Origin: Holdemania massiliensis AP2
Lineage (GTDB): Bacteria; Bacillota_I; Bacilli_A; Erysipelotrichales; Erysipelotrichaceae
Direction: 5' to 3'
NCBI RefSeq assembly: GCF_000327285.1
Contig: NZ_HE998568.1
Span: forward strand, 452,810-516,809
Length of the DNA stretch: 64,000 nt
Shown: one piece after another, positions 1 to 64,000 of the stretch
Layout: every line of letters starts with the position of its first letter
Numbering within the stretch: the stretch's first letter is position 1
Made by a program: the position numbers and the translations under genes
Notes under the pieces: generated by a model
Database searches by the model: none
Told to the model about the DNA's origin: nothing
What the model saw: the letters and a program-made list of their open reading frames with translations, nothing else

Positions 1-139
1 ATTCCAGCATTCCCTGCGCATCGCCAATCAGATGCTCGCAGCCGAATTCGTTTTGATAAATCAGCTTGACTGCATCCTGCGGCTGCATTGCGGGATAATG
101 CGCGGCATGCCAAAGCAGGATGTCCGTCAGTTCACTCAC
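1..139 (-). CDS. Conserved hypothetical protein, N-terminal 46 residues only
   Basis: A reading frame opens with GTG at 139 and overlaps the stop of the ECF gene by four bases (GTGA), so the two are translationally coupled. It runs off the window edge. The visible start reads like a Firmicute family of unknown function that carries a segment such as DAVKLIYQNEFGCEHLIGD. I recall this only as a conserved hypothetical family and assign no function. Its position as third gene after DUF3842 and an ECF S subunit suggests a shared role, which is inference. Confidence 0.6.
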   Translation of the reverse strand, partial: MSELTDILLWHAAHYPAMQPQDAVKLIYQNEFGCEHLIGDAQGMLE

Positions 140-651
140 GCCAGCTTCGCCTTCTGCAAGGCATAAACCACAGCCGGCAGGATCAGCAGCTGCAGAAGAA
201 TACCCGGCAGCGCCGTTACGAAGGACGCCGTCATCCACATTTGAATGGAATACGCCCCAGCTCTAAAAATCAGTGCGTTCATCAATCCATAAACGATCCG
301 TCCGCCGATCATCGCTGTGACAAGCGCGGCATACAGATTGATCATCGGTTTTTCCGTCTTCATCACTTTGATCATGATTCCGGCAAGCAGGCCATAAACC
401 GCCAGCTCGCAGATCATGCTTGGCAGATACGCCGGACCCGGCATCCCGGTAACCAAGGACGACAGCACCGGTGTGAAAATTCCGCAGATCAAGCCCAAGA
501 TCGGACCGCAGATCAGACCGCAAAGCAAAACCGGAATGTGCATCGGCAGCATCACGCTGCCGGCATTGGGAATGACGTGAAAGGCCATTGGAAGAACAAC
601 GCCTAAGGCCATACATAAAGCCGTAATAATCAAATGTTTCGTATTTTTCAT
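136..651 (-). CDS. ECF transporter S component (substrate-binding membrane subunit)
   Basis: This 171-residue protein is almost entirely hydrophobic, with about six membrane segments, short loops and a small conserved segment near residue 70 (GMPGPAYLPSMI). Length and pattern match S components of energy-coupling factor vitamin transporters, which bind a vitamin or related micronutrient and dock on a shared EcfA/A'/T module encoded elsewhere. The start has a good site (AGGAG about nine bases upstream). The substrate cannot be told from sequence. It sits between a DUF3842 gene (114 bases upstream) and a coupled downstream gene, all likely one operon behind a MerR-type promoter. Confidence 0.8.
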   Translation of the reverse strand: MKNTKHLIITALCMALGVVLPMAFHVIPNAGSVMLPMHIPVLLCGLICGPILGLICGIFTPVLSSLVTGMPGPAYLPSMICELAVYGLLAGIMIKVMKTEKPMINLYAALVTAMIGGRIVYGLMNALIFRAGAYSIQMWMTASFVTALPGILLQLLILPAVVYALQKAKLA

Positions 652-765
652 CTTTGTTTTCTCCTACTCAAAAACAACAGTGCTCTGCCGCATGGAAACC
701 TTCGTGATTTCCGCATTCGCTTTTTGTTTCTGGTTGGAACGACATTTCAGCTTCTGCCGAAAACA

Positions 766-1191
766 TCAAACAGCAAGTCTTTCCAGGATCAGGCCGGCAG
801 CCTTTTCAATCAGCTCGTCGACAGAACAATCCTGAACCCCAGCGATCAGAATTCCGCAGCGGTTTAAAGGGATTAAGACCTTTTCCGCATCGCTCTGTCC
901 GATCACCGCCGCCATCTTCGGAGTGATTTCACCCAGCATCGAATCGGCTACGACAAGGGAAGCCGGACCGGCAATCACCGCCGCCCGCCGGGCAGCGACT
1001 AAAACCGGATTTTCTCCGGTTGCGCCCTGCCGCGCTTTTCCTTTCAGCATCGTTGAAGTTGCAGCGCTGTTGGTGCCCAGGGCCAACAGATTCAGTTCAG
1101 GATTGCACTCCAGCAGCCGATCACACAATTTCCGGCCGATCATCCCGCCCTGTCCGTCAATGACCACGACCAGCGGTGTTTTTTCTTTCAT
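766..1191 (-). CDS. DUF3842 family protein
   Basis: A 141-residue soluble protein with an N-terminal strand plus glycine-rich turn (VVVIDGQGGMIGRKL, residues 8-22) and a repeated alpha/beta pattern, which fits the DUF3842 family. The biochemical function of that family is not known to me. The start has a strong site (AAGGGGG). It is the first gene of a likely operon with an ECF S subunit, so a link to cofactor or metabolite uptake is possible but inferred. A MerR-type promoter with a 19-base spacer lies directly upstream. Confidence 0.75.
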   Translation of the reverse strand: MKEKTPLVVVIDGQGGMIGRKLCDRLLECNPELNLLALGTNSAATSTMLKGKARQGATGENPVLVAARRAAVIAGPASLVVADSMLGEITPKMAAVIGQSDAEKVLIPLNRCGILIAGVQDCSVDELIEKAAGLILERLAV

Positions 1192-1217
1192 CGCAATCCC
1201 CCTTATTCTGTTCTCTA

Positions 1218-1250
1218 TTAGATTAACACCTGAAGCTGGCTCCAGGTCAA
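1218..1250 (-). promoter_or_regulatory. MerR-type promoter with dyad in a 19-base spacer, upstream of DUF3842-ECF
   Basis: On the minus strand TTGACC (1250-1245) and TAATCT (1225-1220) are separated by exactly 19 bases. The spacer region carries a dyad, ACCTGAAG-N4-CTCCAGGT (1228-1247), whose arms match at 7 of 8 positions. Over-long spacers with a central dyad are the hallmark of promoters untwisted by MerR-family activators. The gene upstream on the same strand is a merR. Confidence 0.65.
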
Positions 1251-1330
1251 GCTTTTTTTGAAAAAACGATCAATTGGAAGGTGTTATGCTGGCTCAAATG
1301 TCCTTTGTCTTCCATTTTATTAAAAGAAAG

Positions 1331-1377
1331 AAAAAATCGGATCTCAGTTCAGGAAGTTCCTGCTTTATCCGATTTCT
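1331..1377 (-). terminator. Rho-independent terminator after the first merR gene
   Basis: Arms AAATCGGAT (1334-1342) and ATCCGATTT (1367-1375) pair perfectly. Read on the minus strand the stem is followed by a run of T, placed just after the merR stop at 1391. It isolates merR from the DUF3842 operon. Confidence 0.8.
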
Positions 1378-1390
1378 TATTACAAGCTTC

Positions 1391-2335
1391 CTATACAGGC
1401 CGATCCTTGCTTTCCTCCCGTTGATCAGCTGGCTTCGTCTTCGCTTTGAACACAAGCTCATAGCGAGTATTGTAATACAGCCCCAAATCCTCGCATATCC
1501 GCTGATTCATGCGGTCCAGCGCTTCATGATAGGTCTTGTAGGCAGGCGAAAGGGCGATCATGCTGGGAATGAAAATATCATTGTAGCCGCAGTCCTGCAG
1601 CTGTTTCATCAATTTGCGCTGAGCTATAAAGGCCGGATGATATTTCATCGGAAAGCTCGTTTTCAGTTTAACGCCCTGCAATACTTGTCTTTTCAGTTTC
1701 TCGTAATCCTGATCACTGAGTTCAATCATCTGCTTCATCTGATTCTCCATCTTTTCAGCCTGACTGAACGCTTTATCCCCGCCCAGCTTATATTGCACAA
1801 AGGAAATCAGACGCAGCAACAATGGAATTTTAATGGAAACCGAATCCCAAAAGGCCAGGATCCGCTGATAGGCAGCCTGCTGCTGAGGCGTTGTGATCCG
1901 GATCTGCAGATACGGCATGAAGTGATGCATGAAATAGTACCCGGTAAAACCCGGAAACATATCCCGCATCGCCTGTGCAATTGTTTCATAGTCTATCGTC
2001 TGCAGTGCCTCATCCAGATCTCCTTCACTGAGATATTTTTCCAAAGCCTGCAGCTGCATGTGATCCTGATGCAGCTGATTTTGTTTTTTGATCAGGATTT
2101 CCCGCAGACGCGAAGGATCTTCGTTTTTTAATAAGTCTTCGATATCTTTCACGGCAATCCCCAATCGGCGGTACAGTGAGATTTTTTTCAATTGATTCAG
2201 ATCCTGCTGGGTGTAATTGCGATAGCCGTTTTCATCCCGTCCGACTTTCAGCAATCCCTCATTTTCGTAATATTTTATTGCCCGCTGGCTCAACCCCAGC
2301 TGTTCCGCTGCTTCATGAATTCGCATTTTCTTCAC
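1391..2335 (-). CDS. MerR family transcriptional regulator
   Basis: A 314-residue DNA-binding protein. Residues 1-70 form the winged helix typical of MerR, with RIHEAAEQLGLSQRAIKYYE and a following ENGYRNY segment, then a charged coiled-coil dimerisation helix to about residue 115. The remaining 200 residues are helical and form an effector domain that I do not recognise, longer than that of small MerR proteins. Its own promoter also has a 19-base spacer, and a second MerR-type promoter lies just downstream in front of DUF3842. Autoregulation plus control of that operon is therefore likely, but the two dyads differ. The ligand is unknown. Confidence 0.85.
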   Translation of the reverse strand: MKKMRIHEAAEQLGLSQRAIKYYENEGLLKVGRDENGYRNYTQQDLNQLKKISLYRRLGIAVKDIEDLLKNEDPSRLREILIKKQNQLHQDHMQLQALEKYLSEGDLDEALQTIDYETIAQAMRDMFPGFTGYYFMHHFMPYLQIRITTPQQQAAYQRILAFWDSVSIKIPLLLRLISFVQYKLGGDKAFSQAEKMENQMKQMIELSDQDYEKLKRQVLQGVKLKTSFPMKYHPAFIAQRKLMKQLQDCGYNDIFIPSMIALSPAYKTYHEALDRMNQRICEDLGLYYNTRYELVFKAKTKPADQREESKDRPV

Positions 2336-2346
2336 CTCGCAGCTTC

Positions 2347-2377
2347 AGTATAAACCCGGACGCCGCGTCTGACTCAA
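2347..2377 (-). promoter_or_regulatory. Promoter of the first merR gene, 19-base spacer
   Basis: Minus strand TTGAGT (2377-2372) and TATACT (2352-2347) are 19 bases apart. A perfect short dyad GACGC-C-GCGTC (2359-2369 as written on the plus strand) lies inside the spacer. The geometry is that of MerR-regulated promoters and suggests autoregulation. Confidence 0.6.
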
Positions 2378-2387
2378 GCTGATTCTA

Positions 2388-2588
2388 TCAATCAAAGATA
2401 AATAATTTCTCAATCGGCTGTTCAACTGCCCGTGAAATATCAATCGCCAATTTCAGCGAGGGATTATACTGCGCTTTTTCCAGGCGCATAATCGTTTCCC
2501 GCCGAACATGCACCAGATCAGCCAGCTGCTGCTGCGTCAGCCCTTTCTCTGCGCGGTATTGCTTTAACTGACAAATAAATTCCGGCAT
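2388..2588 (-). CDS. XRE/Cro-type small transcriptional regulator
   Basis: A 66-residue single-domain helix-turn-helix protein. The segment LTQQQLADLVHVRRETIMRL (residues 17-36) is a textbook HTH-3 motif, followed by a conserved NPSLKLA helix. Proteins of this size and type (YozG/PhlF-like minimal Cro repressors) often pair with a small membrane protein gene. Here it starts four bases after the stop of the DUF3796 gene, with its site (AGGAG) inside that gene end, so both are one transcript. A dyad at the operon promoter is its likely operator. Confidence 0.9.
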   Translation of the reverse strand: MPEFICQLKQYRAEKGLTQQQLADLVHVRRETIMRLEKAQYNPSLKLAIDISRAVEQPIEKLFIFD

Positions 2589-2592
2589 GATC

Positions 2593-3237
2593 CTACTCCT
2601 GGTGTTCGTAGCGGTACAACAGGTACTCGCTTAAAAACAACGTGACGGCATACGCCAGTGAAATCCCGATCGTCAGGTAAATCGCTACATAATCTAACTG
2701 CCGGTTAAACAAACCGAAGCCGACCAGCCACAAGATCGCAAAGATCAGACTCATCCCCACCTTATAAGCTTTTAGCTGCGCTTTTACACGATGCTCCTCA
2801 AACATCTCATCCGCCAGCGTACCCGACATTTTTCCTTCATAGTAGAAACCGAAAAAGCCGAAGAAAACAAAGAAGAAAAACGGGAAGATCACACGTTGGC
2901 TTGCATAGCTGTAAAAACCGAGGAAGCCTAAGAAGCCAAAAAAGCCGAACAAGCCGAATCGTGGATCTACGCGGCGCGTATACCCAGGCTGATCCTGCAG
3001 ACGCTGCTGCTTTAAGGCAAGAAACAACCGCACGATCAGCGCCAGAATGTAAACGATAAGCAGAGGAATTGAGATTAACATCGGTAAATCTTTTACCCGA
3101 AATTGGTAGGTGGAAAAATCCATGGGCGCTACCAAGCGGCTTTCATTTTCAAAGACGGAATAAGCACAGGAAAGCAAGACGATCAACAGGATAACACCGC
3201 CGGCCATCAGCCAGCGAAACATCGATTTTTTATTCAT
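2593..3237 (-). CDS. DUF3796-type integral membrane protein
   Basis: About 214 residues from the ATG at 3237, which I prefer over an upstream in-frame ATG because GGAGG lies at the right distance. There is one N-terminal membrane segment, a second near residue 60, a striking run of FGFFGFLGFLGF-type repeats near residues 100-135, and two C-terminal membrane helices. The phenylalanine-glycine rich stretch is typical of DUF3796 proteins, which have no known function. It is co-transcribed with a minimal XRE regulator, a common pairing in Firmicutes. Confidence 0.75.
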   Translation of the reverse strand: MNKKSMFRWLMAGGVILLIVLLSCAYSVFENESRLVAPMDFSTYQFRVKDLPMLISIPLLIVYILALIVRLFLALKQQRLQDQPGYTRRVDPRFGLFGFFGFLGFLGFYSYASQRVIFPFFFFVFFGFFGFYYEGKMSGTLADEMFEEHRVKAQLKAYKVGMSLIFAILWLVGFGLFNRQLDYVAIYLTIGISLAYAVTLFLSEYLLYRYEHQE

Positions 3238-3251
3238 CAAAGTTCCTCCAC

Positions 3252-3306
3252 GAGATATATTTATCTCTTTACAAGACAAATATATCACTTATTATAGGAA
3301 TGTCAA
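3252..3306 (-). promoter_or_regulatory. Promoter and putative operator of the DUF3796-XRE operon
   Basis: Minus strand TTGACA (3306-3301), 16-base spacer, TATATT (3284-3279). Immediately downstream lies the dyad GAGATA-TATT-TATCTC (3252-3267) with perfect six-base arms, well placed for a repressor at the transcription start. The XRE protein in the operon is the obvious candidate binder. Confidence 0.6.
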
Positions 3307-3456
3307 TCATTGAATAAGATAAATACATCACATCCTTGCATTTTTTTGTTTAACAGAGAAGTGACGCAGTTTCCCAAGCGCTGCCCAGAGATGAAAAGGA
3401 ATATAAAAATTCCTCTGATTCGTATTCATTTGAAAGTCTTGTGGATTGGGTTCTCC

Positions 3457-4689
3457 TCAACGCAGCGCCAGCGTAATTTCATTCTGGTTCGGCTGGGCTT
3501 CCTCCACCATCGCCTGCAGATATTGACTGAAGAATAAGCTTCCGGCTTGATTTTTCCACAGCAGCCAGGCTGGATCCTGCAGGATGGCTGCGAAATTGTC
3601 AGCCAGCGTTCCATCAAAGATTTCATTATTCATCCTGATCGCCAATTCGATCATGGCGGCTTGTTCCTGCGGGGACAGGGATGAGTCAGCCAGACCACGC
3701 TGAACTTGCCTATGGGTTGTCTGCTCGAAGCATTGTTTGGCTTTCGCTTTTAACTCAGGATGAGCCAGCCTCTGCGTTTGATAATGCAGCGTGCGGTCTT
3801 CATCCAATGTGATCAAGCCGTACTGCAGCGGTGACACGGAAAGCGAGGAGGTTGCGATATCCGTTATTCCCTCCTGTTTTTGAATGTGCTGGATGTGCAT
3901 GTGGCCGCTGAAATGAACGCGGACATCCGCAACTTTCAGCAGCGCTCTGACTTCATCGGCATTTTGTATCTTAAAACCAGAGGAAAACAGCGTCGTATGC
4001 TTTGTCAGATTCTGATGACTGACCGAGATAATGGTTTGCTTTTCAGCCTGGGCTTGTTCAAGCTGAGCTTGAATCCACTGCTGAGTCGGTTCGCTGATCG
4101 TTCCCGCTACGGCTTCACTGTTGGCGTCCAGCAGCAACAGCATCAGATCTTCGGCAATCGGAACAAGGCAGCTCAGCGAATTCGGATCCTGACTGATCGC
4201 CTTCCGGTTCGTCAGATTCTGATAGATTGCGGAAAACTCCGCGGCGCTGACCGATTCCACGCGCCGGGCCTGATCCTGACTGAATGAGGCCGCCGAGGTA
4301 TTGTTTAAATCGTGATTGCCGGGAATGACCCAGACATCGATCCCGGCCTCAGTTAATCGCTGAAGCTTCTGTGCCAGTTTTTGATGGCTGAGCTTTTCCC
4401 CATTGAATGTCAGATCGCCGCTTAAAATTACGGCCTGAGGTTTTTTCATCAGCATCTCCTGGATAAATTGATCTACGATGGATTCACTCTCGGCTGTCAG
4501 CTTCCCATCGCTTTCCTCAATTAATCGCTGAAAGCGTTCGCCCTGATCATGCAGCTCAGGCGCCAGATAATGCAGATCCGTCGCAATGACGAGCGTCCGC
4601 GGCGAAGCAGCGGACGGCAAAGTTGATTTAGCGCATCCGCTGACTAACAACAGGCTGACCATCAATCCAATCTTCCATTTCCATCTCAT
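3457..4689 (-). CDS. Metallophosphoesterase lipoprotein
   Basis: A 410-residue exported phosphoesterase. Residues 1-20 are a lipoprotein signal with lipobox LVSGC, so the protein should be anchored outside the membrane. The calcineurin-type metal-binding blocks are visible in order: ATDLHY (the D-x-H motif), GDLTFNG, GNHDLNN, a histidine in SVSHQN, and SGHMHIQH. The family hydrolyses phosphomono- or phosphodiesters with a two-metal centre; the substrate is unknown. It lies 106 bases after a large carbohydrate-active-like gene on the same strand, so co-expression is possible. Confidence 0.88.
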   Translation of the reverse strand: MRWKWKIGLMVSLLLVSGCAKSTLPSAASPRTLVIATDLHYLAPELHDQGERFQRLIEESDGKLTAESESIVDQFIQEMLMKKPQAVILSGDLTFNGEKLSHQKLAQKLQRLTEAGIDVWVIPGNHDLNNTSAASFSQDQARRVESVSAAEFSAIYQNLTNRKAISQDPNSLSCLVPIAEDLMLLLLDANSEAVAGTISEPTQQWIQAQLEQAQAEKQTIISVSHQNLTKHTTLFSSGFKIQNADEVRALLKVADVRVHFSGHMHIQHIQKQEGITDIATSSLSVSPLQYGLITLDEDRTLHYQTQRLAHPELKAKAKQCFEQTTHRQVQRGLADSSLSPQEQAAMIELAIRMNNEIFDGTLADNFAAILQDPAWLLWKNQAGSLFFSQYLQAMVEEAQPNQNEITLALR

Positions 4690-4795
4690 CGTCTGCCTTC
4701 TTTCCTTGGATGATCCCGCATCTTGCGTTTATTTAGCTTTCTGTTTTGAAAACCGGACTGGCTTGTATCTGTTAATCGGGTTCCCATTTGTCTCT

Positions 4796-7072
4796 TTAAT
4801 CTGCCCTCACCGTTCCATCCGCCTCAATCCATCCGCGCTGCAGGATGACGGTTACTGTGCCGGAAGCAAATTCGACGGTCACTTTCTTTTCAGAGGAAAG
4901 CAAAACATGAACCTGATCAACCAGCGCTTCGCGCAGCCGGATCACAAGACCTTCCGCGGTATTTTCGGCCGTGCAGTGAAAGACATCCCTGCTACCCTTT
5001 TCTTCATGCACATAGGCTTTAGTTAAAATGACTTCCTCCGCACATTTAAAAATCTCATGGACGTCGTTGTCGCAGCAGCCACCCTGATCGGTTGAAACAT
5101 CCGGCCAGCTGCCCAGATAACCGAACACCGCGGTCTCTTCCGGAGCGCGGTACCAGCGGCTGATCATCGCCACCCGTTCCTCAGCAATCGTCTGCTTTAC
5201 AAATTTGCCTTTTCCTAGCTGCTGCGGATCGCTGACAAAGGCCATGACTTCCCGATGCGGATCCGGCACAAACGCCCAGTTCAGCGTTTTCTTTTCCACA
5301 TCAAGCAGGCTGACACAGCTCATCAGCGTGTTCATCGCGTCGATCAGATATTCCCGTTTCCCCGTTAGCAGATACAGATCCAGGATCCCATAAACTTTCC
5401 ATGCGCTCCAGCCATGCGGAGAATTGATCATATTGCCCATAATGAGAACGTCGTACTGAGCTTCCCAGAATCTGAGTGTCGTCTGAGTGCAGCGGCTGTC
5501 CGCTACCGCGGTTCGTTCTAAACAGCGGTGCTTTTCAACCAAAGCCTCGGCCGCGTCAATATACGGCTGACGTTGATCCGGATCCAACAGTCTTGCCAGC
5601 ATTGTCAGCTGAGCCACGGAACATGTCAGCATGCCATCTTCCAGCGTGGCCTGTCCTTCGGTTTCAATGTTATCACGATGCAGCGCCAGCTCATCAATCG
5701 CCCGTTTCGCAGCTACAAAATGGCGCTGGGCACACTGCTGCCAGAAGGCTTCGGGCTGTTTGCGTTCTTCCAGAACCAGTTCCAGGATGCTTTTGGCAAT
5801 ATAGATCACACTGGTATAATGCTTGCCCTTGCCATTGCAGAAAGCACCATCAGCACGCTGACGGTGTTCAATCAGCCAATCCGCCAGCTTGGCTCCCAGC
5901 ACCAGCGGTCTGCGATCCTGAGCTGCCATGCTCAGATCCGCTAACAAACCGATCATGCAGGCCGTGTTTTGAATCCGTCCGGGATGAACGATCGGACAGC
6001 CCTTTTCCACATCAAAGCCCAGCGGAATGAGTTCACGAACTTTCTGATAATAAGCCTCGTGGTCAAAATTTAAATCATGCACAATCGCCAGTGCTCCAGT
6101 AAACAGGCCATACCAGCTTTCGCAATGAGTTCCCATTTTCTGCGGTTGGAGCAGCACCTGCTTGGCGGCTTCCTCCATGATCGTTTGCCAGGGGTGAATA
6201 AACTGAACCCAGGCCTCGCTCTGATGCCGCCCATTCTCGGCGATCAGACAAATTTCCCGCGGCTGATCTGACTGCAGAGTTACGGCATAGACGCCCGGTG
6301 CTTGAAGCTGGCAATTCACCGGCTCACCTTCCGCCCTGAGTGTGGGTTCCGTTGCAGACAACAGCTGAAATGTCAATGAACTTCCGCATTCTGCGCTCCA
6401 TCGTTCACCCGCAAATACCGGCACGCCTTTTTCCGCCAGCCAACATTTTAATGTTTGCTCGCCGCTTAGTTCCGTCAGCTCAACCCGCCAGCGGCGAATT
6501 TCTCCCGGCTCTAACGGCAAAGACTGCGGATGCCGCGGTGGCAGCTTTCCGCTCTGCATAAAATCCAGACAGAAGGTCAGGATGCGGTGACCACCATCGG
6601 CGAAAAAGCGGTTGTAATCCAAATGCCAGCTGGCAATGGGATCCGGACTGTACACTGCGATCTGACGCCCGCGCGGACTTTTTAACAGCCCCCAGAAATA
6701 CGTCTTCTCGCAACGCAGCACTGTCGGCGCAAATACCGTATCCCATTGTGGATAACTTTCCATGCTGCAGTCCAATCCGATCCTTAAGCCAAGCTGATCC
6801 AGCGGCATTGTCTGTGAGCTTTGATTCTCCGCTTCGGCTTCGATGATCAGACACTCCCCTTCCATCTTAATCCGATGCCGCAGCTCAATGCCAAAAAAGG
6901 CTTCTTTAAACCAGCCGTCTTTATACCGCGGCGAGGTGGAAATCCGCAGCTCCTCCCCCAGTCGGCACTGCCAGGCAGGCCCGCCATATTCATCCAAACG
7001 AAAGTCTACCGCTTCTCCCTGGTGAAAAACACATTTTGTAATTCTGCCGGTTTCCGTCCATTCCAAATTCAT
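4796..7072 (-). CDS. Large putative alpha/alpha-toroid (six-hairpin-like) protein
   Basis: A 758-residue protein without signal peptide or membrane segments, so apparently cytoplasmic. Residues 1-230 look like beta-rich sugar-enzyme modules (WHLDYNRFFADGG, tryptophan and aromatic rich). About residues 300-640 are helical repeats with motifs such as CESWYGLFTGA, IQNTACMIGLL and NSPHGWSAWKVYG, resembling the alpha/alpha-barrel of unsaturated glucuronyl hydrolases, heparinases and related enzymes. A short beta tail follows. I cannot name a glycoside hydrolase or lyase family. The start is supported by GGAG. A 30-base palindrome lies just upstream of the start, and a lipoprotein phosphoesterase gene follows. 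Confidence 0.6.
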   Translation of the reverse strand: MNLEWTETGRITKCVFHQGEAVDFRLDEYGGPAWQCRLGEELRISTSPRYKDGWFKEAFFGIELRHRIKMEGECLIIEAEAENQSSQTMPLDQLGLRIGLDCSMESYPQWDTVFAPTVLRCEKTYFWGLLKSPRGRQIAVYSPDPIASWHLDYNRFFADGGHRILTFCLDFMQSGKLPPRHPQSLPLEPGEIRRWRVELTELSGEQTLKCWLAEKGVPVFAGERWSAECGSSLTFQLLSATEPTLRAEGEPVNCQLQAPGVYAVTLQSDQPREICLIAENGRHQSEAWVQFIHPWQTIMEEAAKQVLLQPQKMGTHCESWYGLFTGALAIVHDLNFDHEAYYQKVRELIPLGFDVEKGCPIVHPGRIQNTACMIGLLADLSMAAQDRRPLVLGAKLADWLIEHRQRADGAFCNGKGKHYTSVIYIAKSILELVLEERKQPEAFWQQCAQRHFVAAKRAIDELALHRDNIETEGQATLEDGMLTCSVAQLTMLARLLDPDQRQPYIDAAEALVEKHRCLERTAVADSRCTQTTLRFWEAQYDVLIMGNMINSPHGWSAWKVYGILDLYLLTGKREYLIDAMNTLMSCVSLLDVEKKTLNWAFVPDPHREVMAFVSDPQQLGKGKFVKQTIAEERVAMISRWYRAPEETAVFGYLGSWPDVSTDQGGCCDNDVHEIFKCAEEVILTKAYVHEEKGSRDVFHCTAENTAEGLVIRLREALVDQVHVLLSSEKKVTVEFASGTVTVILQRGWIEADGTVRAD

Positions 7073-7092
7073 CTTTTCTGCTCCTATCCATA

Positions 7093-7122
7093 GGATTGAA
7101 TTTCCTGATCAGAATTCAATCC
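7093..7122. promoter_or_regulatory. Putative operator palindrome at the 758-residue gene
   Basis: GGATTGAATT (7093-7102) and AATTCAATCC (7113-7122) are perfect ten-base inverted arms around a ten-base spacer that itself contains the palindrome CTGATCAG. It sits about 20 bases upstream of the ATG, next to the ribosome binding site. Either a repressor operator or an RNA hairpin that limits ribosome access would fit. No poly-T follows, so it is not a terminator. Confidence 0.5.
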
Positions 7123-7361
7123 ATCTTCCTGATGTTAGTTTCTAATAGATTGTGCTCAGATTCAAGCTCTTTTCTTACTTTTTATTAATATCTGCTGACT
7201 TCCTTTCAATCAGCTTATGCCGGCTTTCATTTTAAAACAACTTTCTTCGGAATCCGATGATTTTCGATTAAAGCCGACCAGTCGGCACCCCGGTCTGTCC
7301 CTATTTTCAATTATTCCGCTATCTGACCAGCTTGTAAAGAAAGGTCGGTAAACTTATCGGA
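7123..7361. other. Intergenic stretch between the sirtuin gene and the 758-residue gene
   Basis: No coding potential was seen. It must hold the promoter of the 758-residue gene, but no strong -35/-10 pair is visible. GCCGACCAGTCGGC (7273-7286) is a short hairpin that, read on the minus strand, is followed by TTTAAT and may be a weak terminator for the sirtuin operon. Confidence 0.4.
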
Positions 7362-8222
7362 TCAAAAGGAAGATTGATCAAGAGATCTTAGCTGTGTGAT
7401 CACATGCCGCAAATCATCTTGTATACTAACTGTTTTACTGCGGATTTCGTTTGGGATTACTGTACCCTCCAGATTCACACTGACGTAGACGGCTTGCGGC
7501 CAAACTTTGGTTCTCTGCCAGAAGGGATATCTGATAATTCCCGGAGTGTTCCATCCAACCCCCAGTTCAAAAAATACAACTTTGTGATTTTGATGTCTGT
7601 ACAGAAATTGATTATAACGTTGAGCTGCGGAATGCCAGCCTTCATCTTCAACAAAAGTTGTATCCATCCTGAGATTCATACTCATGGGTTTACCACATCG
7701 CGGACAAACGGGAATCAAGGCGGGGGGAATCCGGCAGTCAGCCTGTTGACGAATCATTTGGTGTACAAACGCTTCATTATCATATGTTTTCGGATGGCAA
7801 GGCACGCTGCATTGCCATAGCCCAAAATCTCCCTGCATATAAAACAGACGTTTACGCTCAAAACCGGATTTCTGAAACTGATGATCGACATTCGTTGTAA
7901 TGACAAAATAATCCTTATTCTTTACCAATTCCAACAAATCATCATAAACTGGATAGGGTGGTGAACAATAACGATTCAGTTCGATAAAACGGCTCCAATA
8001 AGCCCAATATTCTTCCAGCGCTGCAAACGGATAGAATCCTCCTGAATACATATCCTGAAATCCATAACGATCCGCAAAATCCTGAAAATGATCGGTAAAG
8101 CGTTGACCCGAATAGGTCATGCCGGCAGCGCTGGAAAGTCCGGCACCGGCGCCAATCACAACAGCATCAGCTTCATCCAGAGCTTTTTTCAATAAAATCA
8201 GCATATTCGTCTTTTTTTCCAT
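7362..8222 (-). CDS. Class M sirtuin (SirTM-like), predicted protein ADP-ribosyltransferase
   Basis: A 286-residue Sir2-fold NAD-dependent enzyme. The nucleotide-binding GAGAGLS lies at residues 24-30, TTNVDHQF at 109-116, and a zinc module is spread over CSVPC and CPRCGK. Where classical deacetylases carry the catalytic histidine (HG), this protein has YMQGDFG, with glutamine at about residue 130. That replacement and the neighbouring macrodomain gene are signatures of SirTM, which ADP-ribosylates proteins in Staphylococcus and Streptococcus rather than deacetylating them. The target here is unknown, because no lipoyl carrier (GcvH-L) or lipoate ligase gene is adjacent. Confidence 0.85.
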   Translation of the reverse strand: MEKKTNMLILLKKALDEADAVVIGAGAGLSSAAGMTYSGQRFTDHFQDFADRYGFQDMYSGGFYPFAALEEYWAYWSRFIELNRYCSPPYPVYDDLLELVKNKDYFVITTNVDHQFQKSGFERKRLFYMQGDFGLWQCSVPCHPKTYDNEAFVHQMIRQQADCRIPPALIPVCPRCGKPMSMNLRMDTTFVEDEGWHSAAQRYNQFLYRHQNHKVVFFELGVGWNTPGIIRYPFWQRTKVWPQAVYVSVNLEGTVIPNEIRSKTVSIQDDLRHVITQLRSLDQSSF

Positions 8223-8292
8223 ATTTCTATCGGTGTATCCTTTTCGCCTGAACGATCAGAAAACCACTGCACATATCACGCTGCTGTTTTCT

Positions 8293-9081
8293 TTAAAACT
8301 TGTTCTGTTTGTTTAACAAAGTTTGATAGATTTGTTCATCACGCTGTTGAAAAACATTAAATATGACTTTCTTTGGCATTTCATTTTCAGCTATAAACTT
8401 TTGTACAGTGCTAACCGCAATCTGGGCTGCCGCCAGGGAGGGAAAATGATATTCACCAGTCGCGATGCAGCAGAATACAAGCGTATAAAATTGACAAGAT
8501 TGGGCTTTTTGCAAACAGGAACGATAACAGGCTTCCAGCTGTTTGCAGTGCTGAGGAGTCAGAACGCCATGAACCTGTGGACCCACGGTATGCAGTACCC
8601 ACTTAGCCGGCAAATTAAAACCCGGCGTTAAAACAGCCTGTCCGATCGGTTCCGGAACATCTTGTTTTTCCATGAATTCGTGGCAGGCCAAGCGCAGCTG
8701 AATTCCCGCATACGAATGAACAGCGTTGTCAATACAGCCATGATGTGGAATGAAGCAGCCTAACAAAGCATTGTTGGCCGCATTGACAATCGCATCCACT
8801 TTGATTTTAGTAATATCTCCGCGCCATAGACTGATCCCTGGTATAATTTCCGGCAGGGCCGCAGCATCTATAATGGCAGAATTTCGCAGTTCTTCCTGAT
8901 AATAGGCATCCTGGATCTCCAGCCACTTTGAATCTACTGGTTTAGGTGGGCGCACATTCATCAACGCTCGCAGCAGCTGCTTTCTCGACAAAAGATCGGT
9001 TGGCATATCAATCTGATTTTCTAATCCTTGTTCTTCCAGCAAGCCGCGGATCAGCCAGCCACAGTGTTCATTTTGATTCAT
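8293..9081 (-). CDS. Zinc-dependent macrodomain protein (ADP-ribosyl-hydrolase of the SirTM system)
   Basis: About 262 residues from the ATG at 9081; the open frame extends further upstream but that part overlaps the preceding gene. A helical N-terminal region is followed by a macrodomain from about residue 85: SLWRGDITKIKVDAIVNAAN, then LLGCFIPHHGCIDNAVHS. The His-His-x-Cys cluster matches zinc-containing macrodomains that remove ADP-ribose placed by SirTM. The start overlaps the upstream Fe-S protein gene by 14 bases and the sirtuin gene follows 70 bases downstream, so writer and eraser are made together. Confidence 0.87.
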   Translation of the reverse strand: MNQNEHCGWLIRGLLEEQGLENQIDMPTDLLSRKQLLRALMNVRPPKPVDSKWLEIQDAYYQEELRNSAIIDAAALPEIIPGISLWRGDITKIKVDAIVNAANNALLGCFIPHHGCIDNAVHSYAGIQLRLACHEFMEKQDVPEPIGQAVLTPGFNLPAKWVLHTVGPQVHGVLTPQHCKQLEACYRSCLQKAQSCQFYTLVFCCIATGEYHFPSLAAAQIAVSTVQKFIAENEMPKKVIFNVFQQRDEQIYQTLLNKQNKF

Positions 9082-9682
9082 CCGTCGGCACCACCGCTTT
9101 ATGGAGACATCTTTCAAAACATAACCCGCAATGCAGACAGTGCTCTGGTTGAATCCGCACTTTTTTACCGATCCGTTCAATACAATGCTGAGGACAAATG
9201 TCTAGACACAAGCCGCAACCGCTGCAGGCGGATGTTACTGTATATTGCCATTTGTTTTTCTCCGCACCCCCAATCGTAAAACTTTGACGATAAATTGGAC
9301 GGAAATTGAGATCAAAATATTCGCCCTGCCCTTCATAAAGTTCAAACATTTCCAGCGCCTTCCGCGTTATCCCTGGATAAATTGTCTGCATGTAGGGATT
9401 CTGTTCAAACGCCTTTTCCAGCAAGGCTGAATCCGCGCTGCGAACCTTTCCCCGCAGGGATATGGAACAGCCTTCCTTCACACCTGATAAGGCGATAAAC
9501 TGCTGGCTGATCAGCTGATCGTAAAAAGCTTTCCCGCGCGCTGTCAAAAATATCGGTTTCCCATCCTCGATCAGCATGATGTCAATCGCTCGAACCTGAG
9601 GATGACCATCATCTCCAATTGTTGCAACGATGGTTGAGTGAATTCTTTCCTGTAATATCTTTAAAATTGTTTCCGTATTCAT
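9068..9682 (-). CDS. Pyridoxamine-oxidase-fold flavin protein fused to a two-cluster ferredoxin domain
   Basis: A 204-residue protein. Residues 1-135 resemble the split beta-barrel of pyridoxamine 5'-phosphate oxidase-like FMN proteins (STIVATIGDDGHPQVRAIDI). The last 55 residues hold two 4Fe-4S cysteine groups, CSGCGLCLDICP and CLHCGLCFERC; the second group lacks the usual final Cys-Pro pair but has four cysteines. This suggests electron transfer between an FMN-type site and clusters. It is the first gene of an overlapping set with macrodomain and sirtuin genes, so a redox link to that ADP-ribosylation system is a reasonable inference. Confidence 0.82.
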   Translation of the reverse strand: MNTETILKILQERIHSTIVATIGDDGHPQVRAIDIMLIEDGKPIFLTARGKAFYDQLISQQFIALSGVKEGCSISLRGKVRSADSALLEKAFEQNPYMQTIYPGITRKALEMFELYEGQGEYFDLNFRPIYRQSFTIGGAEKNKWQYTVTSACSGCGLCLDICPQHCIERIGKKVRIQPEHCLHCGLCFERCLHKAVVPTDESK

Positions 9683-9703
9683 CCGCTTCGCCTCCTTTCC
9701 TCA

Positions 9704-9733
9704 GTGAAAAGCGGCAGATTATCAAATCTGCCG
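9704..9733 (-). terminator. Terminator between the two pyridoxamine-oxidase-like genes
   Basis: CGGCAGATT (9712-9720) and AATCTGCCG (9725-9733) form a perfect nine-base stem with a four-base loop, followed on the minus strand by CTTTTC. Only about 20 bases remain before the next gene start at 9682, so that gene has little room for its own promoter. Confidence 0.75.
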
Positions 9734-9741
9734 GCTATCGT

Positions 9742-10143
9742 TTACAGCGTGAATTCCTGCGGCGGATTGCCGGAGAAATCTGCGATCACAGCCTGTGCAT
9801 CCGCCAAATAGAATACGGTGAAAATCGGATTATCAGCCGTTTGATACTGTCCCTTAACGATCGGATTCTGAAGGCACATTTCCTTCACTTCATGATTATC
9901 CTCAAACACCGCTGTGCCATGCAGACGAATCCACGCGTAGGCTGGGCTGGAAACACTGATTTCAATATAAGGATTGGCCAGCATGTCCTGGTAGACGTCC
10001 TTCGTGTTGTTCGTACAGAACCACAGCTTCCCCACTTTCTCTCCGGCGAACATAAAGGGACGGCACTTTGCTTTTCCATCCCGGCCGATGGTTGCCAGAT
10101 ACTGAACCGGGTTTTCGTTTAAGAACTGAATGACTTTCTGCAT
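9742..10143 (-). CDS. Pyridoxamine 5'-phosphate oxidase family protein
   Basis: A 133-residue single-domain split-barrel protein with YLATIGRDGKAKCRPFMF near the start and a KLWFCTNNTKDVYQDM segment, typical of small flavin-binding pyridoxamine-oxidase-like proteins (NimA and general stress protein 26 relatives). Enzymatic activity is not predictable. AAGGAGG lies at the right distance from the ATG. The gene is divergent from an HxlR regulator, the usual arrangement in which the HxlR protein senses an electrophile or redox signal and controls the neighbour. Confidence 0.85.
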   Translation of the reverse strand: MQKVIQFLNENPVQYLATIGRDGKAKCRPFMFAGEKVGKLWFCTNNTKDVYQDMLANPYIEISVSSPAYAWIRLHGTAVFEDNHEVKEMCLQNPIVKGQYQTADNPIFTVFYLADAQAVIADFSGNPPQEFTL

Positions 10144-10165
10144 TTGAATTTCCTCCTTGTTTAAG

Positions 10166-10246
10166 CGAAAGGACTTGCGTTTGTCCTTCGACAGTTATAG
10201 AATATCGCCAAAGGGATCAAAAAGAAAGTAAGCACTTAATTGTGCT
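10166..10246. promoter_or_regulatory. Divergent regulatory region with HxlR-type operator candidate
   Basis: The dyad AGCAC-TTAATT-GTGCT (10231-10246) lies between the divergent pyridoxamine-oxidase-like and HxlR genes. A second imperfect repeat, AGGAC-N8-GTCCT, lies at about 10170-10187. Either could bind the HxlR protein. No clear consensus promoter could be fixed. Confidence 0.4.
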
Positions 10247-10287
10247 CTAGGTTCCCAAAAGATACTATTGAAGAAAGAAGAGAATTT

Positions 10288-10632
10288 ATGAGTGAAATCC
10301 TTCATGATAGAAGTCTGCCGGTCTGTCCGGTTGAGGTCACATTAACCCTCATCAGCAACAAATGGAAAGTTTTGATTCTGCGTGATTTATTAACCGGAAC
10401 AAAGCGTTTCGGCGAGTTGAAAAAATCAATTGGCACAGTGACGCAGAAAGTGCTGACAGCTCAGCTGCGGGAAATGGAAGCTTCCGGCTTACTGACGCGT
10501 ACCGTCTATGCAGAGGTTCCTCCGCGCGTGGAATATGCCTTAACTGACTTAGGTTTGAGTCTGAAGCCGATTTTGGATTCCATGCAGGTCTGGGGATCTG
10601 CTTATCAAGCGAAGCATGAATTACCCAGATAA
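10288..10632 (+). CDS. HxlR family winged-helix transcriptional regulator
   Basis: About 114 residues from the ATG at 10288, chosen because the conserved CPVEVTLTLISNKWKVLILR block should be near the N-terminus and a purine-rich site precedes it; an upstream in-frame ATG adds 16 poor residues. The winged helix continues with RFGELKKSIGTVTQKVLTAQL and PPRVEYALTDLG. A cysteine (in LPVCPVE) sits at the position used for redox or electrophile sensing in HypR/YodB-type members. Divergent from the gene it probably controls. Confidence 0.9.
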   Translation: MSEILHDRSLPVCPVEVTLTLISNKWKVLILRDLLTGTKRFGELKKSIGTVTQKVLTAQLREMEASGLLTRTVYAEVPPRVEYALTDLGLSLKPILDSMQVWGSAYQAKHELPR

Positions 10633-10664
10633 GTTTTTCCGTATAGCATCCAGCATAAAAAGAT

Positions 10665-10697
10665 AGCAAAAAAACGGCAGATTTTCCGCCGTTTTTC
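10665..10697. terminator. Bidirectional terminator
   Basis: AAAACGGC (10671-10678) pairs with GCCGTTTT (10688-10695), flanked by A and T runs on both sides. It serves the HxlR gene on the plus strand and the flavoprotein gene on the minus strand. Confidence 0.85.
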
Positions 10698-10739
10698 GAT
10701 TACCTGAATATTCTTCTTCCGTTTTGAACCAAAAAAGAC

Positions 10740-12248
10740 TTACAGCGCAGCGACAACTTTACCGGCTTTGCGGCCGAAGTGAATCGCTCCCAATAACGCT
10801 GTGCCTGAACCTGGATAGAACGGTCCCAGCCAGCCGGCTGAAGCCATGCCTGCCGCATACAGCCCCGGAATCACTTCTCCCTGCACATTTACAACTTCAC
10901 AATTCAGCGTAATCTTCAGTCCGCCGATGGATCCCAAATTCATGAATCCTTCTTCAAACGCATAGTACGGGCTTTCAATGACTTCGAGTCCTGTCGCCCG
11001 ATCAAACTGCCGATCAGCTCCGGATTCTGTAATATCACGATTCCATTGTTCCAGCGTTGCCTGCAGGTTCTCTGCATTGACGTCAATCAGTGCTGCTAAT
11101 TCTGTCATGGAGGCCGCCGTAAAAGCTTTCCCTGAAGCAACCATTTCGTCCAGCTTTTCTTGGGTCATGACTGAATTCGGACCGCAGACTGTATAACAGG
11201 CATGATTCGTTTTCGTCATTTCCCGCCACAGCTCACGCGAAGTCAGCGCATAAGTCGTATCTTCGCAGGTGAAACGCCGGCCGTATTTGTTGACAAAAAA
11301 GCAAGGCATTAACGGTGTCTGGCGATTGATGCCGGCGCTGGTTTTTCCGGTCAAATCAATAACCCCGCCGAAATGCGTCAGCTGTCCGCCGATTGCCGCT
11401 GCCATCCGAATGCCGTCGCCGGTATTGGTCGGTGCAGCCGCACAGATTGAATTGACGTTGTCATAATATTGATTCGGGCTTAAAGCCTTGCTCATGTCCT
11501 GATTGTGGTCAATGCTGCTGGTCGCTATAATGACGCCTTTATTGGCTTTGATTACAATTGTCTTGCCATCCAAGAGGGCCTCGGCGCCAATCACTTTGCC
11601 ATTTTCAACGATCAGCTTTGTCGCTTCCGTATTATACATAAATTCAGCCCCGCTGGCTTCCGCAGCATCATGAACCGCCGTAAACATGCCGGAAGCTCCT
11701 ACGGCCGTTCCATGAATTCGATCCGCATAATTGCTTTCATCCGCCATCGGGACATGCGCGGAACCCGTGACATTCGTAAATTCCAGTCCCAGGCTCTCCA
11801 GCCATTCAATGTGGCCTGCCGAACCCGCTGTCATGTCCTTTACCAGTTCTTCATCGAGCGTTCCTTCGCCCTCTTCCAGATAATACTGCGCATGCTTTTC
11901 AGCAGTATCGTCTTGATAAGCTGTCAGAGTTTTCTGAACTGTCGTTCCCGAAGCCTGAATGATTCCTCCGGAGCGAATCGACGTTCCGCCAAAGCTCTCC
12001 GCCTTTTCCAGAATGAGTGCCTTTGCTCTAGCCTGAGTTGCTTCATAGCCAGCGCACATCCCCGCACCGCCGGCGCCCAGGATCAACACGTCCGTTTCTT
12101 TATCCCAGGTTCTCTGATTTGCTCCGCTGTTGTCGTCCGTCTTCGGTGTTTCATTAGCCGCGCAGCCCGCCAACAGTGAGCTGATGGTCAAAGTCGCTGC
12201 GGATGCCGCCGCACCCTTGATGAAGGTTCTTCTCGATAATTCTTTCAA
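10740..12248 (-). CDS. Tat-exported FAD-dependent fumarate-reductase-like lipoprotein
   Basis: A 502-residue flavoprotein. The N-terminus has a twin-arginine motif (SRRTFIKG) followed by a hydrophobic stretch and lipobox LLAGC, so a folded, FAD-loaded protein is exported and lipid-anchored. The FAD Rossmann motif DVLILGAGGAGMCAGYEA lies near residue 52, and the C-terminal GLYAAGMASAGWLGPFYPGS is typical of the fumarate reductase, urocanate reductase and ketosteroid dehydrogenase superfamily. It has no FMN-binding domain, so electrons must come from another protein. The start codon is TTG with a strong AAGGAGGG site. The electron acceptor is unknown. A MerR-type promoter precedes it. Confidence 0.87.
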   Translation of the reverse strand: MKELSRRTFIKGAAASAATLTISSLLAGCAANETPKTDDNSGANQRTWDKETDVLILGAGGAGMCAGYEATQARAKALILEKAESFGGTSIRSGGIIQASGTTVQKTLTAYQDDTAEKHAQYYLEEGEGTLDEELVKDMTAGSAGHIEWLESLGLEFTNVTGSAHVPMADESNYADRIHGTAVGASGMFTAVHDAAEASGAEFMYNTEATKLIVENGKVIGAEALLDGKTIVIKANKGVIIATSSIDHNQDMSKALSPNQYYDNVNSICAAAPTNTGDGIRMAAAIGGQLTHFGGVIDLTGKTSAGINRQTPLMPCFFVNKYGRRFTCEDTTYALTSRELWREMTKTNHACYTVCGPNSVMTQEKLDEMVASGKAFTAASMTELAALIDVNAENLQATLEQWNRDITESGADRQFDRATGLEVIESPYYAFEEGFMNLGSIGGLKITLNCEVVNVQGEVIPGLYAAGMASAGWLGPFYPGSGTALLGAIHFGRKAGKVVAAL

Positions 12249-12296
12249 ATTCTTTCCCTCCTTGAAAACAGATATCGTTCATCCATTCACAAGAAC

Positions 12297-12327
12297 AGTA
12301 TAAACTGATGAACTATTCATCAGTCAA
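12297..12327 (-). promoter_or_regulatory. MerR-type promoter of the Tat flavoprotein gene
   Basis: Minus strand TTGACT (12327-12322) and TATACT (12302-12297) are exactly 19 bases apart. The spacer holds a dyad, ACTGATGAA-CTA-TTCATCAGT (12304-12324), with perfect nine-base arms. The -35 and the dyad overlap the stop codon of the upstream merR gene (12320-12322). The layout is diagnostic of a MerR-activated promoter. Confidence 0.8.
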
Positions 12328-13108
12328 GCGCTTTCAAAGGAATATCTACATAGATATCAAAATATTCATCTGCCTGATTATACTTGCTAATTAAAAGATA
12401 GATTACAAACTCCCGCCGCAGCTTTACCCCCTGTTTTTCCATCCGCGCATATAAGCTGCGCAGCGCAGCCTGCAGCTGACTGTCAAAATTTTTTCCACTC
12501 ACCCGGAAGGCACAAAGACAACGTTTTTCTGAAGGGTAACAGATCGCCTGTTTGGGAAGTGTCAGCTGAAACTCTTTCAGCCAGGTTTCTTTCATGACCA
12601 GTCCCTGCGCTGACTGCGGCTGCAGTGTTACCTTGAAATCTTCATCACAGACTGCCGCAAACTCATTGCTGGGCAGCTGCTTATATAAAGCCTTGAATAC
12701 GGGATCGCGCAGGTCTTCACGCCTTATGAAATAATATGTTTCAGTCATCACTATCACTGGATGATCTCGGTGTTCTTCATAAAAACGAATCAATTTCATC
12801 AAGTTTTCCAAATACCGCTGTTTCAGCCGCAATAACCGAATCTGATCCTCAATCGTCTGCATCTCCTGTTGGCAGTCCGCAAGCTTTTCCTGATTGTCTT
12901 CCTGTCTTGTCAGCGCTTTGATCTGCGCCATGGAAAAACCCAAGCCCCGATAATGACGGATATAGGATAAAGCCACGAAATCGTGAAATGAATAAGTATG
13001 ATATTGATTATCCAAAATTTCCGGATTAAGCAGACCGGTGCGGACATAATAGTTTAAGCTGGTTCGATCAATTTCAAAGGCGCGCGACAGTTGGCCGGTT
13101 TTAAACAT
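12320..13108 (-). CDS. MerR family regulator with a C-terminal effector-binding-like domain
   Basis: 262 residues. The winged helix occupies residues 1-70 (AFEIDRTSLNYYVRTGLLNP, then YHTYSFHDFVALSYIRHYRGLGF), followed by a dimerisation coiled coil to about residue 120. The last 130 residues alternate strands and helices in a way that could be a GyrI-like small-molecule-binding domain. The adjacent flavoprotein gene starts 71 bases downstream from a promoter with MerR geometry, so this protein is probably its activator, sensing the reductase substrate or a related compound. The ligand is inferred only. Confidence 0.85.
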   Translation of the reverse strand: MFKTGQLSRAFEIDRTSLNYYVRTGLLNPEILDNQYHTYSFHDFVALSYIRHYRGLGFSMAQIKALTRQEDNQEKLADCQQEMQTIEDQIRLLRLKQRYLENLMKLIRFYEEHRDHPVIVMTETYYFIRREDLRDPVFKALYKQLPSNEFAAVCDEDFKVTLQPQSAQGLVMKETWLKEFQLTLPKQAICYPSEKRCLCAFRVSGKNFDSQLQAALRSLYARMEKQGVKLRREFVIYLLISKYNQADEYFDIYVDIPLKALD

Positions 13109-13415
13109 AGAATCACCTCATTGTTAACATTTTACCATTATCACTTTCTACTATTCTATAATTTTAACTGACTGCATGTTATAAACCTGTTCTGTTCTCA
13201 AATCATTGAGTACCATTCATTTAAATAATTGAGCTAAAGTAGAACGCAATCAAAATCATGATGTTCAAATCAATAAATTTGCACTGATAAATGAATTAGA
13301 ATATAATCAAAGTGAATAAAATCTATGGCTATAAAAAACTACATTATCAAAACATCTGAAACAGATTGAACATTTGATGGGCTGCTTCGTGAGGTTAACA
13401 GAAAGGATAACAACA
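13109..13415. other. AT-rich intergenic stretch
   Basis: No gene was seen in these 307 bases. The region is AT-rich and must contain the promoter of the second merR gene (minus) and of the small gene at 13416 (plus); no confident consensus elements were found. Confidence 0.4.
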
Positions 13416-13607
13416 ATGTGCAAGAAACGTAAATTTGATTACATGAGTGGATATATGAGCGTTCTCCCTGATGGAACTATTTTTAGATTTACTGATGATT
13501 GTCCTCCGGAATTGAAAGAAAAAGTTCTTAAAGAATGGCCGGCATATAAAAAAGAAGTAGAGGAACTCCATAAAAAGGGTTATCGTTCTTCGGAAGATTG
13601 GTTTTAA
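13416..13607 (+). CDS. Small hypothetical protein
   Basis: 63 residues from the ATG at 13416, which has AAAGGA at good spacing; an earlier in-frame ATG lacks a site. The protein is hydrophilic, with a tyrosine-rich start (FDYMSGYMSVLPDGTIFRF), a negatively charged CPPELKEKVLKEWPAYKKE helix, and no membrane segment. I do not recognise the family. A terminator-like hairpin lies about 140 bases downstream. Confidence 0.6.
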   Translation: MCKKRKFDYMSGYMSVLPDGTIFRFTDDCPPELKEKVLKEWPAYKKEVEELHKKGYRSSEDWF

Positions 13608-13749
13608 AAACTTAGTATTAGAGAAAAAAATAATGCAAGATCTTGAGGATTGTACGGTTGAGAAAGCTCTGGGTTGGAACAAAGCCATTCCTAACGAGAA
13701 GATGCAGACGAGGCAAACCAGGCGTTCACTCAAAATACTAAGTAAACAT

Positions 13750-13774
13750 GACCGCAGACAACGCGGTCTTTTAT
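13750..13774 (+). terminator. Terminator downstream of the small gene
   Basis: GACCGC (13750-13755) and GCGGTC (13763-13768) form a stem followed by TTTTATT on the plus strand. Confidence 0.7.
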
Positions 13775-14254
13775 TATGCCAGGGCATTCGTTAAACAGTT
13801 AATTAGCTTGATCTATCAACACTACTTTGCCCTTTTGAATTGCGGATACGATATCACATCTTCTGTTGATAAATCCTCAAATACAATTTATCAAATAGAA
13901 TACTATTTTGATCAAGAAAACAAGCAACTAAATGCGAATTTCATATCTACAGCTTACAATCCGCGCTTACAAAGCAAATCAAAAACCTCTAATGGACTTT
14001 CTCTTGGAAAGCTTTCATCAGAGGTTTATTATATTTTCCGCGATGTATTCATCTCACCCTTTGTCGCGTGAACTACCCACCGTCTAAAGCCAGTAGGATT
14101 GTAGTAGCATTATTTCAAGAATATCCATAACTTTCATCTCTATTTATCAATTCGGCAAATTCCGTATTCTTTTGCCGTTATGATACCTCAGATAAATTCT
14201 AAGAATCTGTAACTCTTATTATTCTTGGATTATTGCATGTGGCAATTACTCACT
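13775..14254. other. Gene-poor, probably decayed region
   Basis: No convincing gene in 480 bases. A stem with arms AAACCTCT (13983-13990) and AGAGGTTT (14020-14027) is present. The stretch GTGAACTACCCACCGTCTAA near 14069 resembles the terminal hairpin region of IS200/IS605-type elements, but the returning arm is degraded and no transposase or TnpB frame remains. Call it a possible relic only. Confidence 0.3.
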
Positions 14255-14803
14255 TTAGAGCGTCTTGATTATTTGTTTTTCCAGCTTGGCTTCCATATAA
14301 ATTTCTTTATAGTCTCTTGCCATATTCCCGCCAATCAAAAAATTTGAGTAAGGGACGATTAGTCCATCAGTTATAATTTGATCTCTGAAAGGCAACAGTG
14401 TAGCTTCAACAATCATAGGCATCCGATATGGGTAAAACATTTCTTCTATGCTCGAAATAATTCCTCCCACCAGATATACATTTTCATTCGACATGGATAT
14501 AAAGACAGAGCCTTTCTTGAGATACCGTTCAATAATAAAATGATCAGTTACACATCTTTTCCAGCCAGAGATAATCTTCTGATGTTCATCTGGCATATCC
14601 TTATGGCATTTTAAATACTCGTCAATGATCGATACATTTTCCCAGACCATATCGGCTGCAGCTTTGACTTCCTGCGGGTTCAACTCTTTTTCCTCTGACA
14701 TTTTCTTAACATTTTTCTTCCTACCATAGTTTTGATTGCAATAATCAAGTAGTGGAAGCCATAGTTCATAGAACAATTCCCCGTCTTTTTCGGAAAGTAC
14801 CAT
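14255..14803 (-). CDS. Conserved hypothetical protein
   Basis: 182 residues, soluble, no signal or membrane segment. The N-terminal half is helical and charged; the C-terminal half contains YRMPMIVEATLLPFRDQIIT and DGLIVPYSNFLIGGNMARDY, a pattern I associate with conserved Firmicute hypothetical proteins of unknown role. No catalytic motif is evident. The gene stands alone between a decayed region and the lysS terminator, with about 280 bases of AT-rich DNA upstream. Confidence 0.6.
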   Translation of the reverse strand: MVLSEKDGELFYELWLPLLDYCNQNYGRKKNVKKMSEEKELNPQEVKAAADMVWENVSIIDEYLKCHKDMPDEHQKIISGWKRCVTDHFIIERYLKKGSVFISMSNENVYLVGGIISSIEEMFYPYRMPMIVEATLLPFRDQIITDGLIVPYSNFLIGGNMARDYKEIYMEAKLEKQIIKTL

Positions 14804-15012
14804 TTCATTTAATCCTCCTGTTAATAGCTTACAATATCCTGCTGTATTTTTCTACTCATCGAAACAGAAAGAATCTTCGCTCCATTGTTGTTTCCCAATT
14901 AAACTGGATTTAAGCTTGTATTTTCTGGACACTTCTTTAGAAAAAACGCGTTTAGAACTTATCATAGACTATATCCCGTTTTTAGAAGACCTAATTTTAT
15001 TTCTTCCTTTAA

Positions 15013-15066
15013 ACAAATAAAAAGTACCTCCTGGTGATTTATAATCATCCTGCTCGGTACTTTTCT
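15013..15066 (-). terminator. lysS terminator
   Basis: AAAAGTACC (15020-15028) pairs perfectly with GGTACTTTT (15056-15064); on the minus strand the stem runs into TTTTTATTTG, 20 bases after the lysS stop. Confidence 0.85.
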
Positions 15067-15086
15067 TTCTCTTTTCTTAATTAGTA

Positions 15087-16836
<1,750 letters not shown>

Positions 16837-16842
16837 GTTTAG

Positions 16843-16870
16843 ATTATAGCATTTTCAAACTGTTTGTCAA
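16843..16870 (-). promoter_or_regulatory. lysS promoter
   Basis: Minus strand TTGACA (16870-16865), 16-base spacer, TATAAT (16848-16843) with an extended TGC just before the -10. A near-perfect housekeeping sigma promoter placed at the 5' end of the T-box leader. Confidence 0.8.
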
Positions 16871-16991
16871 CGAAAAAAACGTCATTTCAGGGCTTAACAA
16901 ACGCCTTTTACAAAATTTCCCATAGCCTTTTCTTCCTGAGTGATACCAAAATTCTTCGCCGAGAGTTTTTATCATCCTCTGTTCCGCTTTT

Positions 16992-18401
16992 CTAAAACAA
17001 ATCAATGTTTAAGCCCTGCAGATAGAACGCATTCTCCCAGCCTGGATAGTCAACGTTAATATAACTAAAAAGCTGCACATCATGCTCCTGCAATTCTGCG
17101 AGTAAAGTCTCCATGATATCCGAATAATAGGGAATATAGAGTTCAATATTCTGATCAACAAAACGATAGCGGATAGCAACCATCCCGGAAGCTGATTTTA
17201 GTCCTTGGCTGCGGTATCGCCGCTCTGCCTGTTGCTGGGCCGCAACCAAAATCTCCTTTTCTTCCTTTGTTAAGCTCGCCGTATTTTCAACTCTCCAATA
17301 TTGATAATATCCCGACGTTTTTCCTCTCCAGTTATAAATATTAATAAAGTAAACTTCTTCAGCGGAAATATCCTTGGTCATGCCCCAGCCTCCGCTGACT
17401 CGCCATGACCAAAAAATTCCCTGGAGAAACACAAACTCAACCGTTAACATCAGCAGTATCGCTTTGTTGAACTGAATCTTGGAGTAAGACAGAAAGCGGA
17501 TTAACAAATACAAGACCGCGGCCAGAATCACAGAGAGCAGACACTGCTGCGGCCTCACAGCTGTCAGTGATCCCCAAATCATCACCGCGGCTGCGGAAAC
17601 TGCCGGCATCAGTTTAAATACAGCGCTTTGTGTTAACGTTTTATGTTCGATCAACGGTGAATTCTTTGTCATCTGGAAAACCGCAAATCCGCCAGCCAAC
17701 ACATAAACGAGGTCAACGAGCAGGCACATCCCCAATGAAGGAAATGTGGAATCAAGAACTAATCCCTTCGCTGCCAGGGTAAACAATCCCGGCAGACACC
17801 CGAAATCATGCAGCAGCGTCAAGAATTCCTTAAGTTGATAGTGATAGATCACAGTCTTCCGCATCACACTGACGCACGCTGAAACGATGAAGACCGGAGC
17901 CAATGTCCAGACCGCGATGGTCAGCAGCGCCTGAAACAGATTACGGCTGCGCAGAAAGACCCAGGTACAAAAGCATAGGTAAACCAGCGTCGCCATGATC
18001 AGCAGCACGGTTCCCTCAAAAATGGATACGGCTGTTGCAATCTGCCAATGAAGCATCAAAATTCCCATGGTCAGCCAGGCGACCAGATAAGGAAGCAAAA
18101 AGACGATACATCCAACGGTTAACCGCGTCAAAATTAAACTTCGTTTTGTTAAAGGCAGTTGATAGTGATGAATCTTCTCCTCTCGCTTCATCGTAAAGCG
18201 CAGCTGCCGCTGAACCAGAATGATTACAAGCAGCAAGAGATAGATAAAATAAAAGTTAAACAAGAGGCTGGCGTTTTCCTCCATTATTGTTGGAAAACTG
18301 ACGTAGACTAACGGCATGATCAACAAATCCAAAAACATCAAACATAAACATAGTTTGAACTCTTTTTTAAGCATGGATATCAATAATTTCTTGTGGATCA
18401 T
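16992..18401 (-). CDS. ABC-2-type transporter permease
   Basis: 469 residues with about ten hydrophobic segments (for example near residues 20-40, 50-65, 95-145, 160-185, 215-240, 255-300 and 315-335) and a soluble C-terminal domain of about 120 residues facing outward or inward. No sequence motif defines the substrate. It overlaps the stop of the ATPase gene by four bases and is the last gene of a five-gene operon with a YtrA-like repressor, as in the ytr-type systems of Bacillus, where such exporters answer cell-envelope stress. The substrate is unknown. Confidence 0.8.
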   Translation of the reverse strand: MIHKKLLISMLKKEFKLCLCLMFLDLLIMPLVYVSFPTIMEENASLLFNFYFIYLLLLVIILVQRQLRFTMKREEKIHHYQLPLTKRSLILTRLTVGCIVFLLPYLVAWLTMGILMLHWQIATAVSIFEGTVLLIMATLVYLCFCTWVFLRSRNLFQALLTIAVWTLAPVFIVSACVSVMRKTVIYHYQLKEFLTLLHDFGCLPGLFTLAAKGLVLDSTFPSLGMCLLVDLVYVLAGGFAVFQMTKNSPLIEHKTLTQSAVFKLMPAVSAAAVMIWGSLTAVRPQQCLLSVILAAVLYLLIRFLSYSKIQFNKAILLMLTVEFVFLQGIFWSWRVSGGWGMTKDISAEEVYFINIYNWRGKTSGYYQYWRVENTASLTKEEKEILVAAQQQAERRYRSQGLKSASGMVAIRYRFVDQNIELYIPYYSDIMETLLAELQEHDVQLFSYINVDYPGWENAFYLQGLNIDLF

Positions 18402-19282
18402 CGCAGTTCCTCCCGTTTTTCTAGCTGGGCCAAGAATATTTCTTCCAAAGTGCAGTCAAACACTTCAAGAATGACCGGACAGTATTTCCACAGCTTCGCT
18501 TCGACCTCATCTTGACGGCCGCGCAGAATCGCCTGAGCCATCCGGGAATGAATTTCCAGCTTTAACACCTCAAAATCTTGGAATATCGCGGGATCGATCG
18601 GATGATCAAAAGCCAGGTGAACTTTAACCAGCTCCTGCTGCGTTTGAAACAGAGAATTTTGATGCAGGATCCGCTTGTTATCCAACAAGGCATATTCATC
18701 ACAGAAGTTCTCCAAATCCCCTAACCGGTGCGAAGTTAAGATCGAAGTCATGCCTTCCTCAATCGTCTGCGCTGCCAGCTGACCTTGAAGCAGCCGCCGG
18801 GCAAAGGGATCCAATCCATCAAATACCTCGTCGATCAGAAGCAGTTCTGGATGCACCGCCAATCCCGCAGCCATCAGAACCTGCCGTTTCATCCCCTTAC
18901 TGAAAGCGGAGAACGGCAATTCAGAATCCAGGTTTAACTGATTTAATAAATCATAGAATAAAGCCGGATCTGCCGCTGGGTAAAATAAGGATAAATAGCC
19001 AATCAAGTCCCGGACATTTTCCGACTGTGCGAACACTGGTTCATCCTGAACTAGGAAGATCTTTTGTTTGACCTCTGGATGATCGAGCACTGGCTGGTCT
19101 TTCCATGTAATCTTTCCTTCATCGACAGGAATCGCTCCGCTGACGCAGTGCAGCAGCGTCGATTTTCCTGCCCCGTTAATCCCAATCAAACCTAAAATTG
19201 AACCAGATGCTAATTCTAAGCTGCAATGTTCCAATACTGTTTGCAAGTCATAGACCTTGCGGCAATTTTCCACCCTTAACAT
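18398..19282 (-). CDS. ABC transporter ATP-binding protein
   Basis: 294 residues. Walker A GINGAGKST (near residue 37), Q-loop region LVQDEPVF, signature FSKGMKRQVLMAAGLA, Walker B LLLIDEVFDGLD and a switch histidine in TSHRLGD are all visible, so the ATPase is intact. The signature reads FSKGM rather than LSGGQ, common in ABC-2 exporters. Its start overlaps the end of the GntR gene by seven bases and its end overlaps the permease gene, giving tight coupling. It powers the adjacent permease. Confidence 0.93.
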   Translation of the reverse strand: MLRVENCRKVYDLQTVLEHCSLELASGSILGLIGINGAGKSTLLHCVSGAIPVDEGKITWKDQPVLDHPEVKQKIFLVQDEPVFAQSENVRDLIGYLSLFYPAADPALFYDLLNQLNLDSELPFSAFSKGMKRQVLMAAGLAVHPELLLIDEVFDGLDPFARRLLQGQLAAQTIEEGMTSILTSHRLGDLENFCDEYALLDNKRILHQNSLFQTQQELVKVHLAFDHPIDPAIFQDFEVLKLEIHSRMAQAILRGRQDEVEAKLWKYCPVILEVFDCTLEEIFLAQLEKREELR

Positions 19283-19659
19283 CTTGATCCCTGCTTTCCT
19301 TCATACACTTCCTTGACGATCTTCAACGCTTCTTCTTCGGATATCCCCGTTTCCTGACATTGAATGACAGCCTTTCGGAATTCTTCCTTCTGCCTTAAGC
19401 ATAAAATAGCATGCACATCGTGGTCGCTGACAAAGAAGCCTTTCTTCGGCTCTGTAATCAAAATACCTTCGTCCTCCAGCTCCTGATACGTTTTCACAAC
19501 AGTGTTGGGATTGATCCCCAGCTCCCGCGCCAAAATCCGCACAGAGGGCATCCGATCCAACGGCTGCAGGACACCTAGGCTGACATACCGGATAATTTGC
19601 TCCTTCAGCTGTTCATAGATCGGCTGACGGCTGCGTGGATCGATTGTAAACATTGTCAT
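19276..19659 (-). CDS. GntR family regulator, YtrA subfamily
   Basis: 127 residues: an N-terminal winged helix (QPIYEQLKEQIIRYVSLGVL, then MPSVRILARELGINPNTVVKTY) and a short helical C-terminal tail without a ligand domain. That size is diagnostic of YtrA-type GntR proteins, which repress operons for ABC exporters induced by wall-active compounds. It starts within the stop of the second S41 gene (ATGA overlap). A dyad near the operon promoter (22629-22651) is its probable operator. Confidence 0.92.
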   Translation of the reverse strand: MTMFTIDPRSRQPIYEQLKEQIIRYVSLGVLQPLDRMPSVRILARELGINPNTVVKTYQELEDEGILITEPKKGFFVSDHDVHAILCLRQKEEFRKAVIQCQETGISEEEALKIVKEVYEGKQGSRC

Positions 19660-21110
19660 TCTCCTGTTCGTTCCTTGATCTGATTTTGCAGCATCGCAAT
19701 CGCCTCATTAAGTGCAGTATCTTCCCCCATCAATAAGTCTTCCGGTGATGTCCATATTTCGATATCTGGCTGGACACCGCGATTCCAAAAAGGCTGCTTA
19801 TCCGGCGAAAAGCTTTGATTCACCGACAAAGAATAAGCGCTGCCGTCGGATAAATTGACACGGCAGTTATTGCCCATTGCGCCATAGGTTGTCAGCCCCA
19901 TCAACGTAAAATTATCAAGCAATTTCGCAGTAGCGGCGAACATTTCAGTGGCAGAAGCTGAAAATTGCGAGGTTAGGATCACAGCGGGCTTATCCAGAAT
20001 CTGTGTTGTTAAAATCGGATGAGGCTCAACTTCCATTTCCTCCAGTATCGTTTCCACCTCCTCATTAGCGCCATAATATTCGTGCTTCATCATTCGCATT
20101 GCCTTTTGATTCATGTCGCTTCCAGAATAGAAGATCGTGTTCGTATCGTCCCCATAGGGAACCCAGGAAGAGTGAAATTCAGAATCTAAATTGTATAAAG
20201 GCGGGATGGGTGCCTGAGAAAAAGACTGCAGGATAATTAAGGCATTTGTAAAATTACCACCGCTGTTATTTCTCACATCAAAAATAACACCTTGATACTG
20301 ATCTAAGATTGGAATCACTTGATTTTCATAAAGATTAAAGCTTTGACCAACGAAAGTTGAAATTTCCACATAAACAAGATCTTTATTAATCTCATAAACA
20401 AAATAAGGACTGGAATGAAGAAGAGCTTTCTTATTGGACAACGCCGATGCCCTCAATTGATTCAAATAAATGGAACCTGATTTTTCATAGCAGCCTTTTA
20501 ACTCTAAGGTTTCCCCTTGCGGCGTAAGCCATTTCAACGTGATTTCTTTCCCTTTTTCATCTTTTAAAAATTGTCTTACGGTTTCACTGCGATGTGCAGG
20601 GTTCGTTTGTACCGGGACATATTTTTCAAAATGCTCCAGGATATAATCCAAGGCCGGCTGATCTTCAACCTCAATCAATTCGCTGCCTAGCGGCACTTCA
20701 AAATCTAAGCTAGTTGCTTTCAGAAACAGCCGACCATCAAGATCTTCTAAATCAAAAGGCAAATAGGCCTGATTAAGCCTAAGATCGGAAGCCGGAATAA
20801 AGCTGGTATGTCCATCGTGAAGCAGAGCGACAAAATCCCGCATGGCATCGACATATTCATCATCATTCTTAGCATTCATCACCCGCGGCAAAAACTCCTG
20901 ATATTTTGCATCCCAATCAAAATCTTCCGGCATTTCATTCCAGTAGCCATAATAATATTGGGCTGTTGACCAGATGTCAGACAATGCGGCAATGCGTTCT
21001 TCCACTGTCTTTGTGCATTGAGCTTGTTCTGGTTTTTCTAAGTCCTGCGGCTTTTCTGAACACCCTGCCAACAGAAGCATCACAATCAGATATAATATTA
21101 ACTTTTTCAT
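19656..21110 (-). CDS. S41 family peptidase lipoprotein (copy 2)
   Basis: 484 residues. Signal peptide with lipobox LLAGC at about residue 17 places it on the outer face of the membrane. The C-terminal half is an S41 (tail-specific protease/tricorn core-like) domain: FDVRNNSGGNFTNALI, then LTSQFSASATEMFAA with the likely catalytic serine, then LMGLTTYGAMGNN. An N-terminal SDIWSTAQYYYGYW helix region and a LLHDGHTSF motif are shared with its upstream paralogue. The substrate is unknown; co-transcription with an envelope-stress type ABC system suggests processing of a secreted or bound peptide. Confidence 0.87.
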   Translation of the reverse strand: MKKLILYLIVMLLLAGCSEKPQDLEKPEQAQCTKTVEERIAALSDIWSTAQYYYGYWNEMPEDFDWDAKYQEFLPRVMNAKNDDEYVDAMRDFVALLHDGHTSFIPASDLRLNQAYLPFDLEDLDGRLFLKATSLDFEVPLGSELIEVEDQPALDYILEHFEKYVPVQTNPAHRSETVRQFLKDEKGKEITLKWLTPQGETLELKGCYEKSGSIYLNQLRASALSNKKALLHSSPYFVYEINKDLVYVEISTFVGQSFNLYENQVIPILDQYQGVIFDVRNNSGGNFTNALIILQSFSQAPIPPLYNLDSEFHSSWVPYGDDTNTIFYSGSDMNQKAMRMMKHEYYGANEEVETILEEMEVEPHPILTTQILDKPAVILTSQFSASATEMFAATAKLLDNFTLMGLTTYGAMGNNCRVNLSDGSAYSLSVNQSFSPDKQPFWNRGVQPDIEIWTSPEDLLMGEDTALNEAIAMLQNQIKERTGE

Positions 21111-21131
21111 TTTGCATCCTTTCCTGCTTTT

Positions 21132-22577
21132 TTAATCTTTTTCTTTTTGTAAGGTTTCCTGTAATGTTTTAATTGCAGTGTTAAGCACGGTGTCTTCTCG
21201 ATTTTTCAAGTCTTCAAGGGTCTGCCAAATTTCAATATCAGGAATTGCGCCATGATTCCATATGCAATATCCTTCAGGACTATACGCATTATCCACAGAT
21301 AAAGTATATAAACTGCCGTCCGGAAGTTCTACACTATGATTATTTCCTGTTGCGCCATGTGTTGTCAGACCCATTACCGTGAAATTTTTTATCACCTTGG
21401 CTTTCGCTGCAAAGGTATCCGCGGCGGAACCAGTTTGATCCGAGGTTAAGACCACAACCGGCATGGTCAGCACTTTCGGCACATCCATCGTATACCAGTT
21501 ATCTGCCTGGCTTAATACATATTCTGACAATTCTTCTTCCATGCCATAATAAGCATGTTTCATCATTTTTTGTGCCGCTGACTTCGTTAGATCATCGGTT
21601 TGAAAAGCTACATTATCCGAAGCATAAGGAACCATTGAGGAAATGAAAACAGAACTAAAACTGAAATTAGAAGGAACACCCTCTGCTGATAAAGACTGCA
21701 GAATAACGTCGCCATGATAAGAATTTCCACCGCGATTCTGCCTGACATCAAGAATACAGCCGCGATAATTTTCAAGCTGCGGTAAGATTATCTTCGTAAA
21801 CGTATTATCCATTCCGCCGCTGGAAAAGGATCGAATTTCAATATAAAGAATATCATCATTGACCGGTGCCACGGTATACGTTTGTGAATTATACAGAATG
21901 CTATCAAAACTCATTTTCACTGAAAGTTCCTCAGTAATGGAGTTTTTTTGCTGACTGTACTCCAATTGGATTTCCTGCATGGAATTGTCTTCTGCTTTAA
22001 ATTGAAGCGTAATTTTTTTGCCAATATAATCACTTTTGAACTGCTCTAAAGTTTCGCGCGTATGGGCGGGTTCTGTCAGAACCGGTACAAATTTACTATA
22101 ATTGGACAAGATATAATCCAGAGCGGGTTCATGATTAACGCTGACCAATTCACTGCCCAGCTCAACATCAACTTTGTCATTTTTTCCAACTAAATAGATC
22201 GTCCCGTCAAGGTATTCCAACCGAATTGGCAGACTTCCCTTATTCGATACATATCCCTGAAATGGAATATATTGAGTATGCCCATCATGCAGCAATGCTG
22301 TAAACTCCCGCATCAAATCAACATATTCATCATCATTCTTTGCTTCCCTCACACGCGGCAGAAATTGATCGAAAGCTGCATCCCAGTCTACAATTTCTGA
22401 CAAGGATTCCCAATATCCATAATAATTCTTAGCTGAGTACCAGACTTCAGCCAAGGTCCGTATCCGTAAATCTTCATTAATTGTGCATTGTTCTTCTTCC
22501 TGCGGCGGCTTCATTTTTGTCCCACATCCGCAAAGCAGCAAGACCACTGTCAAAATCACAAATAATTTTCTTTTCAT
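21132..22577 (-). CDS. S41 family peptidase lipoprotein (copy 1)
   Basis: About 481 residues from the ATG at 22577, selected because GGGGGA lies upstream and the signal peptide (lipobox LLCGC) then starts at residue 1. The architecture equals the next gene: LAEVWYSAKNYYGYW, LLHDGHTQY, DVRQNRGGNSYHGD and the serine-containing LTSDQTGSAADTFAA, followed by MGLTTHGATGNN. An aspartate replaces the glutamate usually found after the active serine segment. First gene of the five-gene operon; tandem duplication with divergence from copy 2 is evident. Confidence 0.87.
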   Translation of the reverse strand: MKRKLFVILTVVLLLCGCGTKMKPPQEEEQCTINEDLRIRTLAEVWYSAKNYYGYWESLSEIVDWDAAFDQFLPRVREAKNDDEYVDLMREFTALLHDGHTQYIPFQGYVSNKGSLPIRLEYLDGTIYLVGKNDKVDVELGSELVSVNHEPALDYILSNYSKFVPVLTEPAHTRETLEQFKSDYIGKKITLQFKAEDNSMQEIQLEYSQQKNSITEELSVKMSFDSILYNSQTYTVAPVNDDILYIEIRSFSSGGMDNTFTKIILPQLENYRGCILDVRQNRGGNSYHGDVILQSLSAEGVPSNFSFSSVFISSMVPYASDNVAFQTDDLTKSAAQKMMKHAYYGMEEELSEYVLSQADNWYTMDVPKVLTMPVVVLTSDQTGSAADTFAAKAKVIKNFTVMGLTTHGATGNNHSVELPDGSLYTLSVDNAYSPEGYCIWNHGAIPDIEIWQTLEDLKNREDTVLNTAIKTLQETLQKEKD

Positions 22578-22628
22578 ATTAATCCCCCAAAGATCGTTAT
22601 ACCCTCCGATCAGCGGCATATCTCCAAT

Positions 22629-22676
22629 CTGTACTATTTATGATAATACAGTATAACACAATTTCAATTTTGTCAA
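22629..22676 (-). promoter_or_regulatory. Promoter and putative YtrA-type operator of the S41-ABC operon
   Basis: Minus strand TTGACA (22676-22671) and TATACT (22655-22650) with a short 15-base spacer. Overlapping the -10 and start region is the dyad CTGTAnTAT-N5-ATAnTACAG (22629-22651), with eight of nine arm positions paired. TACAG/CTGTA-type dyads suit small GntR repressors; the YtrA-like protein of the operon is the candidate. Confidence 0.6.
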
Positions 22677-22690
22677 TTTGAATCAACAAA

Positions 22691-22722
22691 ATAAAAACCA
22701 CTCCTGTACAGGAATGGCTTTT
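22691..22722 (-). terminator. Terminator of hsp33-dusB
   Basis: A nine-pair stem (22696-22704 with 22711-22719, two G-U pairs) around TGTACA, followed on the minus strand by TTTTTATTTTG. It lies just after the dusB stop. Confidence 0.75.
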
Positions 22723-22731
22723 GTATATGTT

Positions 22732-23736
22732 TTAAAATTCCGTTGGAAACAGCCAGTCAAAGTTCCCGCTGACCAACGCCTCTTCATACTGACGCAGCAT
22801 TGACTCTAATTCGGCATAAGCTGTCATTTGATTAATCCGGTCTTTCATCCGATTGGAGTAGGGAATTCCCTGGATGTACCAGCACGCATGCCCGCGCATT
22901 TCCTTCATTCCGATCCGCTCGCCTTTTAACGCGCACAATCGCCGGGCATGTTCCAGCGCGATTTCAAATTTTTCATGATCGCTGACCGGTTTGACCTGAC
23001 CTTCGCCCGATAAAGCCTGAACCAGATCGCGAATCAGCCAGGGATTGCCCAGTACGCCCCGGCCGATCATAATCGCATCAACATGGGTTTCCTCCATCCG
23101 GGCCATCGCCTCTTCGACTGACCGGATATCCCCGTTGCCGATAACCGGAATCGAAACTTTTTCTTTAACCTGTTTAATCCAGCTCCAGTCTGCCTGACCT
23201 TCGTAAAGCTGACTGCGGGTACGGCCATGGACAGCCAGAGCGCTGACCCCAGCCGCTTCCAGGCCCTGCGCCATTTCCAGTACATTGATTGATGAACTAT
23301 CCCAGCCTAAGCGGATCTTGGCTGTAACCGGCTTTTCCACTGCCGCCACAATTTTCCGCACCAGCTGATAGGCTGACTCAGGATCTTTCATCATGGCGCT
23401 GCCGGAACCGGAATTGACCACCTTCGGCACCGGGCATCCCATGTTGATGTCGATCACGTCGCAATCCGTTTTATCCAGCACCTGCGCGGCCTGAATCATC
23501 GAAGCTTCCTCATGGCCGAACAGCTGCATCGCAATCGGATGTTCATCCGGCGCCAGCTGCGTCATCTCCATCGTCTTTTTGTTGGAGTAACAAATCGCCT
23601 TATCGCTGATCATTTCGGTATAGATCAATCCGGCCCCGAATTCATGCGCGATCGTGCGAAACGCCGCATTGGAAATACCCGCCATCGGCGCGATGACAAC
23701 CGGGTTGGCAATTTCCAGATCCCTTATTTTCCACAT
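22732..23736 (-). CDS. dusB: tRNA-dihydrouridine synthase
   Basis: 334 residues, full length for the Dus family. The FMN-binding TIM barrel begins with VVIAPMAGISNAAFRTIAHE; the catalytic cysteine lies in DINMGCPVPKVV (near residue 100); HGRTRSQLYEGQADWSWI and IPVIGNGDI follow. It reduces uridines in tRNA using NADPH and FMN. The start overlaps the end of hsp33 by 13 bases, an arrangement common in Firmicutes. The gene name is by similarity; the exact Dus subtype is inferred from context. Confidence 0.93.
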   Translation of the reverse strand: MWKIRDLEIANPVVIAPMAGISNAAFRTIAHEFGAGLIYTEMISDKAICYSNKKTMEMTQLAPDEHPIAMQLFGHEEASMIQAAQVLDKTDCDVIDINMGCPVPKVVNSGSGSAMMKDPESAYQLVRKIVAAVEKPVTAKIRLGWDSSSINVLEMAQGLEAAGVSALAVHGRTRSQLYEGQADWSWIKQVKEKVSIPVIGNGDIRSVEEAMARMEETHVDAIMIGRGVLGNPWLIRDLVQALSGEGQVKPVSDHEKFEIALEHARRLCALKGERIGMKEMRGHACWYIQGIPYSNRMKDRINQMTAYAELESMLRQYEEALVSGNFDWLFPTEF

Positions 23737-24611
23737 GCCGCTTTGAACTCCAGAATCGTGCGGAGATCTTCTTCCGTTAACTGGACTTTATTGTTGCAGT
23801 ATTCACACTTCACTTCACAGCCGTGGTCTTCTTCCAGCATTTTTTCCAATTCTGAGCGGTCCAGCGTCGTTAAAGCCGCTTTAAACCGCTGCTTGCTGCA
23901 GTCACAATGCCATTGAACCGGTTTTTCTTCCAGAATTTCAAGATCCTCAAACAACATCATGGCCAGCGCCTTTGCGTCATGGCCTTCCTTGACCAGCTCA
24001 GAAACCGGGCGCAGCTTCGCAACCGCGGCCTCTGCCAGCTTGATATCTTCTTCCGTTGCTTCCGGCATCATCTGAATTAAAATCCCGCCTGAGGCCATGA
24101 CGGAATTATCCGTATCAACCAGCACGCCCAGCGATACCGCAGAAGGGGTCTGTTCCGAAATTGTAAAGTAATAAGCGAAGTCTTCACCAATCTCGCCGCT
24201 GACCAGGGCTACCTGCCCGGTGAAGTCATTCTTCATGTTCATCCGTTTGATGACCTTCAGATAGCCTTCCTTGCCCACGGCGGTGCCGACGGCCAGTTTG
24301 CCGGTATCGTTGTATTTCAGATAGATTTCAGGATCGCCGACAAATCCCCGCACATCGCCATTGGCCCAGCCGTCTGCCATGATCGTACCAATCGGACCGC
24401 CGCCGTTGATCTGCACGGTGACCTTCTCTTTTTCCGTCTTTAACATGCTGCCTAAAATCGCGGTCATGGTTAAGACCCGCCCCAAAGCGGCCGCGCTGGT
24501 CGGCCACAGATCGTGCTGCTTCCGCGCCTGCTCCGCCAGCTGTGTTGAGGTACAGGTCAGAACCCGAATATGTCCATTCGCACTGATTGCATGAATTAAT
24601 GTATCTTTCAT
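23724..24611 (-). CDS. hslO: Redox-regulated molecular chaperone Hsp33
   Basis: About 295 residues from the ATG at 24611, which has AGAGG upstream; the open frame extends 25 poor residues further. The N-terminal domain carries LIHAISANGHIRVLTCTST and PIGTIMADG. The C-terminal redox switch has the CxC and CxxC pairs (WHCDCSKQRF and KCEYCNNK) that bind zinc when reduced and form disulfides on oxidation, releasing chaperone activity. First gene of a two-gene operon with dusB. Cytoplasmic. Confidence 0.95.
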   Translation of the reverse strand: MKDTLIHAISANGHIRVLTCTSTQLAEQARKQHDLWPTSAAALGRVLTMTAILGSMLKTEKEKVTVQINGGGPIGTIMADGWANGDVRGFVGDPEIYLKYNDTGKLAVGTAVGKEGYLKVIKRMNMKNDFTGQVALVSGEIGEDFAYYFTISEQTPSAVSLGVLVDTDNSVMASGGILIQMMPEATEEDIKLAEAAVAKLRPVSELVKEGHDAKALAMMLFEDLEILEEKPVQWHCDCSKQRFKAALTTLDRSELEKMLEEDHGCEVKCEYCNNKVQLTEEDLRTILEFKAACGK

Positions 24612-24651
24612 ATAAGAAACCTCTTTTCTGTTTTTCGTTTTTAGCATCCTA

Positions 24652-24680
24652 AGTTTATTATTAATGCCTGGGCTTGTCAA
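24652..24680 (-). promoter_or_regulatory. hsp33-dusB promoter
   Basis: Minus strand TTGACA (24680-24675), 17-base spacer, TAAACT (24657-24652). A standard housekeeping sigma promoter about 40 bases before the start codon. Confidence 0.65.
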
Positions 24681-24747
24681 ATCCATATATTTATCTATAC
24701 TTTATCTCATCGAAATGAATCTCTCGCTAAACTAACAATTATTGTAC

Positions 24748-24817
24748 TTAACTTTAGTTAAATTAATACTTTACTGCCTTAATAGTGCTATAATTTCAGT
24801 TGTATTCAAGGAGGATA
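24748..24817 (+). promoter_or_regulatory. Promoter region of the acyl-CoA ligase gene with a small dyad
   Basis: TGCTATAAT (extended -10) lies near 24788-24796, about 30 bases before the start, and AAGGAGG is the ribosome site. No good -35 is visible. TTAACT-TT-AGTTAA (24748-24761) is a perfect short dyad just upstream and may be an activator or repressor site. Confidence 0.45.
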
Positions 24818-24824
24818 TATAATA

Positions 24825-26537
24825 ATGAAACAAGACATTCAAACAGGGTACCCGTCTATTGATAAACCGTGGTTAAATTTTTATGATATGAATAAAATAG
24901 AAAATGCAATACCTTCCATGACTATATATGATTATCTTGTTATCAACAATGCAAAATATCCCAACAATATAGCACTGAACTATTATAATAATAAAATTAG
25001 TTATTCAAAATTATTTGAAAATATTGAGAAAGTTGCACAATCACTTACTTCCTTAGGAGTAGAAAAAAATAGTATTGTGACAATACTTTTGCCAACTCTC
25101 CCAGAAACTGTTTATTTATTCTACGCTCTAAGTAAATTGGGAGCAATTTCTAATATGATTGATCCTAGGACAAGCATAGAAGGAATTAATCATTATATTA
25201 ATGAAGTTAAATCAGATCTATTAGTTGTGGTCGATGTTGCATATGCTAAGATATCTAATGTTTTTAAAACCACAACTACTAAAAAAATTATAGTTGTATC
25301 TCCCTCTGATTCATTGCCATCTTTCATTAAACCATTATATAAGCTGAAAAATAAATATATCATTTCTTACTCTAATAGAATTTTAGCTTGGAAAGCATTT
25401 TTACAATTAGAAAACTCAGCAATCCCTAATTATTCTTACGAACCAAATCACACAGTAACTATCGTTCATACTGGTGGTACAACTGGTTTTCCTAAAGGAG
25501 TTATGCTAACTAATGACAATTTAAATGCAGCAGCTTATCAATGTTCCATATCCGGAATAAATATGCATCGGAATCATAGTTGGCTAAATATTATGCCGCC
25601 ATTCATTGCTTATGGTGTTGGAAATGGTTTACACTTACCTTTAATTATAGGCATGGAAACTATTCTAATCCCCTCTTTTGACCCTAAAAATTTTGATGAC
25701 TTACTAATTAAATACCACCCAAATCACATGGTTGGAGTACCGTCCCATTATGAGAATATTATTAACAGCTCTAAATTAAAACATGAAGATTTATCCTATA
25801 TCATCGCTCCAACTGTAGGCGGTGATACGATGGATAGTTCTTTAGAAATAAGAACTAATGAATTTTTAAAATCACACCACTGTAACGATAAAGTTACAAA
25901 AGGTTACGGAATGACTGAAGCTGCGGCATGTGTAAGTGTATGCATTTCTAATGAATGCAATCAAATTGGCAGTGTTGGTGTTCCTTTACCTCATACAGTC
26001 ATTTCCATTTTTGATCCTGAAACAAGCCAAGAAATGAAATATAATGAACTTGGTGAAGTATGCATAACTGGACCAAATACAATGAAAGGTTACTATAACA
26101 ATGAAAAAGCAACACAAGATATTCTGAGAACTCACGATGATGGATTAACGTGGATACACTCCGGTGATATAGGCTATATGACTGAAGAAGGTTTCCTATT
26201 TATAAAGGACAGGATAAAAAGAATGATTATCCGACATGATGGCTTCAAAATATTTCCATCCTTAATTGAAACAACAATCATGCAAATTGATTCTGTTAAT
26301 AATTGTTGCGCTATTGGTATAAATGACAAAGAACATACTCAAGGTAAATTGCCATTTGTCTTTATAGTCTGCAAATCAGGTTACTCTGAAAAAAAGGTAA
26401 TCAATCAGATCCAAGAGATTTGCTCTAAAGAACTCCCAGAATATGCTCAGCCTATAGGGTTCAAATTTATAAATCAATTACCTTTAACCCCAGTTGGAAA
26501 GATTGATTTTAAAAAGCTTGAGAATACATTTATATAA
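24825..26537 (+). CDS. AMP-binding (ANL superfamily) acyl-CoA ligase-like enzyme
   Basis: 570 residues with all adenylation core motifs: IVHTGGTTGFPKGVMLTN (phosphate loop, near 217), KGYGMTEAAACVS (near 370), WIHSGDIGYM, DRIKRMIIRHDGFKIFPS, and the catalytic lysine in LTPVGKIDFKKLE at the C-terminus. It should activate a carboxylic acid as an AMP ester, then transfer it to CoA or another thiol; the acid is unknown. Codon use is far richer in A and T than its neighbours, and it stands alone, divergent from hsp33. Horizontal acquisition is likely. Confidence 0.85.
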   Translation: MKQDIQTGYPSIDKPWLNFYDMNKIENAIPSMTIYDYLVINNAKYPNNIALNYYNNKISYSKLFENIEKVAQSLTSLGVEKNSIVTILLPTLPETVYLFYALSKLGAISNMIDPRTSIEGINHYINEVKSDLLVVVDVAYAKISNVFKTTTTKKIIVVSPSDSLPSFIKPLYKLKNKYIISYSNRILAWKAFLQLENSAIPNYSYEPNHTVTIVHTGGTTGFPKGVMLTNDNLNAAAYQCSISGINMHRNHSWLNIMPPFIAYGVGNGLHLPLIIGMETILIPSFDPKNFDDLLIKYHPNHMVGVPSHYENIINSSKLKHEDLSYIIAPTVGGDTMDSSLEIRTNEFLKSHHCNDKVTKGYGMTEAAACVSVCISNECNQIGSVGVPLPHTVISIFDPETSQEMKYNELGEVCITGPNTMKGYYNNEKATQDILRTHDDGLTWIHSGDIGYMTEEGFLFIKDRIKRMIIRHDGFKIFPSLIETTIMQIDSVNNCCAIGINDKEHTQGKLPFVFIVCKSGYSEKKVINQIQEICSKELPEYAQPIGFKFINQLPLTPVGKIDFKKLENTFI

Positions 26538-26807
26538 AAGAATATATAAGATGGATTCCCATTTACTTTATCTAATATAACAAAAAAGATATAATATTAA
26601 TAATATCTAGAAGCCAGGTTTTGTTCTACTATAAAGGGCTTGAGTTATCGCAGAATTTACACTTTCATATCTTCATCGCCTTGTAACATCCATCATTTAG
26701 AAGAATTTCTTATTTAAGCAATCCTCCGAGTAGTTATGCTGTTTGATATAATCAAAGAAGAAAGTTTCATTCTCCCTAAACCATAAATGGCTGAATGAAA
26801 ACCTGAT
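26538..26807. other. AT-rich intergenic stretch
   Basis: No gene or clear terminator in 270 bases. Base composition follows the foreign-looking ligase gene rather than the uvrA-like gene, so this stretch probably arrived with it. Confidence 0.4.
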
Positions 26808-29356
26808 TTAACTTATTTTTTCTGAATGCTGCGTCTTGTATTGTTTTAAATACTTCCCCGTTACACTTTGGGGATTGTCCATCACTTCTTCCGGGGTGCC
26901 GACAGCGACAATCCGACCCCCGGCATTCCCGCCGCCCGGTCCCATATCAATAAGATAATCAGCGTTGGAAATCATATCCAGATCATGTTCGATCACAAGA
27001 ACCGTCGCACCAAACTCCACCAGCCGGTCAAAGACTTGCAGCAGAGTGCGGACATCCAGGGGGTGCAGTCCGATTGTCGGCTCATCAAAAACAAATACGG
27101 TTCCGGTCTGCTTTCTTCCCATTTCTGAAGCTAGCTTAAGCCGCTGCGCTTCCCCGCCGGATAAGCTCGGTGTTTCTTCCCCCAGCGTCAGATAGCCCAG
27201 ACCTAAATCCTGCAGAACCTGCAGCCGCTGCGCAACTGTTTTTAAGTCCTCACACGCTGCTAACGCCTGCTTCACATCCATCGCCATGATTTCCGGCAGA
27301 GAATAGGCGTTTCCAGCTTTGCCTTTACGCTTAATCAGATCAGCTTTTTTGGCATATCGAGTTCCCCGGCAGTCAGGGCAGGGGATTTCAATATCGGGAA
27401 GAAACTGAACGTCAAGACTGATCGTTCCCGTTCCGTCGCAGGTTGGGCAGCGCAGCTGTCCGGTATTGTAGGAAAAATCTCCGGCTTTGTATTGCAAAGC
27501 CCGGCTTTCCGGAGTTTTTGCATAAATTTTCCGCAGTTCATCATGAACATTGGCATACGTCGCTACGGTTGAGCGCACATTCACTCCAATCGGAGTCGCG
27601 TCGATCAGCTTCACCTGCTGTATTGATTCCGCTGAAATGGCCTTAATATGAGAGGGGAGCTGCTTCCCGGCGATTTGGGCTTCAAGCGCGGGAATCAGAC
27701 TTTCCAGAATAAGCGTGGTTTTCCCTGATCCGGACACGCCTGTCACCACCGTAAGCCGTCCCTGCGGAATGTCCACTTCCAAGGGTTTTACAGTATGAAT
27801 CTCGCCGGTTGATAAGTGGATTCTACCCCGATCAAACACTTGGTCAGGCCCAATGGGTTTCCTTTGCCGCCGGCTGCCTTGTCCCAAGAGAAAGGGACCG
27901 ATCTGCGATTGGGGATTGTTGACAACCGACTGCAGCGGACCTTGGGCAAGAATGCGTCCGCCCTCAGCCCCCGCTTCCAGCCCCAATTCCACAATCCAGT
28001 CTGCTTCGGATAAGATCTGCGTATCATGATCGACCAGCACCACGGAGTTCCCATCGGCAATCAGATCCTGCATCACTCCGGTCAAACCGGTGATATTCGA
28101 CGGATGCAGACCGATCGACGGTTCATCCAAGACATACAATACCCCCGTTGTGCGGTTGCGGACTGCCCGAGCCAGCTGCATGCGCTGCCGCTCCCCGGTC
28201 GAAAGGGTTGCGGCCGCCCGATCCAGACTCAGATAACCCAAGCCTAAATCAATCAGACGTTTGGCCACTAGTTGGAAGGATTCGCAGATTGCCTCTGCCA
28301 TTGGACGCATTTCGACAGGCAGGGAATCCGGCACCTGACTCACCCATTCGACTAACTGATCCAGCGTCATCGCACAGGCTTCATCGAGCGAAATTCCCTG
28401 CAGCTTCGGCTTTCTTGCCTCGGCTGAAAGCCGGGTTCCGCCGCATTCCGGACAAACATCCTGCTTCAAAAACTTTTCAACCCGCTTCATGCCCTTTTCA
28501 TCTTTGACCTTTGCCAGTGCATTTTCCACCGTGTAATTGGCATTGAAATAAGTGAAATACAATTCCCCGGCCTGATTGCCTTTTTTTGGTTTATAAAAAA
28601 TATGCTTCTTCTCCGCCGGTCCATGAAAGACAATATCCCGTTCCTGTTCACTCAATTGCGAAAACGGAACATCTGTGCGCACTCCCATCGCCCGGCATAC
28701 ATCTGTCATTAACGACCACATCAGCGTATTCCAGGGGGCTACCGCGCCTTCATCAATCGTCAGGGATTCATCAGGAACCAAAGCCGCCTGATCCACGGTG
28801 CGGACAACACCTGTTCCGCCGCAGACAGGACAGGCTCCCTGACTGTTAAAGGCAAGCTCTTCCGCGGAAAGGGCCGAAAAATGCACCTGGCATTGAGGAC
28901 AAACCAGTTTTTGACCGGCGGCCACGGCAAGCGAAGGTTTGACATAGTGTCCATGCGGGCAGCAATGACTGGCAAGCCGGGAATACATTAACCGCAGGCT
29001 GTTCAAAAGCTCTGTTCCGGTACCGAACGTACTGCGGATGCCGGGCACACTGGGACGCTGATGCAGCGCCAGCGCCGCGGGAATATAATTCACCTCATCC
29101 ACCTGCGCCTTAGCCGCCTGGGTCATGCGGCGGCGCGTATACGTGGAGAGCGCATCGAGATAACGTCTTGAACCTTCCGCATACAAAACGCCCAAAGCCA
29201 GCGAGGATTTTCCGGAACCAGAAACACCGGCGATGCCGACGATCTGATTCAATGGAATATCCACATCTATATTTTTCAGATTATGTACCCGGGCATTGCG
29301 TACTTCAATCTTATCGGGAATCCTTTTTTCCTGCTTTTTTTTTGATCTGCCTCCAT
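26808..29356 (-). CDS. UvrA-like ABC-ATPase (UvrA2/drug-resistance type), apparent frameshift near start
   Basis: An uninterrupted frame of 818 codons (26808-29264) shows two ATPase modules: GVSGSGKSSLALG near the start and GVSGSGKTTLILE near 515, signatures LSTGERQRMQLA and LSGGEAQRLKLAS, and CxxC zinc-finger pairs (CPQC, CPVC, CPEC, CPTC, CPDC). The essential segment before the first Walker A (IEVRNARVHNLKNIDVDIP) is encoded upstream of 29264 in the same frame but has no start. An ATG at 29356 with AAAGGGTGG upstream connects to it only if the nine-A run (29335-29343) had ten. It lacks the UvrB-interaction insert size of housekeeping UvrA. Confidence 0.82.
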
Positions 29357-29601
29357 CGTCTGTTTTCCACCCTTTCCGTTTTCTTATTTATTATTTTGTT
29401 CTATTATATCATCTTCAAGGCTGTACTTAGGCAAAAACATCACCAGTCAATCCGTTTTCAAAATCTTATTTTTGATGGAAAAACCAATAAAAAACAAATC
29501 CGATCGGCGCTCCCTAGGCCAATATCTTTCTGCTTGAATTCTGATTGACTTTATCCGTTATTCCTTATGGTATAATGAGTCAAAGAAAAAGGAGAGCGCT
29601 T

Positions 29602-30318
29602 ATGTTTAAAGATAAAGTTGTGGTGGTGACCGGCGGTGTCCAGGGAATTGGGCGATGCATCAGCGATGAATTCCAAAAGGAAGGCGCGATCGTCTGCGAT
29701 ATTGACAAGCAGCCTGGCGGATACTTCACCGGCGATCTTGCGGAAGAGAAAACACTTACCCTTTTCGCCGAAAAAGTCCTTTCCGATTATGGCCATGTGG
29801 ACTATTTAATCAACAATGCCCTGCCTTTGATGAAGGGAATAGACGCGTGTTCTTATGAAGAGTTTAACTATGCGCTTCGGGTTGGGGTCACCGCTCCGTT
29901 TTATCTGGCTAAATTATTTTCCAGACATTTTGCCCTAGGAGCTGTCATCATCAATATTGCCTCTTCCCGGGATCGAATGAGTCAGCCGCAGACTGAAAGC
30001 TATACGGCAGCCAAAGGCGGCATTGCTGCCCTGACGCATGCCCTGGCTGTCAGTTTTTCCGGACGGATTCGTGTCAATTCAATATCTCCTGGATGGATTG
30101 ATACCGGCTTTCGTGAATATCCGGGAGCCGACAGCCTGCAGCATCCTGCTGGCCGTGTCGGAAATCCGCTTGACATCGCCAACATGGTGCTCTTTCTGTG
30201 CTCGGATAAGGCTTCTTTTATCACTGGCGAGAATATCTGCATCGACGGCGGGATGACCCGTCAGATGATCTATCACGGTGATTTTAACTGGTTCTTCAAT
30301 CCTGACCCAGACCGATAA
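29602..30318 (+). CDS. Short-chain dehydrogenase/reductase
   Basis: 238 residues from the ATG at 29602, chosen over an upstream in-frame start because AAAGGAG lies at the right distance. Cofactor motif VVVTGGVQGIGR (T-G-x3-G-x-G), a shortened NNA motif (LINNA), catalytic Ser in IASSRDR and Tyr/Lys in SYTAAKGG, and the family end motif GENICIDGGMT are present. It is an NAD(P)-dependent oxidoreductase of unknown substrate. Monocistronic, with an extended -10 (TGGTATAAT) near 29568-29576 and a terminator after it. Confidence 0.9.
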   Translation: MFKDKVVVVTGGVQGIGRCISDEFQKEGAIVCDIDKQPGGYFTGDLAEEKTLTLFAEKVLSDYGHVDYLINNALPLMKGIDACSYEEFNYALRVGVTAPFYLAKLFSRHFALGAVIINIASSRDRMSQPQTESYTAAKGGIAALTHALAVSFSGRIRVNSISPGWIDTGFREYPGADSLQHPAGRVGNPLDIANMVLFLCSDKASFITGENICIDGGMTRQMIYHGDFNWFFNPDPDR

Positions 30319-30337
30319 TCAAAACTAACCTGATAGA

Positions 30338-30376
30338 AAAGAAGGGCATCCTCACTGAGGGTACCCTTCTGTTTTG
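30338..30376. terminator. Bidirectional terminator
   Basis: AGAAGGG (30340-30346) pairs with CCCTTCT (30364-30370) with additional inner pairing. T-rich flanks follow on both strands, serving the SDR gene and the FMN-domain flavoprotein gene. Confidence 0.8.
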
Positions 30377-30394
30377 TTGATTCCAACTGTAAGA

Positions 30395-32356
30395 TTACTG
30401 AGCGGATGCCTGATTCAGACAGTCGGTCACCGCATCCAGGATTCTACCGCTGGACAGCGTGCAGCCGGAAATGGTATCCACATTGACTGAGTTTTCCGCG
30501 ACGATGGACGCAGGCAGATCGCTGATCGCCTTGTCGGAAACACCGGCGGTTTCATGCTGCTCCGTGATTTCCACCGCGCTGATCTTGCCGTCTGCGATCG
30601 TCGTCTTGACGCTCATCGGACCTTCCTGTCCATCGACAGTCGCTGTGTATTCACCGTCTTTGAGCGGCTTGCTCATATCGAAACGATCGGCAGATGCTGT
30701 TTCCTTTTCAAACAGGGATGCGTCAAACAGGTTGGAGGCCGCTTTGACGGTATAGCCTTCTGCCAGGGTGTCGTTCATCGCTGCGCGTCCGGCAATCCGT
30801 CCGAAGGTGATCGGACCCATGACGCCGGTGCCGCCGGATACGAACTTACCCCAGATGCCGCCGGTGCATTCGCCTGCCGCATACAGACCTGGAATAACAT
30901 TGCCGCTCTCATCGAGAACATGCGCTTCTGTATCAATAGAAACGCCGCCCAGTGTCATAACGACCAGCGCCTTTAACGGAATGGCATAATACTTGTCGCC
31001 TTCAATCTTGTTGACGGCAACGCTGTATGCCGACGGTGTCGGATCAAAGCTGCGGCCGAATTCATCTTCAACTTCCCCGTCAACGGCCTTGTTGTAAGTT
31101 TCAACGGTTGCCTTCAGCGCTTCCGCCGGCACATTGATCATCGATGCCAGCTCGTCCAGCGTCGCTGCCGACTTCACCAGATTCTTCGCCCGTCCGGTTT
31201 CCGGATTGAAGTATAGCTGATACATCATATCGCCGCCGGCAGCTGAGAGATCGGCTACAATCTTATCGGTAAAGATATCATACTGAACGGCGCCCGGCTG
31301 TTCTTCCAAAGCAACTTCACGGACATCCACGCGGGCTTCCTGTTCGTTGACAAACCGCTTGCCTTCCTGATTGACGCAGATGCCGCCGGCTTTCCAGGTA
31401 TAGGTCGAGCCGATCGTACCGCTTTGCGGACCGGTCTGAACCCCCATCGGGAACGTCGGAATATAGCTCATTGCGGTTTCATCCACGTTGCCGCCGACTT
31501 CCTGCATCATCCGGATTCCTTCTCCCATCGAGGTCGTAGAGCTGAGGTAATCAGCGCCATGTTCGGCATATTTGCCCATCAGCTTAAAGTTTCCGGAATA
31601 TCCGCCGGTCGCCATGATCACGCCTTTGTTTGCGGTATATTTGACAGTCTTGCCGTCTTCGGTAACCGCTTCGACGCTTAAGATCTGGCCCTTATCATTC
31701 GCCAGCAGCTTCACGCCGTCGGTGTTGAAGTCAATCGCGACGTTATCCAAAGTCTTGATGTACTGATCCAGCACTTCATGCGCCGCGCTGGAATAATGCT
31801 CAGGATCATCCGCTTTGGCTTTATACGTCCGCTGGACTGAATATAACTGGTGTTCCGGTGCGAAAACCGCCTTCCCGCCGGTCGCTTTATCAAGATTAAA
31901 TTGATTGTCTGCCAGACCGTGTTCCAGCATCCATTCAAACATATCGGTATCTTCGTTAACAAACGCTTCGACCAATTCCCGGTTGCCCAGCTGAGCCCCG
32001 TTCTTCATAATGTCCTCGACAAAGGACGCTTTCGTGTCTTCAATGCCGGCTTCCTTCTGCAGTGAGGTTTCCGCGGCCGACATCGAGCCTGACGTCAGAT
32101 TCAGATTGCCTCCGGTACGGTTGGTCTTTTCAAGAATGATGACGTTCTGGGCCCCGTTGTCAACGGCGGAGATCGCAGCGGACAACCCCGCTCCGCCCGC
32201 GCCGACAACAATCACATCGGCATTTTTCTCCTCATCATACGCCGCGGCCGGAGAAGCCGACGGCTGATCGGCCGGTTTTCCATTGGATGTTGAACATCCG
32301 CTCAAAGCGGAAACCATCAACAAGAAGGCCGAACATAAAGCTAGTGTTTTCTTCAT
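30395..32356 (-). CDS. Secreted FAD/FMN fumarate-reductase-like lipoprotein
   Basis: 653 residues. Signal peptide with lipobox ALSGC. The FAD module starts at NADVIVVGAGGAGLSAAISA and ends with GLYAAGECTGGIWGKFVSGG, typical of urocanate/fumarate reductase-like flavoproteins. Residues 570-653 form an FMN-binding domain whose motif VDTISGCTLSSG fits the ApbE flavinylation pattern D-x-x-S/T-G-A-T with Cys for Ala; the threonine would carry FMN covalently. Such proteins accept electrons at the outer membrane face and reduce an extracellular organic acceptor. Divergent AraC gene suggests induction by that acceptor, which is unknown. Confidence 0.88.
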   Translation of the reverse strand: MKKTLALCSAFLLMVSALSGCSTSNGKPADQPSASPAAAYDEEKNADVIVVGAGGAGLSAAISAVDNGAQNVIILEKTNRTGGNLNLTSGSMSAAETSLQKEAGIEDTKASFVEDIMKNGAQLGNRELVEAFVNEDTDMFEWMLEHGLADNQFNLDKATGGKAVFAPEHQLYSVQRTYKAKADDPEHYSSAAHEVLDQYIKTLDNVAIDFNTDGVKLLANDKGQILSVEAVTEDGKTVKYTANKGVIMATGGYSGNFKLMGKYAEHGADYLSSTTSMGEGIRMMQEVGGNVDETAMSYIPTFPMGVQTGPQSGTIGSTYTWKAGGICVNQEGKRFVNEQEARVDVREVALEEQPGAVQYDIFTDKIVADLSAAGGDMMYQLYFNPETGRAKNLVKSAATLDELASMINVPAEALKATVETYNKAVDGEVEDEFGRSFDPTPSAYSVAVNKIEGDKYYAIPLKALVVMTLGGVSIDTEAHVLDESGNVIPGLYAAGECTGGIWGKFVSGGTGVMGPITFGRIAGRAAMNDTLAEGYTVKAASNLFDASLFEKETASADRFDMSKPLKDGEYTATVDGQEGPMSVKTTIADGKISAVEITEQHETAGVSDKAISDLPASIVAENSVNVDTISGCTLSSGRILDAVTDCLNQASAQ

Positions 32357-32380
32357 TTCTTTCCTTCCCTTCTTGGTTTC

Positions 32381-32408
32381 ATTTTAGCACTTAGGAATGT
32401 TTTCACAA
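32381..32408 (-). promoter_or_regulatory. Promoter of the FMN-domain flavoprotein gene
   Basis: Minus strand TTGTGA (32408-32403), 16-base spacer, TAAAAT (32386-32381) with extended TGC. The remaining bases up to 32500 form the shared region with the divergent AraC gene and should hold its binding sites. Confidence 0.55.
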
Positions 32409-32507
32409 TATTAAATTCACTCCTATTTTTAAGAATTTCAGAACCTTAATTTTCAGGACTGAATAAGTTATGATATACTTAAGTTTAGAGAAATGAGGTG
32501 AATGAGA

Positions 32508-33392
32508 ATGAATTCGATCTATACCCCGATCGGAAAAGATACATTTTCCAAAATCGAAGAAGAATTTGATTATGAAATTCTTAAAATTGGTAAGTTTACC
32601 AAACAACCGCCGCTGATCAACCACAGTATTTTCATGAATCACTTCAAAATAATCTTCTTCCAGCATGGGTACTGCCGGATCATTGTAGAAGATCAGGAAT
32701 ATCGGGTCGGGCCGGGCGATCTGATGATCATTCCCATCAACGCCTTTTATACTGTCAGCTCCTTGGGTGAGGATACAATCGAGTTTTTCTTTCTGCATTT
32801 CACCGTACAGCCCGTGCATAAAGTCGCGCGGTTCATCGAATCGCTGGAGCTGACGCAGATTCTCGTGCTGCATGATACGATCAATGAAGTGCTGGTACAT
32901 CAGCTGCAGCATACGATTCGGCAGGTCAGCGAACAGAAGCCGGGGTATTATCTGGAAGCTGTGCTGCTTTTGAAGAGTTTGCTTCTGCGGCTGAGAATTC
33001 TGCGGCATGAAGGAGATCATCAACAGTCCGCCTCCCCGCATGTTCGTTCCAGTGAGGAAACCGTATTCAATCAATGCGTCCGCTATCTGCAGGAGCATCT
33101 CAGCGAGAATGTGACGGTTGAACAGCTCTGTGAGATCGCCCATGTTTCCCAAAGTTATTTATACCGCTGTTTTAAAAAGCTGCTTCAGCAGTCGCCCAGC
33201 CAGTTTGTCCTGCAGTTTAAGCTGCAGAAAAGTCAGGAGCTATTAAAAACAACGGACGATTCGATCACAGCGATTGCGGAAGCGACCGGATTTTCTTCGA
33301 TTTATTTATTCTGCAGCACCTTTAAATCGGCCGTGGGGCTAACGCCGACACAATTTAGAAAGCATTTTAAAAATCAGAGTTCCGCGGATTAA
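32508..33392 (+). CDS. AraC family transcriptional regulator
   Basis: About 294 residues from the ATG at 32508, where GAGG spacing is right; an ATG six bases earlier is possible. Residues 40-110 form a cupin-like sensor (IIVEDQEYRVGPGDLMIIP). The last 100 residues hold the double helix-turn-helix: VTVEQLCEIAHVSQSYLYRC and SITAIAEATGFSSIYLFC, ending with LTPTQFRK. Divergent from the secreted flavoprotein gene, which it most likely activates. Followed by its own terminator. Confidence 0.92.
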   Translation: MNSIYTPIGKDTFSKIEEEFDYEILKIGKFTKQPPLINHSIFMNHFKIIFFQHGYCRIIVEDQEYRVGPGDLMIIPINAFYTVSSLGEDTIEFFFLHFTVQPVHKVARFIESLELTQILVLHDTINEVLVHQLQHTIRQVSEQKPGYYLEAVLLLKSLLLRLRILRHEGDHQQSASPHVRSSEETVFNQCVRYLQEHLSENVTVEQLCEIAHVSQSYLYRCFKKLLQQSPSQFVLQFKLQKSQELLKTTDDSITAIAEATGFSSIYLFCSTFKSAVGLTPTQFRKHFKNQSSAD

Positions 33393-33413
33393 TTCCGTTT
33401 CGCTCTGATTTTT
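33370..33413 (+). terminator. Terminator of the AraC gene
   Basis: AAAATCAGAG (33370-33379) pairs with CTCTGATTTT (33402-33411) and runs into T. The stem includes the end of the coding region. Confidence 0.85.
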
Positions 33414-33586
33414 TATGCTTGAAATCAAACCCGTTTAAGAGATCACTGATATGCAAAAGGCAGCACAAGTTGTCAATAGCATGGCAGTAAATATGGTAGA
33501 ATAGTGTCAAGGAAAACATTTCTCTGATCAAGCAATGCAGAAAATAAAGCGGGCAATTTGCCCCTAAACAAAAGGAGGTCAAATCG

Positions 33587-34802
33587 ATGAAAAAATATAT
33601 TTTAATGAATAAAACCATGCCTGTTCTGTCATTTGTGTATAATGAACGCCGCGGCGACGTAGAGGTTATTTCTGATGTTTTTCAGCTTGATTCACTCAAT
33701 ACAAAGAATGTGATTATGATTTTGCGCTCAATGACGGGCTTGCCTCACGCTATGGCTATAACAGCGCAATGAATGTCAGGCGTTATTCCTATGCTAACGA
33801 ATTGAAACTGAAACAAAAGGCAATTCAGTCTTTCGGATTGTCCCTTTCCGATCAATATGGGTTCCACTAAATCGGAAATGAGGCAAGCTGGGAAGCGATC
33901 AATTTCTTTCAAAATGATTTTGAATACAAGAAATTTCTATTGTGATCTTTTTCGGAAAGAGAAAATGAATATGCTAAAATTGACATGATTTTCTCTCCCA
34001 ACAGCACAACTGGCGGACAGTTAGATAAAGCTTGGATGATGGATGAGAAAACAAAAGATCGAGTTCTTTTGAAGTCGGCCAACACGATGCTTCTCACTAA
34101 ACCCATCCATGAAGTGCTGGCTTATGAATTGCCAGCATTCTTGGTCTTCCTGCTACAAAATATGAAAATCAGATTATTTCTGATTTAAAAAGACCGCTGC
34201 TTGTTTCAAAATGTAAAACATTTATCACTCCGGACACTGAATTGATACCCGCGGCACAAATTCTGCTGGGCAAAGAAGGTGTAGGTTTTGAAGAACCTGT
34301 TAAAGTCTATCTTGATTTCCTTGAAGAAGCACTGGTATCCAGCGCAAAGGAAAAAATACAGAAACAACTTTTATCGGACGCGCTATTGGACAACACGGAC
34401 AGACATTTAAACAATTTCGGTGTAATTCGGAACGTCAGCACATTACAGATCATGGATGTTGCTTTAAACTATGATTGCGGAAGAATCCTAGGAACAGCCT
34501 TCCCTTATACGCCAAAGCGATATACGAAAGAAGAATTCCATATTGATGAATTGGGCTATGCCGTCACACAAAAACAATTTTTTAGTTTGATTGACAAGAA
34601 TATTCATTTATCCAGGCGGCAATATCAAAAACTTTACAGTTTACCAGAACGCTATCTTTCTTTGGTTAACAAGTATCTTTCATGCACGAGCCTTCACGAA
34701 GGTGATGGAGCATATCTGGCTGCGGTTTTTATGCAGAATATTCAGGAAATTGAAGCTGTGCTAGAAGAAAATGGTTGTTTTCAAGATACGTCTTTTCAAT
34801 AA
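33587..34802 (+). pseudogene. HipA-like kinase domain protein, degraded
   Basis: A strong site (AAAGGAGG) precedes an ATG at 33587 that opens 61 codons, then the frame breaks. Homologous-looking sequence continues in other frames: DFALNDGLASRYGYNSAMNV (from about 33718), IFSPNSTTGGQLDKAW (from 33986) and LLSDALLDNTDRHLNNFGVI (from about 34370), the last being the HipA-type kinase catalytic loop. At least three frame changes or stops are needed. HipA-family proteins are serine/threonine kinases of toxin modules or stand-alone regulators; this copy should be inactive. No hipB-like gene is adjacent. Confidence 0.8.
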
Positions 34803-34890
34803 AGACAACAAACGGATAATACGGTTATCGTAATCCGGAAATGCAGCCAGCGGGAAACTGCTTTCTATCAGTTTCTATCTATATAACAGG

Positions 34891-34927
34891 AAAACCCACG
34901 CTTATCTAAATTTTCAGCGTGGGTTGC
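34891..34927. terminator. Terminator at the end of PTS locus 1
   Basis: CCCACGC (34895-34901) pairs with GCGTGGG (34917-34923). On the minus strand TTTTCC follows, about 40 bases after the last PTS gene stop; on the plus strand it also closes the hipA relic. Confidence 0.75.
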
Positions 34928-34964
34928 TTATATTTCTGTCCAGCAAATCCAAACTGGACATGCT

Positions 34965-35447
34965 TTACAGCTGTTTTAATCCATTCTCATTCAGCAGGCT
35001 CTCAGTGACTTCCGGGGAATGCCGTACCGTGATCGTGATCTTCCGTTCCAATAACCTCCGGCAGATCGCAATATCCTCGCTGGTCAGCGCTGTCCGCTCA
35101 TTGAGAATCTTCCCATTGGGCCGCATGCGCAACCCGCCCAGGTTCAGCGTCTTCAGCTGATGAAAATGTTCTAAGACCTGATTGGCATCAAACAAACTGC
35201 CGACGATGATCAGCACGTTTTCCGGCGATTCCAGCTGCTTCTGCACAATCTCAAAACCGGCCTCCACCTCCGCAATCTGTAAGCGCACCTCGCGCGGCTT
35301 GGCCAGTCCCAGAATCATCTTCGTGAATTCATCGTTGGCCGCCTCATCGTTTAAAACGAGAATGGTATCTAAGTTATAATAGCTGGTCCAGTAGAACGCC
35401 ACTTGTCCATGAAGCAGGCGGTCATCTACGCTGACCTGCCGGATCAT
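34965..35447 (-). CDS. Mannose-family PTS IIB component (locus 1, second copy)
   Basis: 160 residues, the normal length. The phosphorylatable histidine lies in VDDRLLHGQV at residue 14, followed by ILVLNDEAANDEFTKMILGLAKP, the conserved family block. The protein passes phosphate from IIA to the sugar at the IIC/IID channel. Its start overlaps the upstream IIA gene by four bases (ATGA). Last gene of locus 1, which also has another IIB 2.4 kb upstream; a second IIA/IIB pair without its own channel may serve the same or a distant transporter. Confidence 0.93.
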   Translation of the reverse strand: MIRQVSVDDRLLHGQVAFYWTSYYNLDTILVLNDEAANDEFTKMILGLAKPREVRLQIAEVEAGFEIVQKQLESPENVLIIVGSLFDANQVLEHFHQLKTLNLGGLRMRPNGKILNERTALTSEDIAICRRLLERKITITVRHSPEVTESLLNENGLKQL

Positions 35448-35827
35448 TCAGACTGCGCTCCCATCATCGCGTTGACGTAGACCATCTGATCCCTGGCGGC
35501 AACAACGATCTCCTCAATCTGCGCCCCTTCCGTCACCTCGGAAAACAACATTTCCAGCAGCAGCGAGATATTCGCTCCGCTGATCAGGTAAAAATTCCGT
35601 TTGCGCAGCTGCCGCATCGCTTCCAGATTGACGCTGCCGCCGACCAGATCTGTGACCATGCACAAAGGTTCAGCGGGATCATGCCGCTCTAAATAGGCCT
35701 GCAGCTGTTCCTCAAAATCCGAGGTATACGGAAGCAGATCAACATTGTTCAAATCATCCTTAAAGAATTTCAGGGTGTTGACTACACCTTCGGCATAGCC
35801 GCCATGTCCGGCAATCAAATATTTCAT
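35444..35827 (-). CDS. Mannose-family PTS IIA component (locus 1, second copy)
   Basis: 127 residues with the active histidine in IAGHGGYAEG (residue 8) and the family block TDLVGGSVN. It takes phosphate from HPr. The gene starts 13 bases after the PRD regulator stop and is coupled to the following IIB gene, so regulator, IIA and IIB form the distal part of locus 1. One possible job is to signal to the PRD regulator rather than only to transport. Confidence 0.93.
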   Translation of the reverse strand: MKYLIAGHGGYAEGVVNTLKFFKDDLNNVDLLPYTSDFEEQLQAYLERHDPAEPLCMVTDLVGGSVNLEAMRQLRKRNFYLISGANISLLLEMLFSEVTEGAQIEEIVVAARDQMVYVNAMMGAQSE

Positions 35828-35840
35828 AAGCTTGCTCCTT

Positions 35841-37766
35841 TCAATTTTTACTCAGCACTTCAATCAAACTGTCATAGTCGGTCAACTTCCCCGAAAACGG
35901 CTCGCGCGGATCATTGATCATCTCGCTGATAAAATCATAACCCAGCCGCAGCGAATCGAGGTCATCGTTGATATTGACAAAAATGACGGTCTGCGCCCAC
36001 AGCTTGTTCCAGATGATCGGTTTCTTCAAAAAACCGATATAGATAAAGCTTTCGGGCAGCGGCTTAAGCGTATGCAGAAAGACGACGCCCTTGGTTGTTT
36101 CATGGGACAGAATGTGTTCCGCCTCCCAGAACATCGCCAGGATTTCCTTCCAGTTGTCAAACCCCTTGGCTACCTCACGAAAGACCTCGTCGCGCACGCT
36201 GCCCTTCAGACTGCCGTTGAAATAGCGCGGGGAAAAATACTGCCGCAGCTTGCGGAAAGACAATCGGTTATGCTTGATCGACTGTTGGATCTGCTCGCCA
36301 TACGACAGCCGCCCGTCCATGTAAATATACGGCACCGCATAGGAGGCTTCCAAAGGAACCGTGCTGAGAATCAGTTCAGCCTGATGCAGATCGTGATTTT
36401 CCAGCTCGCTGACGTCGCAGATTTCAATGCTGCCGGCCAGCGCCGCGTGATTTTCATTGATTTCGTTGATCAGCGTGATCGTTTCCGGCCTGCCCCGGCC
36501 GCAGACAACCAGGATTTTTCCATTGTGCGTCCGGCTTTCCGTTGAAAACAAGAGGTTGGTATACAGCACCAGATAGGCAAATTCATTCTTGTTCATGCGG
36601 ACGCTGAAATTCTGTTCAAGAATATCGCTGATCATCATCGTGATGTGCGTGGAAAACAGATATTTGTTCAGAAAATCATAGATCATCGGATTGCGCATCA
36701 CCAATCCGCTGCGCAGCCGCGCCACCATCGCCGGAATATGCATCCGCAGATATTCCTCATACCGATCCTTGTTGATCGCAATCACGCCGAAGCGTTTCTG
36801 CAGCATTCGGTAAATATCGTACAGCGTCTTTTCCACCTGTTCGATTTCCTCACTGGTGATCTCATCCAGCTGCGTGATGTGCTTGGATTTGAAATGCAGG
36901 GCAAAATAGAGGATTTCCTCCTGGGGAAGCAGGATTTCCAGCTTTGTTTGAAGCCGCTCCACCAACTCCCGCGCGGCCGGCCATTCACGGATCAGGCTCT
37001 GCTGGCGAACCTTCCCGTTTTCATCCTCGACTTTCACATAGTTATAGAATTTCCAGCGCCGGATCGCGATGATGATGTGAATGACAAAGTTCTGCAGCGA
37101 CTGATCCGACATGTGAATGCTGTATTTCTCCATAATTTCTTCCAACAGATCGCGCACGAAGCGAATCTCATCCTGATTGGTGCTGCTGACAAACATCGCA
37201 TTGTCGGCTGCGAAATATCCGGTTGAAATGTTGGCATGGAAGAAATATTCGGCAATGCACAGCCGCTTAGCGATTTCCTCACCGACTAACAGAATCCCGT
37301 AATTCGGCCGGGAAGTCAGCTCCAGATTGTAATCCTTGAAGATTTCCCGCACTTCCTTTAAATCCGCGGTCAGCGTTGAACGGCTGATATACAGCTCGTC
37401 GACCAAATCCTCAATCGTCAGATAATAATCCACCGTCAACAGCTTTTTCACGATATAATTCACGCGTTCATAACGATACTTCGGAACGGTCTGCGCCGTC
37501 CGCAGCTCGCGCCGCTTCAGCTCCGTCAAAAACTGATTATAAAGAAATTCATCATTGACGGACAGCTTGTAGCCGACGCCGGTACGGGCATGGATGACCG
37601 CGTCATAATCCTTGAGAATCGCATTGAGTTCACTGACATCCTTTTTAATCGTGCGCGCCGACACCTTGACCTTTTCAGCCAGCTGGGCACTGGTCAGCGG
37701 TTCACTGGCGTCTCCCAGTGTGATCAGAATCTGTTCCAGACGGTCGCTGATGTATTCCACCCGCAT
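35841..37766 (-). CDS. PRD-domain transcriptional regulator (BglG/MtlR/LicR type)
   Basis: 641 residues: N-terminal winged helix (LTSAQLAEKVKVSARTIKKD), a second helix-turn-helix (YLTIEDLVDELYISRSTLTAD), two PTS regulation domains spanning about residues 170-400, a IIB-like domain with cysteine in ILVVCGRGRPE near 420, and a C-terminal IIA-like domain with a histidine in GVVFLHTLKP. Phosphorylation of these domains by PTS proteins tunes activity. It sits inside locus 1, between PTS genes, and should control that operon. DNA-binding activator rather than RNA antiterminator, because no CAT-RBD domain is present. Confidence 0.92.
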   Translation of the reverse strand: MRVEYISDRLEQILITLGDASEPLTSAQLAEKVKVSARTIKKDVSELNAILKDYDAVIHARTGVGYKLSVNDEFLYNQFLTELKRRELRTAQTVPKYRYERVNYIVKKLLTVDYYLTIEDLVDELYISRSTLTADLKEVREIFKDYNLELTSRPNYGILLVGEEIAKRLCIAEYFFHANISTGYFAADNAMFVSSTNQDEIRFVRDLLEEIMEKYSIHMSDQSLQNFVIHIIIAIRRWKFYNYVKVEDENGKVRQQSLIREWPAARELVERLQTKLEILLPQEEILYFALHFKSKHITQLDEITSEEIEQVEKTLYDIYRMLQKRFGVIAINKDRYEEYLRMHIPAMVARLRSGLVMRNPMIYDFLNKYLFSTHITMMISDILEQNFSVRMNKNEFAYLVLYTNLLFSTESRTHNGKILVVCGRGRPETITLINEINENHAALAGSIEICDVSELENHDLHQAELILSTVPLEASYAVPYIYMDGRLSYGEQIQQSIKHNRLSFRKLRQYFSPRYFNGSLKGSVRDEVFREVAKGFDNWKEILAMFWEAEHILSHETTKGVVFLHTLKPLPESFIYIGFLKKPIIWNKLWAQTVIFVNINDDLDSLRLGYDFISEMINDPREPFSGKLTDYDSLIEVLSKN

Positions 37767-37810
37767 CCTCTCCTTCCTTTAAAAGAATGCAGGGTTGCCC
37801 CTGCATCCTG

Positions 37811-38290
37811 CTACTGTAGCTTATAGTCCTTAAAGTAGGTCTTCTTCCCGTCCGGAATCAAACGCAGCTCCACTTCAAAGCCGCCGCTGACCAGCTTGTT
37901 GCACAGATCAATATCGTTCTGCGATACCGCAATCGCTCCGATCAGATTTTCTTTGGTTTCGGCGTTCTTGCGGATTCCGCCCAGATTCAAGGACCCGATT
38001 TCCGGAATATCCGTTAAGATTTGGTAAGCGTCGGGAATGTTGTTGGTAATGATCATGACATTGGTGCTGCTTTTTAAGTGCGTGCGAATCAAGGCCTTGG
38101 CTTTCTCTACGCTTTCGCAGATCAGCTTCGTGCCCCGCGGTTTGGCGATGTCCAGCGTCATCTTCTGAAAATCATCTTTGGCAATCGCATCATTCGCTAA
38201 AATAATCATATGGATTGAAAGCTGTTTCGTCCAGGAAAATCCGACAGCGCCGTGAATCAAACGGTCGTCGACACGCAGTAATTTTATCAT
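37811..38290 (-). CDS. Mannose-family PTS IIB component (locus 1, first copy)
   Basis: 159 residues with VDDRLIHGAVGFSW (active histidine at residue 13) and the block IILANDAIAKDDFQKMTLDI. It differs clearly from the other IIB of the locus, with a LRVDDRLIHG start typical of transport-linked copies. Placed directly after the SIS gene (18-base gap), it is the likely partner of the IIC-IID fusion. Confidence 0.93.
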   Translation of the reverse strand: MIKLLRVDDRLIHGAVGFSWTKQLSIHMIILANDAIAKDDFQKMTLDIAKPRGTKLICESVEKAKALIRTHLKSSTNVMIITNNIPDAYQILTDIPEIGSLNLGGIRKNAETKENLIGAIAVSQNDIDLCNKLVSGGFEVELRLIPDGKKTYFKDYKLQ

Positions 38291-38308
38291 CGTTGTTGCC
38301 TCCCTTGC

Positions 38309-39397
38309 TTATAAACCGATTTCATTGCCGGTCTTCGGTGCTTTGGATCCCATGAACTCGTTCATCCGTTTGCGGGCTTCGTCCAGCGGGTTCACCCATT
38401 TGTCGCGGCCCATCGCGGAAATGATCTGGAAGGGGATGACATTGAACAGCACGCTGAAATGTTCATCAAGATGGTGGTCGATCGTCAGCACCTTCGGATC
38501 TTCGATGACGCGGTTGGTAATCAGATACACCCGTGAGGTCAGCTCATGAACGCTCTCGTACATCCGAATTGCCCGTTCGCTTGGCTCACCCAGCGAATCC
38601 ACAATGATCACCGTGCGGTCGGCATTGGTTTCAATCGACGGGCCGTGCAGGAATTCTTCCATTTCATAAGCGGTCGCGGCATGGCCGGTGGTTTCCGCAA
38701 TCTTGAGCGCGCCTTCCAAGGCGACAGCGTGATTCGGTCCATAGCCCAGAATCTGCACGCGCTTCAAGTCCGTTAATTCTTCTTCGTTGGCCGCGTACCA
38801 GACTTTGGCCTTGGCCACCGTCTGATCCATCGTACCGCAAGCCTGTCTGAGCTGTTCATAATAGCTTTCTGCCTCTGCCGGGCTGAGCAGGCCTTTGGCT
38901 TTGCCGGCTTCAATGGCAAACAACATGTAGTACAGTCCCAGCGTCACAACACCCTTGGTGACAAAGCCGATCTTTTCAATCCCCATGCCCCAGTTCAGGC
39001 ACAAGTCGCAATGATCCTTCATCACGCTTTCCACATTGCCGGTTAAGCCGATCGCGGTCAAGCCATGATCGCGGGCTTTCTGCAGGGCGTCGTTGGTATT
39101 GGTGGAGCGCCCGCTCTGACCGGCGCCGAACACAAACGTCTGTTCATCAAAAATCGTTTCATAATGATTAAATGTAAACGAGGTGACGACTTCGGTTCTG
39201 ACCTTCAGGATTTTCTCAACGAAGTATTTCGCCAGGCATGAGCCGTTATAGGAAGAGCCGGAAGCGATGATCAGAATCCGATTGTACGCTTTCTGCGTAT
39301 ACCGATCCACCGCCGGTCTGACCAGCTCTGAAGCATGTTCAATGTTGTAACGGCACTGCGCCGCGCTTTCTTCAATATAACCCATCATGGTTTCCAT
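38309..39397 (-). CDS. SIS-domain sugar isomerase/deglycase-like protein (locus 1)
   Basis: 362 residues with two SIS folds. IIASGSSYNGSCLAKYF (near residue 43) and FGAGQSGRSTNT form the first sugar-phosphate pocket; the second half carries YEMEEFLHGPSIET, the E-x-x-HGP element that supplies catalytic residues in GlmS-isomerase and FrlB/AgaS-type enzymes. It probably isomerises or cleaves the phosphorylated sugar imported by the adjacent PTS. No glutaminase domain is present, so it is not GlmS. Substrate inferred only as amino sugar or glycated amine phosphate. Confidence 0.88.
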   Translation of the reverse strand: METMMGYIEESAAQCRYNIEHASELVRPAVDRYTQKAYNRILIIASGSSYNGSCLAKYFVEKILKVRTEVVTSFTFNHYETIFDEQTFVFGAGQSGRSTNTNDALQKARDHGLTAIGLTGNVESVMKDHCDLCLNWGMGIEKIGFVTKGVVTLGLYYMLFAIEAGKAKGLLSPAEAESYYEQLRQACGTMDQTVAKAKVWYAANEEELTDLKRVQILGYGPNHAVALEGALKIAETTGHAATAYEMEEFLHGPSIETNADRTVIIVDSLGEPSERAIRMYESVHELTSRVYLITNRVIEDPKVLTIDHHLDEHFSVLFNVIPFQIISAMGRDKWVNPLDEARKRMNEFMGSKAPKTGNEIGL

Positions 39398-39497
39398 TCG
39401 ACAATTCCTCCTTTAGTGATGTTGATGGAAAAGAGGAAGCAAGGCTGAAAGACAACGCCTTGTTCCTCCATCGTTAAATACAGTTTTGGTGTTGTGC

Positions 39498-41069
39498 TTA
39501 CAAAATGCCGATCACATTGCAGACGATGCCCAGAATGAACATGCCGATCATGATGTGCAGCATGTTGACCTGCTTCTTTAATAACCAGGCTGTCGCCCAA
39601 GTGATGCACAGCGGCAGTAAGCCCGGCAGAATTTCATCAAACAGCGACTGCAGCGCCAACGGTTCCATCTGACCGAACTGAATGACTAACGGTGTGGAAA
39701 CCGATACCATCGACATCGTCATCGCCCCGATGACCATTAAGCCCAGGATTCCGAAGCACAGCGTCAGCTTATCCATAATGTTCGATTTGTAGATCTTATT
39801 GATAAATTTGCTTCCGAAATCATACGATTTCCACATCAGATACCAGCGGGCCAAAAAATGCGGCGCGTTGTACAGTACGATGAAGACAAACGGTGCCAGG
39901 ACATTGCCCTGCAAGCCTAACTGAGCCGAAACACCGGCCGCGATAATCCGGAAAGTTCCCTGAAACAGCGAATCGCCGATGCCGGCCAGCGGACCCATCA
40001 GCGCGGCTTTAACCGCGTTGACCGAAGCCGGAGCCAGATCCGGATTGCTGGAAATTTCTTCTTCCATCGCGCAGGAGATGCCGAAGATCAACGTCGATAC
40101 CTGCGGCGTGGTGTTGAAGAATTCATAATGGCGGCTTAATGCCATCGCCAGATCTTTCTGATCCGGATATAATTCACGCAGAGCCGGAATCATGGCATAG
40201 CAATAGCCTGATCCCTGATAGTTCTGGTAGTTAAACGAAGCCTCCAGCGTATGCGCGCGCCAATAGACGCCCATCAAGGCTTTGCGGCTGAGCCGTTTGG
40301 TCTGCCGGTTTTCCTCGCTGACTTCTTCCTCTGCCCCTTCCGTGTCTTCCGATTTGATGAAGAAGAAGGCGATGACCGCAAAGGCGGCGCCCAAAATCGC
40401 CACTCCTGTATTGGTCATGCCCAAGAAGGCCGACAGCACGAAGCCGATGAAGTAGAACGCGCCGATTTCGCGGGTCCAGATCATGTTCAGCAGCATCGCG
40501 AAGCCCAAAGCCGGCAGGATGGACGTTCCGACCTTTAAGCCGTTGTAAATCCATTGCGGAATGAAGTCGACAACCGCCTGAACCGCGCCGGTTCCCAGAT
40601 AGATCGAACCGAATACCAGCACCATCATGATAATGCTGTAAAGCCACCAGGTCAGCCAGTGATACCGTTCAACCTTCTTGTAATCGCCAACTTCGCAGGC
40701 TTTCTGCATTTCAACGATCCAATACTGCATGACGACGCGGATGAAGGTTTTCAGCATGTTGAACAGAATTCCGACCGGAATCGCAATCGTCAAAGCGAAG
40801 GCCGCGTCCTGACCGGAGAGAATCGCCAGCCCGCCGCCGACGATCGTCGCGATGGAAACGTCCATGGATACGGAAATTCCGATATTCATGACGCCGATGA
40901 AGGCCAATTCCAGTGTGGCGCCGATCAGAATACCGGCTTGCAGATCCCCCAAAACCAGGCCGACCAGCGGACCGAGAACGATCGGTTTGGTCAGCATCAT
41001 GTAACCGTTGATCATATCGGTTCGGGATACGAGATAGATCAGCGACAGAAGCAGTGCGTTTAGTAACAT
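39498..41069 (-). CDS. Mannose-family PTS IIC-IID fusion protein
   Basis: 523 residues. Residues 1-235 are the IIC membrane unit (MLTKPIVLGPLVGLVLGDLQ, VSIATIVGGGLAILSG). A charged linker (SEDTEGAEEEVSEENRQTKR, about 235-255) joins a complete IID unit (HYEFFNTTPQVSTLIFG, AALMGPLAGIGDSLFQGTF). In most systems, including loci 2 and 3 here, IIC and IID are separate proteins. The channel translocates and phosphorylates the sugar with IIB. The reading frame is continuous and both parts have normal length, so the fusion looks genuine. Confidence 0.92.
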   Translation of the reverse strand: MLLNALLLSLIYLVSRTDMINGYMMLTKPIVLGPLVGLVLGDLQAGILIGATLELAFIGVMNIGISVSMDVSIATIVGGGLAILSGQDAAFALTIAIPVGILFNMLKTFIRVVMQYWIVEMQKACEVGDYKKVERYHWLTWWLYSIIMMVLVFGSIYLGTGAVQAVVDFIPQWIYNGLKVGTSILPALGFAMLLNMIWTREIGAFYFIGFVLSAFLGMTNTGVAILGAAFAVIAFFFIKSEDTEGAEEEVSEENRQTKRLSRKALMGVYWRAHTLEASFNYQNYQGSGYCYAMIPALRELYPDQKDLAMALSRHYEFFNTTPQVSTLIFGISCAMEEEISSNPDLAPASVNAVKAALMGPLAGIGDSLFQGTFRIIAAGVSAQLGLQGNVLAPFVFIVLYNAPHFLARWYLMWKSYDFGSKFINKIYKSNIMDKLTLCFGILGLMVIGAMTMSMVSVSTPLVIQFGQMEPLALQSLFDEILPGLLPLCITWATAWLLKKQVNMLHIMIGMFILGIVCNVIGIL

Positions 41070-41124
41070 AAGTGTTTACCCCTTTCTTAACCTTAGTTTG
41101 TGAAACGGCAGGATTCAGTTTTTT

Positions 41125-41526
41125 TCAGCTCTCGCTTCCTTTCTTTTGCAGCATCGAATTAACATAACAGATCCGGGTTTGCGCTTGATCAATGCAGCGC
41201 TGCAGATCGGCCGCCAGATCGTCTGTTTCTTCCAGTTTCAGCACGTCGAGAATCAATTCCAGGTTGACCCCGGCAAGAATGTGGCAGTTGGGCTTCAGCA
41301 GATGGCGCATCATATATTGATTGACGCTGCCGCCCAAGAGGTCGGTAAAGATAATCCAGGTTTCTTCTTCATGGCCCGCCATGATCGTTTGCATTTGAGT
41401 TTCCAGGGGAAGCTCATCGGTGTAGGCACATAAGGGAATCACATCGGCGTTTTCTCCGCTTAACCGACGCAGCGCGCTGGCCAGACCGGCGGCGTATTCG
41501 CCATGACTCGCGATCAGATATTTCAC
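41125..41526 (-). CDS. Mannose-family PTS IIA component (locus 1, first copy)
   Basis: 133 residues with the active histidine in IASHGEYAAG (residue 8) and FTDLLGGSVNQY. First gene of locus 1, preceding the IIC-IID fusion by 55 bases. Together with the first IIB, the fusion channel and the SIS enzyme it gives a complete uptake and processing unit. Confidence 0.93.
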   Translation of the reverse strand: MKYLIASHGEYAAGLASALRRLSGENADVIPLCAYTDELPLETQMQTIMAGHEEETWIIFTDLLGGSVNQYMMRHLLKPNCHILAGVNLELILDVLKLEETDDLAADLQRCIDQAQTRICYVNSMLQKKGSES

Positions 41527-41562
41527 ATTATTCCTCTTTCCATTTCGTCCTTTGTCAATGCC

Positions 41563-41619
41563 ATTATAGAAAGCTTTGTAAGCATTAACTACTCAATTAA
41601 TTGCACTATTTTTAGTGCA
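41563..41619 (-). promoter_or_regulatory. Promoter region of PTS locus 1 with dyad
   Basis: TATAAT is present on the minus strand (41568-41563) about 37 bases before the IIA start, with a poor -35. Just upstream the dyad TGCACTA-TTTT-TAGTGCA (41602-41619) has perfect seven-base arms and overlaps the stop of the HAD gene. It lacks a following T run, so an activator site for the PRD regulator is more likely than a terminator. Confidence 0.45.
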
Positions 41620-42277
41620 GTGAATCAAAGACAGCCGCTTGCAGCAGGCCCGGAATTTCCATCAGATCGTCAAAGAGCTGATGCGCCGGAGATTGATCAA
41701 AGCCATACCGCTCATCACGTTTGGCCAGCACCCGCATCCCGGCACGCACAGCCGCCAGAATGCCATACGTGGAATCTTCAATCACATGACATTGTTGGGG
41801 CAAAACATGCAGTCGGGAAGCCACATGCAGATAGATCTCAGGGTTGGGCTTGCTTTCCTTAAAATCATCACCACTGGCGATCACTTCAAACAAGGACAGG
41901 ATCTCGAGCTCCTGAAGCACCTGTTCGATATTGCTTTGCGGTGAACTGGATGCCAGCGCTAAGCGCCAGCCTGTGTCTTTCAGCTGATTCAGCGTTTGAT
42001 GTAAATGAGGATTCGCCAGCTCGCGGTAAACGATCCGGTGGTGGCGATGAAAGGTGCGCATATCGCGGCGATAGGTTTCCTCACTATCATAAAATGCTGG
42101 ATCAGCCTGTTTTAGAATCGAAAATGTTTTGCGGCTGCTTTCTCCGACAAGCGAATCAAGCACAGCGCGGGAAAAGTGATAGCCGCGGCTGATCAGAAAT
42201 TCTTCGAGCCGTCGGTAATACACAGGTTCCGTATCGACAAGCACGCCGTCCATATCAAAGATCACAACTTTTTCCAT
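41612..42277 (-). CDS. HAD superfamily phosphatase/phosphomutase-like protein
   Basis: 221 residues. The nucleophile motif FDMDGVLVDTEPV lies at residues 7-19, a helical cap follows, then the motif II serine in LALASSSP, the motif III lysine in KESKPNPEIYL, and the motif IV region VIEDSTYGILAA. It resembles beta-phosphoglucomutase and sugar phosphatase members. It ends directly upstream of PTS locus 1 on the same strand, with a dyad over the stop, and may act on sugar phosphates from that pathway. Confidence 0.9.
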   Translation of the reverse strand: MEKVVIFDMDGVLVDTEPVYYRRLEEFLISRGYHFSRAVLDSLVGESSRKTFSILKQADPAFYDSEETYRRDMRTFHRHHRIVYRELANPHLHQTLNQLKDTGWRLALASSSPQSNIEQVLQELEILSLFEVIASGDDFKESKPNPEIYLHVASRLHVLPQQCHVIEDSTYGILAAVRAGMRVLAKRDERYGFDQSPAHQLFDDLMEIPGLLQAAVFDSLH

Positions 42278-42426
42278 TCTCTGCCTCCTTTCTGGTTCAC
42301 TGTGAGTTCATTATAAGGAAATCCTTTCCCTGAACAAAAACGGAAAAAGATCACTAACCTTAGTGCAGGACACTTCGTCAGCTAGCCCGGATTTCCGGTA
42401 TAATAGAAGCAGAAGGAAGGGATCGT

Positions 42427-42999
42427 ATGCTTTTATTTTCAAATCCTGGCTGCGGCAATACAGCCGCGGCAGCCCATGAGGCCATCCGCAAAGCCAAACA
42501 GATGAAGACCGATGTCGTCTTTGCCTCCTCCGCAGGCAAAACCGCCCGCGCGGTGATCGACGAAGCGCAGAAACAGGATTACCCAGGCAAGCTGATCTGC
42601 GTCAGATCGGTTTCCGACGCGAAAAACCACGGTCAGAACCGCATGCCAGCACAGATCCAGAAGGAGCTGTTGGATCATGGGGTTGTGATTGTCACAGCCG
42701 CCCACGCGCTCAGCGGCGGTGAACGGGGCTTAAGCAGCCAACAGGGCGGAATTTATCCGCTGGAAATCATGGCTGCCACCCTTCGGACATTCGGGCAAGG
42801 CGTCAAGGTTTGTTTTGAATGCGCGGTGATGGCGCTGGATGCGGATGTCATCGAGTGGGGAAAAGCAATCGTTGCTTTAGGCGGCACATCGGAAGGCGCT
42901 GACACGGCCATGGTTCTGACGCCGGGATACTCCGCTTCGATATTAAGCACCCGGATTCATGAAATTCTCTGCAAGCCTGCCCTCATGCAGGCGGAATAA
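42427..42999 (+). CDS. Stand-alone pyruvate kinase C-terminal (alpha/beta) domain protein
   Basis: 190 residues that match the fold of the C-terminal domain of pyruvate kinase without the catalytic barrel: NTAAAAHEAIRKAKQ at the start and GTSEGADTAMVLTPGYSA near the end. Such single-domain proteins occur in some anaerobes and archaea; their function is unknown to me. It is transcribed divergently from the HAD gene, from a promoter with TATAAT near 42401 and a GAAGG site. It ends at a structured intergenic region. Confidence 0.75.
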   Translation: MLLFSNPGCGNTAAAAHEAIRKAKQMKTDVVFASSAGKTARAVIDEAQKQDYPGKLICVRSVSDAKNHGQNRMPAQIQKELLDHGVVIVTAAHALSGGERGLSSQQGGIYPLEIMAATLRTFGQGVKVCFECAVMALDADVIEWGKAIVALGGTSEGADTAMVLTPGYSASILSTRIHEILCKPALMQAE

Positions 43000-43009
43000 A
43001 CACGTTTTT

Positions 43010-43240
43010 TCTCCCATGACTTAACCTTGCTTCAACGAAATAAGCGAGGATTTTCCCACCTGTGCAGGGGGAGGGAGAAATCGGCAAAAACAGGCTCAAC
43101 GGCAGGGGGCCTCTATCCCCCGCGGACATGAAGTCAAGCCGACTAAGAAACGAGAGTAAAGGCAGCAGCGCTGCCGTGTCATGATGAGCGATAGAGGACT
43201 CATCATGGGGATTGAAATAAGTTATTCTCAACGGCTTTCC
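43010..43240. other. Stem-loop-rich intergenic region
   Basis: Several strong hairpins stand in a row: GGGGG-N7-CCCCC (43105-43121), GGCAGC-AGC-GCTGCC (43161-43175) and CATGATGAG-N10-CTCATCATG (43180-43207, perfect nine-base arms). A minus-strand open frame covers the region but its sequence is low in coding character. The density of structure suggests a non-coding RNA or a repeat element of the genome; neither can be confirmed from one copy. Confidence 0.4.
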
Positions 43241-43245
43241 ATAGA

Positions 43246-43297
43246 CTAAAAAAGAACTCATTTCGTATCATAATCGGTACGGATGAATTCTTTTTTC
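43246..43297. terminator. Bidirectional terminator
   Basis: AAAAAAGAACTCAT (from 43249) pairs with GGATGAATTCTTTTTT (ending about 43296) with one mismatch. It can stop plus-strand transcripts after the pyruvate-kinase-like gene and minus-strand transcripts after the MATE gene. Confidence 0.7.
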
Positions 43298-43300
43298 TGT

Positions 43301-44668
43301 TTACTCCGCAGCTTTGCTTTCTTCTGTGTTTTCCATTTCAGTCAGATTATGCAGCCAGCGTTCCTTTTTCAGCAAGCCCACCGCCAACAGGCATTTTAAA
43401 AGATAGCTGACTTCCACCCAGAAATAAACTGTAGTGATCGGCAAGGAGGTTCTCTGTGTCAGGATCATCAACAGCGGAATCGGGACAACCCACATAAACA
43501 GCGAATCAATCAGGAAGATCGACCGGCTGTCGCCGCCGCTGCGGAAGACAAAATAGACGAGGAAATGCGCGGTCGCCAATGGAAACAAAAGCGCCATGAT
43601 CTGCATCAGCTGATCCGCGGTGGCTAAGGATACGGCTGACCCGCTGTAAAGCAGCGGAATTGTCCAGCGGCACAAATAGATCAGGATGCCAAACAGCACC
43701 GAAAGCGCCAGTGCCAGCTTGAACACCCGGCTGACAACCTGTTTGGCGTCATCCTTTTTCCCCTGCCCCAAAATCGGTCCGACCAGAATCGTCAAGACGG
43801 TCCCCGCCGCCGGAAAGAGGACGCGGAACAGCTCATAATAGGTCATCGCGATCGAATAGCCGGCGGTCGTTGCCGTATTGAAAGACGTATAGCCTTTAAA
43901 CAGCACCGCCAGCCCTAAGCCATAGAACAATTCGTTCAATCCGATCGGAAGCATGGTCTTACTGATTTGAAACGCCAGCACCCGCGGTATTCTCGGCGTG
44001 ACCTTCCATGCCTGCGCAAACACGCATTGTGAACGTTTCATAAGAACAACCATGATCAAGGCTTCAAGACTGCGGCAGATCAGCATCGCGATCCCAGCTC
44101 CTGCCATCCCGGCTCTCATCCCGTCCAACAAAATGCCATTGGCAACGATCTTCACGATCACCGCCGCACAGCTGCCGTATAAGGGCAGCCTCACCTGACC
44201 GATTGAGCGCAGAGCGTTGGCAATTGCCTGGGACAGTACATACGGAATCATCGACAAAGCCAGAAACCGCAGGTAAATGGTTGCCGGCTCCAATAAGGCC
44301 GGATCAGAAGAAAACAAGCGGACTAACGATCGGGGAAAAGCGATCCCAGCGAGAATAAAGGGAAGCATCATCGTCGCGGAAACGAGAATGGAAAACCGGA
44401 AGGTCTGACGCATGCGCTGCGGCTGATCCACCCCTGCATACTGCGCCAGGTAGACAACGCCGGCCGCCAGAATGCCGTTGAGAAAACTGCTGGGCACCGT
44501 AAACAGACGGTTGACGATGGCTGCGGAAGAAACAAACAAATCACCGAACCGCCCGACCATGACATTATCAATAATCGTGATCAGATTGAGAATCAGCTGC
44601 TGGGCTATCATAGCCAGACACAAATTCAGCGCCTGACGGTAAAATGTTCTAGCAGATTGCCGGTGCAT
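43301..44668 (-). CDS. MATE family efflux transporter
   Basis: About 455 residues from the ATG at 44668, preceded by AAAGGGGGG; the open frame runs 35 residues further but without hydrophobic or conserved character. Twelve membrane segments in two similar halves are visible, with VMVGRFGDLFVSSAAIVNRL in the first and GPILGQGKKDDAKQVVSRVF in the second, typical of multidrug and toxin extrusion proteins. These export cationic compounds using sodium or proton gradients. The substrate is not predictable. Confidence 0.92.
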   Translation of the reverse strand: MHRQSARTFYRQALNLCLAMIAQQLILNLITIIDNVMVGRFGDLFVSSAAIVNRLFTVPSSFLNGILAAGVVYLAQYAGVDQPQRMRQTFRFSILVSATMMLPFILAGIAFPRSLVRLFSSDPALLEPATIYLRFLALSMIPYVLSQAIANALRSIGQVRLPLYGSCAAVIVKIVANGILLDGMRAGMAGAGIAMLICRSLEALIMVVLMKRSQCVFAQAWKVTPRIPRVLAFQISKTMLPIGLNELFYGLGLAVLFKGYTSFNTATTAGYSIAMTYYELFRVLFPAAGTVLTILVGPILGQGKKDDAKQVVSRVFKLALALSVLFGILIYLCRWTIPLLYSGSAVSLATADQLMQIMALLFPLATAHFLVYFVFRSGGDSRSIFLIDSLFMWVVPIPLLMILTQRTSLPITTVYFWVEVSYLLKCLLAVGLLKKERWLHNLTEMENTEESKAAE

Positions 44669-44729
44669 CGTTATCCCCCTTTCCTTTCTTCTTCCTTCAG
44701 TATAGAGAACTCGACCTTGCTTCAGAAGC

Positions 44730-44756
44730 AGAAAAAAATCACCATTTCTGGTGAAG
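44730..44756 (-). terminator. Terminator downstream of the Gfo/Idh/MocA gene
   Basis: TCACCA (44739-44744) and TGGTGA (44749-44754) form a tight stem with a TTTC loop; on the minus strand it is followed by seven T. It lies about 105 bases after the oxidoreductase stop. Confidence 0.75.
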
Positions 44757-44860
44757 TTTTCTTTTAACCGCAAAGGGATGAATTCTAAAGTTGAGTGTTG
44801 CCGTGATCCCCAAAGTTCAGAATTGGCTTACGCTTTAGATTCGCCTCTGTTTTATCTAGT

Positions 44861-45820
44861 TCAGATTTGGGGAAAGCGGCTGCGGATGGCTTCCATGAAA
44901 GCCAGAACTTCGCGGGTTTTCGCCTGCGGATACAGCGGACTCTGCAGCCAGCCATTGCCGACACAGCGGCACACTTCCGCAATCTCCCCACCCAAGTCTG
45001 TATAATGAAGCGTTGGACGAATTGTCTGAACGCCCTGCGCATTTTCCAGAATGATTTCTTCCGCCCGATAGTAATAAGGGATGCGCAGCGTTCCCTTTGT
45101 ACCGCGGATCAGCGCTTCCCGCGGGCGTTCACGGTCGATCGCCCCTTCGGTCAAAATTCGAACCCCGCTTCGGGTGTTCAATTCACAGGTAAAATGAACA
45201 TCAATCTGATTACGAAGCTCTGCCTGAACCTGAAGTTCCTCGCAACAATCCGGAAATAAATCCAGCACAAAATAGTAAAGGTAACTGCCGATATCATACA
45301 GCGCACCGCCCTGTTTCGCATCGTGAATATACCAACCGGGTTTGGTTTGATCTTTTAAATCGTAACAGTAATTGACATCCGCTTCATAGACCTGACCGAT
45401 CGCTCCATCTTCGATCAGATTTTTAACAATCTCACTGCTTGGATAAAACGGAGTTTTTAACGCTTCCATCAGAAAGCAGTCTTGGCGCTTTGCTTCTTCG
45501 CACAGCTGATCCCAATCCGCGGTGGTTAACGTTCCTGGCTTTTCCACCAGCACATGCTTATGCTGAGCCAAAGCTGCCATGGCCATTTCTTTATGCATCA
45601 AATGCGGTAAAGCGATGTAAACGCAGTCCACATTCGGGCTGCTCAGACAGGCGTCATACTGGTCCACAATCTGCGCTGTTTTAACCGCTGAGGCGGCCGC
45701 TTTTTGCTTGGCTTCCGTTCGGGAAGCGATCACGGTAATCTCAGCCTCCCTGACCTGAGCGCTGTCACCCACAAAGCGCTGCGCGATTCCGCCGTAACCT
45801 AAGATTCCAAATCGCATCAT
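44861..45820 (-). CDS. Gfo/Idh/MocA family NAD(P)-dependent oxidoreductase
   Basis: 319 residues. The nucleotide-binding motif FGILGYGGIAQRF opens the protein; EKPGTLT near residue 95 carries the conserved family lysine, and GGALYDIGSYLYYF near 190 is the C-terminal substrate-domain landmark. Members oxidise or reduce sugars, inositols or sugar acids. A second ATG directly after the first could be the start. It stands alone, with a terminator after it and a long non-coding stretch before it. Confidence 0.9.
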   Translation of the reverse strand: MMRFGILGYGGIAQRFVGDSAQVREAEITVIASRTEAKQKAAASAVKTAQIVDQYDACLSSPNVDCVYIALPHLMHKEMAMAALAQHKHVLVEKPGTLTTADWDQLCEEAKRQDCFLMEALKTPFYPSSEIVKNLIEDGAIGQVYEADVNYCYDLKDQTKPGWYIHDAKQGGALYDIGSYLYYFVLDLFPDCCEELQVQAELRNQIDVHFTCELNTRSGVRILTEGAIDRERPREALIRGTKGTLRIPYYYRAEEIILENAQGVQTIRPTLHYTDLGGEIAEVCRCVGNGWLQSPLYPQAKTREVLAFMEAIRSRFPQI

Positions 45821-46238
45821 TTCTCACTCCTTTACTATCACTATACGCCGACCTGGCTCAAAGAAAAAGGACGAAATTGTGAACTTTCATAACAGTTTTC
45901 TTACGATTTTACAGAATTCGATCTTCATTGCAGAAATCCTTGCGGAAATATTGTCTAACTGCATGCTTATCCAACTTATGATGATTAGACTTTTTTGACA
46001 GCCGAACCAACTAATGCCTTAGAAAAGTCCCTAAACAAAGGCTTTTTCCGAGGTTTTATCGATTTGAATAAGGGAGTTATCCTTGGCTGCGTCAGAACAT
46101 AGCCTGGGCTATCCAAAATACAAACTGACATGCCTATTAAATCAACATCCATTACATTTTTTAGCTAAATGTAGCCATTTTCGGTAATCGCTTTCCAAAT
46201 TTACTTTTTCCAATTCATAGGAACAACCCAACAATCAT
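45821..46238. other. Intergenic stretch without genes
   Basis: No open frame with coding character, tRNA-like fold or repeat was seen in about 400 bases. It contains the promoter of the oxidoreductase gene, not resolved. Confidence 0.4.
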
Positions 46239-46268
46239 AAAAAGATGACCGCACAGTCATCTTTTTAC
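46239..46268. terminator. Terminator of the locus 2 SIS-GntR operon
   Basis: AAAAAGATGAC (46239-46249) and GTCATCTTTTT (46256-46266) pair perfectly over eleven bases around CGCACA, with T or A runs on both sides. Confidence 0.88.
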
Positions 46269-46286
46269 AATATTTCATTCGTTCTG

Positions 46287-47057
46287 TTATTTTACCAAAG
46301 GCTCTGAAACATGATCATGGACTGCCGACGGTCCCGGCTGTGACATGATCTTGTCTTGAGTAATCGTGAATTTATCGCCGACAAAATAATGCATTGTCAG
46401 CTCAAAAGGTTCATCGTTCACATTCCACATGATCGTCTGGCGAAGCAGCGGCACATGATTCGATCCGATCAGTTTCGCCTGTTCCGGGCTGGGCAGACAA
46501 GCTCCCAGTTCCATATACCCATAGGAGCGCTCAATTCCCAATTCCTCAATATACTGGTTCAGCGAACCTTCCAACCGCTTAATATCCATTGTCGGCAAAA
46601 TATTCTGCGAGATATAAGAGTAAGAAATACAGATTAAGCTGCCGCTGCCATAACGTGTCCGAATGAAGTAATGCAGAAAATCATCCTCCGCAACATGCAG
46701 CACTGATGCAATTTCAGGAGCTTCCTTGCCTTTTATAATTCCATATTTAATCAGCTCAGCCGACGGTTTTAATCCGGCATTGCGAATCATATCAGTAATA
46801 CTTTCTGTCCGCACCGAGTTTTTCTTGATTTTCGTCTGGAAACGATGATCCGCAAAGGTTCCTTTTCCTTTAATCCGCTTGATGTAGCCATGCACGGCCA
46901 ATTCGTTCATCGCCCGGGAAACTGTCATATGGCTGGTGGAAAACTTTGCGCAGATCTCACTTTCCGGGGGAAGCGGCTGATCGGCCTGCAGCTCTCCGCT
47001 TTCAATTTTTGCTTTAAAATAATTCTCGATTTCCACATACTTTGGAAGTTTCGGCAT
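46287..47057 (-). CDS. GntR/HutC (UTRA) family regulator of PTS locus 2
   Basis: 256 residues. The winged helix is at residues 1-75 (YVEIENYFKAKIESGELQ, CAKFSTSHMTVSRAMNELAV, GYIKRIKGKGTF). The rest is a UTRA ligand-binding domain (YFIRTRYGSGSLICISYSYI), which typically binds a phosphorylated sugar. It follows the SIS gene on the same transcript, opposite the divergent PTS genes. Repeated AT palindromes in the divergent promoter region are its likely operators. Confidence 0.93.
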   Translation of the reverse strand: MPKLPKYVEIENYFKAKIESGELQADQPLPPESEICAKFSTSHMTVSRAMNELAVHGYIKRIKGKGTFADHRFQTKIKKNSVRTESITDMIRNAGLKPSAELIKYGIIKGKEAPEIASVLHVAEDDFLHYFIRTRYGSGSLICISYSYISQNILPTMDIKRLEGSLNQYIEELGIERSYGYMELGACLPSPEQAKLIGSNHVPLLRQTIMWNVNDEPFELTMHYFVGDKFTITQDKIMSQPGPSAVHDHVSEPLVK

Positions 47058-47123
47058 GGTCTACCTCCTGCTTTGCAAACTGACGGCAACCCCCAACAGG
47101 ATTGCCGGATACTGAATATGAAT

Positions 47124-48272
47124 TTACTGGGGATCCTGACTTAGATTTTTGTGTCTTGAGCTTGGATAATGGGATGAAACATAACGCTTTTTGATTGGAC
47201 TGACCTTGGTATCAATGCCCGTATCTTCGCAGATCAAGGCAGAAAGCACCTGAAAAGGAATCACATAAAGAATGGGGGAAAGCAGATCAGATGTTCTGAC
47301 CGAAAACTTCAAATCCCTATCAGTGCTTGCGACCCCTTCTTCACAGGTGATGACAAACACATGCTCGGTAAAGACATCTTTATAATAAGGCACTAACTCT
47401 TTTAACCGATTCAGCTCTTTCTGACCTTCGGAAGCGATCATAAAGATATAGTTGTCCTGATTGTACGCACGCATCGGACCGTGCATCTGTTCTTCCATTT
47501 CATAACCGGTACACGGACGGGAATAGGTTTCAAAGAATTTCAAACGCGATTCCAGCGCAGTCGGATAGTTATAGCCATAGCCGGCAATCGAGGATTTTGT
47601 CATTTGATAAAACTCTTGTTTATTACGATTATACCAGTCGACCGACTCCTTGACAACAATTTCCAAATTGTCAGCGAGCGCTTTGGCTTCTTCATCCAGC
47701 CGCTGGAATTCCGCTTCGCTGATCAGCTTTTTACGGCGGGCAATTTCGATCGCCTGAATATAAAATTGATAAATTGTTTCTGTATAACCGCGGGTCTCTG
47801 GTCCGATTTCTTCTTCTTCACAGACTAAATGACAGTATACATCTGCCAGCTCCTGTAGCACACTGTCCAACTGTTCGGTAACGGCGATTGTAAAGTAACC
47901 GTCATCCGACGCCTTTTTGACAGCTTCGCATGTCGATATACTGTCACCATGCTGGGAGAAGCCGATAACACAGATCTGTTCTTTCTTAAAAACACCCGAA
48001 GGATTCGGATTTTCATGATTCGTGAAAATCGTCGGCGCACAGGCAACGCCTTCCACGTGCAGAAGATCGACAAAGAGATTCTTAATCACCATGGATACAT
48101 GATTGGACGTACCAGAACCCAAAAAGTACACCTTTTTAAAGTCGTGACTGACAAAGGCGTCGACAAAGTCGTTCATGTATTCATCGCGAAGAGTATAAGC
48201 CTTTTTCAAAACCCGCGGCGTATCTTGAATGTGACCGATCATTGATAGTTTTTCTTTTTCCATGCTTCTCAT
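47124..48272 (-). CDS. SIS-domain sugar isomerase/deglycase-like protein (locus 2)
   Basis: 382 residues with two SIS domains: YFLGSGTSNHVSMVIKNLF (near 50), IGFSQHGDSISTCEAV (near 100), and the catalytic-type element YEMEEQMHGPMRAY in the second half. The pattern fits FrlB/GfrF/AgaS-like enzymes acting on a phosphorylated sugar or glycated amine. It is divergent from PTS genes IIA to IID and coupled to a UTRA regulator, so it should process the sugar phosphate produced by locus 2. The first ATG has GGAG at good spacing. Confidence 0.88.
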   Translation of the reverse strand: MRSMEKEKLSMIGHIQDTPRVLKKAYTLRDEYMNDFVDAFVSHDFKKVYFLGSGTSNHVSMVIKNLFVDLLHVEGVACAPTIFTNHENPNPSGVFKKEQICVIGFSQHGDSISTCEAVKKASDDGYFTIAVTEQLDSVLQELADVYCHLVCEEEEIGPETRGYTETIYQFYIQAIEIARRKKLISEAEFQRLDEEAKALADNLEIVVKESVDWYNRNKQEFYQMTKSSIAGYGYNYPTALESRLKFFETYSRPCTGYEMEEQMHGPMRAYNQDNYIFMIASEGQKELNRLKELVPYYKDVFTEHVFVITCEEGVASTDRDLKFSVRTSDLLSPILYVIPFQVLSALICEDTGIDTKVSPIKKRYVSSHYPSSRHKNLSQDPQ

Positions 48273-48310
48273 TTATTCTCCTTTTATTTGAAATCATCTG
48301 GCATCACACC

Positions 48311-48546
48311 ACAAATATACCATTCGCCGTAAAAAAATCAAGAGTAAATATATATTTGTTTTGATTGCTGAGATGGAATTCCTCTGAATTCATCAATCCA
48401 TAATCAAAAAGACCGGGGAAATAACTCAGAATTTTGTAAATTCTGTATTTTTTTCTTATCTAATAGAGTTGGAACCTTAACTTCCGCCGTTTAATATATA
48501 TTTTCATGAATTATATATTTACAAATATATATTTATAGATTATACT
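48311..48546. promoter_or_regulatory. Divergent promoter region of PTS locus 2 with repeated palindromes
   Basis: Leftward promoter: TTGATT (48341-48336), 16 bases, TATATT (48319-48314). Rightward promoter: TTTACA (48518-48523), 17 bases, TATACT (48541-48546). Identical 14-base elements in opposite orientation, TAAATATATATTTG (48345-48358) and CAAATATATATTTA (48522-48535), flank the leftward -35 and fill the rightward spacer. Both contain the palindrome AAATATATATTT, a probable GntR-family operator. Confidence 0.65.
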
Positions 48547-48608
48547 GGGATTAAATCTGGCAGCACTCACACTACAGAATTCGTTGAAAGGGGGAAATTA
48601 AGAACCGA

Positions 48609-49007
48609 ATGAATCAGATCATCCTCGCCTCCCATGGCAAGCTTGCCTCCGGTATGAAGGCAACCCTGGAGTTTTTCGGGGTACAGAACATCATCATCCT
48701 GGAACAAACTGTCCAGGAAACAGGCTTTGAAGCCAAAGCCGAAGCCGTACTGCAACAATATGCCGAACAAAACTGCATCGTCTTTACCGATTTGTACGGA
48801 GGTTCGGTGAATCAGATCTTCTTTAAGAACCTTCAGCACTATGCTTTCCATCTGATCACCGGCATGAATTTAGCCATGATCCTGGAATGCGCCTTCACCG
48901 AAGCGGATCTGACGGGTCCGCAGCTGAAAGAAATCATTGAAAACGCCTGCCGTCAAACTTGCTACATGAACGATCTGTTAACATGCGGCAAGGAAGACGA
49001 CGACTAG
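48609..49007 (+). CDS. Mannose-family PTS IIA component (locus 2)
   Basis: 132 residues. The active histidine lies in ILASHGKLASG (residue 9) and TDLYGGSVNQIF follows. First gene of a four-gene plus-strand operon IIA-IIB-IIC-IID. Phosphate flows from HPr to this histidine and on to IIB. Confidence 0.93.
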   Translation: MNQIILASHGKLASGMKATLEFFGVQNIIILEQTVQETGFEAKAEAVLQQYAEQNCIVFTDLYGGSVNQIFFKNLQHYAFHLITGMNLAMILECAFTEADLTGPQLKEIIENACRQTCYMNDLLTCGKEDDD

Positions 49008-49021
49008 AAAGGAGAATCGCG

Positions 49022-49522
49022 ATGATCAGTTTATTGCGCGTCGACGGGCGGTTAGTCCACGGCATGGTCGCTGTGACCTGGGTGGGCGAACTGAAACCGA
49101 ATGTTTTAGTGGTAGCCAATGACGCCGCGGCCAACGATAGTTTTCACACCATGACGCTCAAACTTGCTAAGCCGGCCAATGTCGATATGTACGTCTGGAC
49201 GCTGGCCAAAGCTGCGGATCGGCTCAACGGCCCTAAGTACAAAGCGAAGAAAATTTTCATCACCGTCGGTACGATTGCCGATGCTGAAACACTTGTCAGC
49301 CAATGTCCGGAAATCCGCCGCGTCAATGTCGGTCCGGAAGTGGACGGCACCAAGGGCCGGGTCACTGAAGGAAAAGTGGAAATCAGCGACGGCGTCTTTG
49401 CTTCCCCGGAAGAATTTATCAGTTTGAAGCATATCCACGATCAGGGCGTCGAAGTCTTCGCCCAGATCACCCCGCAGATGCCGGCCGTGGATTTTGCGGA
49501 ATTCGCCAAAAAATTTGAATAA
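49022..49522 (+). CDS. Mannose-family PTS IIB component (locus 2)
   Basis: 166 residues from the ATG at 49022, preceded by AAAGGAG; a longer open frame overlaps the IIA gene and is not used. The active histidine is in VDGRLVHGMVAVTW (residue 13), followed by VVANDAAANDSFHTMTLKLA. Normal length and complete. Confidence 0.94.
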   Translation: MISLLRVDGRLVHGMVAVTWVGELKPNVLVVANDAAANDSFHTMTLKLAKPANVDMYVWTLAKAADRLNGPKYKAKKIFITVGTIADAETLVSQCPEIRRVNVGPEVDGTKGRVTEGKVEISDGVFASPEEFISLKHIHDQGVEVFAQITPQMPAVDFAEFAKKFE

Positions 49523-49537
49523 GAAGGAGAAAAGGGT

Positions 49538-50278
49538 ATGATTTTACAAGCGATTTTAGTCGGCCTTGTTGCCGGCTACGGCCGGATCGAACAATCATGG
49601 TTCGGTCAGCAGATGATCGCGCGGCCAATCTGGCTGTGCACACTTGTCGGTTTATTATTAGGGGACTTGAAACAAGGCGTGATCATCGGCGGTACGCTGG
49701 AGTTGATCTGGGCGGGGGTTGTTCAGATCGGCGCGGCCCCGACCGAAGTTGTCAGCGGTAGCGTACTGGCTTCCGCGCTGGTCATTACCAGCGGTCTGAC
49801 TGTGGAAGAAGGCGTCGCACTGGCCATTCCGGTAGCTTTATTAGCCAGCGTTATGAATACGTTTATTTCGTCCGTCAACTCTGCGGTGCTGTCTTCCTTA
49901 ACCAACAAAGCGGTGGAAAACTGTGATACCAAAATGATCTGGTGGACAGGCATCGGCGGTGGCATCATCTATTTTGTTGTCTACTTCATTGTTATCGCCT
50001 TGGGATTTATGGCTGGTTCGGTTGCGATTCAGGCTGTCATTGATTCAATTCCAGGGGTTGTCCGCTACGGTTTGACCAACGCCAGCAAGCTCCTGCCGGC
50101 AATTGGCATCGGCATATTATTAAAATTTACATTCGATTGGAAATATGCCGGCTTCTTTGCGCTGGGATTCCTCTTGCCGACTTATCTGGGTATGGGAACA
50201 ATGGGCGTTGCGCTGACAGGCCTGGTCTGTGCCTATATCTATTATCAATTTAAACCCAAAGCGGAGGAGGAGGACTAA
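49538..50278 (+). CDS. Mannose-family PTS IIC component (locus 2)
   Basis: 246 residues, six or more membrane segments, with the family landmarks QQMIARPIWLCTLVGLLLGD and ELIWAGVVQIGAAPTEVVSG. The translocation channel partner of the following IID. Its C-terminal tail is charged and ends two bases before the IID start. Confidence 0.94.
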   Translation: MILQAILVGLVAGYGRIEQSWFGQQMIARPIWLCTLVGLLLGDLKQGVIIGGTLELIWAGVVQIGAAPTEVVSGSVLASALVITSGLTVEEGVALAIPVALLASVMNTFISSVNSAVLSSLTNKAVENCDTKMIWWTGIGGGIIYFVVYFIVIALGFMAGSVAIQAVIDSIPGVVRYGLTNASKLLPAIGIGILLKFTFDWKYAGFFALGFLLPTYLGMGTMGVALTGLVCAYIYYQFKPKAEEED

Positions 50279-50280
50279 TC

Positions 50281-51105
50281 ATGGCGACGCCGGTTGAATT
50301 ATCAAAAAAAGAACTGAATAAAGTGTTCTGGCGCTCCTATCAGGCGCTGGGCTGTTATACCTATGATAAGCAGCAGGGAATTTCCTACATGCGCGCGCTG
50401 CTTCCGGCGCTGCAGAAATTATATCCGGATCCGGAAGATTTGAAAGAAGCACTAATCCGCCACAATGTAATGTTTAATACGACCTGCGCTTTTGTTCCCT
50501 TCTGTCTGGGCATCACCTGTGCGATGGAAGAAGAATATGCCAACGCTCCGGAAGGTTCGTTTGATCCGCAGTCAATCAGTTCGGTTAAGATTGCCTTGAT
50601 GGGCCCGTTAGCGGGAATCGGCGACAGCTTCTTCTGGGGAACCTTCCGCGTCATCGCCTGCGGCATCGGTGCCCCGTTGGCGGCGGCTGGAAATCTGTTA
50701 GGCGTCGTCCTGTACTTACTGTTGAATTTGATCCCGTCCACGCTGACCCGTGTCTATGGTTTCAAACTAGGTTATCAAGGCGGGCGGGAATTTCTGGCGA
50801 AAATTCAGGCGGATGGAACACTGGAAAAAGTAACGGAAGCCGCAAAGATCCTGGGCTTAGTCGTTATCGGCGGTTTGGTGCCGACGATTGTCGCCGTTCC
50901 GGTTTCCCTGCAGCTCAATATGGGCGGCGGATCCTTTATTCTGGCCGATGTGCTCAACAGCATCATGCCGAACTTACTGCCGTTAGTGCTTTCCGTCATC
51001 GTCTATCACTACATTCAAAAAGGCGTCAGCGTCAACAAGCTGTTGTTTATCTTGTTAGGCTTAGGCATCCTGCTGACAGCCGTCGGCTTCTTCCCAATGG
51101 GTTGA
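50281..51105 (+). CDS. Mannose-family PTS IID component (locus 2)
   Basis: 274 residues. FNTTCAFVPFCLGITCAMEE and ALMGPLAGIGDSFFWGTFRV are diagnostic of IID; the C-terminus ends with two membrane helices. It stabilises the channel with IIC. Last gene of the operon, followed within 25 bases by a terminator. Confidence 0.94.
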   Translation: MATPVELSKKELNKVFWRSYQALGCYTYDKQQGISYMRALLPALQKLYPDPEDLKEALIRHNVMFNTTCAFVPFCLGITCAMEEEYANAPEGSFDPQSISSVKIALMGPLAGIGDSFFWGTFRVIACGIGAPLAAAGNLLGVVLYLLLNLIPSTLTRVYGFKLGYQGGREFLAKIQADGTLEKVTEAAKILGLVVIGGLVPTIVAVPVSLQLNMGGGSFILADVLNSIMPNLLPLVLSVIVYHYIQKGVSVNKLLFILLGLGILLTAVGFFPMG

Positions 51106-51125
51106 TCAAAAACGAAATCATCCGC

Positions 51126-51152
51126 AAAAAGCAGGCAGTTGTCTGCTTTTTT
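51126..51152 (+). terminator. Terminator of PTS locus 2
   Basis: AAAAAGCAG (51126-51134) pairs with CTGCTTTTTT (51143-51152) and ends in T. Confidence 0.85.
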
Positions 51153-51584
51153 GCTGCGCATGAAAACAATGCAGCTCCCATTTCAACCTTCCTGTGTCAT
51201 GAAATTAAAATATCTTTTCCGGCACAAAAAATTCAGCAGGAAGACTTTATTGCATTCGCTATGCCGGACAAAACGCGCGAATCTCTCCCATCCGTGCTTG
51301 AATAAAACGGGCAGGAATTTTTATCTTATTCCTTAGCTCACTTCCCAAAGGATGTACTTCTGCCCTTATACTCAGCCGCTTCCTGCTTTGGATAAGCATA
51401 ATGCCGGCGCGAAGAAATTCTAAACTCTCTTTCTGAGCAGTCAATCCATTTTTTATTGAAGCTGCGATGATCGATTCGCTTCATTCCTGCCGGCTTTACT
51501 TCCGATTGGCTATGCGAATTAATCAGCGAATCTGTTTCGTTGGAGAAAATTTACGGAAGTGATGATTCAGACTGCAGAAACAAA
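51153..51584. other. Intergenic stretch between PTS loci 2 and 3
   Basis: Convergent non-coding region of about 430 bases. Short open frames exist on both strands but none has a ribosome site or coding character. No repeat or RNA gene was recognised. Confidence 0.45.
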
Positions 51585-51615
51585 AAAAGCGCTGCCGTCA
51601 AGGTCAACGCTTTCT
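51585..51615 (-). terminator. Terminator of PTS locus 3
   Basis: On the minus strand AAAGCG and CGCTTT bracket a partly paired stem followed by seven T (plus-strand A run near 51581-51587). It lies about 85 bases after the last SIS gene. Confidence 0.6.
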
Positions 51616-51624
51616 CATTTGGGC

Positions 51625-51648
51625 TTTGCCAAAAGGTGTTTTGGCAAA
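51625..51648. repeat. Perfect 10-base inverted repeat
   Basis: TTTGCCAAAA (51625-51634), GGTG, TTTTGGCAAA (51639-51648). A 24-base hairpin between the locus 3 stop and its terminator. It may protect the mRNA 3' end or be an operator-like site. Confidence 0.6.
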
Positions 51649-51695
51649 CACAGCGGTCACTCACCATTTGACTTGAGGAAAGGGAGGAAATCAAG

Positions 51696-52784
51696 CTAGT
51701 AAGTGTAGCTGCCCATCTTTTTGTGGAAATCCGGATCACTGGCGATGTTGCAGTCAATGCCCAGATCCAGCGATAACTTCCGCGCCAGCACCTGCAGCGG
51801 GACAATGTATTCCATCGTTGCAAAGTACGGATCGTTGACAAACGGATAAACAAAGTTATGCGGATCCTCAGCTTGGGAAGCATCCGAGGTGATCACATAG
51901 TTCGGATTATGTCGTTCCCGCGCGAAATAATCACGCATCCGCAGACAGCGCTTGAAATACTGTCCCGGACAAGCCAGGTAAACCATCGCCGTGTCTTCGT
52001 GAATCGAATGATACACGCCGTGCATGAATTCTTCCTGTTCATATCCAACGACGCTGTACCGCACCGCTTCCAGCACTTTCAGCGTGCCTTCCATCATTGC
52101 GGAAATACAGCTTTCATATCCCACCAGAATCATCCGGCGGCATGGCAGCAGATCTTCCTTGTTGCGCAGATACCACTGGCTCGCCTGTTCGGCGATTTCC
52201 GGAATGTTGTCGCAGGTCTTGACCATCTGAGCGCTCAGCCGTTCTTTTTCATCTTCGCTGATCCGGCCTAAGCGCACGGCCAGCTTCATGCCCAGAAGCA
52301 TGATCGTGGCCATCGTGCCGATATACCCTTTGGTTTTCGGGCCGGCATATTCCATGCCGATGGCCAATAAAATCGTAACGTCGGCATGCTCGCTGACTGG
52401 TTTTCCGGCCTCGCCGGTAATCGCAATGGTTTTCAAACCCAAGCTGCGGGCTTTATCCAATGCGGCAATCGTCGAAGAACTGCGGCCGGCTTGAGAAATG
52501 CCGATCACCAGCGTATGTTTGTTCAAAATCAGTTCGTTGTCTTTAAACTGCATCGGATAGCTGGCAAAGACTTTGACCTTCAGCACATCTTCCAGCAGTT
52601 TCTTGCAGGCCAGTGCACCGTGATATGAGGTTCCTGAACCAACGACGTAAATCTGTTCGATCTCGCCCTCAGCACAGTAATTTAATGCTTCTTCAAAGAT
52701 TTCATCCTGATGCTCGACGATATTTCTCACCGCCGGCTTGGACTCCAGAATATACTGGTACATATCCCAGCTTTTTTCCGTCAT
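51696..52784 (-). CDS. SIS-domain sugar isomerase/deglycase-like protein (locus 3, distal)
   Basis: 362 residues with YVVGSGTSYHGALACKKLL (near 46) and VIGISQAGRSSSTIAALDKA. In the second domain the element reads YEQEEFMHGVYHSI: the usual proline of HGP is valine, unlike the other three SIS proteins of the window. It closes a ten-ORF operon after a UTRA regulator. Having a second, divergent SIS protein at the far end of the operon recalls the paired deglycases of the Salmonella glucoselysine (gfr) operon; this comparison is inference. Confidence 0.87.
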   Translation of the reverse strand: MTEKSWDMYQYILESKPAVRNIVEHQDEIFEEALNYCAEGEIEQIYVVGSGTSYHGALACKKLLEDVLKVKVFASYPMQFKDNELILNKHTLVIGISQAGRSSSTIAALDKARSLGLKTIAITGEAGKPVSEHADVTILLAIGMEYAGPKTKGYIGTMATIMLLGMKLAVRLGRISEDEKERLSAQMVKTCDNIPEIAEQASQWYLRNKEDLLPCRRMILVGYESCISAMMEGTLKVLEAVRYSVVGYEQEEFMHGVYHSIHEDTAMVYLACPGQYFKRCLRMRDYFARERHNPNYVITSDASQAEDPHNFVYPFVNDPYFATMEYIVPLQVLARKLSLDLGIDCNIASDPDFHKKMGSYTY

Positions 52785-52796
52785 GAATGACCCTCC

Positions 52797-53501
52797 TTAT
52801 TGATTGACTGTACGGTAGTAATAGTTATAACGGGAACCGATATACAGCATCTCCGTGTATTCGATCAGATCGTCATCCTGGTCGTACATCCAGGTAATAT
52901 TGCGCAAGAGCGCCACATCCTTGATTTTCAGCAAGCGTTTTTCGTCTTCTGTCGGCATCATCGCCGTCATCTCGCCATCGCTGTATTTGAAATGCGCACC
53001 GTTTTCCTGCATGATCTGATAGACTGAACCTTCAATTTTCCGCAGATCCACACTGGACATGTATTTCTGCGAAAGATAGGTATAGCTGATCGCAATCGGG
53101 GTTTCGTCGGCGGTTCGGATACGCACGATATAATGAATCGCATCGTCCGGCCCCAGCTTCATTTTCTCCATCAGATTCGGCAGTTTATCAGCCCGTTCAA
53201 TCCGGTATTCAACCAGAATCGCTCCCGGCTTCTGCCCCATCTTTGTGATGTCATCGGTAAAGCTCGTTAAGTTGCCGATCGCTTTGACAATCTGTTGGTT
53301 GTCCACAAAGCTTCCCTGGCCTTTCACCCGGCGGATGCAGCCTTCCTGAGCTAAGATATTCAGGGCCTTGTTTGCGGTCATGCGCGAAACCTGAAACGTC
53401 TGCGCAATTTCAATTTCGTTGGGCAATTGATCGCCCGGCTTCAGTACCTTATCGACGATCTGTTGGCGGTAGTAATTAATTATTTGTTCATATTTATTCA
53501 T
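52797..53501 (-). CDS. GntR/HutC (UTRA) family regulator of PTS locus 3
   Basis: 234 residues: winged helix (YRQQIVDKVLKPGDQLPNEI, QTFQVSRMTANKALNILAQE, RVKGQGSFVDN) and a UTRA domain (IHYIVRIRTADETPIAISYT). It directly abuts the preceding small ORF. Likely represses the operon by binding a TGTATATACA-type site next to the locus 3 promoter and is released by a sugar phosphate. Confidence 0.93.
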   Translation of the reverse strand: MNKYEQIINYYRQQIVDKVLKPGDQLPNEIEIAQTFQVSRMTANKALNILAQEGCIRRVKGQGSFVDNQQIVKAIGNLTSFTDDITKMGQKPGAILVEYRIERADKLPNLMEKMKLGPDDAIHYIVRIRTADETPIAISYTYLSQKYMSSVDLRKIEGSVYQIMQENGAHFKYSDGEMTAMMPTEDEKRLLKIKDVALLRNITWMYDQDDDLIEYTEMLYIGSRYNYYYRTVNQ

Positions 53502-53768
53502 CTAATCCAGCTCCGAGGGATCGCTGATCATCGCCATCAGCGACTTTCTATTCTTATCATTATTAGTATACCTCATTGCTCGGTTCAGGTAAATCTCTAC
53601 CTGTTGCGGCTCGTTGAGATAATGATAAAGTTTTGCGATGCGGAAGGCGATCAGTGATTTGATTTCATCGTTTTCGCATTCCGGCAGCGCTTCGATCAGC
53701 TCCTGGATCAGACTGGTGTCTTTCTGGATGTAAATGCGGTCAAGCTGCTCAACCTCACCGCGGATCAA
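53502..53768 (-). CDS. C-terminal part of a TPR-like protein (possibly split gene)
   Basis: 88 residues opening with TTG inside the stop of the preceding ORF (TTGA overlap). It is purely helical with a tetratricopeptide-like pattern (RIAKLYHYLNEPQQVEIYLN). The preceding ORF ends in an A/G-rich tract, and one extra A there would fuse both into one protein of about 220 residues whose helical repeats continue. It may therefore be the second half of a frameshifted gene rather than an independent one. Confidence 0.55.
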   Translation of the reverse strand: MIRGEVEQLDRIYIQKDTSLIQELIEALPECENDEIKSLIAFRIAKLYHYLNEPQQVEIYLNRAMRYTNNDKNRKSLMAMISDPSELD

Positions 53769-54172
53769 CTCCGCCTTCCCGCCTTTTTCCCGTTCAGCAG
53801 CGGCGTCAGCTGGTCGCGGCAGACCTCAGCTAAAGCTCGGTCCCTGAACTGCAGCGCATAGCCGAACATGCGGGAATAAAGCGCGATTTTTTCATCCGCG
53901 TTCATCTTCAGCGAAGTCATTTGATCATAGGTTTTCTGCACCTGCGGATGATCCTGAAGATCCATGAAATAATTCAGCTTCATCATCTGCAGCGACACCT
54001 TGGAAAAATTGAACTTGCAATAGGGGGAATCGATCATCTTAAGAAAATTGTCGGTATCCTGCTTCATTTTGAGCGCATACAGCTTGCGCAGGGCTTTTTC
54101 ACTGACCCATTTTTTATAGATCACGCTGCCGAACAAGCACAGCAGCGTGACCCAGATTATCGGATTAGTCAT
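53765..54172 (-). CDS. Membrane-anchored TPR-like protein, N-terminal part
   Basis: 135 residues. One N-terminal membrane segment (PIIWVTLLCLFGSVIY) anchors a helical domain with repeat-like spacing (LNYFMDLQDHPQVQKTYDQM). The last residues GKKAGRRS look like a frame-shifted tail. Its start overlaps the nanE stop by eight bases. Function unknown; its place inside a PTS operon suggests a role in assembling or regulating the locus, which is speculative. Confidence 0.6.
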   Translation of the reverse strand: MTNPIIWVTLLCLFGSVIYKKWVSEKALRKLYALKMKQDTDNFLKMIDSPYCKFNFSKVSLQMMKLNYFMDLQDHPQVQKTYDQMTSLKMNADEKIALYSRMFGYALQFRDRALAEVCRDQLTPLLNGKKAGRRS

Positions 54173-54887
54173 GGAACCGGTTCAGAGCGCGGGCAAAACG
54201 CTTTGCGGTAATGTGCGGCCGGGTGATCGCGTTGCCGACGACGACCGCATAAGCGCCCATATACAGACATTGAACGGCAATTTCCGGTGTTGCGACTTTG
54301 CCTTCCATAATCACCCGCGCGTTTGTGCCCTGAACAGCGTCCACAATATCCCGAAGCAGAATGTAATCCGGCGCGTCTTTGATTTCCAGCTTATCGAAGG
54401 CTCCGGCTTGGGTATAACCGGCTAAGGTCGGCGCCACGAAATCCGCCCCCATTTCGGCAGCGATCCGGGCATCCTGAGCATTGCTGACATCGGCAAAGAT
54501 TAAGGCTTCCGGAATGTTTTCCTTGATTTCACGAATCGTTTCATACGCCAGCTTTCCATCATCACGGTAATGATGCGTCGCCTGAACGGCGATGACCTCT
54601 GCTCCGGCTTCCCAGACGGCTTTGGCAGCCTCCAGATTCGGTGTTAAATAAACATCCTTAATATTGCGGTTAATTTTCCAGATTCCGATGATCGGAAGAT
54701 CGACTTTCGCCTTGATCGCCCGGATATCTTCCGGTGAATTGGCACGAATGCCTTTGGCTCCGGCCCAGGCCGCACACTCTGCGAACTTGACCGTGATGCC
54801 TTCCATATAATGCGGTTCCTCCGGCACTGCCTGACAGGAAACGATTAAGCCGTCCTTCAGACTTTCCAGCACTGCTTCTTTATTCAT
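54165..54887 (-). CDS. nanE: N-acetylmannosamine-6-phosphate 2-epimerase
   Basis: 240 residues, a TIM barrel of the usual length. GLIVSCQAVPEEPHYMEG opens the protein, with GAKGIRANSPEDIRAIKA, LPIIGIWK and ATPEIAVQCLYMGAYAVVVG as family blocks; the catalytic lysine lies in IIGIWKIN. It interconverts ManNAc-6-phosphate and GlcNAc-6-phosphate. Inside PTS locus 3 it points to an N-acetylated hexosamine or a C2-epimerisable sugar phosphate as pathway intermediate. nagA, nagB and nanA are not in the window. Confidence 0.93.
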   Translation of the reverse strand: MNKEAVLESLKDGLIVSCQAVPEEPHYMEGITVKFAECAAWAGAKGIRANSPEDIRAIKAKVDLPIIGIWKINRNIKDVYLTPNLEAAKAVWEAGAEVIAVQATHHYRDDGKLAYETIREIKENIPEALIFADVSNAQDARIAAEMGADFVAPTLAGYTQAGAFDKLEIKDAPDYILLRDIVDAVQGTNARVIMEGKVATPEIAVQCLYMGAYAVVVGNAITRPHITAKRFARALNRFHD

Positions 54888-54912
54888 CCGATTTCACCCC
54901 TGATTTCTAATT

Positions 54913-55734
54913 TTACAACAGACCTAATGCGACAGCCAAAACGCCTAAGACCAGCAACGCGATCATGATCACAGTTCCGGAGTAGCGCTTCTGCAGACCC
55001 CAGTAGCAAGCGAAGGTCAGGCCCAGCGGCAGAATTTTCGGACAGATCGCGTCAAAGATTTCCTGCAGGACAACCTGCGCGCCGTTGATATTCAGCACCG
55101 TGACCAGATTGACATTGACCATCGAAGCCATCATCGCGCCGATAACGACCAGACCCATGATTCGAGCCGCTTCGGTCAGCTTATTCAGCGTACCGTCTTC
55201 CGAGATCCGAGTTAAGAATTCGCTTCCGCCTTCATAGCCGATCTTGAAGCCGACGCGGCGGACGATTTCCGAAGGAATGAAGTTGATCAGGAAATACAGA
55301 ATCGGGCCGAGGATATTGCCGGCAACCGCCAGCGGCGCACCGACGCCGACGCCGATAACGCGGAACGTACCCCAGAAGAAGCTGTCGCCGATCCCGGCTA
55401 ACGGTCCCATCAGCGCTGCTTTGACGGAGTTGATCGAAGCTACGTCGAATTCTCCCTCCGGAACGCTGGCGCATTGTTCTTCCATTGCGCAGGTAATGCC
55501 GATGATAAACGGACTTGGTGTTGTCGCACAGTTGAAGAATTCCAAGTGCCGCTTAACGCCGGCTTTCATCCGGACTTCATCATCCCCGTACAGCTCGCGG
55601 ATCGCCGGCATCATCGTCCAGGCATAGCCGGTCGACATCTGACGTTCGTAGTTGAAGCATCCCAATAATTGATAGTGACGATTATAGACTTTCTTTAATG
55701 TCTTCGAGCTTAATTTTTTCATTCCGATCGTCAT
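54913..55734 (-). CDS. Mannose-family PTS IID component (locus 3)
   Basis: About 273 residues from the ATG at 55734, which has GAGGA at good spacing from the end of the IIC gene; an ATG eight codons earlier overlaps IIC more. The family landmarks HLEFFNCATTPSPFIIGITC and ALMGPLAGIGDSFFWGTFRV are intact, followed by C-terminal membrane helices. Partner of the IIC directly upstream. Confidence 0.94.
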   Translation of the reverse strand: MTIGMKKLSSKTLKKVYNRHYQLLGCFNYERQMSTGYAWTMMPAIRELYGDDEVRMKAGVKRHLEFFNCATTPSPFIIGITCAMEEQCASVPEGEFDVASINSVKAALMGPLAGIGDSFFWGTFRVIGVGVGAPLAVAGNILGPILYFLINFIPSEIVRRVGFKIGYEGGSEFLTRISEDGTLNKLTEAARIMGLVVIGAMMASMVNVNLVTVLNINGAQVVLQEIFDAICPKILPLGLTFACYWGLQKRYSGTVIMIALLVLGVLAVALGLL

Positions 55735-55735
55735 C

Positions 55736-56503
55736 TTACAGTTCCTCACTTTCATCACTGCCGCTCACAGCGCCGCTTTTGCCGCTTGGAGCGAACTGAT
55801 AGTAAACATAAGCGCAGATTACGCCGATTACGGCGGCCGCAATCGTGCTGACATTGAAGAAGGCCACTAACGCGAAGCCTAAGAATAAGAAGGCTGCGAA
55901 TTTCTTGTCAAAGGTCAGCTGGATCAGCATCGCGATACCTAAAGCCGGAAGCAGGTTGCCGGACTGCGCCAGACCGGACTGAATCACAGCCGGAATGTTG
56001 TTGACAATCGCCGTAATGACGTCGCCGCCGATGATGAAGCCCAGGAAAATCATGCTGAATTTGAAGACGAAATACAGCGCGCTGCCCATCCAGTTGGACA
56101 TTTCAACGCCTTTCCAGTCGCCTTTATCCGCACATTTATCGGCGCGGTGAGCGAAGGTTGTGTTCAGAATGCAGACGCCGATCGAACCGACCTGTGCCAG
56201 CAAAGCAATCGGGATCGCCAGCGCTAACGTGGTTTCGTAAGAAGCACCGGTTTTGATGGCTAACGCTGTCGCCAGGGCACTGCCGACAACGACATCCGGC
56301 GGCGTTGAAGTTCCGATTCCGACTAAGCCCATCCAGACTAATTCCAGATTGCCGCCGATGATTAAGCCCATTGTGAAGTCACCCATGATCAAACCGACGA
56401 TTGGGCCGATGAGAATTGGTCGATCCAGCATGTGCTGACCGCCGATGCGGCTTTCCATGTAGATCAAGGTTGCGACGAGCGCGACTAAGAATCCCTGAAG
56501 CAT
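55736..56503 (-). CDS. Mannose-family PTS IIC component (locus 3)
   Basis: 255 residues with six or more membrane segments. HMLDRPILIGPIVGLIMGD and ELVWMGLVGIGTSTPPDVVV are the family motifs. Charged C-terminal tail ends next to the IID start. The sugar-conducting channel of locus 3. Confidence 0.94.
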   Translation of the reverse strand: MLQGFLVALVATLIYMESRIGGQHMLDRPILIGPIVGLIMGDFTMGLIIGGNLELVWMGLVGIGTSTPPDVVVGSALATALAIKTGASYETTLALAIPIALLAQVGSIGVCILNTTFAHRADKCADKGDWKGVEMSNWMGSALYFVFKFSMIFLGFIIGGDVITAIVNNIPAVIQSGLAQSGNLLPALGIAMLIQLTFDKKFAAFLFLGFALVAFFNVSTIAAAVIGVICAYVYYQFAPSGKSGAVSGSDESEEL

Positions 56504-56528
56504 AAGTTTTTGCCCTCCTTATAATTTT

Positions 56529-57026
56529 CTATTTGGCAAATATTTTTTCGATTTCTTTGAAGTTCATGCGGTCCTGGGACGGTGTGATCTGCGCGAATAC
56601 TTCTACGCCGGCATCCGCCATCTTCTTGGCGCAGGTAAATTCTTTCTGCGTCATGAAGACCTGCGGCAGAGTTGGGATGTATTCTTCGCCCGGCTTCTTA
56701 TTGACACCGGCCGTGCCGATGTTGAGCTTGGCGATCCCCTTGACGCGTTCCCAGATATAGCAGGCATCCTCAACCGTTTCCGTAACCAGGAATATTTTCT
56801 TTCGGTCGTTGATCGGATTGTTCAGAGCCTTGATGGAATCGTCTTTTGTCTTGATGATCAGTTTGACGCCGGCTGGTTTGGCCAGCTTCATCGTAGCGGC
56901 TTTAAAGCTGTCCCCTGCCGCCTCATCATTGGCTACCAGAATCGTTTCCGGTTTAATTGCGGAAGTCCAGGACACAGCCACCATGCCGTGAATTAGCCGG
57001 TCATCCGCTCTGACTAAAATAATCAT
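56529..57026 (-). CDS. Mannose-family PTS IIB component (locus 3)
   Basis: 165 residues with ADDRLIHGMVAVSW (active histidine at residue 13) and VANDEAAGDSFKAATMKLAKP. Close in sequence to the locus 2 IIB, less to the two locus 1 copies, which suggests that loci 2 and 3 share recent ancestry. Confidence 0.94.
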   Translation of the reverse strand: MIILVRADDRLIHGMVAVSWTSAIKPETILVANDEAAGDSFKAATMKLAKPAGVKLIIKTKDDSIKALNNPINDRKKIFLVTETVEDACYIWERVKGIAKLNIGTAGVNKKPGEEYIPTLPQVFMTQKEFTCAKKMADAGVEVFAQITPSQDRMNFKEIEKIFAK

Positions 57027-57087
57027 AAAATCCTCCTTTCCTTCTATAACGCCTGATTCAGTTCAGGTCATTACCTCACTTTGAAAT

Positions 57088-57507
57088 TTATAGCTCGTCG
57101 TCTTCGTCGGCTTCTTCACTGGTTTCTGAGCTCAACGTGTTCATGCACAGCATTTCGGCCTTTGCCCGTTCGACGATCTCCGCTGCCAAATCGGCCGTGA
57201 TGTCCTCACTTTGATAGATCATCTCCAGAACCAGCGGGAAGTTGATGCCGGTGACCAGAATAAACGGTTTTTCCTGCATCAGTCGGGCAGCGATCTGATT
57301 GACGCTGCCTCCGGCCAGATCGGTCAGAACAACAAGGTTGCCGTCAGGAATTTCATCCAGCTTGGCGCGCAGCGCTTTCTCAAATTCATTGTCCTCAACG
57401 TAAGCGTTGAGATAATGAACGTTGGTTGCTTCACTGTTGAAGAAGTGAACCGCATGGACCAGCCCTTCAGCCAGGGTGGAATGGGTTGCAATGAGAAATT
57501 GATTCAT
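57088..57507 (-). CDS. Mannose-family PTS IIA component (locus 3)
   Basis: 139 residues; active histidine in IATHSTLAEG (residue 8) and LTDLAGGSVNQIAARL. The C-terminus is strongly acidic (SEEADEDDEL), unlike locus 1 but similar to the acidic tail of the locus 2 IIA. It starts two bases after the SIS stop. Confidence 0.93.
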   Translation of the reverse strand: MNQFLIATHSTLAEGLVHAVHFFNSEATNVHYLNAYVEDNEFEKALRAKLDEIPDGNLVVLTDLAGGSVNQIAARLMQEKPFILVTGINFPLVLEMIYQSEDITADLAAEIVERAKAEMLCMNTLSSETSEEADEDDEL

Positions 57508-57509
57508 CG

Positions 57510-58610
57510 TTATTCCTCCATTTTCTTATGCGCGAACGCCCGGCGCTTCGGCGGGTAGACGCTGGTATCGTAGCCGATCGCCTCGCAGTTGCGGGCCGCC
57601 ATCAGCTGGAAGGGAACAACGAAGGCCAGCGGACTTAAATCCTGCGCGATCGGACTGTGGAAATGCAGATCTTTAGGACTTGTGGTCTGTTGATCATGAT
57701 AGAAAACAAAGACGTGTTCAGTTACTTCATTTTCCTTGATCCAATCGAGAAACAGCGGGATCCGGCTGCGTTCAAATTCATTGCTGGCAATAAAATACAA
57801 ATAGGTCTTCTCATCGAACGCCATCTGCGGACCATGGATCAATTCCTCCAGTTCGTAGGCGCTTAACGGTTTGTGGAAGGTTTCATACATTTTCAGCACG
57901 CCTTCCAGTGCGGTTGGATAATGCGTTCCATACGCTGCGATATGGCCTCTTTCCATGTTCAACAGCTCTGGTTGATTGCGGTCGATCCACAGCTGAACTT
58001 CCGCTGTCAGTTCATCGAAATGCGCAAGCATCGTCTGAGCGTCATCTAGCTTTTGTTGTAACTGGATTGAATTCAATCGGCCCAGGGCTCCGGCAATTTC
58101 CACCGCCCACAGATAACCCGTCAGCAGCGTGATGATATAGCCGCGGGTTTCGATTGGAATTTCTTCCTTACCGCAGGTCAAGGGCACGACGACATCGACT
58201 TCACGAGTGATCAAGCTGCTTAAAGCTTCGGTCAGCGCGACTGTCAGATAACCCTCGCTTTTCGCTTTGCGCATCGCTTCGACAGTGGAAACACTGGTTC
58301 CCGACTGGCTGATGCCAACCACCAGAATCTGTTCCGGCTTGTATATTTGATTGTTGTTGATCTGCGTATAATGGGTAAAAACGGTAGGGATGACCACGTC
58401 AGCTTCAACAGGAATAAATTGCTCAAACCAGTTTTTAAAGCTCAGCGAGGCATGATAGCTTGTTCCGGAACCTAAGAAATAAATTTTCCGAATGTCGTGC
58501 TGCTGAAACAACTCCACCATCGGATTGACAAAGCATGCCCGCTGGGCAAAGGATTGGCGCAAGGCCCGCCCCTGATCTAAAATGTATCCAACCATTGTTG
58601 GTTTTTCCAT
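57510..58610 (-). CDS. SIS-domain sugar isomerase/deglycase-like protein (locus 3, proximal)
   Basis: 366 residues. YFLGSGTSYHASLSFKNWF (near 45), VGISQSGTSVSTVEAMRKAK (near 98) and the catalytic-type YELEELIHGPQMAF are intact. It resembles the locus 2 SIS protein more than the distal locus 3 protein. First gene of the locus 3 operon, right behind the promoter with the TGTATATACA site, hence probably the main enzyme acting on the imported phosphosugar. Confidence 0.88.
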   Translation of the reverse strand: MEKPTMVGYILDQGRALRQSFAQRACFVNPMVELFQQHDIRKIYFLGSGTSYHASLSFKNWFEQFIPVEADVVIPTVFTHYTQINNNQIYKPEQILVVGISQSGTSVSTVEAMRKAKSEGYLTVALTEALSSLITREVDVVVPLTCGKEEIPIETRGYIITLLTGYLWAVEIAGALGRLNSIQLQQKLDDAQTMLAHFDELTAEVQLWIDRNQPELLNMERGHIAAYGTHYPTALEGVLKMYETFHKPLSAYELEELIHGPQMAFDEKTYLYFIASNEFERSRIPLFLDWIKENEVTEHVFVFYHDQQTTSPKDLHFHSPIAQDLSPLAFVVPFQLMAARNCEAIGYDTSVYPPKRRAFAHKKMEE

Positions 58611-58644
58611 ATTTCCCCTCCTGTATAATCATAATTTCATTTCT

Positions 58645-58684
58645 TGTATATACATAATATATTCTATGAATACGCTTACGTCAA
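58645..58684 (-). promoter_or_regulatory. Promoter and putative GntR operator of PTS locus 3
   Basis: Minus strand TTGACG (58684-58679), 17-base spacer, TATATT (58661-58656). One base downstream of the -10 lies the perfect palindrome TGTATATACA (58645-58654), the same core as known HutC/TreR-type GntR operators, in the right place for repression. Confidence 0.65.
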
Positions 58685-58965
58685 GAATAATTTGTAGATT
58701 TTTGTATATTTTTCCACTTCGTCTCTTCAGATTTCCTTGACACACATGCCTTTGTAACAATTAATCCCTGATTTTTTTCTGATTTACGCTGATATTATCC
58801 CACCATCTCATACACCTTTTTCCCTTTCCGTCAGCATTATATATGTATAATCATTCATTAATATTCCTATATTTTTAAATTTTTTATTTCTGGAGCATTC
58901 TCTGCGAAGCAGGAACGCTTGTTTATTCAAGGTGTTCCTGTTCAGCCTGCCAGATCTTGATCAAC
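58685..58965. other. AT-rich intergenic stretch upstream of PTS locus 3
   Basis: No gene. It holds further TGTATA-like sequences near 58703 and 58845 that could be auxiliary operators, and an imperfect hairpin (CAGGAAC-N-CTTG with CAAG-N2-GTTCCTG, about 58909-58940) without a T run. Confidence 0.4.
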
Positions 58966-58999
58966 AAAAAAAGCCAACTGCTCAATCGGCAGCTGACTT
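58966..58999 (-). terminator. Terminator of the Nif3-like gene
   Basis: GCCAACTGC (58973-58981) pairs with GCAGCTGAC (58989-58997), with two G-U pairs, and on the minus strand runs into seven T. Confidence 0.8.
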
Positions 59000-59057
59000 C
59001 ATTTTGAAATCAACAAGATTTTAAATCGATCTGACTCTCGTCAACATCTGGGACAGA

Positions 59058-59903
59058 CTAAACTGTCATAAATTCATACATATCGCCGGACTGAATATAC
59101 CGGCATGGAATTGCGGTACCCAGCGCTTCCGGGATGTAACGGACCATATATTCCATTCCCGGTTCTTCTGTATTGAAATGCCCGACTGCCAGAATCGCTT
59201 TCGGTCTTTGCAGCATCGCGCTGTCACGGATATATTCGCTGACGGTAAAGTCAATCAGTTCCATGGCAATCACAAGCTCTATTCCTTCCTGTTCAATCCA
59301 GGTAATTGTATCATTATCACCACCCAGGATATGTCCGGCAATCGCAACCTTCCGTACTTTTGCCTCGGTATTTCCCAGCATTTTCAATCCTGTCAGATGG
59401 AACTTTTCAATAATCTGACGGCCGATTTCCTTCACCGGTGTTTCCGGCAATTCAAAAACCATGGGCCGGGCTGGATCACAGCTGAGATATTTTTCCCAGC
59501 CCAAAGTCACCATCACCCCATGGAAAATCCCATCAACGTATCCGCCGTTCATCGGTATTCCTGAGTGGATATAATCATGATCACGCCAGACAACCATGCC
59601 GGTTTCCTCCAGCAGCTGCTTCTTAGCCAGGAAAGTCTTGTTCTGCGCAGCTTCCAGCCAGTCCGTATGATCACCATGATTCCAAAACAGCGCTTCATGC
59701 GAGATGATCAGATTGGCTCCGCTGGCGTGAGCCTTGCGGATCACATCAACCGAAGCATAACAAGTCGTCACAATCCCCGTGCATTCCTGATCCGGATTTC
59801 CATACAGAATCTGATCCCGAGTTGTCGCTTCGTCGATCGGTTCCCCTCTGACCGTTCCGCGATGGTACTGCTTCATTTTTTGAATAACTTCACTTATTTT
59901 CAT
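59058..59903 (-). CDS. Nif3-like dinuclear metal centre protein
   Basis: 281 residues of the NIF3 family. Metal-binding landmarks are a histidine in LIISHEALFWNHGDH (near residue 70) and the C-terminal AVGHFNTEEPGMEY with His and Glu. Between them is a variable domain. Family members bind two metal ions and are often annotated as GTP cyclohydrolase I type 2, but their true activity is unsettled. It is monocistronic and unrelated to neighbours by position. Somewhat divergent from the standard YbgI/YqfO proteins. Confidence 0.82.
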   Translation of the reverse strand: MKISEVIQKMKQYHRGTVRGEPIDEATTRDQILYGNPDQECTGIVTTCYASVDVIRKAHASGANLIISHEALFWNHGDHTDWLEAAQNKTFLAKKQLLEETGMVVWRDHDYIHSGIPMNGGYVDGIFHGVMVTLGWEKYLSCDPARPMVFELPETPVKEIGRQIIEKFHLTGLKMLGNTEAKVRKVAIAGHILGGDNDTITWIEQEGIELVIAMELIDFTVSEYIRDSAMLQRPKAILAVGHFNTEEPGMEYMVRYIPEALGTAIPCRYIQSGDMYEFMTV

Positions 59904-59960
59904 AACGAACCTCCTGCGTGTATTGTAATCCCTTTCCCAGTGATTTTCTATGCCTGAATC

Positions 59961-60248
59961 TCAGGATTCCAGCTCTTGATCGTCGGCTTGTGAAGTAGGT
60001 GATAATCCTGAATTGGAAAATTCGACTTCATTGATTTCCGGAAAATCCAAAAACTCGGCCAATGTCATATCCAACGCATAGGCAATACGAAAAATCGTCG
60101 CCATCCCGGGATTTTTATAAAGACCTTTGACAAGTCTTCTTAATGTTCGTTCACTGATCTTTGCTTTCTGACTTAATACTTCCAATGAAATATTTTTGAG
60201 TTCGCACAATTCCTGAATCCGTCTTGCTAATATTTGATTGTAATCCAT
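59961..60248 (-). CDS. XRE family transcriptional regulator
   Basis: 95 residues. The helix-turn-helix is ISLEVLSQKAKISERTLRRL (residues 20-39), followed by a conserved GMATIFRIAYALDMTLAEFL segment that packs the domain. The last 25 residues are acidic and probably disordered. The neighbouring Nif3-like gene starts 57 bases downstream on the same strand and might share its transcript. Target genes unknown. Confidence 0.9.
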   Translation of the reverse strand: MDYNQILARRIQELCELKNISLEVLSQKAKISERTLRRLVKGLYKNPGMATIFRIAYALDMTLAEFLDFPEINEVEFSNSGLSPTSQADDQELES

Positions 60249-60450
60249 ATTTGTTCCTGCCTTATTTTTTATGATTATTATAAAAATTGAATCTCTTTTC
60301 TGCGGTCGATCAATTACGGCTGTCCCTTGCTTTCATTCTTGTTCCTCTTTATTATAATCGATATTTCATATAACTAAAAAGCAGATTTCAATTATATTTT
60401 AAAATATTGCTTTTTTTGGGTTTTTAGCAAATAAAATCAAAACCTATGAA

Positions 60451-60478
60451 AAAAAGATGGCCGAATAGACCATCTTTC
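60451..60478 (-). terminator. Terminator of the tilS-hpt-ftsH operon
   Basis: AAAGATGG (60453-60460) pairs with CCATCTTT (60470-60477); on the minus strand TTTTTTTC follows, directly after ftsH. Confidence 0.88.
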
Positions 60479-60485
60479 TGCTCGC

Positions 60486-62408
60486 TTATTCAGCTTCTGT
60501 TTCTGTTTGAGAATTCTCAGTGATCTCTGTTACGATCGTTTCGGTTTCAACCGTTTCTTCCGATTCCGATTTCACTTCAGGGGCTGCTGGCAAATCCAGG
60601 AAAGGTTCCCCTTTAATAATCTTATCGATCTGTTCTGCGGTCAGCGTTTCGTTTTCAATCAGAGCCTCCGCAATTTTGATCAATTCTTCCTTATGTTCCA
60701 GGATAATTTTCTTGGCTTCATCATGACACTGGTCGATGATCTTCCGGATTTCCTGATCGATCTCAAAGGCAACCTGTCCGGACACATTGCTTGCCGAGTT
60801 GTAATCCCGGCCCAGGAAGACATTCTGCTGACCATGGTCATACTGCACCGGGCCGAGATCACTCATCCCATACAGCGTAACCATATCCCGCGCCAGTTTG
60901 GTCGCCTGTTCGATATCATTGACCGCCCCAGTGGTAATATCATCAAAGAAGACTTCTTCAGCAACCCGACCGCCCATGTAGCCGGTAATCGCCGACATCA
61001 GGTCGTTCTTAGTATTCATGATCTTTTCTTCCTTCGGCGTCATCAGGTTATAACCCCCGGCTGTGCCGCGCGGAATAATCGTCACTTTCTGAACAATATT
61101 GGAGTTTTCCAGATTCAGGCCGACAATCGCATGGCCGGACTCATGGTAAGCCACTAACTTCTTGGATTTTTCATCGTACTTTCTGGATTTCTTCGCCGGT
61201 CCCATCATAACGCGGTCAATCGCTTCATCCAGATTGTGCATATGGATCAGATCACTGTTTTCACGCACAGCCAAAATGGCCGCTTCGTTCAGCACATTTT
61301 CCAGATCTGCCCCGGAAAATCCCGGCGTCCGCTTGGCTAAAGCATCCAGATCAATTTCCGGCGCCAGCTTCTTATTGCGGGCATGGACTTCCAAAATCGC
61401 TTTTCTTCCTCTGCGATCCGGCAGAGATACGGTAATCTGTCGGTCAAACCGGCCTGGACGCAGCAAAGCCGGATCCAGAACATCAGGACGGTTGGTCGCC
61501 GCAATAACAACAATTCCGGCGTTATCCGTAATTCCATCCATTTCAACCAACAGCTGGTTTAAGGTCTGTTCCCGTTCATCATGACCGCCGCCTAAGCCGG
61601 CACCACGCTGCCGGCCAACCGCATCGATTTCATCGATAAAGATCATGCACGGCGCTGTCTGCTGCGCTTTCTTAAACATATCGCGGACACGGCTGGCGCC
61701 GACGCCGACAAACATTTCAACGAAATCGGAACCGGAAATTGAATAGAACGGAACATCCGCTTCCCCAGCCACAGCTTTGGCCAGCAATGTTTTACCAGTA
61801 CCCGGCGAGCCGACCATTAAGATCCCCTTCGGGATTCGAGCGCCCATTTTGGCGAATTTTTTCGGTGATTTCAGGTAGTCGATAATTTCGGCCATCTCCT
61901 GTTTTTCCTCGTCACAGCCGGCGACGTCCTCAAAGCGGACTTTGATGTTGCCTTCCAGCCGGGCCCGGGATTTGGAGAATTCAAACGCCTTGTTGTTGCC
62001 GCCGCCGTTCATCTTGGTAATTAAGAAGAACGCCATCGCGCCGAAAATCACAAATGGGATCAAAGACATGATCGTATCCAAAAACAAATTGGATTCGTTC
62101 ATATCGCTGACCTTGACATCGGCCGCTTTCAAGGCGCTCATCAGCGCGTCAACTTCGGTTTCCGAGCGCGGCACAGAAGCGGTAAAACCCACCTTCTTGC
62201 CATCCTGCTCGAAAACACCTTTGATCTTAATGACATTGTCACCGACGGTTAAAGCACTTTCGGTGACTTTCTGTTCTTCCACTAATTTTTGAAACTCGTT
62301 GTAGGTCAGGTTCTGTGTCGCAGTCCCGGTATTCATGTTCATTAAGCTGAACAGCGCCAGGATCACAATCAGATACGGAACAAAATTGATCCAACGATTA
62401 TTACGCAT
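60486..62408 (-). CDS. ftsH: ATP-dependent zinc metalloprotease FtsH
   Basis: 640 residues, full length. Two N-terminal membrane segments (about residues 8-22 and 108-130) flank an external loop. The AAA+ ATPase shows Walker [14 protein letters not shown], Walker [11 protein letters not shown] and arginine-finger region RPGRFDRQ. The peptidase zinc site is [10 protein letters not shown] (near 425), with the third ligand Asp downstream. It degrades misfolded and regulatory membrane and cytoplasmic proteins. Follows hpt by 21 bases in the conserved tilS-hpt-ftsH order. Confidence 0.97.
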
Positions 62409-62429
62409 TGTATCACTCCTTCGCTAGCG

Positions 62430-62975
62430 TTACTTGTAGCATTCTTCTTTCAAAACTCCGACAAATGGAAAATTGCGGTACTTCTGATTGAAGTCCAGTC
62501 CAAATCCGACTACGAATTCATTGGGAATTTCAAAGCCGGTATAATCTGCTTCAATATCGACAACCCGGCGGTCCGGTTTATCCAGCAGCGTGACGACACG
62601 CACGGTTTTTGCGCCTTTGTTTTTCAGCATGGTCTTGACCGTTTTCAGTGTTCTGCCGGTATCCACAATATCCTCGACCAACAGAATGTCCAGGTTTTTA
62701 ACCGAGCAGTCTAAGTCCTTGATAATCTTGATATCGCCAATGGATTCCGTGCCTTCATAGCTGGAAACATCCATAAAATCAAATTGAATGTCCAGATCGA
62801 TATGCTTGATCAATTCTGCCAAAAAAGGAACAGATCCCTTTAACAACGCGACCAGCAGCGGGGGTTGTTCATTGTGTTTGTACTCTTCGGTAAGTTGTTG
62901 TCCCAGCTCTTTGCAGCGGGCGACAATTTCGTCTTCATTGAGTAAAATTTTTTCTAAACATGGATGCATAGTCAA
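62430..62975 (-). CDS. hpt: Hypoxanthine phosphoribosyltransferase
   Basis: 181 residues, standard size. LLVALLKGSVPFLAEL and the PRPP-binding motif LLVEDIVDTGRTLKTV are intact, with the C-terminal PNEFVVGFGLDFNQKYRN block. It salvages hypoxanthine (and guanine) to nucleotides. An ATG two codons in is an equally good start. Lies between tilS and ftsH, the usual Firmicute arrangement. Confidence 0.96.
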   Translation of the reverse strand: MTMHPCLEKILLNEDEIVARCKELGQQLTEEYKHNEQPPLLVALLKGSVPFLAELIKHIDLDIQFDFMDVSSYEGTESIGDIKIIKDLDCSVKNLDILLVEDIVDTGRTLKTVKTMLKNKGAKTVRVVTLLDKPDRRVVDIEADYTGFEIPNEFVVGFGLDFNQKYRNFPFVGVLKEECYK

Positions 62976-62990
62976 ACCTCCAGAATATTA

Positions 62991-64000
62991 CTATTTTATC
63001 ACAAAACAAGTTGGATTGTTAGAGTAATGTGCGACATTACAGCCTATTTTCGGGACCAGAACAATTTCTCCGCGGCGGTTGACAACGACGGGCCAGCTGC
63101 GGCGCTGATCCGGCGGAATCTTTCGGTCAATAAACCATCGGTTTAGACGCTTTGTGCCGAAGCGCAGCTGAATTGCATCCTGCGGCTGCGGACTGCGGAT
63201 CGTGATCGGAAAGTCTTCCTCTGTCAGGGTTACAGCTTCCGTAGTTTCTCCCTGCATCGCAACCTTAAAATACGGCGTCGCGAACAATTCTATTTTATCC
63301 AGAACATAACAATAAGATACCTCTTCTGTGAAGTCAAGTGAAAAGAATCCGTAAGCAAGCTGAAATCGGCGGTCTTTACTGAAAGTCAGATTAAAATTGC
63401 CTTGTTTCTGTTTCAGCGCTTTGGTCAGTTCGATCAGGAAGGCTTCCGACGGGACGGAAGCCCCCTGTTCCTGCATCCACATACGCAGGAAGATCCGCTG
63501 CTCTGCCTCATTCAACGTCAGGAATATTTCCTGGGAAATGATCTGATTCGCAGGATTCAGCTTAGCTTTGACAGCATCCCTTCTTTTCTGACGATTTCGG
63601 TTGCGGCGCTTCAATTTTTGAACTGCTGAACGTTTCTGAGCTTCACTCAGTTCGGCCAGCTGGTGATGCCGCAGCTGATTGCGGCGGTAATCGTCACTGA
63701 GATTCGATTCATCAATGCCATAGGGGATGTGATGCCGATCACAATAATCCTGCAGCTGCCGCTTTGTTTTATTTAACAGAGGGCGAACGACCTGCACCCC
63801 CAATACCCGGCCTTCCTCGCGGATGCCCAGCACTTCGCTCTGACGGCCTGATTCCTGCTGCAAAAGAGCTGTTTCCAGAAAATCATCCAGATGATGGGCG
63901 ATCAACACTCCGGCCGCTCCTTCCGCTTTTGCCAGCTCGGCAAAGAAAGCGTACCGAACGTCCCGTGCCCAAGCCTGAAAATTTCCGCTGGCTTCCTGGA
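62991..64000 (-). CDS. tilS: tRNA(Ile)-lysidine synthase, N-terminus cut by the window edge
   Basis: The frame continues to the window edge: codons before 63908 read NFQAWARDVRYAFFAEL, which belongs to the TilS ATPase domain, followed by LIAHHLDDFLETALLQQ with the family HHxDD element. The C-terminal substrate domain extends to the stop at 62991. The P-loop (SGGxDS) lies outside. TilS converts cytidine-34 of tRNA-Ile(CAU) to lysidine, an essential step. First visible gene of the tilS-hpt-ftsH operon. Confidence 0.95.
   Translation of the reverse strand, partial: QEASGNFQAWARDVRYAFFAELAKAEGAAGVLIAHHLDDFLETALLQQESGRQSEVLGIREEGRVLGVQVVRPLLNKTKRQLQDYCDRHHIPYGIDESNLSDDYRRNQLRHHQLAELSEAQKRSAVQKLKRRNRNRQKRRDAVKAKLNPANQIISQEIFLTLNEAEQRIFLRMWMQEQGASVPSEAFLIELTKALKQKQGNFNLTFSKDRRFQLAYGFFSLDFTEEVSYCYVLDKIELFATPYFKVAMQGETTEAVTLTEEDFPITIRSPQPQDAIQLRFGTKRLNRWFIDRKIPPDQRRSWPVVVNRRGEIVLVPKIGCNVAHYSNNPTCFVIK

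Follow-up and report, generated by a model that had tools for sequence, protein, structure and literature searches.

In Holdemania, lipid-anchored proteases of the S41 family are encoded in one operon with a small YtrA-type GntR regulator and an ABC transporter, and the operator predicted over the operon promoter recurs at one other promoter, that of an unlinked lipoprotein gene with a transglutaminase-like domain. The operon architecture and the predicted two-operon regulon are well supported by comparison of genomes within the genus. To our knowledge, most examples of resistance to lantibiotics or host peptides by combined proteolysis and export are two-component, BceAB-type systems, nsr among them. 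In this gut genus a single small YtrA-type repressor appears to control the transporter together with proteases of two folds, and the operator predicts a regulon of two loci. What seems new here is the occurrence of NSR-like proteases as an accessory to a YtrA-type ABC operon, a predicted protease regulon of two folds, and an S41 core that appears to have been exchanged; open-licence PMC papers searched for YtrA/GntR, S41, transglutaminase, nisin resistance and Holdemania yielded no description of this arrangement.

Operon layout, promoter and predicted S41 catalytic type

All five genes are open reading frames on the minus strand of the window (the whole 64,000-nt stretch of DNA that was analysed), lying between dus (22732-23736) and lysS (15087-16577) in the order S41b, S41a, GntR regulator, ABC ATPase and membrane subunit (Table 1). 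The two S41 proteins, 44% identical to each other, match Peptidase_S41 (PF03572, E 4e-23 and 2e-24) and carry at the N-terminus a signal of lipoprotein type whose last residue is Cys (LLAGC, LLCGC); the ATPase matches ABC_tran (E 2e-21) and the regulator GntR (PF00392, E 7e-13, 48.5 bits against a cut-off of 27), and the membrane subunit has no match in Pfam or NCBIfam. AlphaFold2 models were of low confidence, with a pLDDT of 46.8 for S41a (three sequences) and 42.2 for the membrane subunit (two sequences). The original prediction of two membrane-anchored S41 proteases, a YtrA-like regulator and an ABC pair in a single operon is borne out by the reading frames, Pfam matches and lipoprotein signals, and by retention of the unit within the genus. 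Its further claim that all genes are coupled by overlaps holds for gntR/ABC (7 nt) and ABC/membrane subunit (4 nt) but not for the two S41 genes, which are 21 nt apart, nor for S41a and gntR, which overlap only with the first ATG as start and are separated by 2 nt if translation begins at 19653, after AGGAG. For S41b, the most likely start is 22577 (after GGGGG) rather than 22619.

Table 1. Positions in the window of the operon genes, promoter elements and neighbouring palindrome.
Feature	Position	Strand	Basis or remark
S41b, promoter-proximal S41 lipoprotein resembling the Ser-His type, 481 aa	21132..22577	-	ORF, Pfam, alignment
S41a, second S41 lipoprotein, 484 aa, with conserved His101 (HDGHT) and Ser386 (SASATE)	19656..21110	-	ORF, Pfam, alignment
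YtrA-type GntR regulator, 125 aa from the better-placed start	19276..19653 (19659 if first ATG)	-	
ABC ATPase with Walker A GINGAGKS, Walker B LLLIDE and signature FSKG	18398..19282	-	Pfam, motifs
ABC membrane subunit, nine TM-like segments, then a C-terminal soluble domain of ~135 aa	16992..18401	-	
-35 element TTGACA	22671..22676	-	17 nt from -10
-10 element TACTGT	22648..22653	-	overlaps left half-site of dyad
Operator dyad CTGTA-N13-TACAG	22629..22651		predicted YtrA-type binding site
Terminator-like palindrome of dus, a neighbour outside the system	22693..22722	-	T run; stem aligned in sister genomes

The regulator has the sequence features of the YtrA subfamily. It is small, about 125 aa, and consists of a GntR HTH and a short C-terminal part, and its gene is joined to that of an ABC transporter by the 7-nt overlap. 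Members of the subfamily have widely spaced half-sites in a long operator dyad (about 24 bp) at their own promoters; the dyad found here, a predicted operator, spans 23 bp and covers the -10 element. The promoter reads TTGACA-17-TACTGT, and the dyad, CTGTATTATCATAAATAGTACAG, spans the -10 element and the expected start site. It matches CTGTANTATNNNNNATANTACAG perfectly, a pattern found 0.07 times per shuffled window with up to three mismatches, and the promoter alignment shows it kept in two sister genomes, which upholds the earlier claim of a dyad over the promoter. According to the cited passage, Bacillus subtilis YtrA binds AGTGTA-13bp-TACACT (PMC8060467); the gap of 13 nt is the same in the dyad described here, with half-sites of CTGTA. 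A second palindrome, directly 3' of dus and followed by a T run, was ruled out as an operator and is read from that position as the dus terminator. On the far side of the operon, lysS has a T-box leader at 16619-16832 on the minus strand (RF00230, 91.6 bits, slightly below the gathering score of 93) with a promoter, TTGACA-16-TATAAT, at 16843-16870; the T-box is unrelated to the operon. A role in phage defence was also considered, and four of four proteins gave no PADLOC match.

In the four S41 copies aligned, Ser386 and His101 are invariant, and Ala411, likewise Ala in all four, aligns to the Lys of the CtpB FGKG segment. We take this Lys to be catalytic in S41A C-terminal processing peptidases (Ctp), and its replacement in every copy argues that the Holdemania S41 proteins are not Ser-Lys Ctp enzymes. 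Judging from their aligned residues, they look like the Ser-His kind, comprising NSR and, we presume, tricorn and CPAF. The best PDB profile matches are S41 proteins of Bacteroides (4l8k, which we take to come from that genus, E 4e-20), followed by CtpB, tricorn and NSR (4y68, E 9.5e-7). The tricorn, CPAF and Bacteroides peptidases (4l8k, 8vcb, 1k32, 3dja) are among the best S41 matches, with the Ser motif aligned and, in 4l8k and 8vcb, the DGH motif as well; we know of none in a YtrA-ABC operon. Unlike CPAF, the Holdemania proteins fall below the cut-off of the chlamydial model (NCBIfam NF033424; 61 and 41 bits against 250).

The nearest characterised design is NSR with NsrFP, and NSR has been described as a Ser-His S41 protease (PMC4698656, in the part cited). 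The NSR-family S41 core is present (PF03572, with 4y68 matched as above), but membership in the NSR family does not follow. The NSR motif TASSAEM is replaced by SASATEM, GSAADTF, SASTSET and GSAADTF in the four copies, which preserve the pattern and not the motif, and the NSR-family operon of BceAB-type nsrFP with nsrRK gives way to a YtrA-type GntR gene and a membrane subunit of no matched family. With the N-terminal half alone, NSR ranks fourth at E 0.0049, a weak match; the alignment to NSR leaves Ser236 outside and does not pair His98 with His101, and none of the NSR alignments obtained covers both residues.

Distribution of the operon and history of the S41 core

The order dus-S41-gntR-ABC-mem-lysS is kept at the same position between dus and lysS in three of the four Holdemania genomes, with two S41 genes in the window genome (G000) and one each in G078 and G104; the fourth, G035, has neither an S41a match nor a match to the membrane subunit. 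The survey for the predicted S41-S41-GntR-ABC neighbourhood recovered S41-gntR-ABC in these genomes and the tandem in the window genome only, and the tandem pair is not essential, as two species have a single S41 gene. A wider contig scan for the locus gave a sole match, in Holdemania sp. Marseille-P2844.

Beyond Holdemania the S41 type is close to absent. At E 1e-14 it was found in 3/315 genomes of the order, all of them Holdemania; at E 1e-30 in 2/392 genomes of the phylum, namely the window's own and, with a 26%-identical protein, G280; and at E 1e-10 in 4/145 genomes of the family, the three Holdemania plus G036, where a Ctp-type gene matches in part. An S41 gene of any kind is nearly universal in the family (134 of 140 genomes, mostly one high-scoring Ctp-type match), and this housekeeping Ctp-type gene is separate from the operon. 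No GntR match at E 1e-3 was found in any of 15 stretches surveyed, comprising 12 among the lower-scoring extra S41 matches listed (Ctp-type fragments in G072 and G105 left aside), the fourth S41 gene of the window's own genome, G280, and a membrane-subunit match, G009:C84. Five plasmid records match S41a weakly.

The original prediction depended on the proteases staying linked to the ABC pair in homologous loci. They do so in all three orthologous loci, but a paralogous YtrA-ABC-membrane operon of the window genome (locus L021) and a distant one in G090, of another genus (L096), contain no S41 gene. This argues that the protease is a lineage accessory, added to an otherwise ordinary YtrA-type unit. 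In G078 the paralogous operon (L090:6152-8880) has its membrane-subunit gene twice in tandem, the copies being 49% and 35% identical to the single one of the window genome.

Comparison of the sister species G078 and G104 points to an exchange within the protease gene. From dus into lysS, 30 of 35 segments of 200 nt are 89-99% identical in nucleotide sequence, and the remaining five, all within the S41 gene (L018:9420-10419), are 57-81% identical; the ABC ATPases are 96% and the membrane subunits 92% identical. The divergence sets in downstream of His101 and is over before the stop codon, and dS is 0.18 in alignment columns 32-160, 2.5 in columns 241-455 and 0.14 in the last 36. A raised dS is not what selection acting only on the protein would produce, and the core has therefore, by this comparison, been replaced by diverged homologous sequence, that is, swapped between the sister species. 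The G104 core is about equally distant from S41a and S41b and, on these distances, is a third core type. The swap suggests that the substrate specificity of surface S41 proteases may be exchanged as a module.

The single S41 gene of G078 and G104 itself looks composite: its first 30 columns are 54-61% identical to S41b and 28-31% to S41a, and the rest is S41a-like, a break reached in 0/2000 label shuffles for G078 and 2/2000 for G104. Since the b-like stretch of about 30 residues is joined to an a-like remainder, we tentatively favour an older tandem that would have collapsed by recombination in the single-gene species over a duplication in the window lineage.

The second predicted operator

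As a bare pattern, CTGTA-N13-TACAG occurs at 10 places in the four genus genomes (strands counted once; G000 4, G078 2, G104 3, G035 1) and is not significant by itself, because a backward control gives similar counts (3, 2, 2 and 2). When an AT-rich centre is required and at most one mismatch allowed, exactly six matches are obtained, two in each operon-bearing genome, one at the S41 promoter and one at a second promoter; matches with two or three mismatches are no more frequent than in the control. The gene behind this second promoter is unlinked and encodes a lipoprotein (G000:C1:260638-261777; loci L054, L055 and L056), and the site lies at an equal place in all three. The S41 and lipoprotein promoters are 83-97% identical in the operator region and only 23-30% in the upstream 77 nt. 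Aligned and read by eye, all six promoters, two from each genome, contain TTGnnn-17-TACTGT.

In all three genomes the lipoprotein has a transglutaminase-like domain above the Pfam cut-off (PF01841, Transglut_core) with invariant Cys227, His261 and Asp278, the Cys-His-Asp set that marks the transglutaminase-like superfamily. Its N-terminal part (L054:8624-9778, residues 20-160) has no family match and varies faster than the catalytic part. Within the genus it occurs in the same three of four genomes as the operon and only there, a co-occurrence that is weak on its own because the three are close relatives. The presence of the second operator in all three predicts a regulon of two operons and two protease folds, and such an operator offers a route to targets of YtrA-type regulators beyond their own transporter. 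Transglutaminase-like genes of G090 and G113 were rejected as orthologues, no lipoprotein signal being seen in their translations. The G090 gene lies on the other strand from a nearby YtrA-ABC operon, beside an HTH gene, and was not counted as support. That YtrA-ABC-membrane operon (L096:7800-13530; other genus, same family) has CTGTA/TACAG half-sites and lies about 2 kb from the gene, which lacks a signal peptide; the proximity is possibly coincidence.

Each operon-bearing genome encodes five YtrA-like regulators (E 1e-15), and the second site might be served by one of the others. The closest paralogue of the operon's regulator (C1:315461) has the same TACAG half-site at its own promoter and a similar DNA-binding region; if it acted at the second site, the transglutaminase-like lipoprotein would belong to a separate system. 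We judge this quite unlikely: the paralogue promoter carries TACAG direct repeats in a 9-nt phase and no CTGTA-N13-TACAG dyad in any of the three genomes, and the dyad, with its AT-rich centre and at most one mismatch, is confined to the S41 and lipoprotein promoters. For this reason the operon's own regulator is the favoured candidate at the second site. In the paralogous operon itself (L021:4405-7037, the G000:C1:315461 region), which also comprises regulator, ABC and membrane-subunit genes, there are four such direct half-sites, one of which is degenerate in G078. Another YtrA-like regulator (C1:686703 type; L092, L097, L098) has a different conserved promoter dyad, GTATATACTGTATATATAC, in three genomes.

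Proposed peptide defence and competing mechanisms

The system may be an inducible envelope defence against membrane-active peptides, a surface shield that cuts and expels them; we regard the case for this as evenly balanced. The steps that we infer, namely repression, inducer, substrate, catalytic activity and direction of export, would run as follows. The YtrA-type repressor would sit on the dyad over the -10 element of its own operon and of the unlinked lipoprotein gene, until it was released by a bacteriocin, lantibiotic or host defence peptide, or by the envelope stress that such a peptide causes. The lipid-anchored S41 proteases and the transglutaminase-fold lipoprotein would then act on the peptide outside the cell, at its surface, by cutting or modifying it, and the ABC transporter would remove the peptide from the membrane.

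Several observations favour the defence reading. The operon and its promoter are kept in three of four genus genomes; the operator recurs over the lipoprotein promoter in the same three; the lipoprotein occurs in the genus only where the operon does; Ser386 and His101, and Cys227, His261 and Asp278, are invariant; and the S41 core swap fits a changing substrate. The cut-and-export step is suggested by analogy to NSR, which matches by profile and which, in the parts cited, cleaves nisin and is encoded in one operon together with an ABC exporter (PMC4698656, PMC5786555). The peptide-sensing step is modelled on the YtrA-type regulators ClnR and PmtR, described in the cited passages as binding LL-37 and PSM peptides, respectively (PMC6117091, PMC5080381). 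Against the defence reading, the cited part of a B. subtilis study reports no consistent antibiotic phenotype upon loss or overexpression of ytr (PMC12772383), and the NSR match is weak in the N-terminal half, with Bacteroides S41 proteins and CtpB scoring better. The earlier interpretation as a whole is partly supported; its cutting and exporting, or sensing, of peptides at the envelope is a reading that we infer.

Envelope quality control and cell-wall remodelling, in which the proteases would clear damaged surface proteins under stress and the ABC unit act in wall homeostasis, is an unlikely explanation, yet one of some weight. A wall-homeostasis role has been proposed for YtrBCDEF, and the passages cited report a thicker wall in B. 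subtilis overexpressing Ytr and induction of the operon by wall antibiotics (PMC8060467); the separate housekeeping Ctp-type gene would be consistent with a protease set reserved for stress. However, quality-control substrates would favour a conserved core, and here the core is replaced, with dS of 2.5 against 0.14-0.18 at the gene ends; moreover, this S41 type is absent from all searched genomes of the order outside the genus. S41 and transglutaminase-like enzymes commonly process specific substrates, which would also suit lipoproteins that trim a self-made peptide or signal exported by the ABC transporter, as in peptide maturation systems. Peptide exporters of the Pmt type are indeed placed under a YtrA-type regulator in the cited passages (PMC5080381). 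Processing of a self-peptide is nevertheless rather improbable: the operon flanks (29-57 aa) and the second promoter (23-53 aa) hold only chance-like reading frames, no convincing peptide gene was seen within the operon or at either promoter, and the S41 core differs between sister species whose transporters are nearly identical.

Taken in its full form, the defence reading describes a one-component regulon of two loci whose surface proteases have unrelated folds, one of the S41 serine type and the other of the transglutaminase-like cysteine type. Its S41 catalytic core would be a module open to exchange, having undergone copying, collapse and swapping between species, with the regulator, the transporter, the lipid anchor and the N-terminal part that bears the His all fixed. 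This combination is put forward tentatively. If true, it would amount to a proteolytic shield that can evolve to match whichever bacteriocins or host peptides each gut lineage meets.

Known systems share parts of this design. Like the operon described here, NSR-NsrFP-NsrRK of Streptococcus agalactiae, as far as the cited reports go, sets a membrane-anchored Ser-His-type S41 protease (PDB 4y68) beside an ABC transporter. It differs in two-component rather than YtrA-type control, in a BceAB-type rather than YtrB-like transporter, in having one protease with a transmembrane instead of a lipid anchor, and in that those reports mention no transglutaminase-like partner such as the one predicted in Holdemania. 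The B. subtilis ytrGABCDEF operon, in the parts of PMC8060467 and PMC12772383 cited, likewise contains a YtrA-type repressor gene within an ABC operon, a 13-nt half-site gap and a regulon of two operons (ytr and ywoBCD), but no S41 protease; its half-sites are AGTGTA instead of CTGTA, and its second target encodes a membrane protein, a hydrolase and an MFS transporter instead of a transglutaminase-like lipoprotein. ClnRAB of Clostridioides difficile and PmtR-PmtABCD of Staphylococcus aureus also pair a YtrA-type regulator with an ABC transporter and respond to LL-37 and PSMs, respectively; unlike the Holdemania operon, they are described in the cited passages with no protease. The direct TACAG repeats of the paralogous L021 operon resemble the tandem-repeat site of C. 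difficile clnR, as that site is presented in the cited passage.
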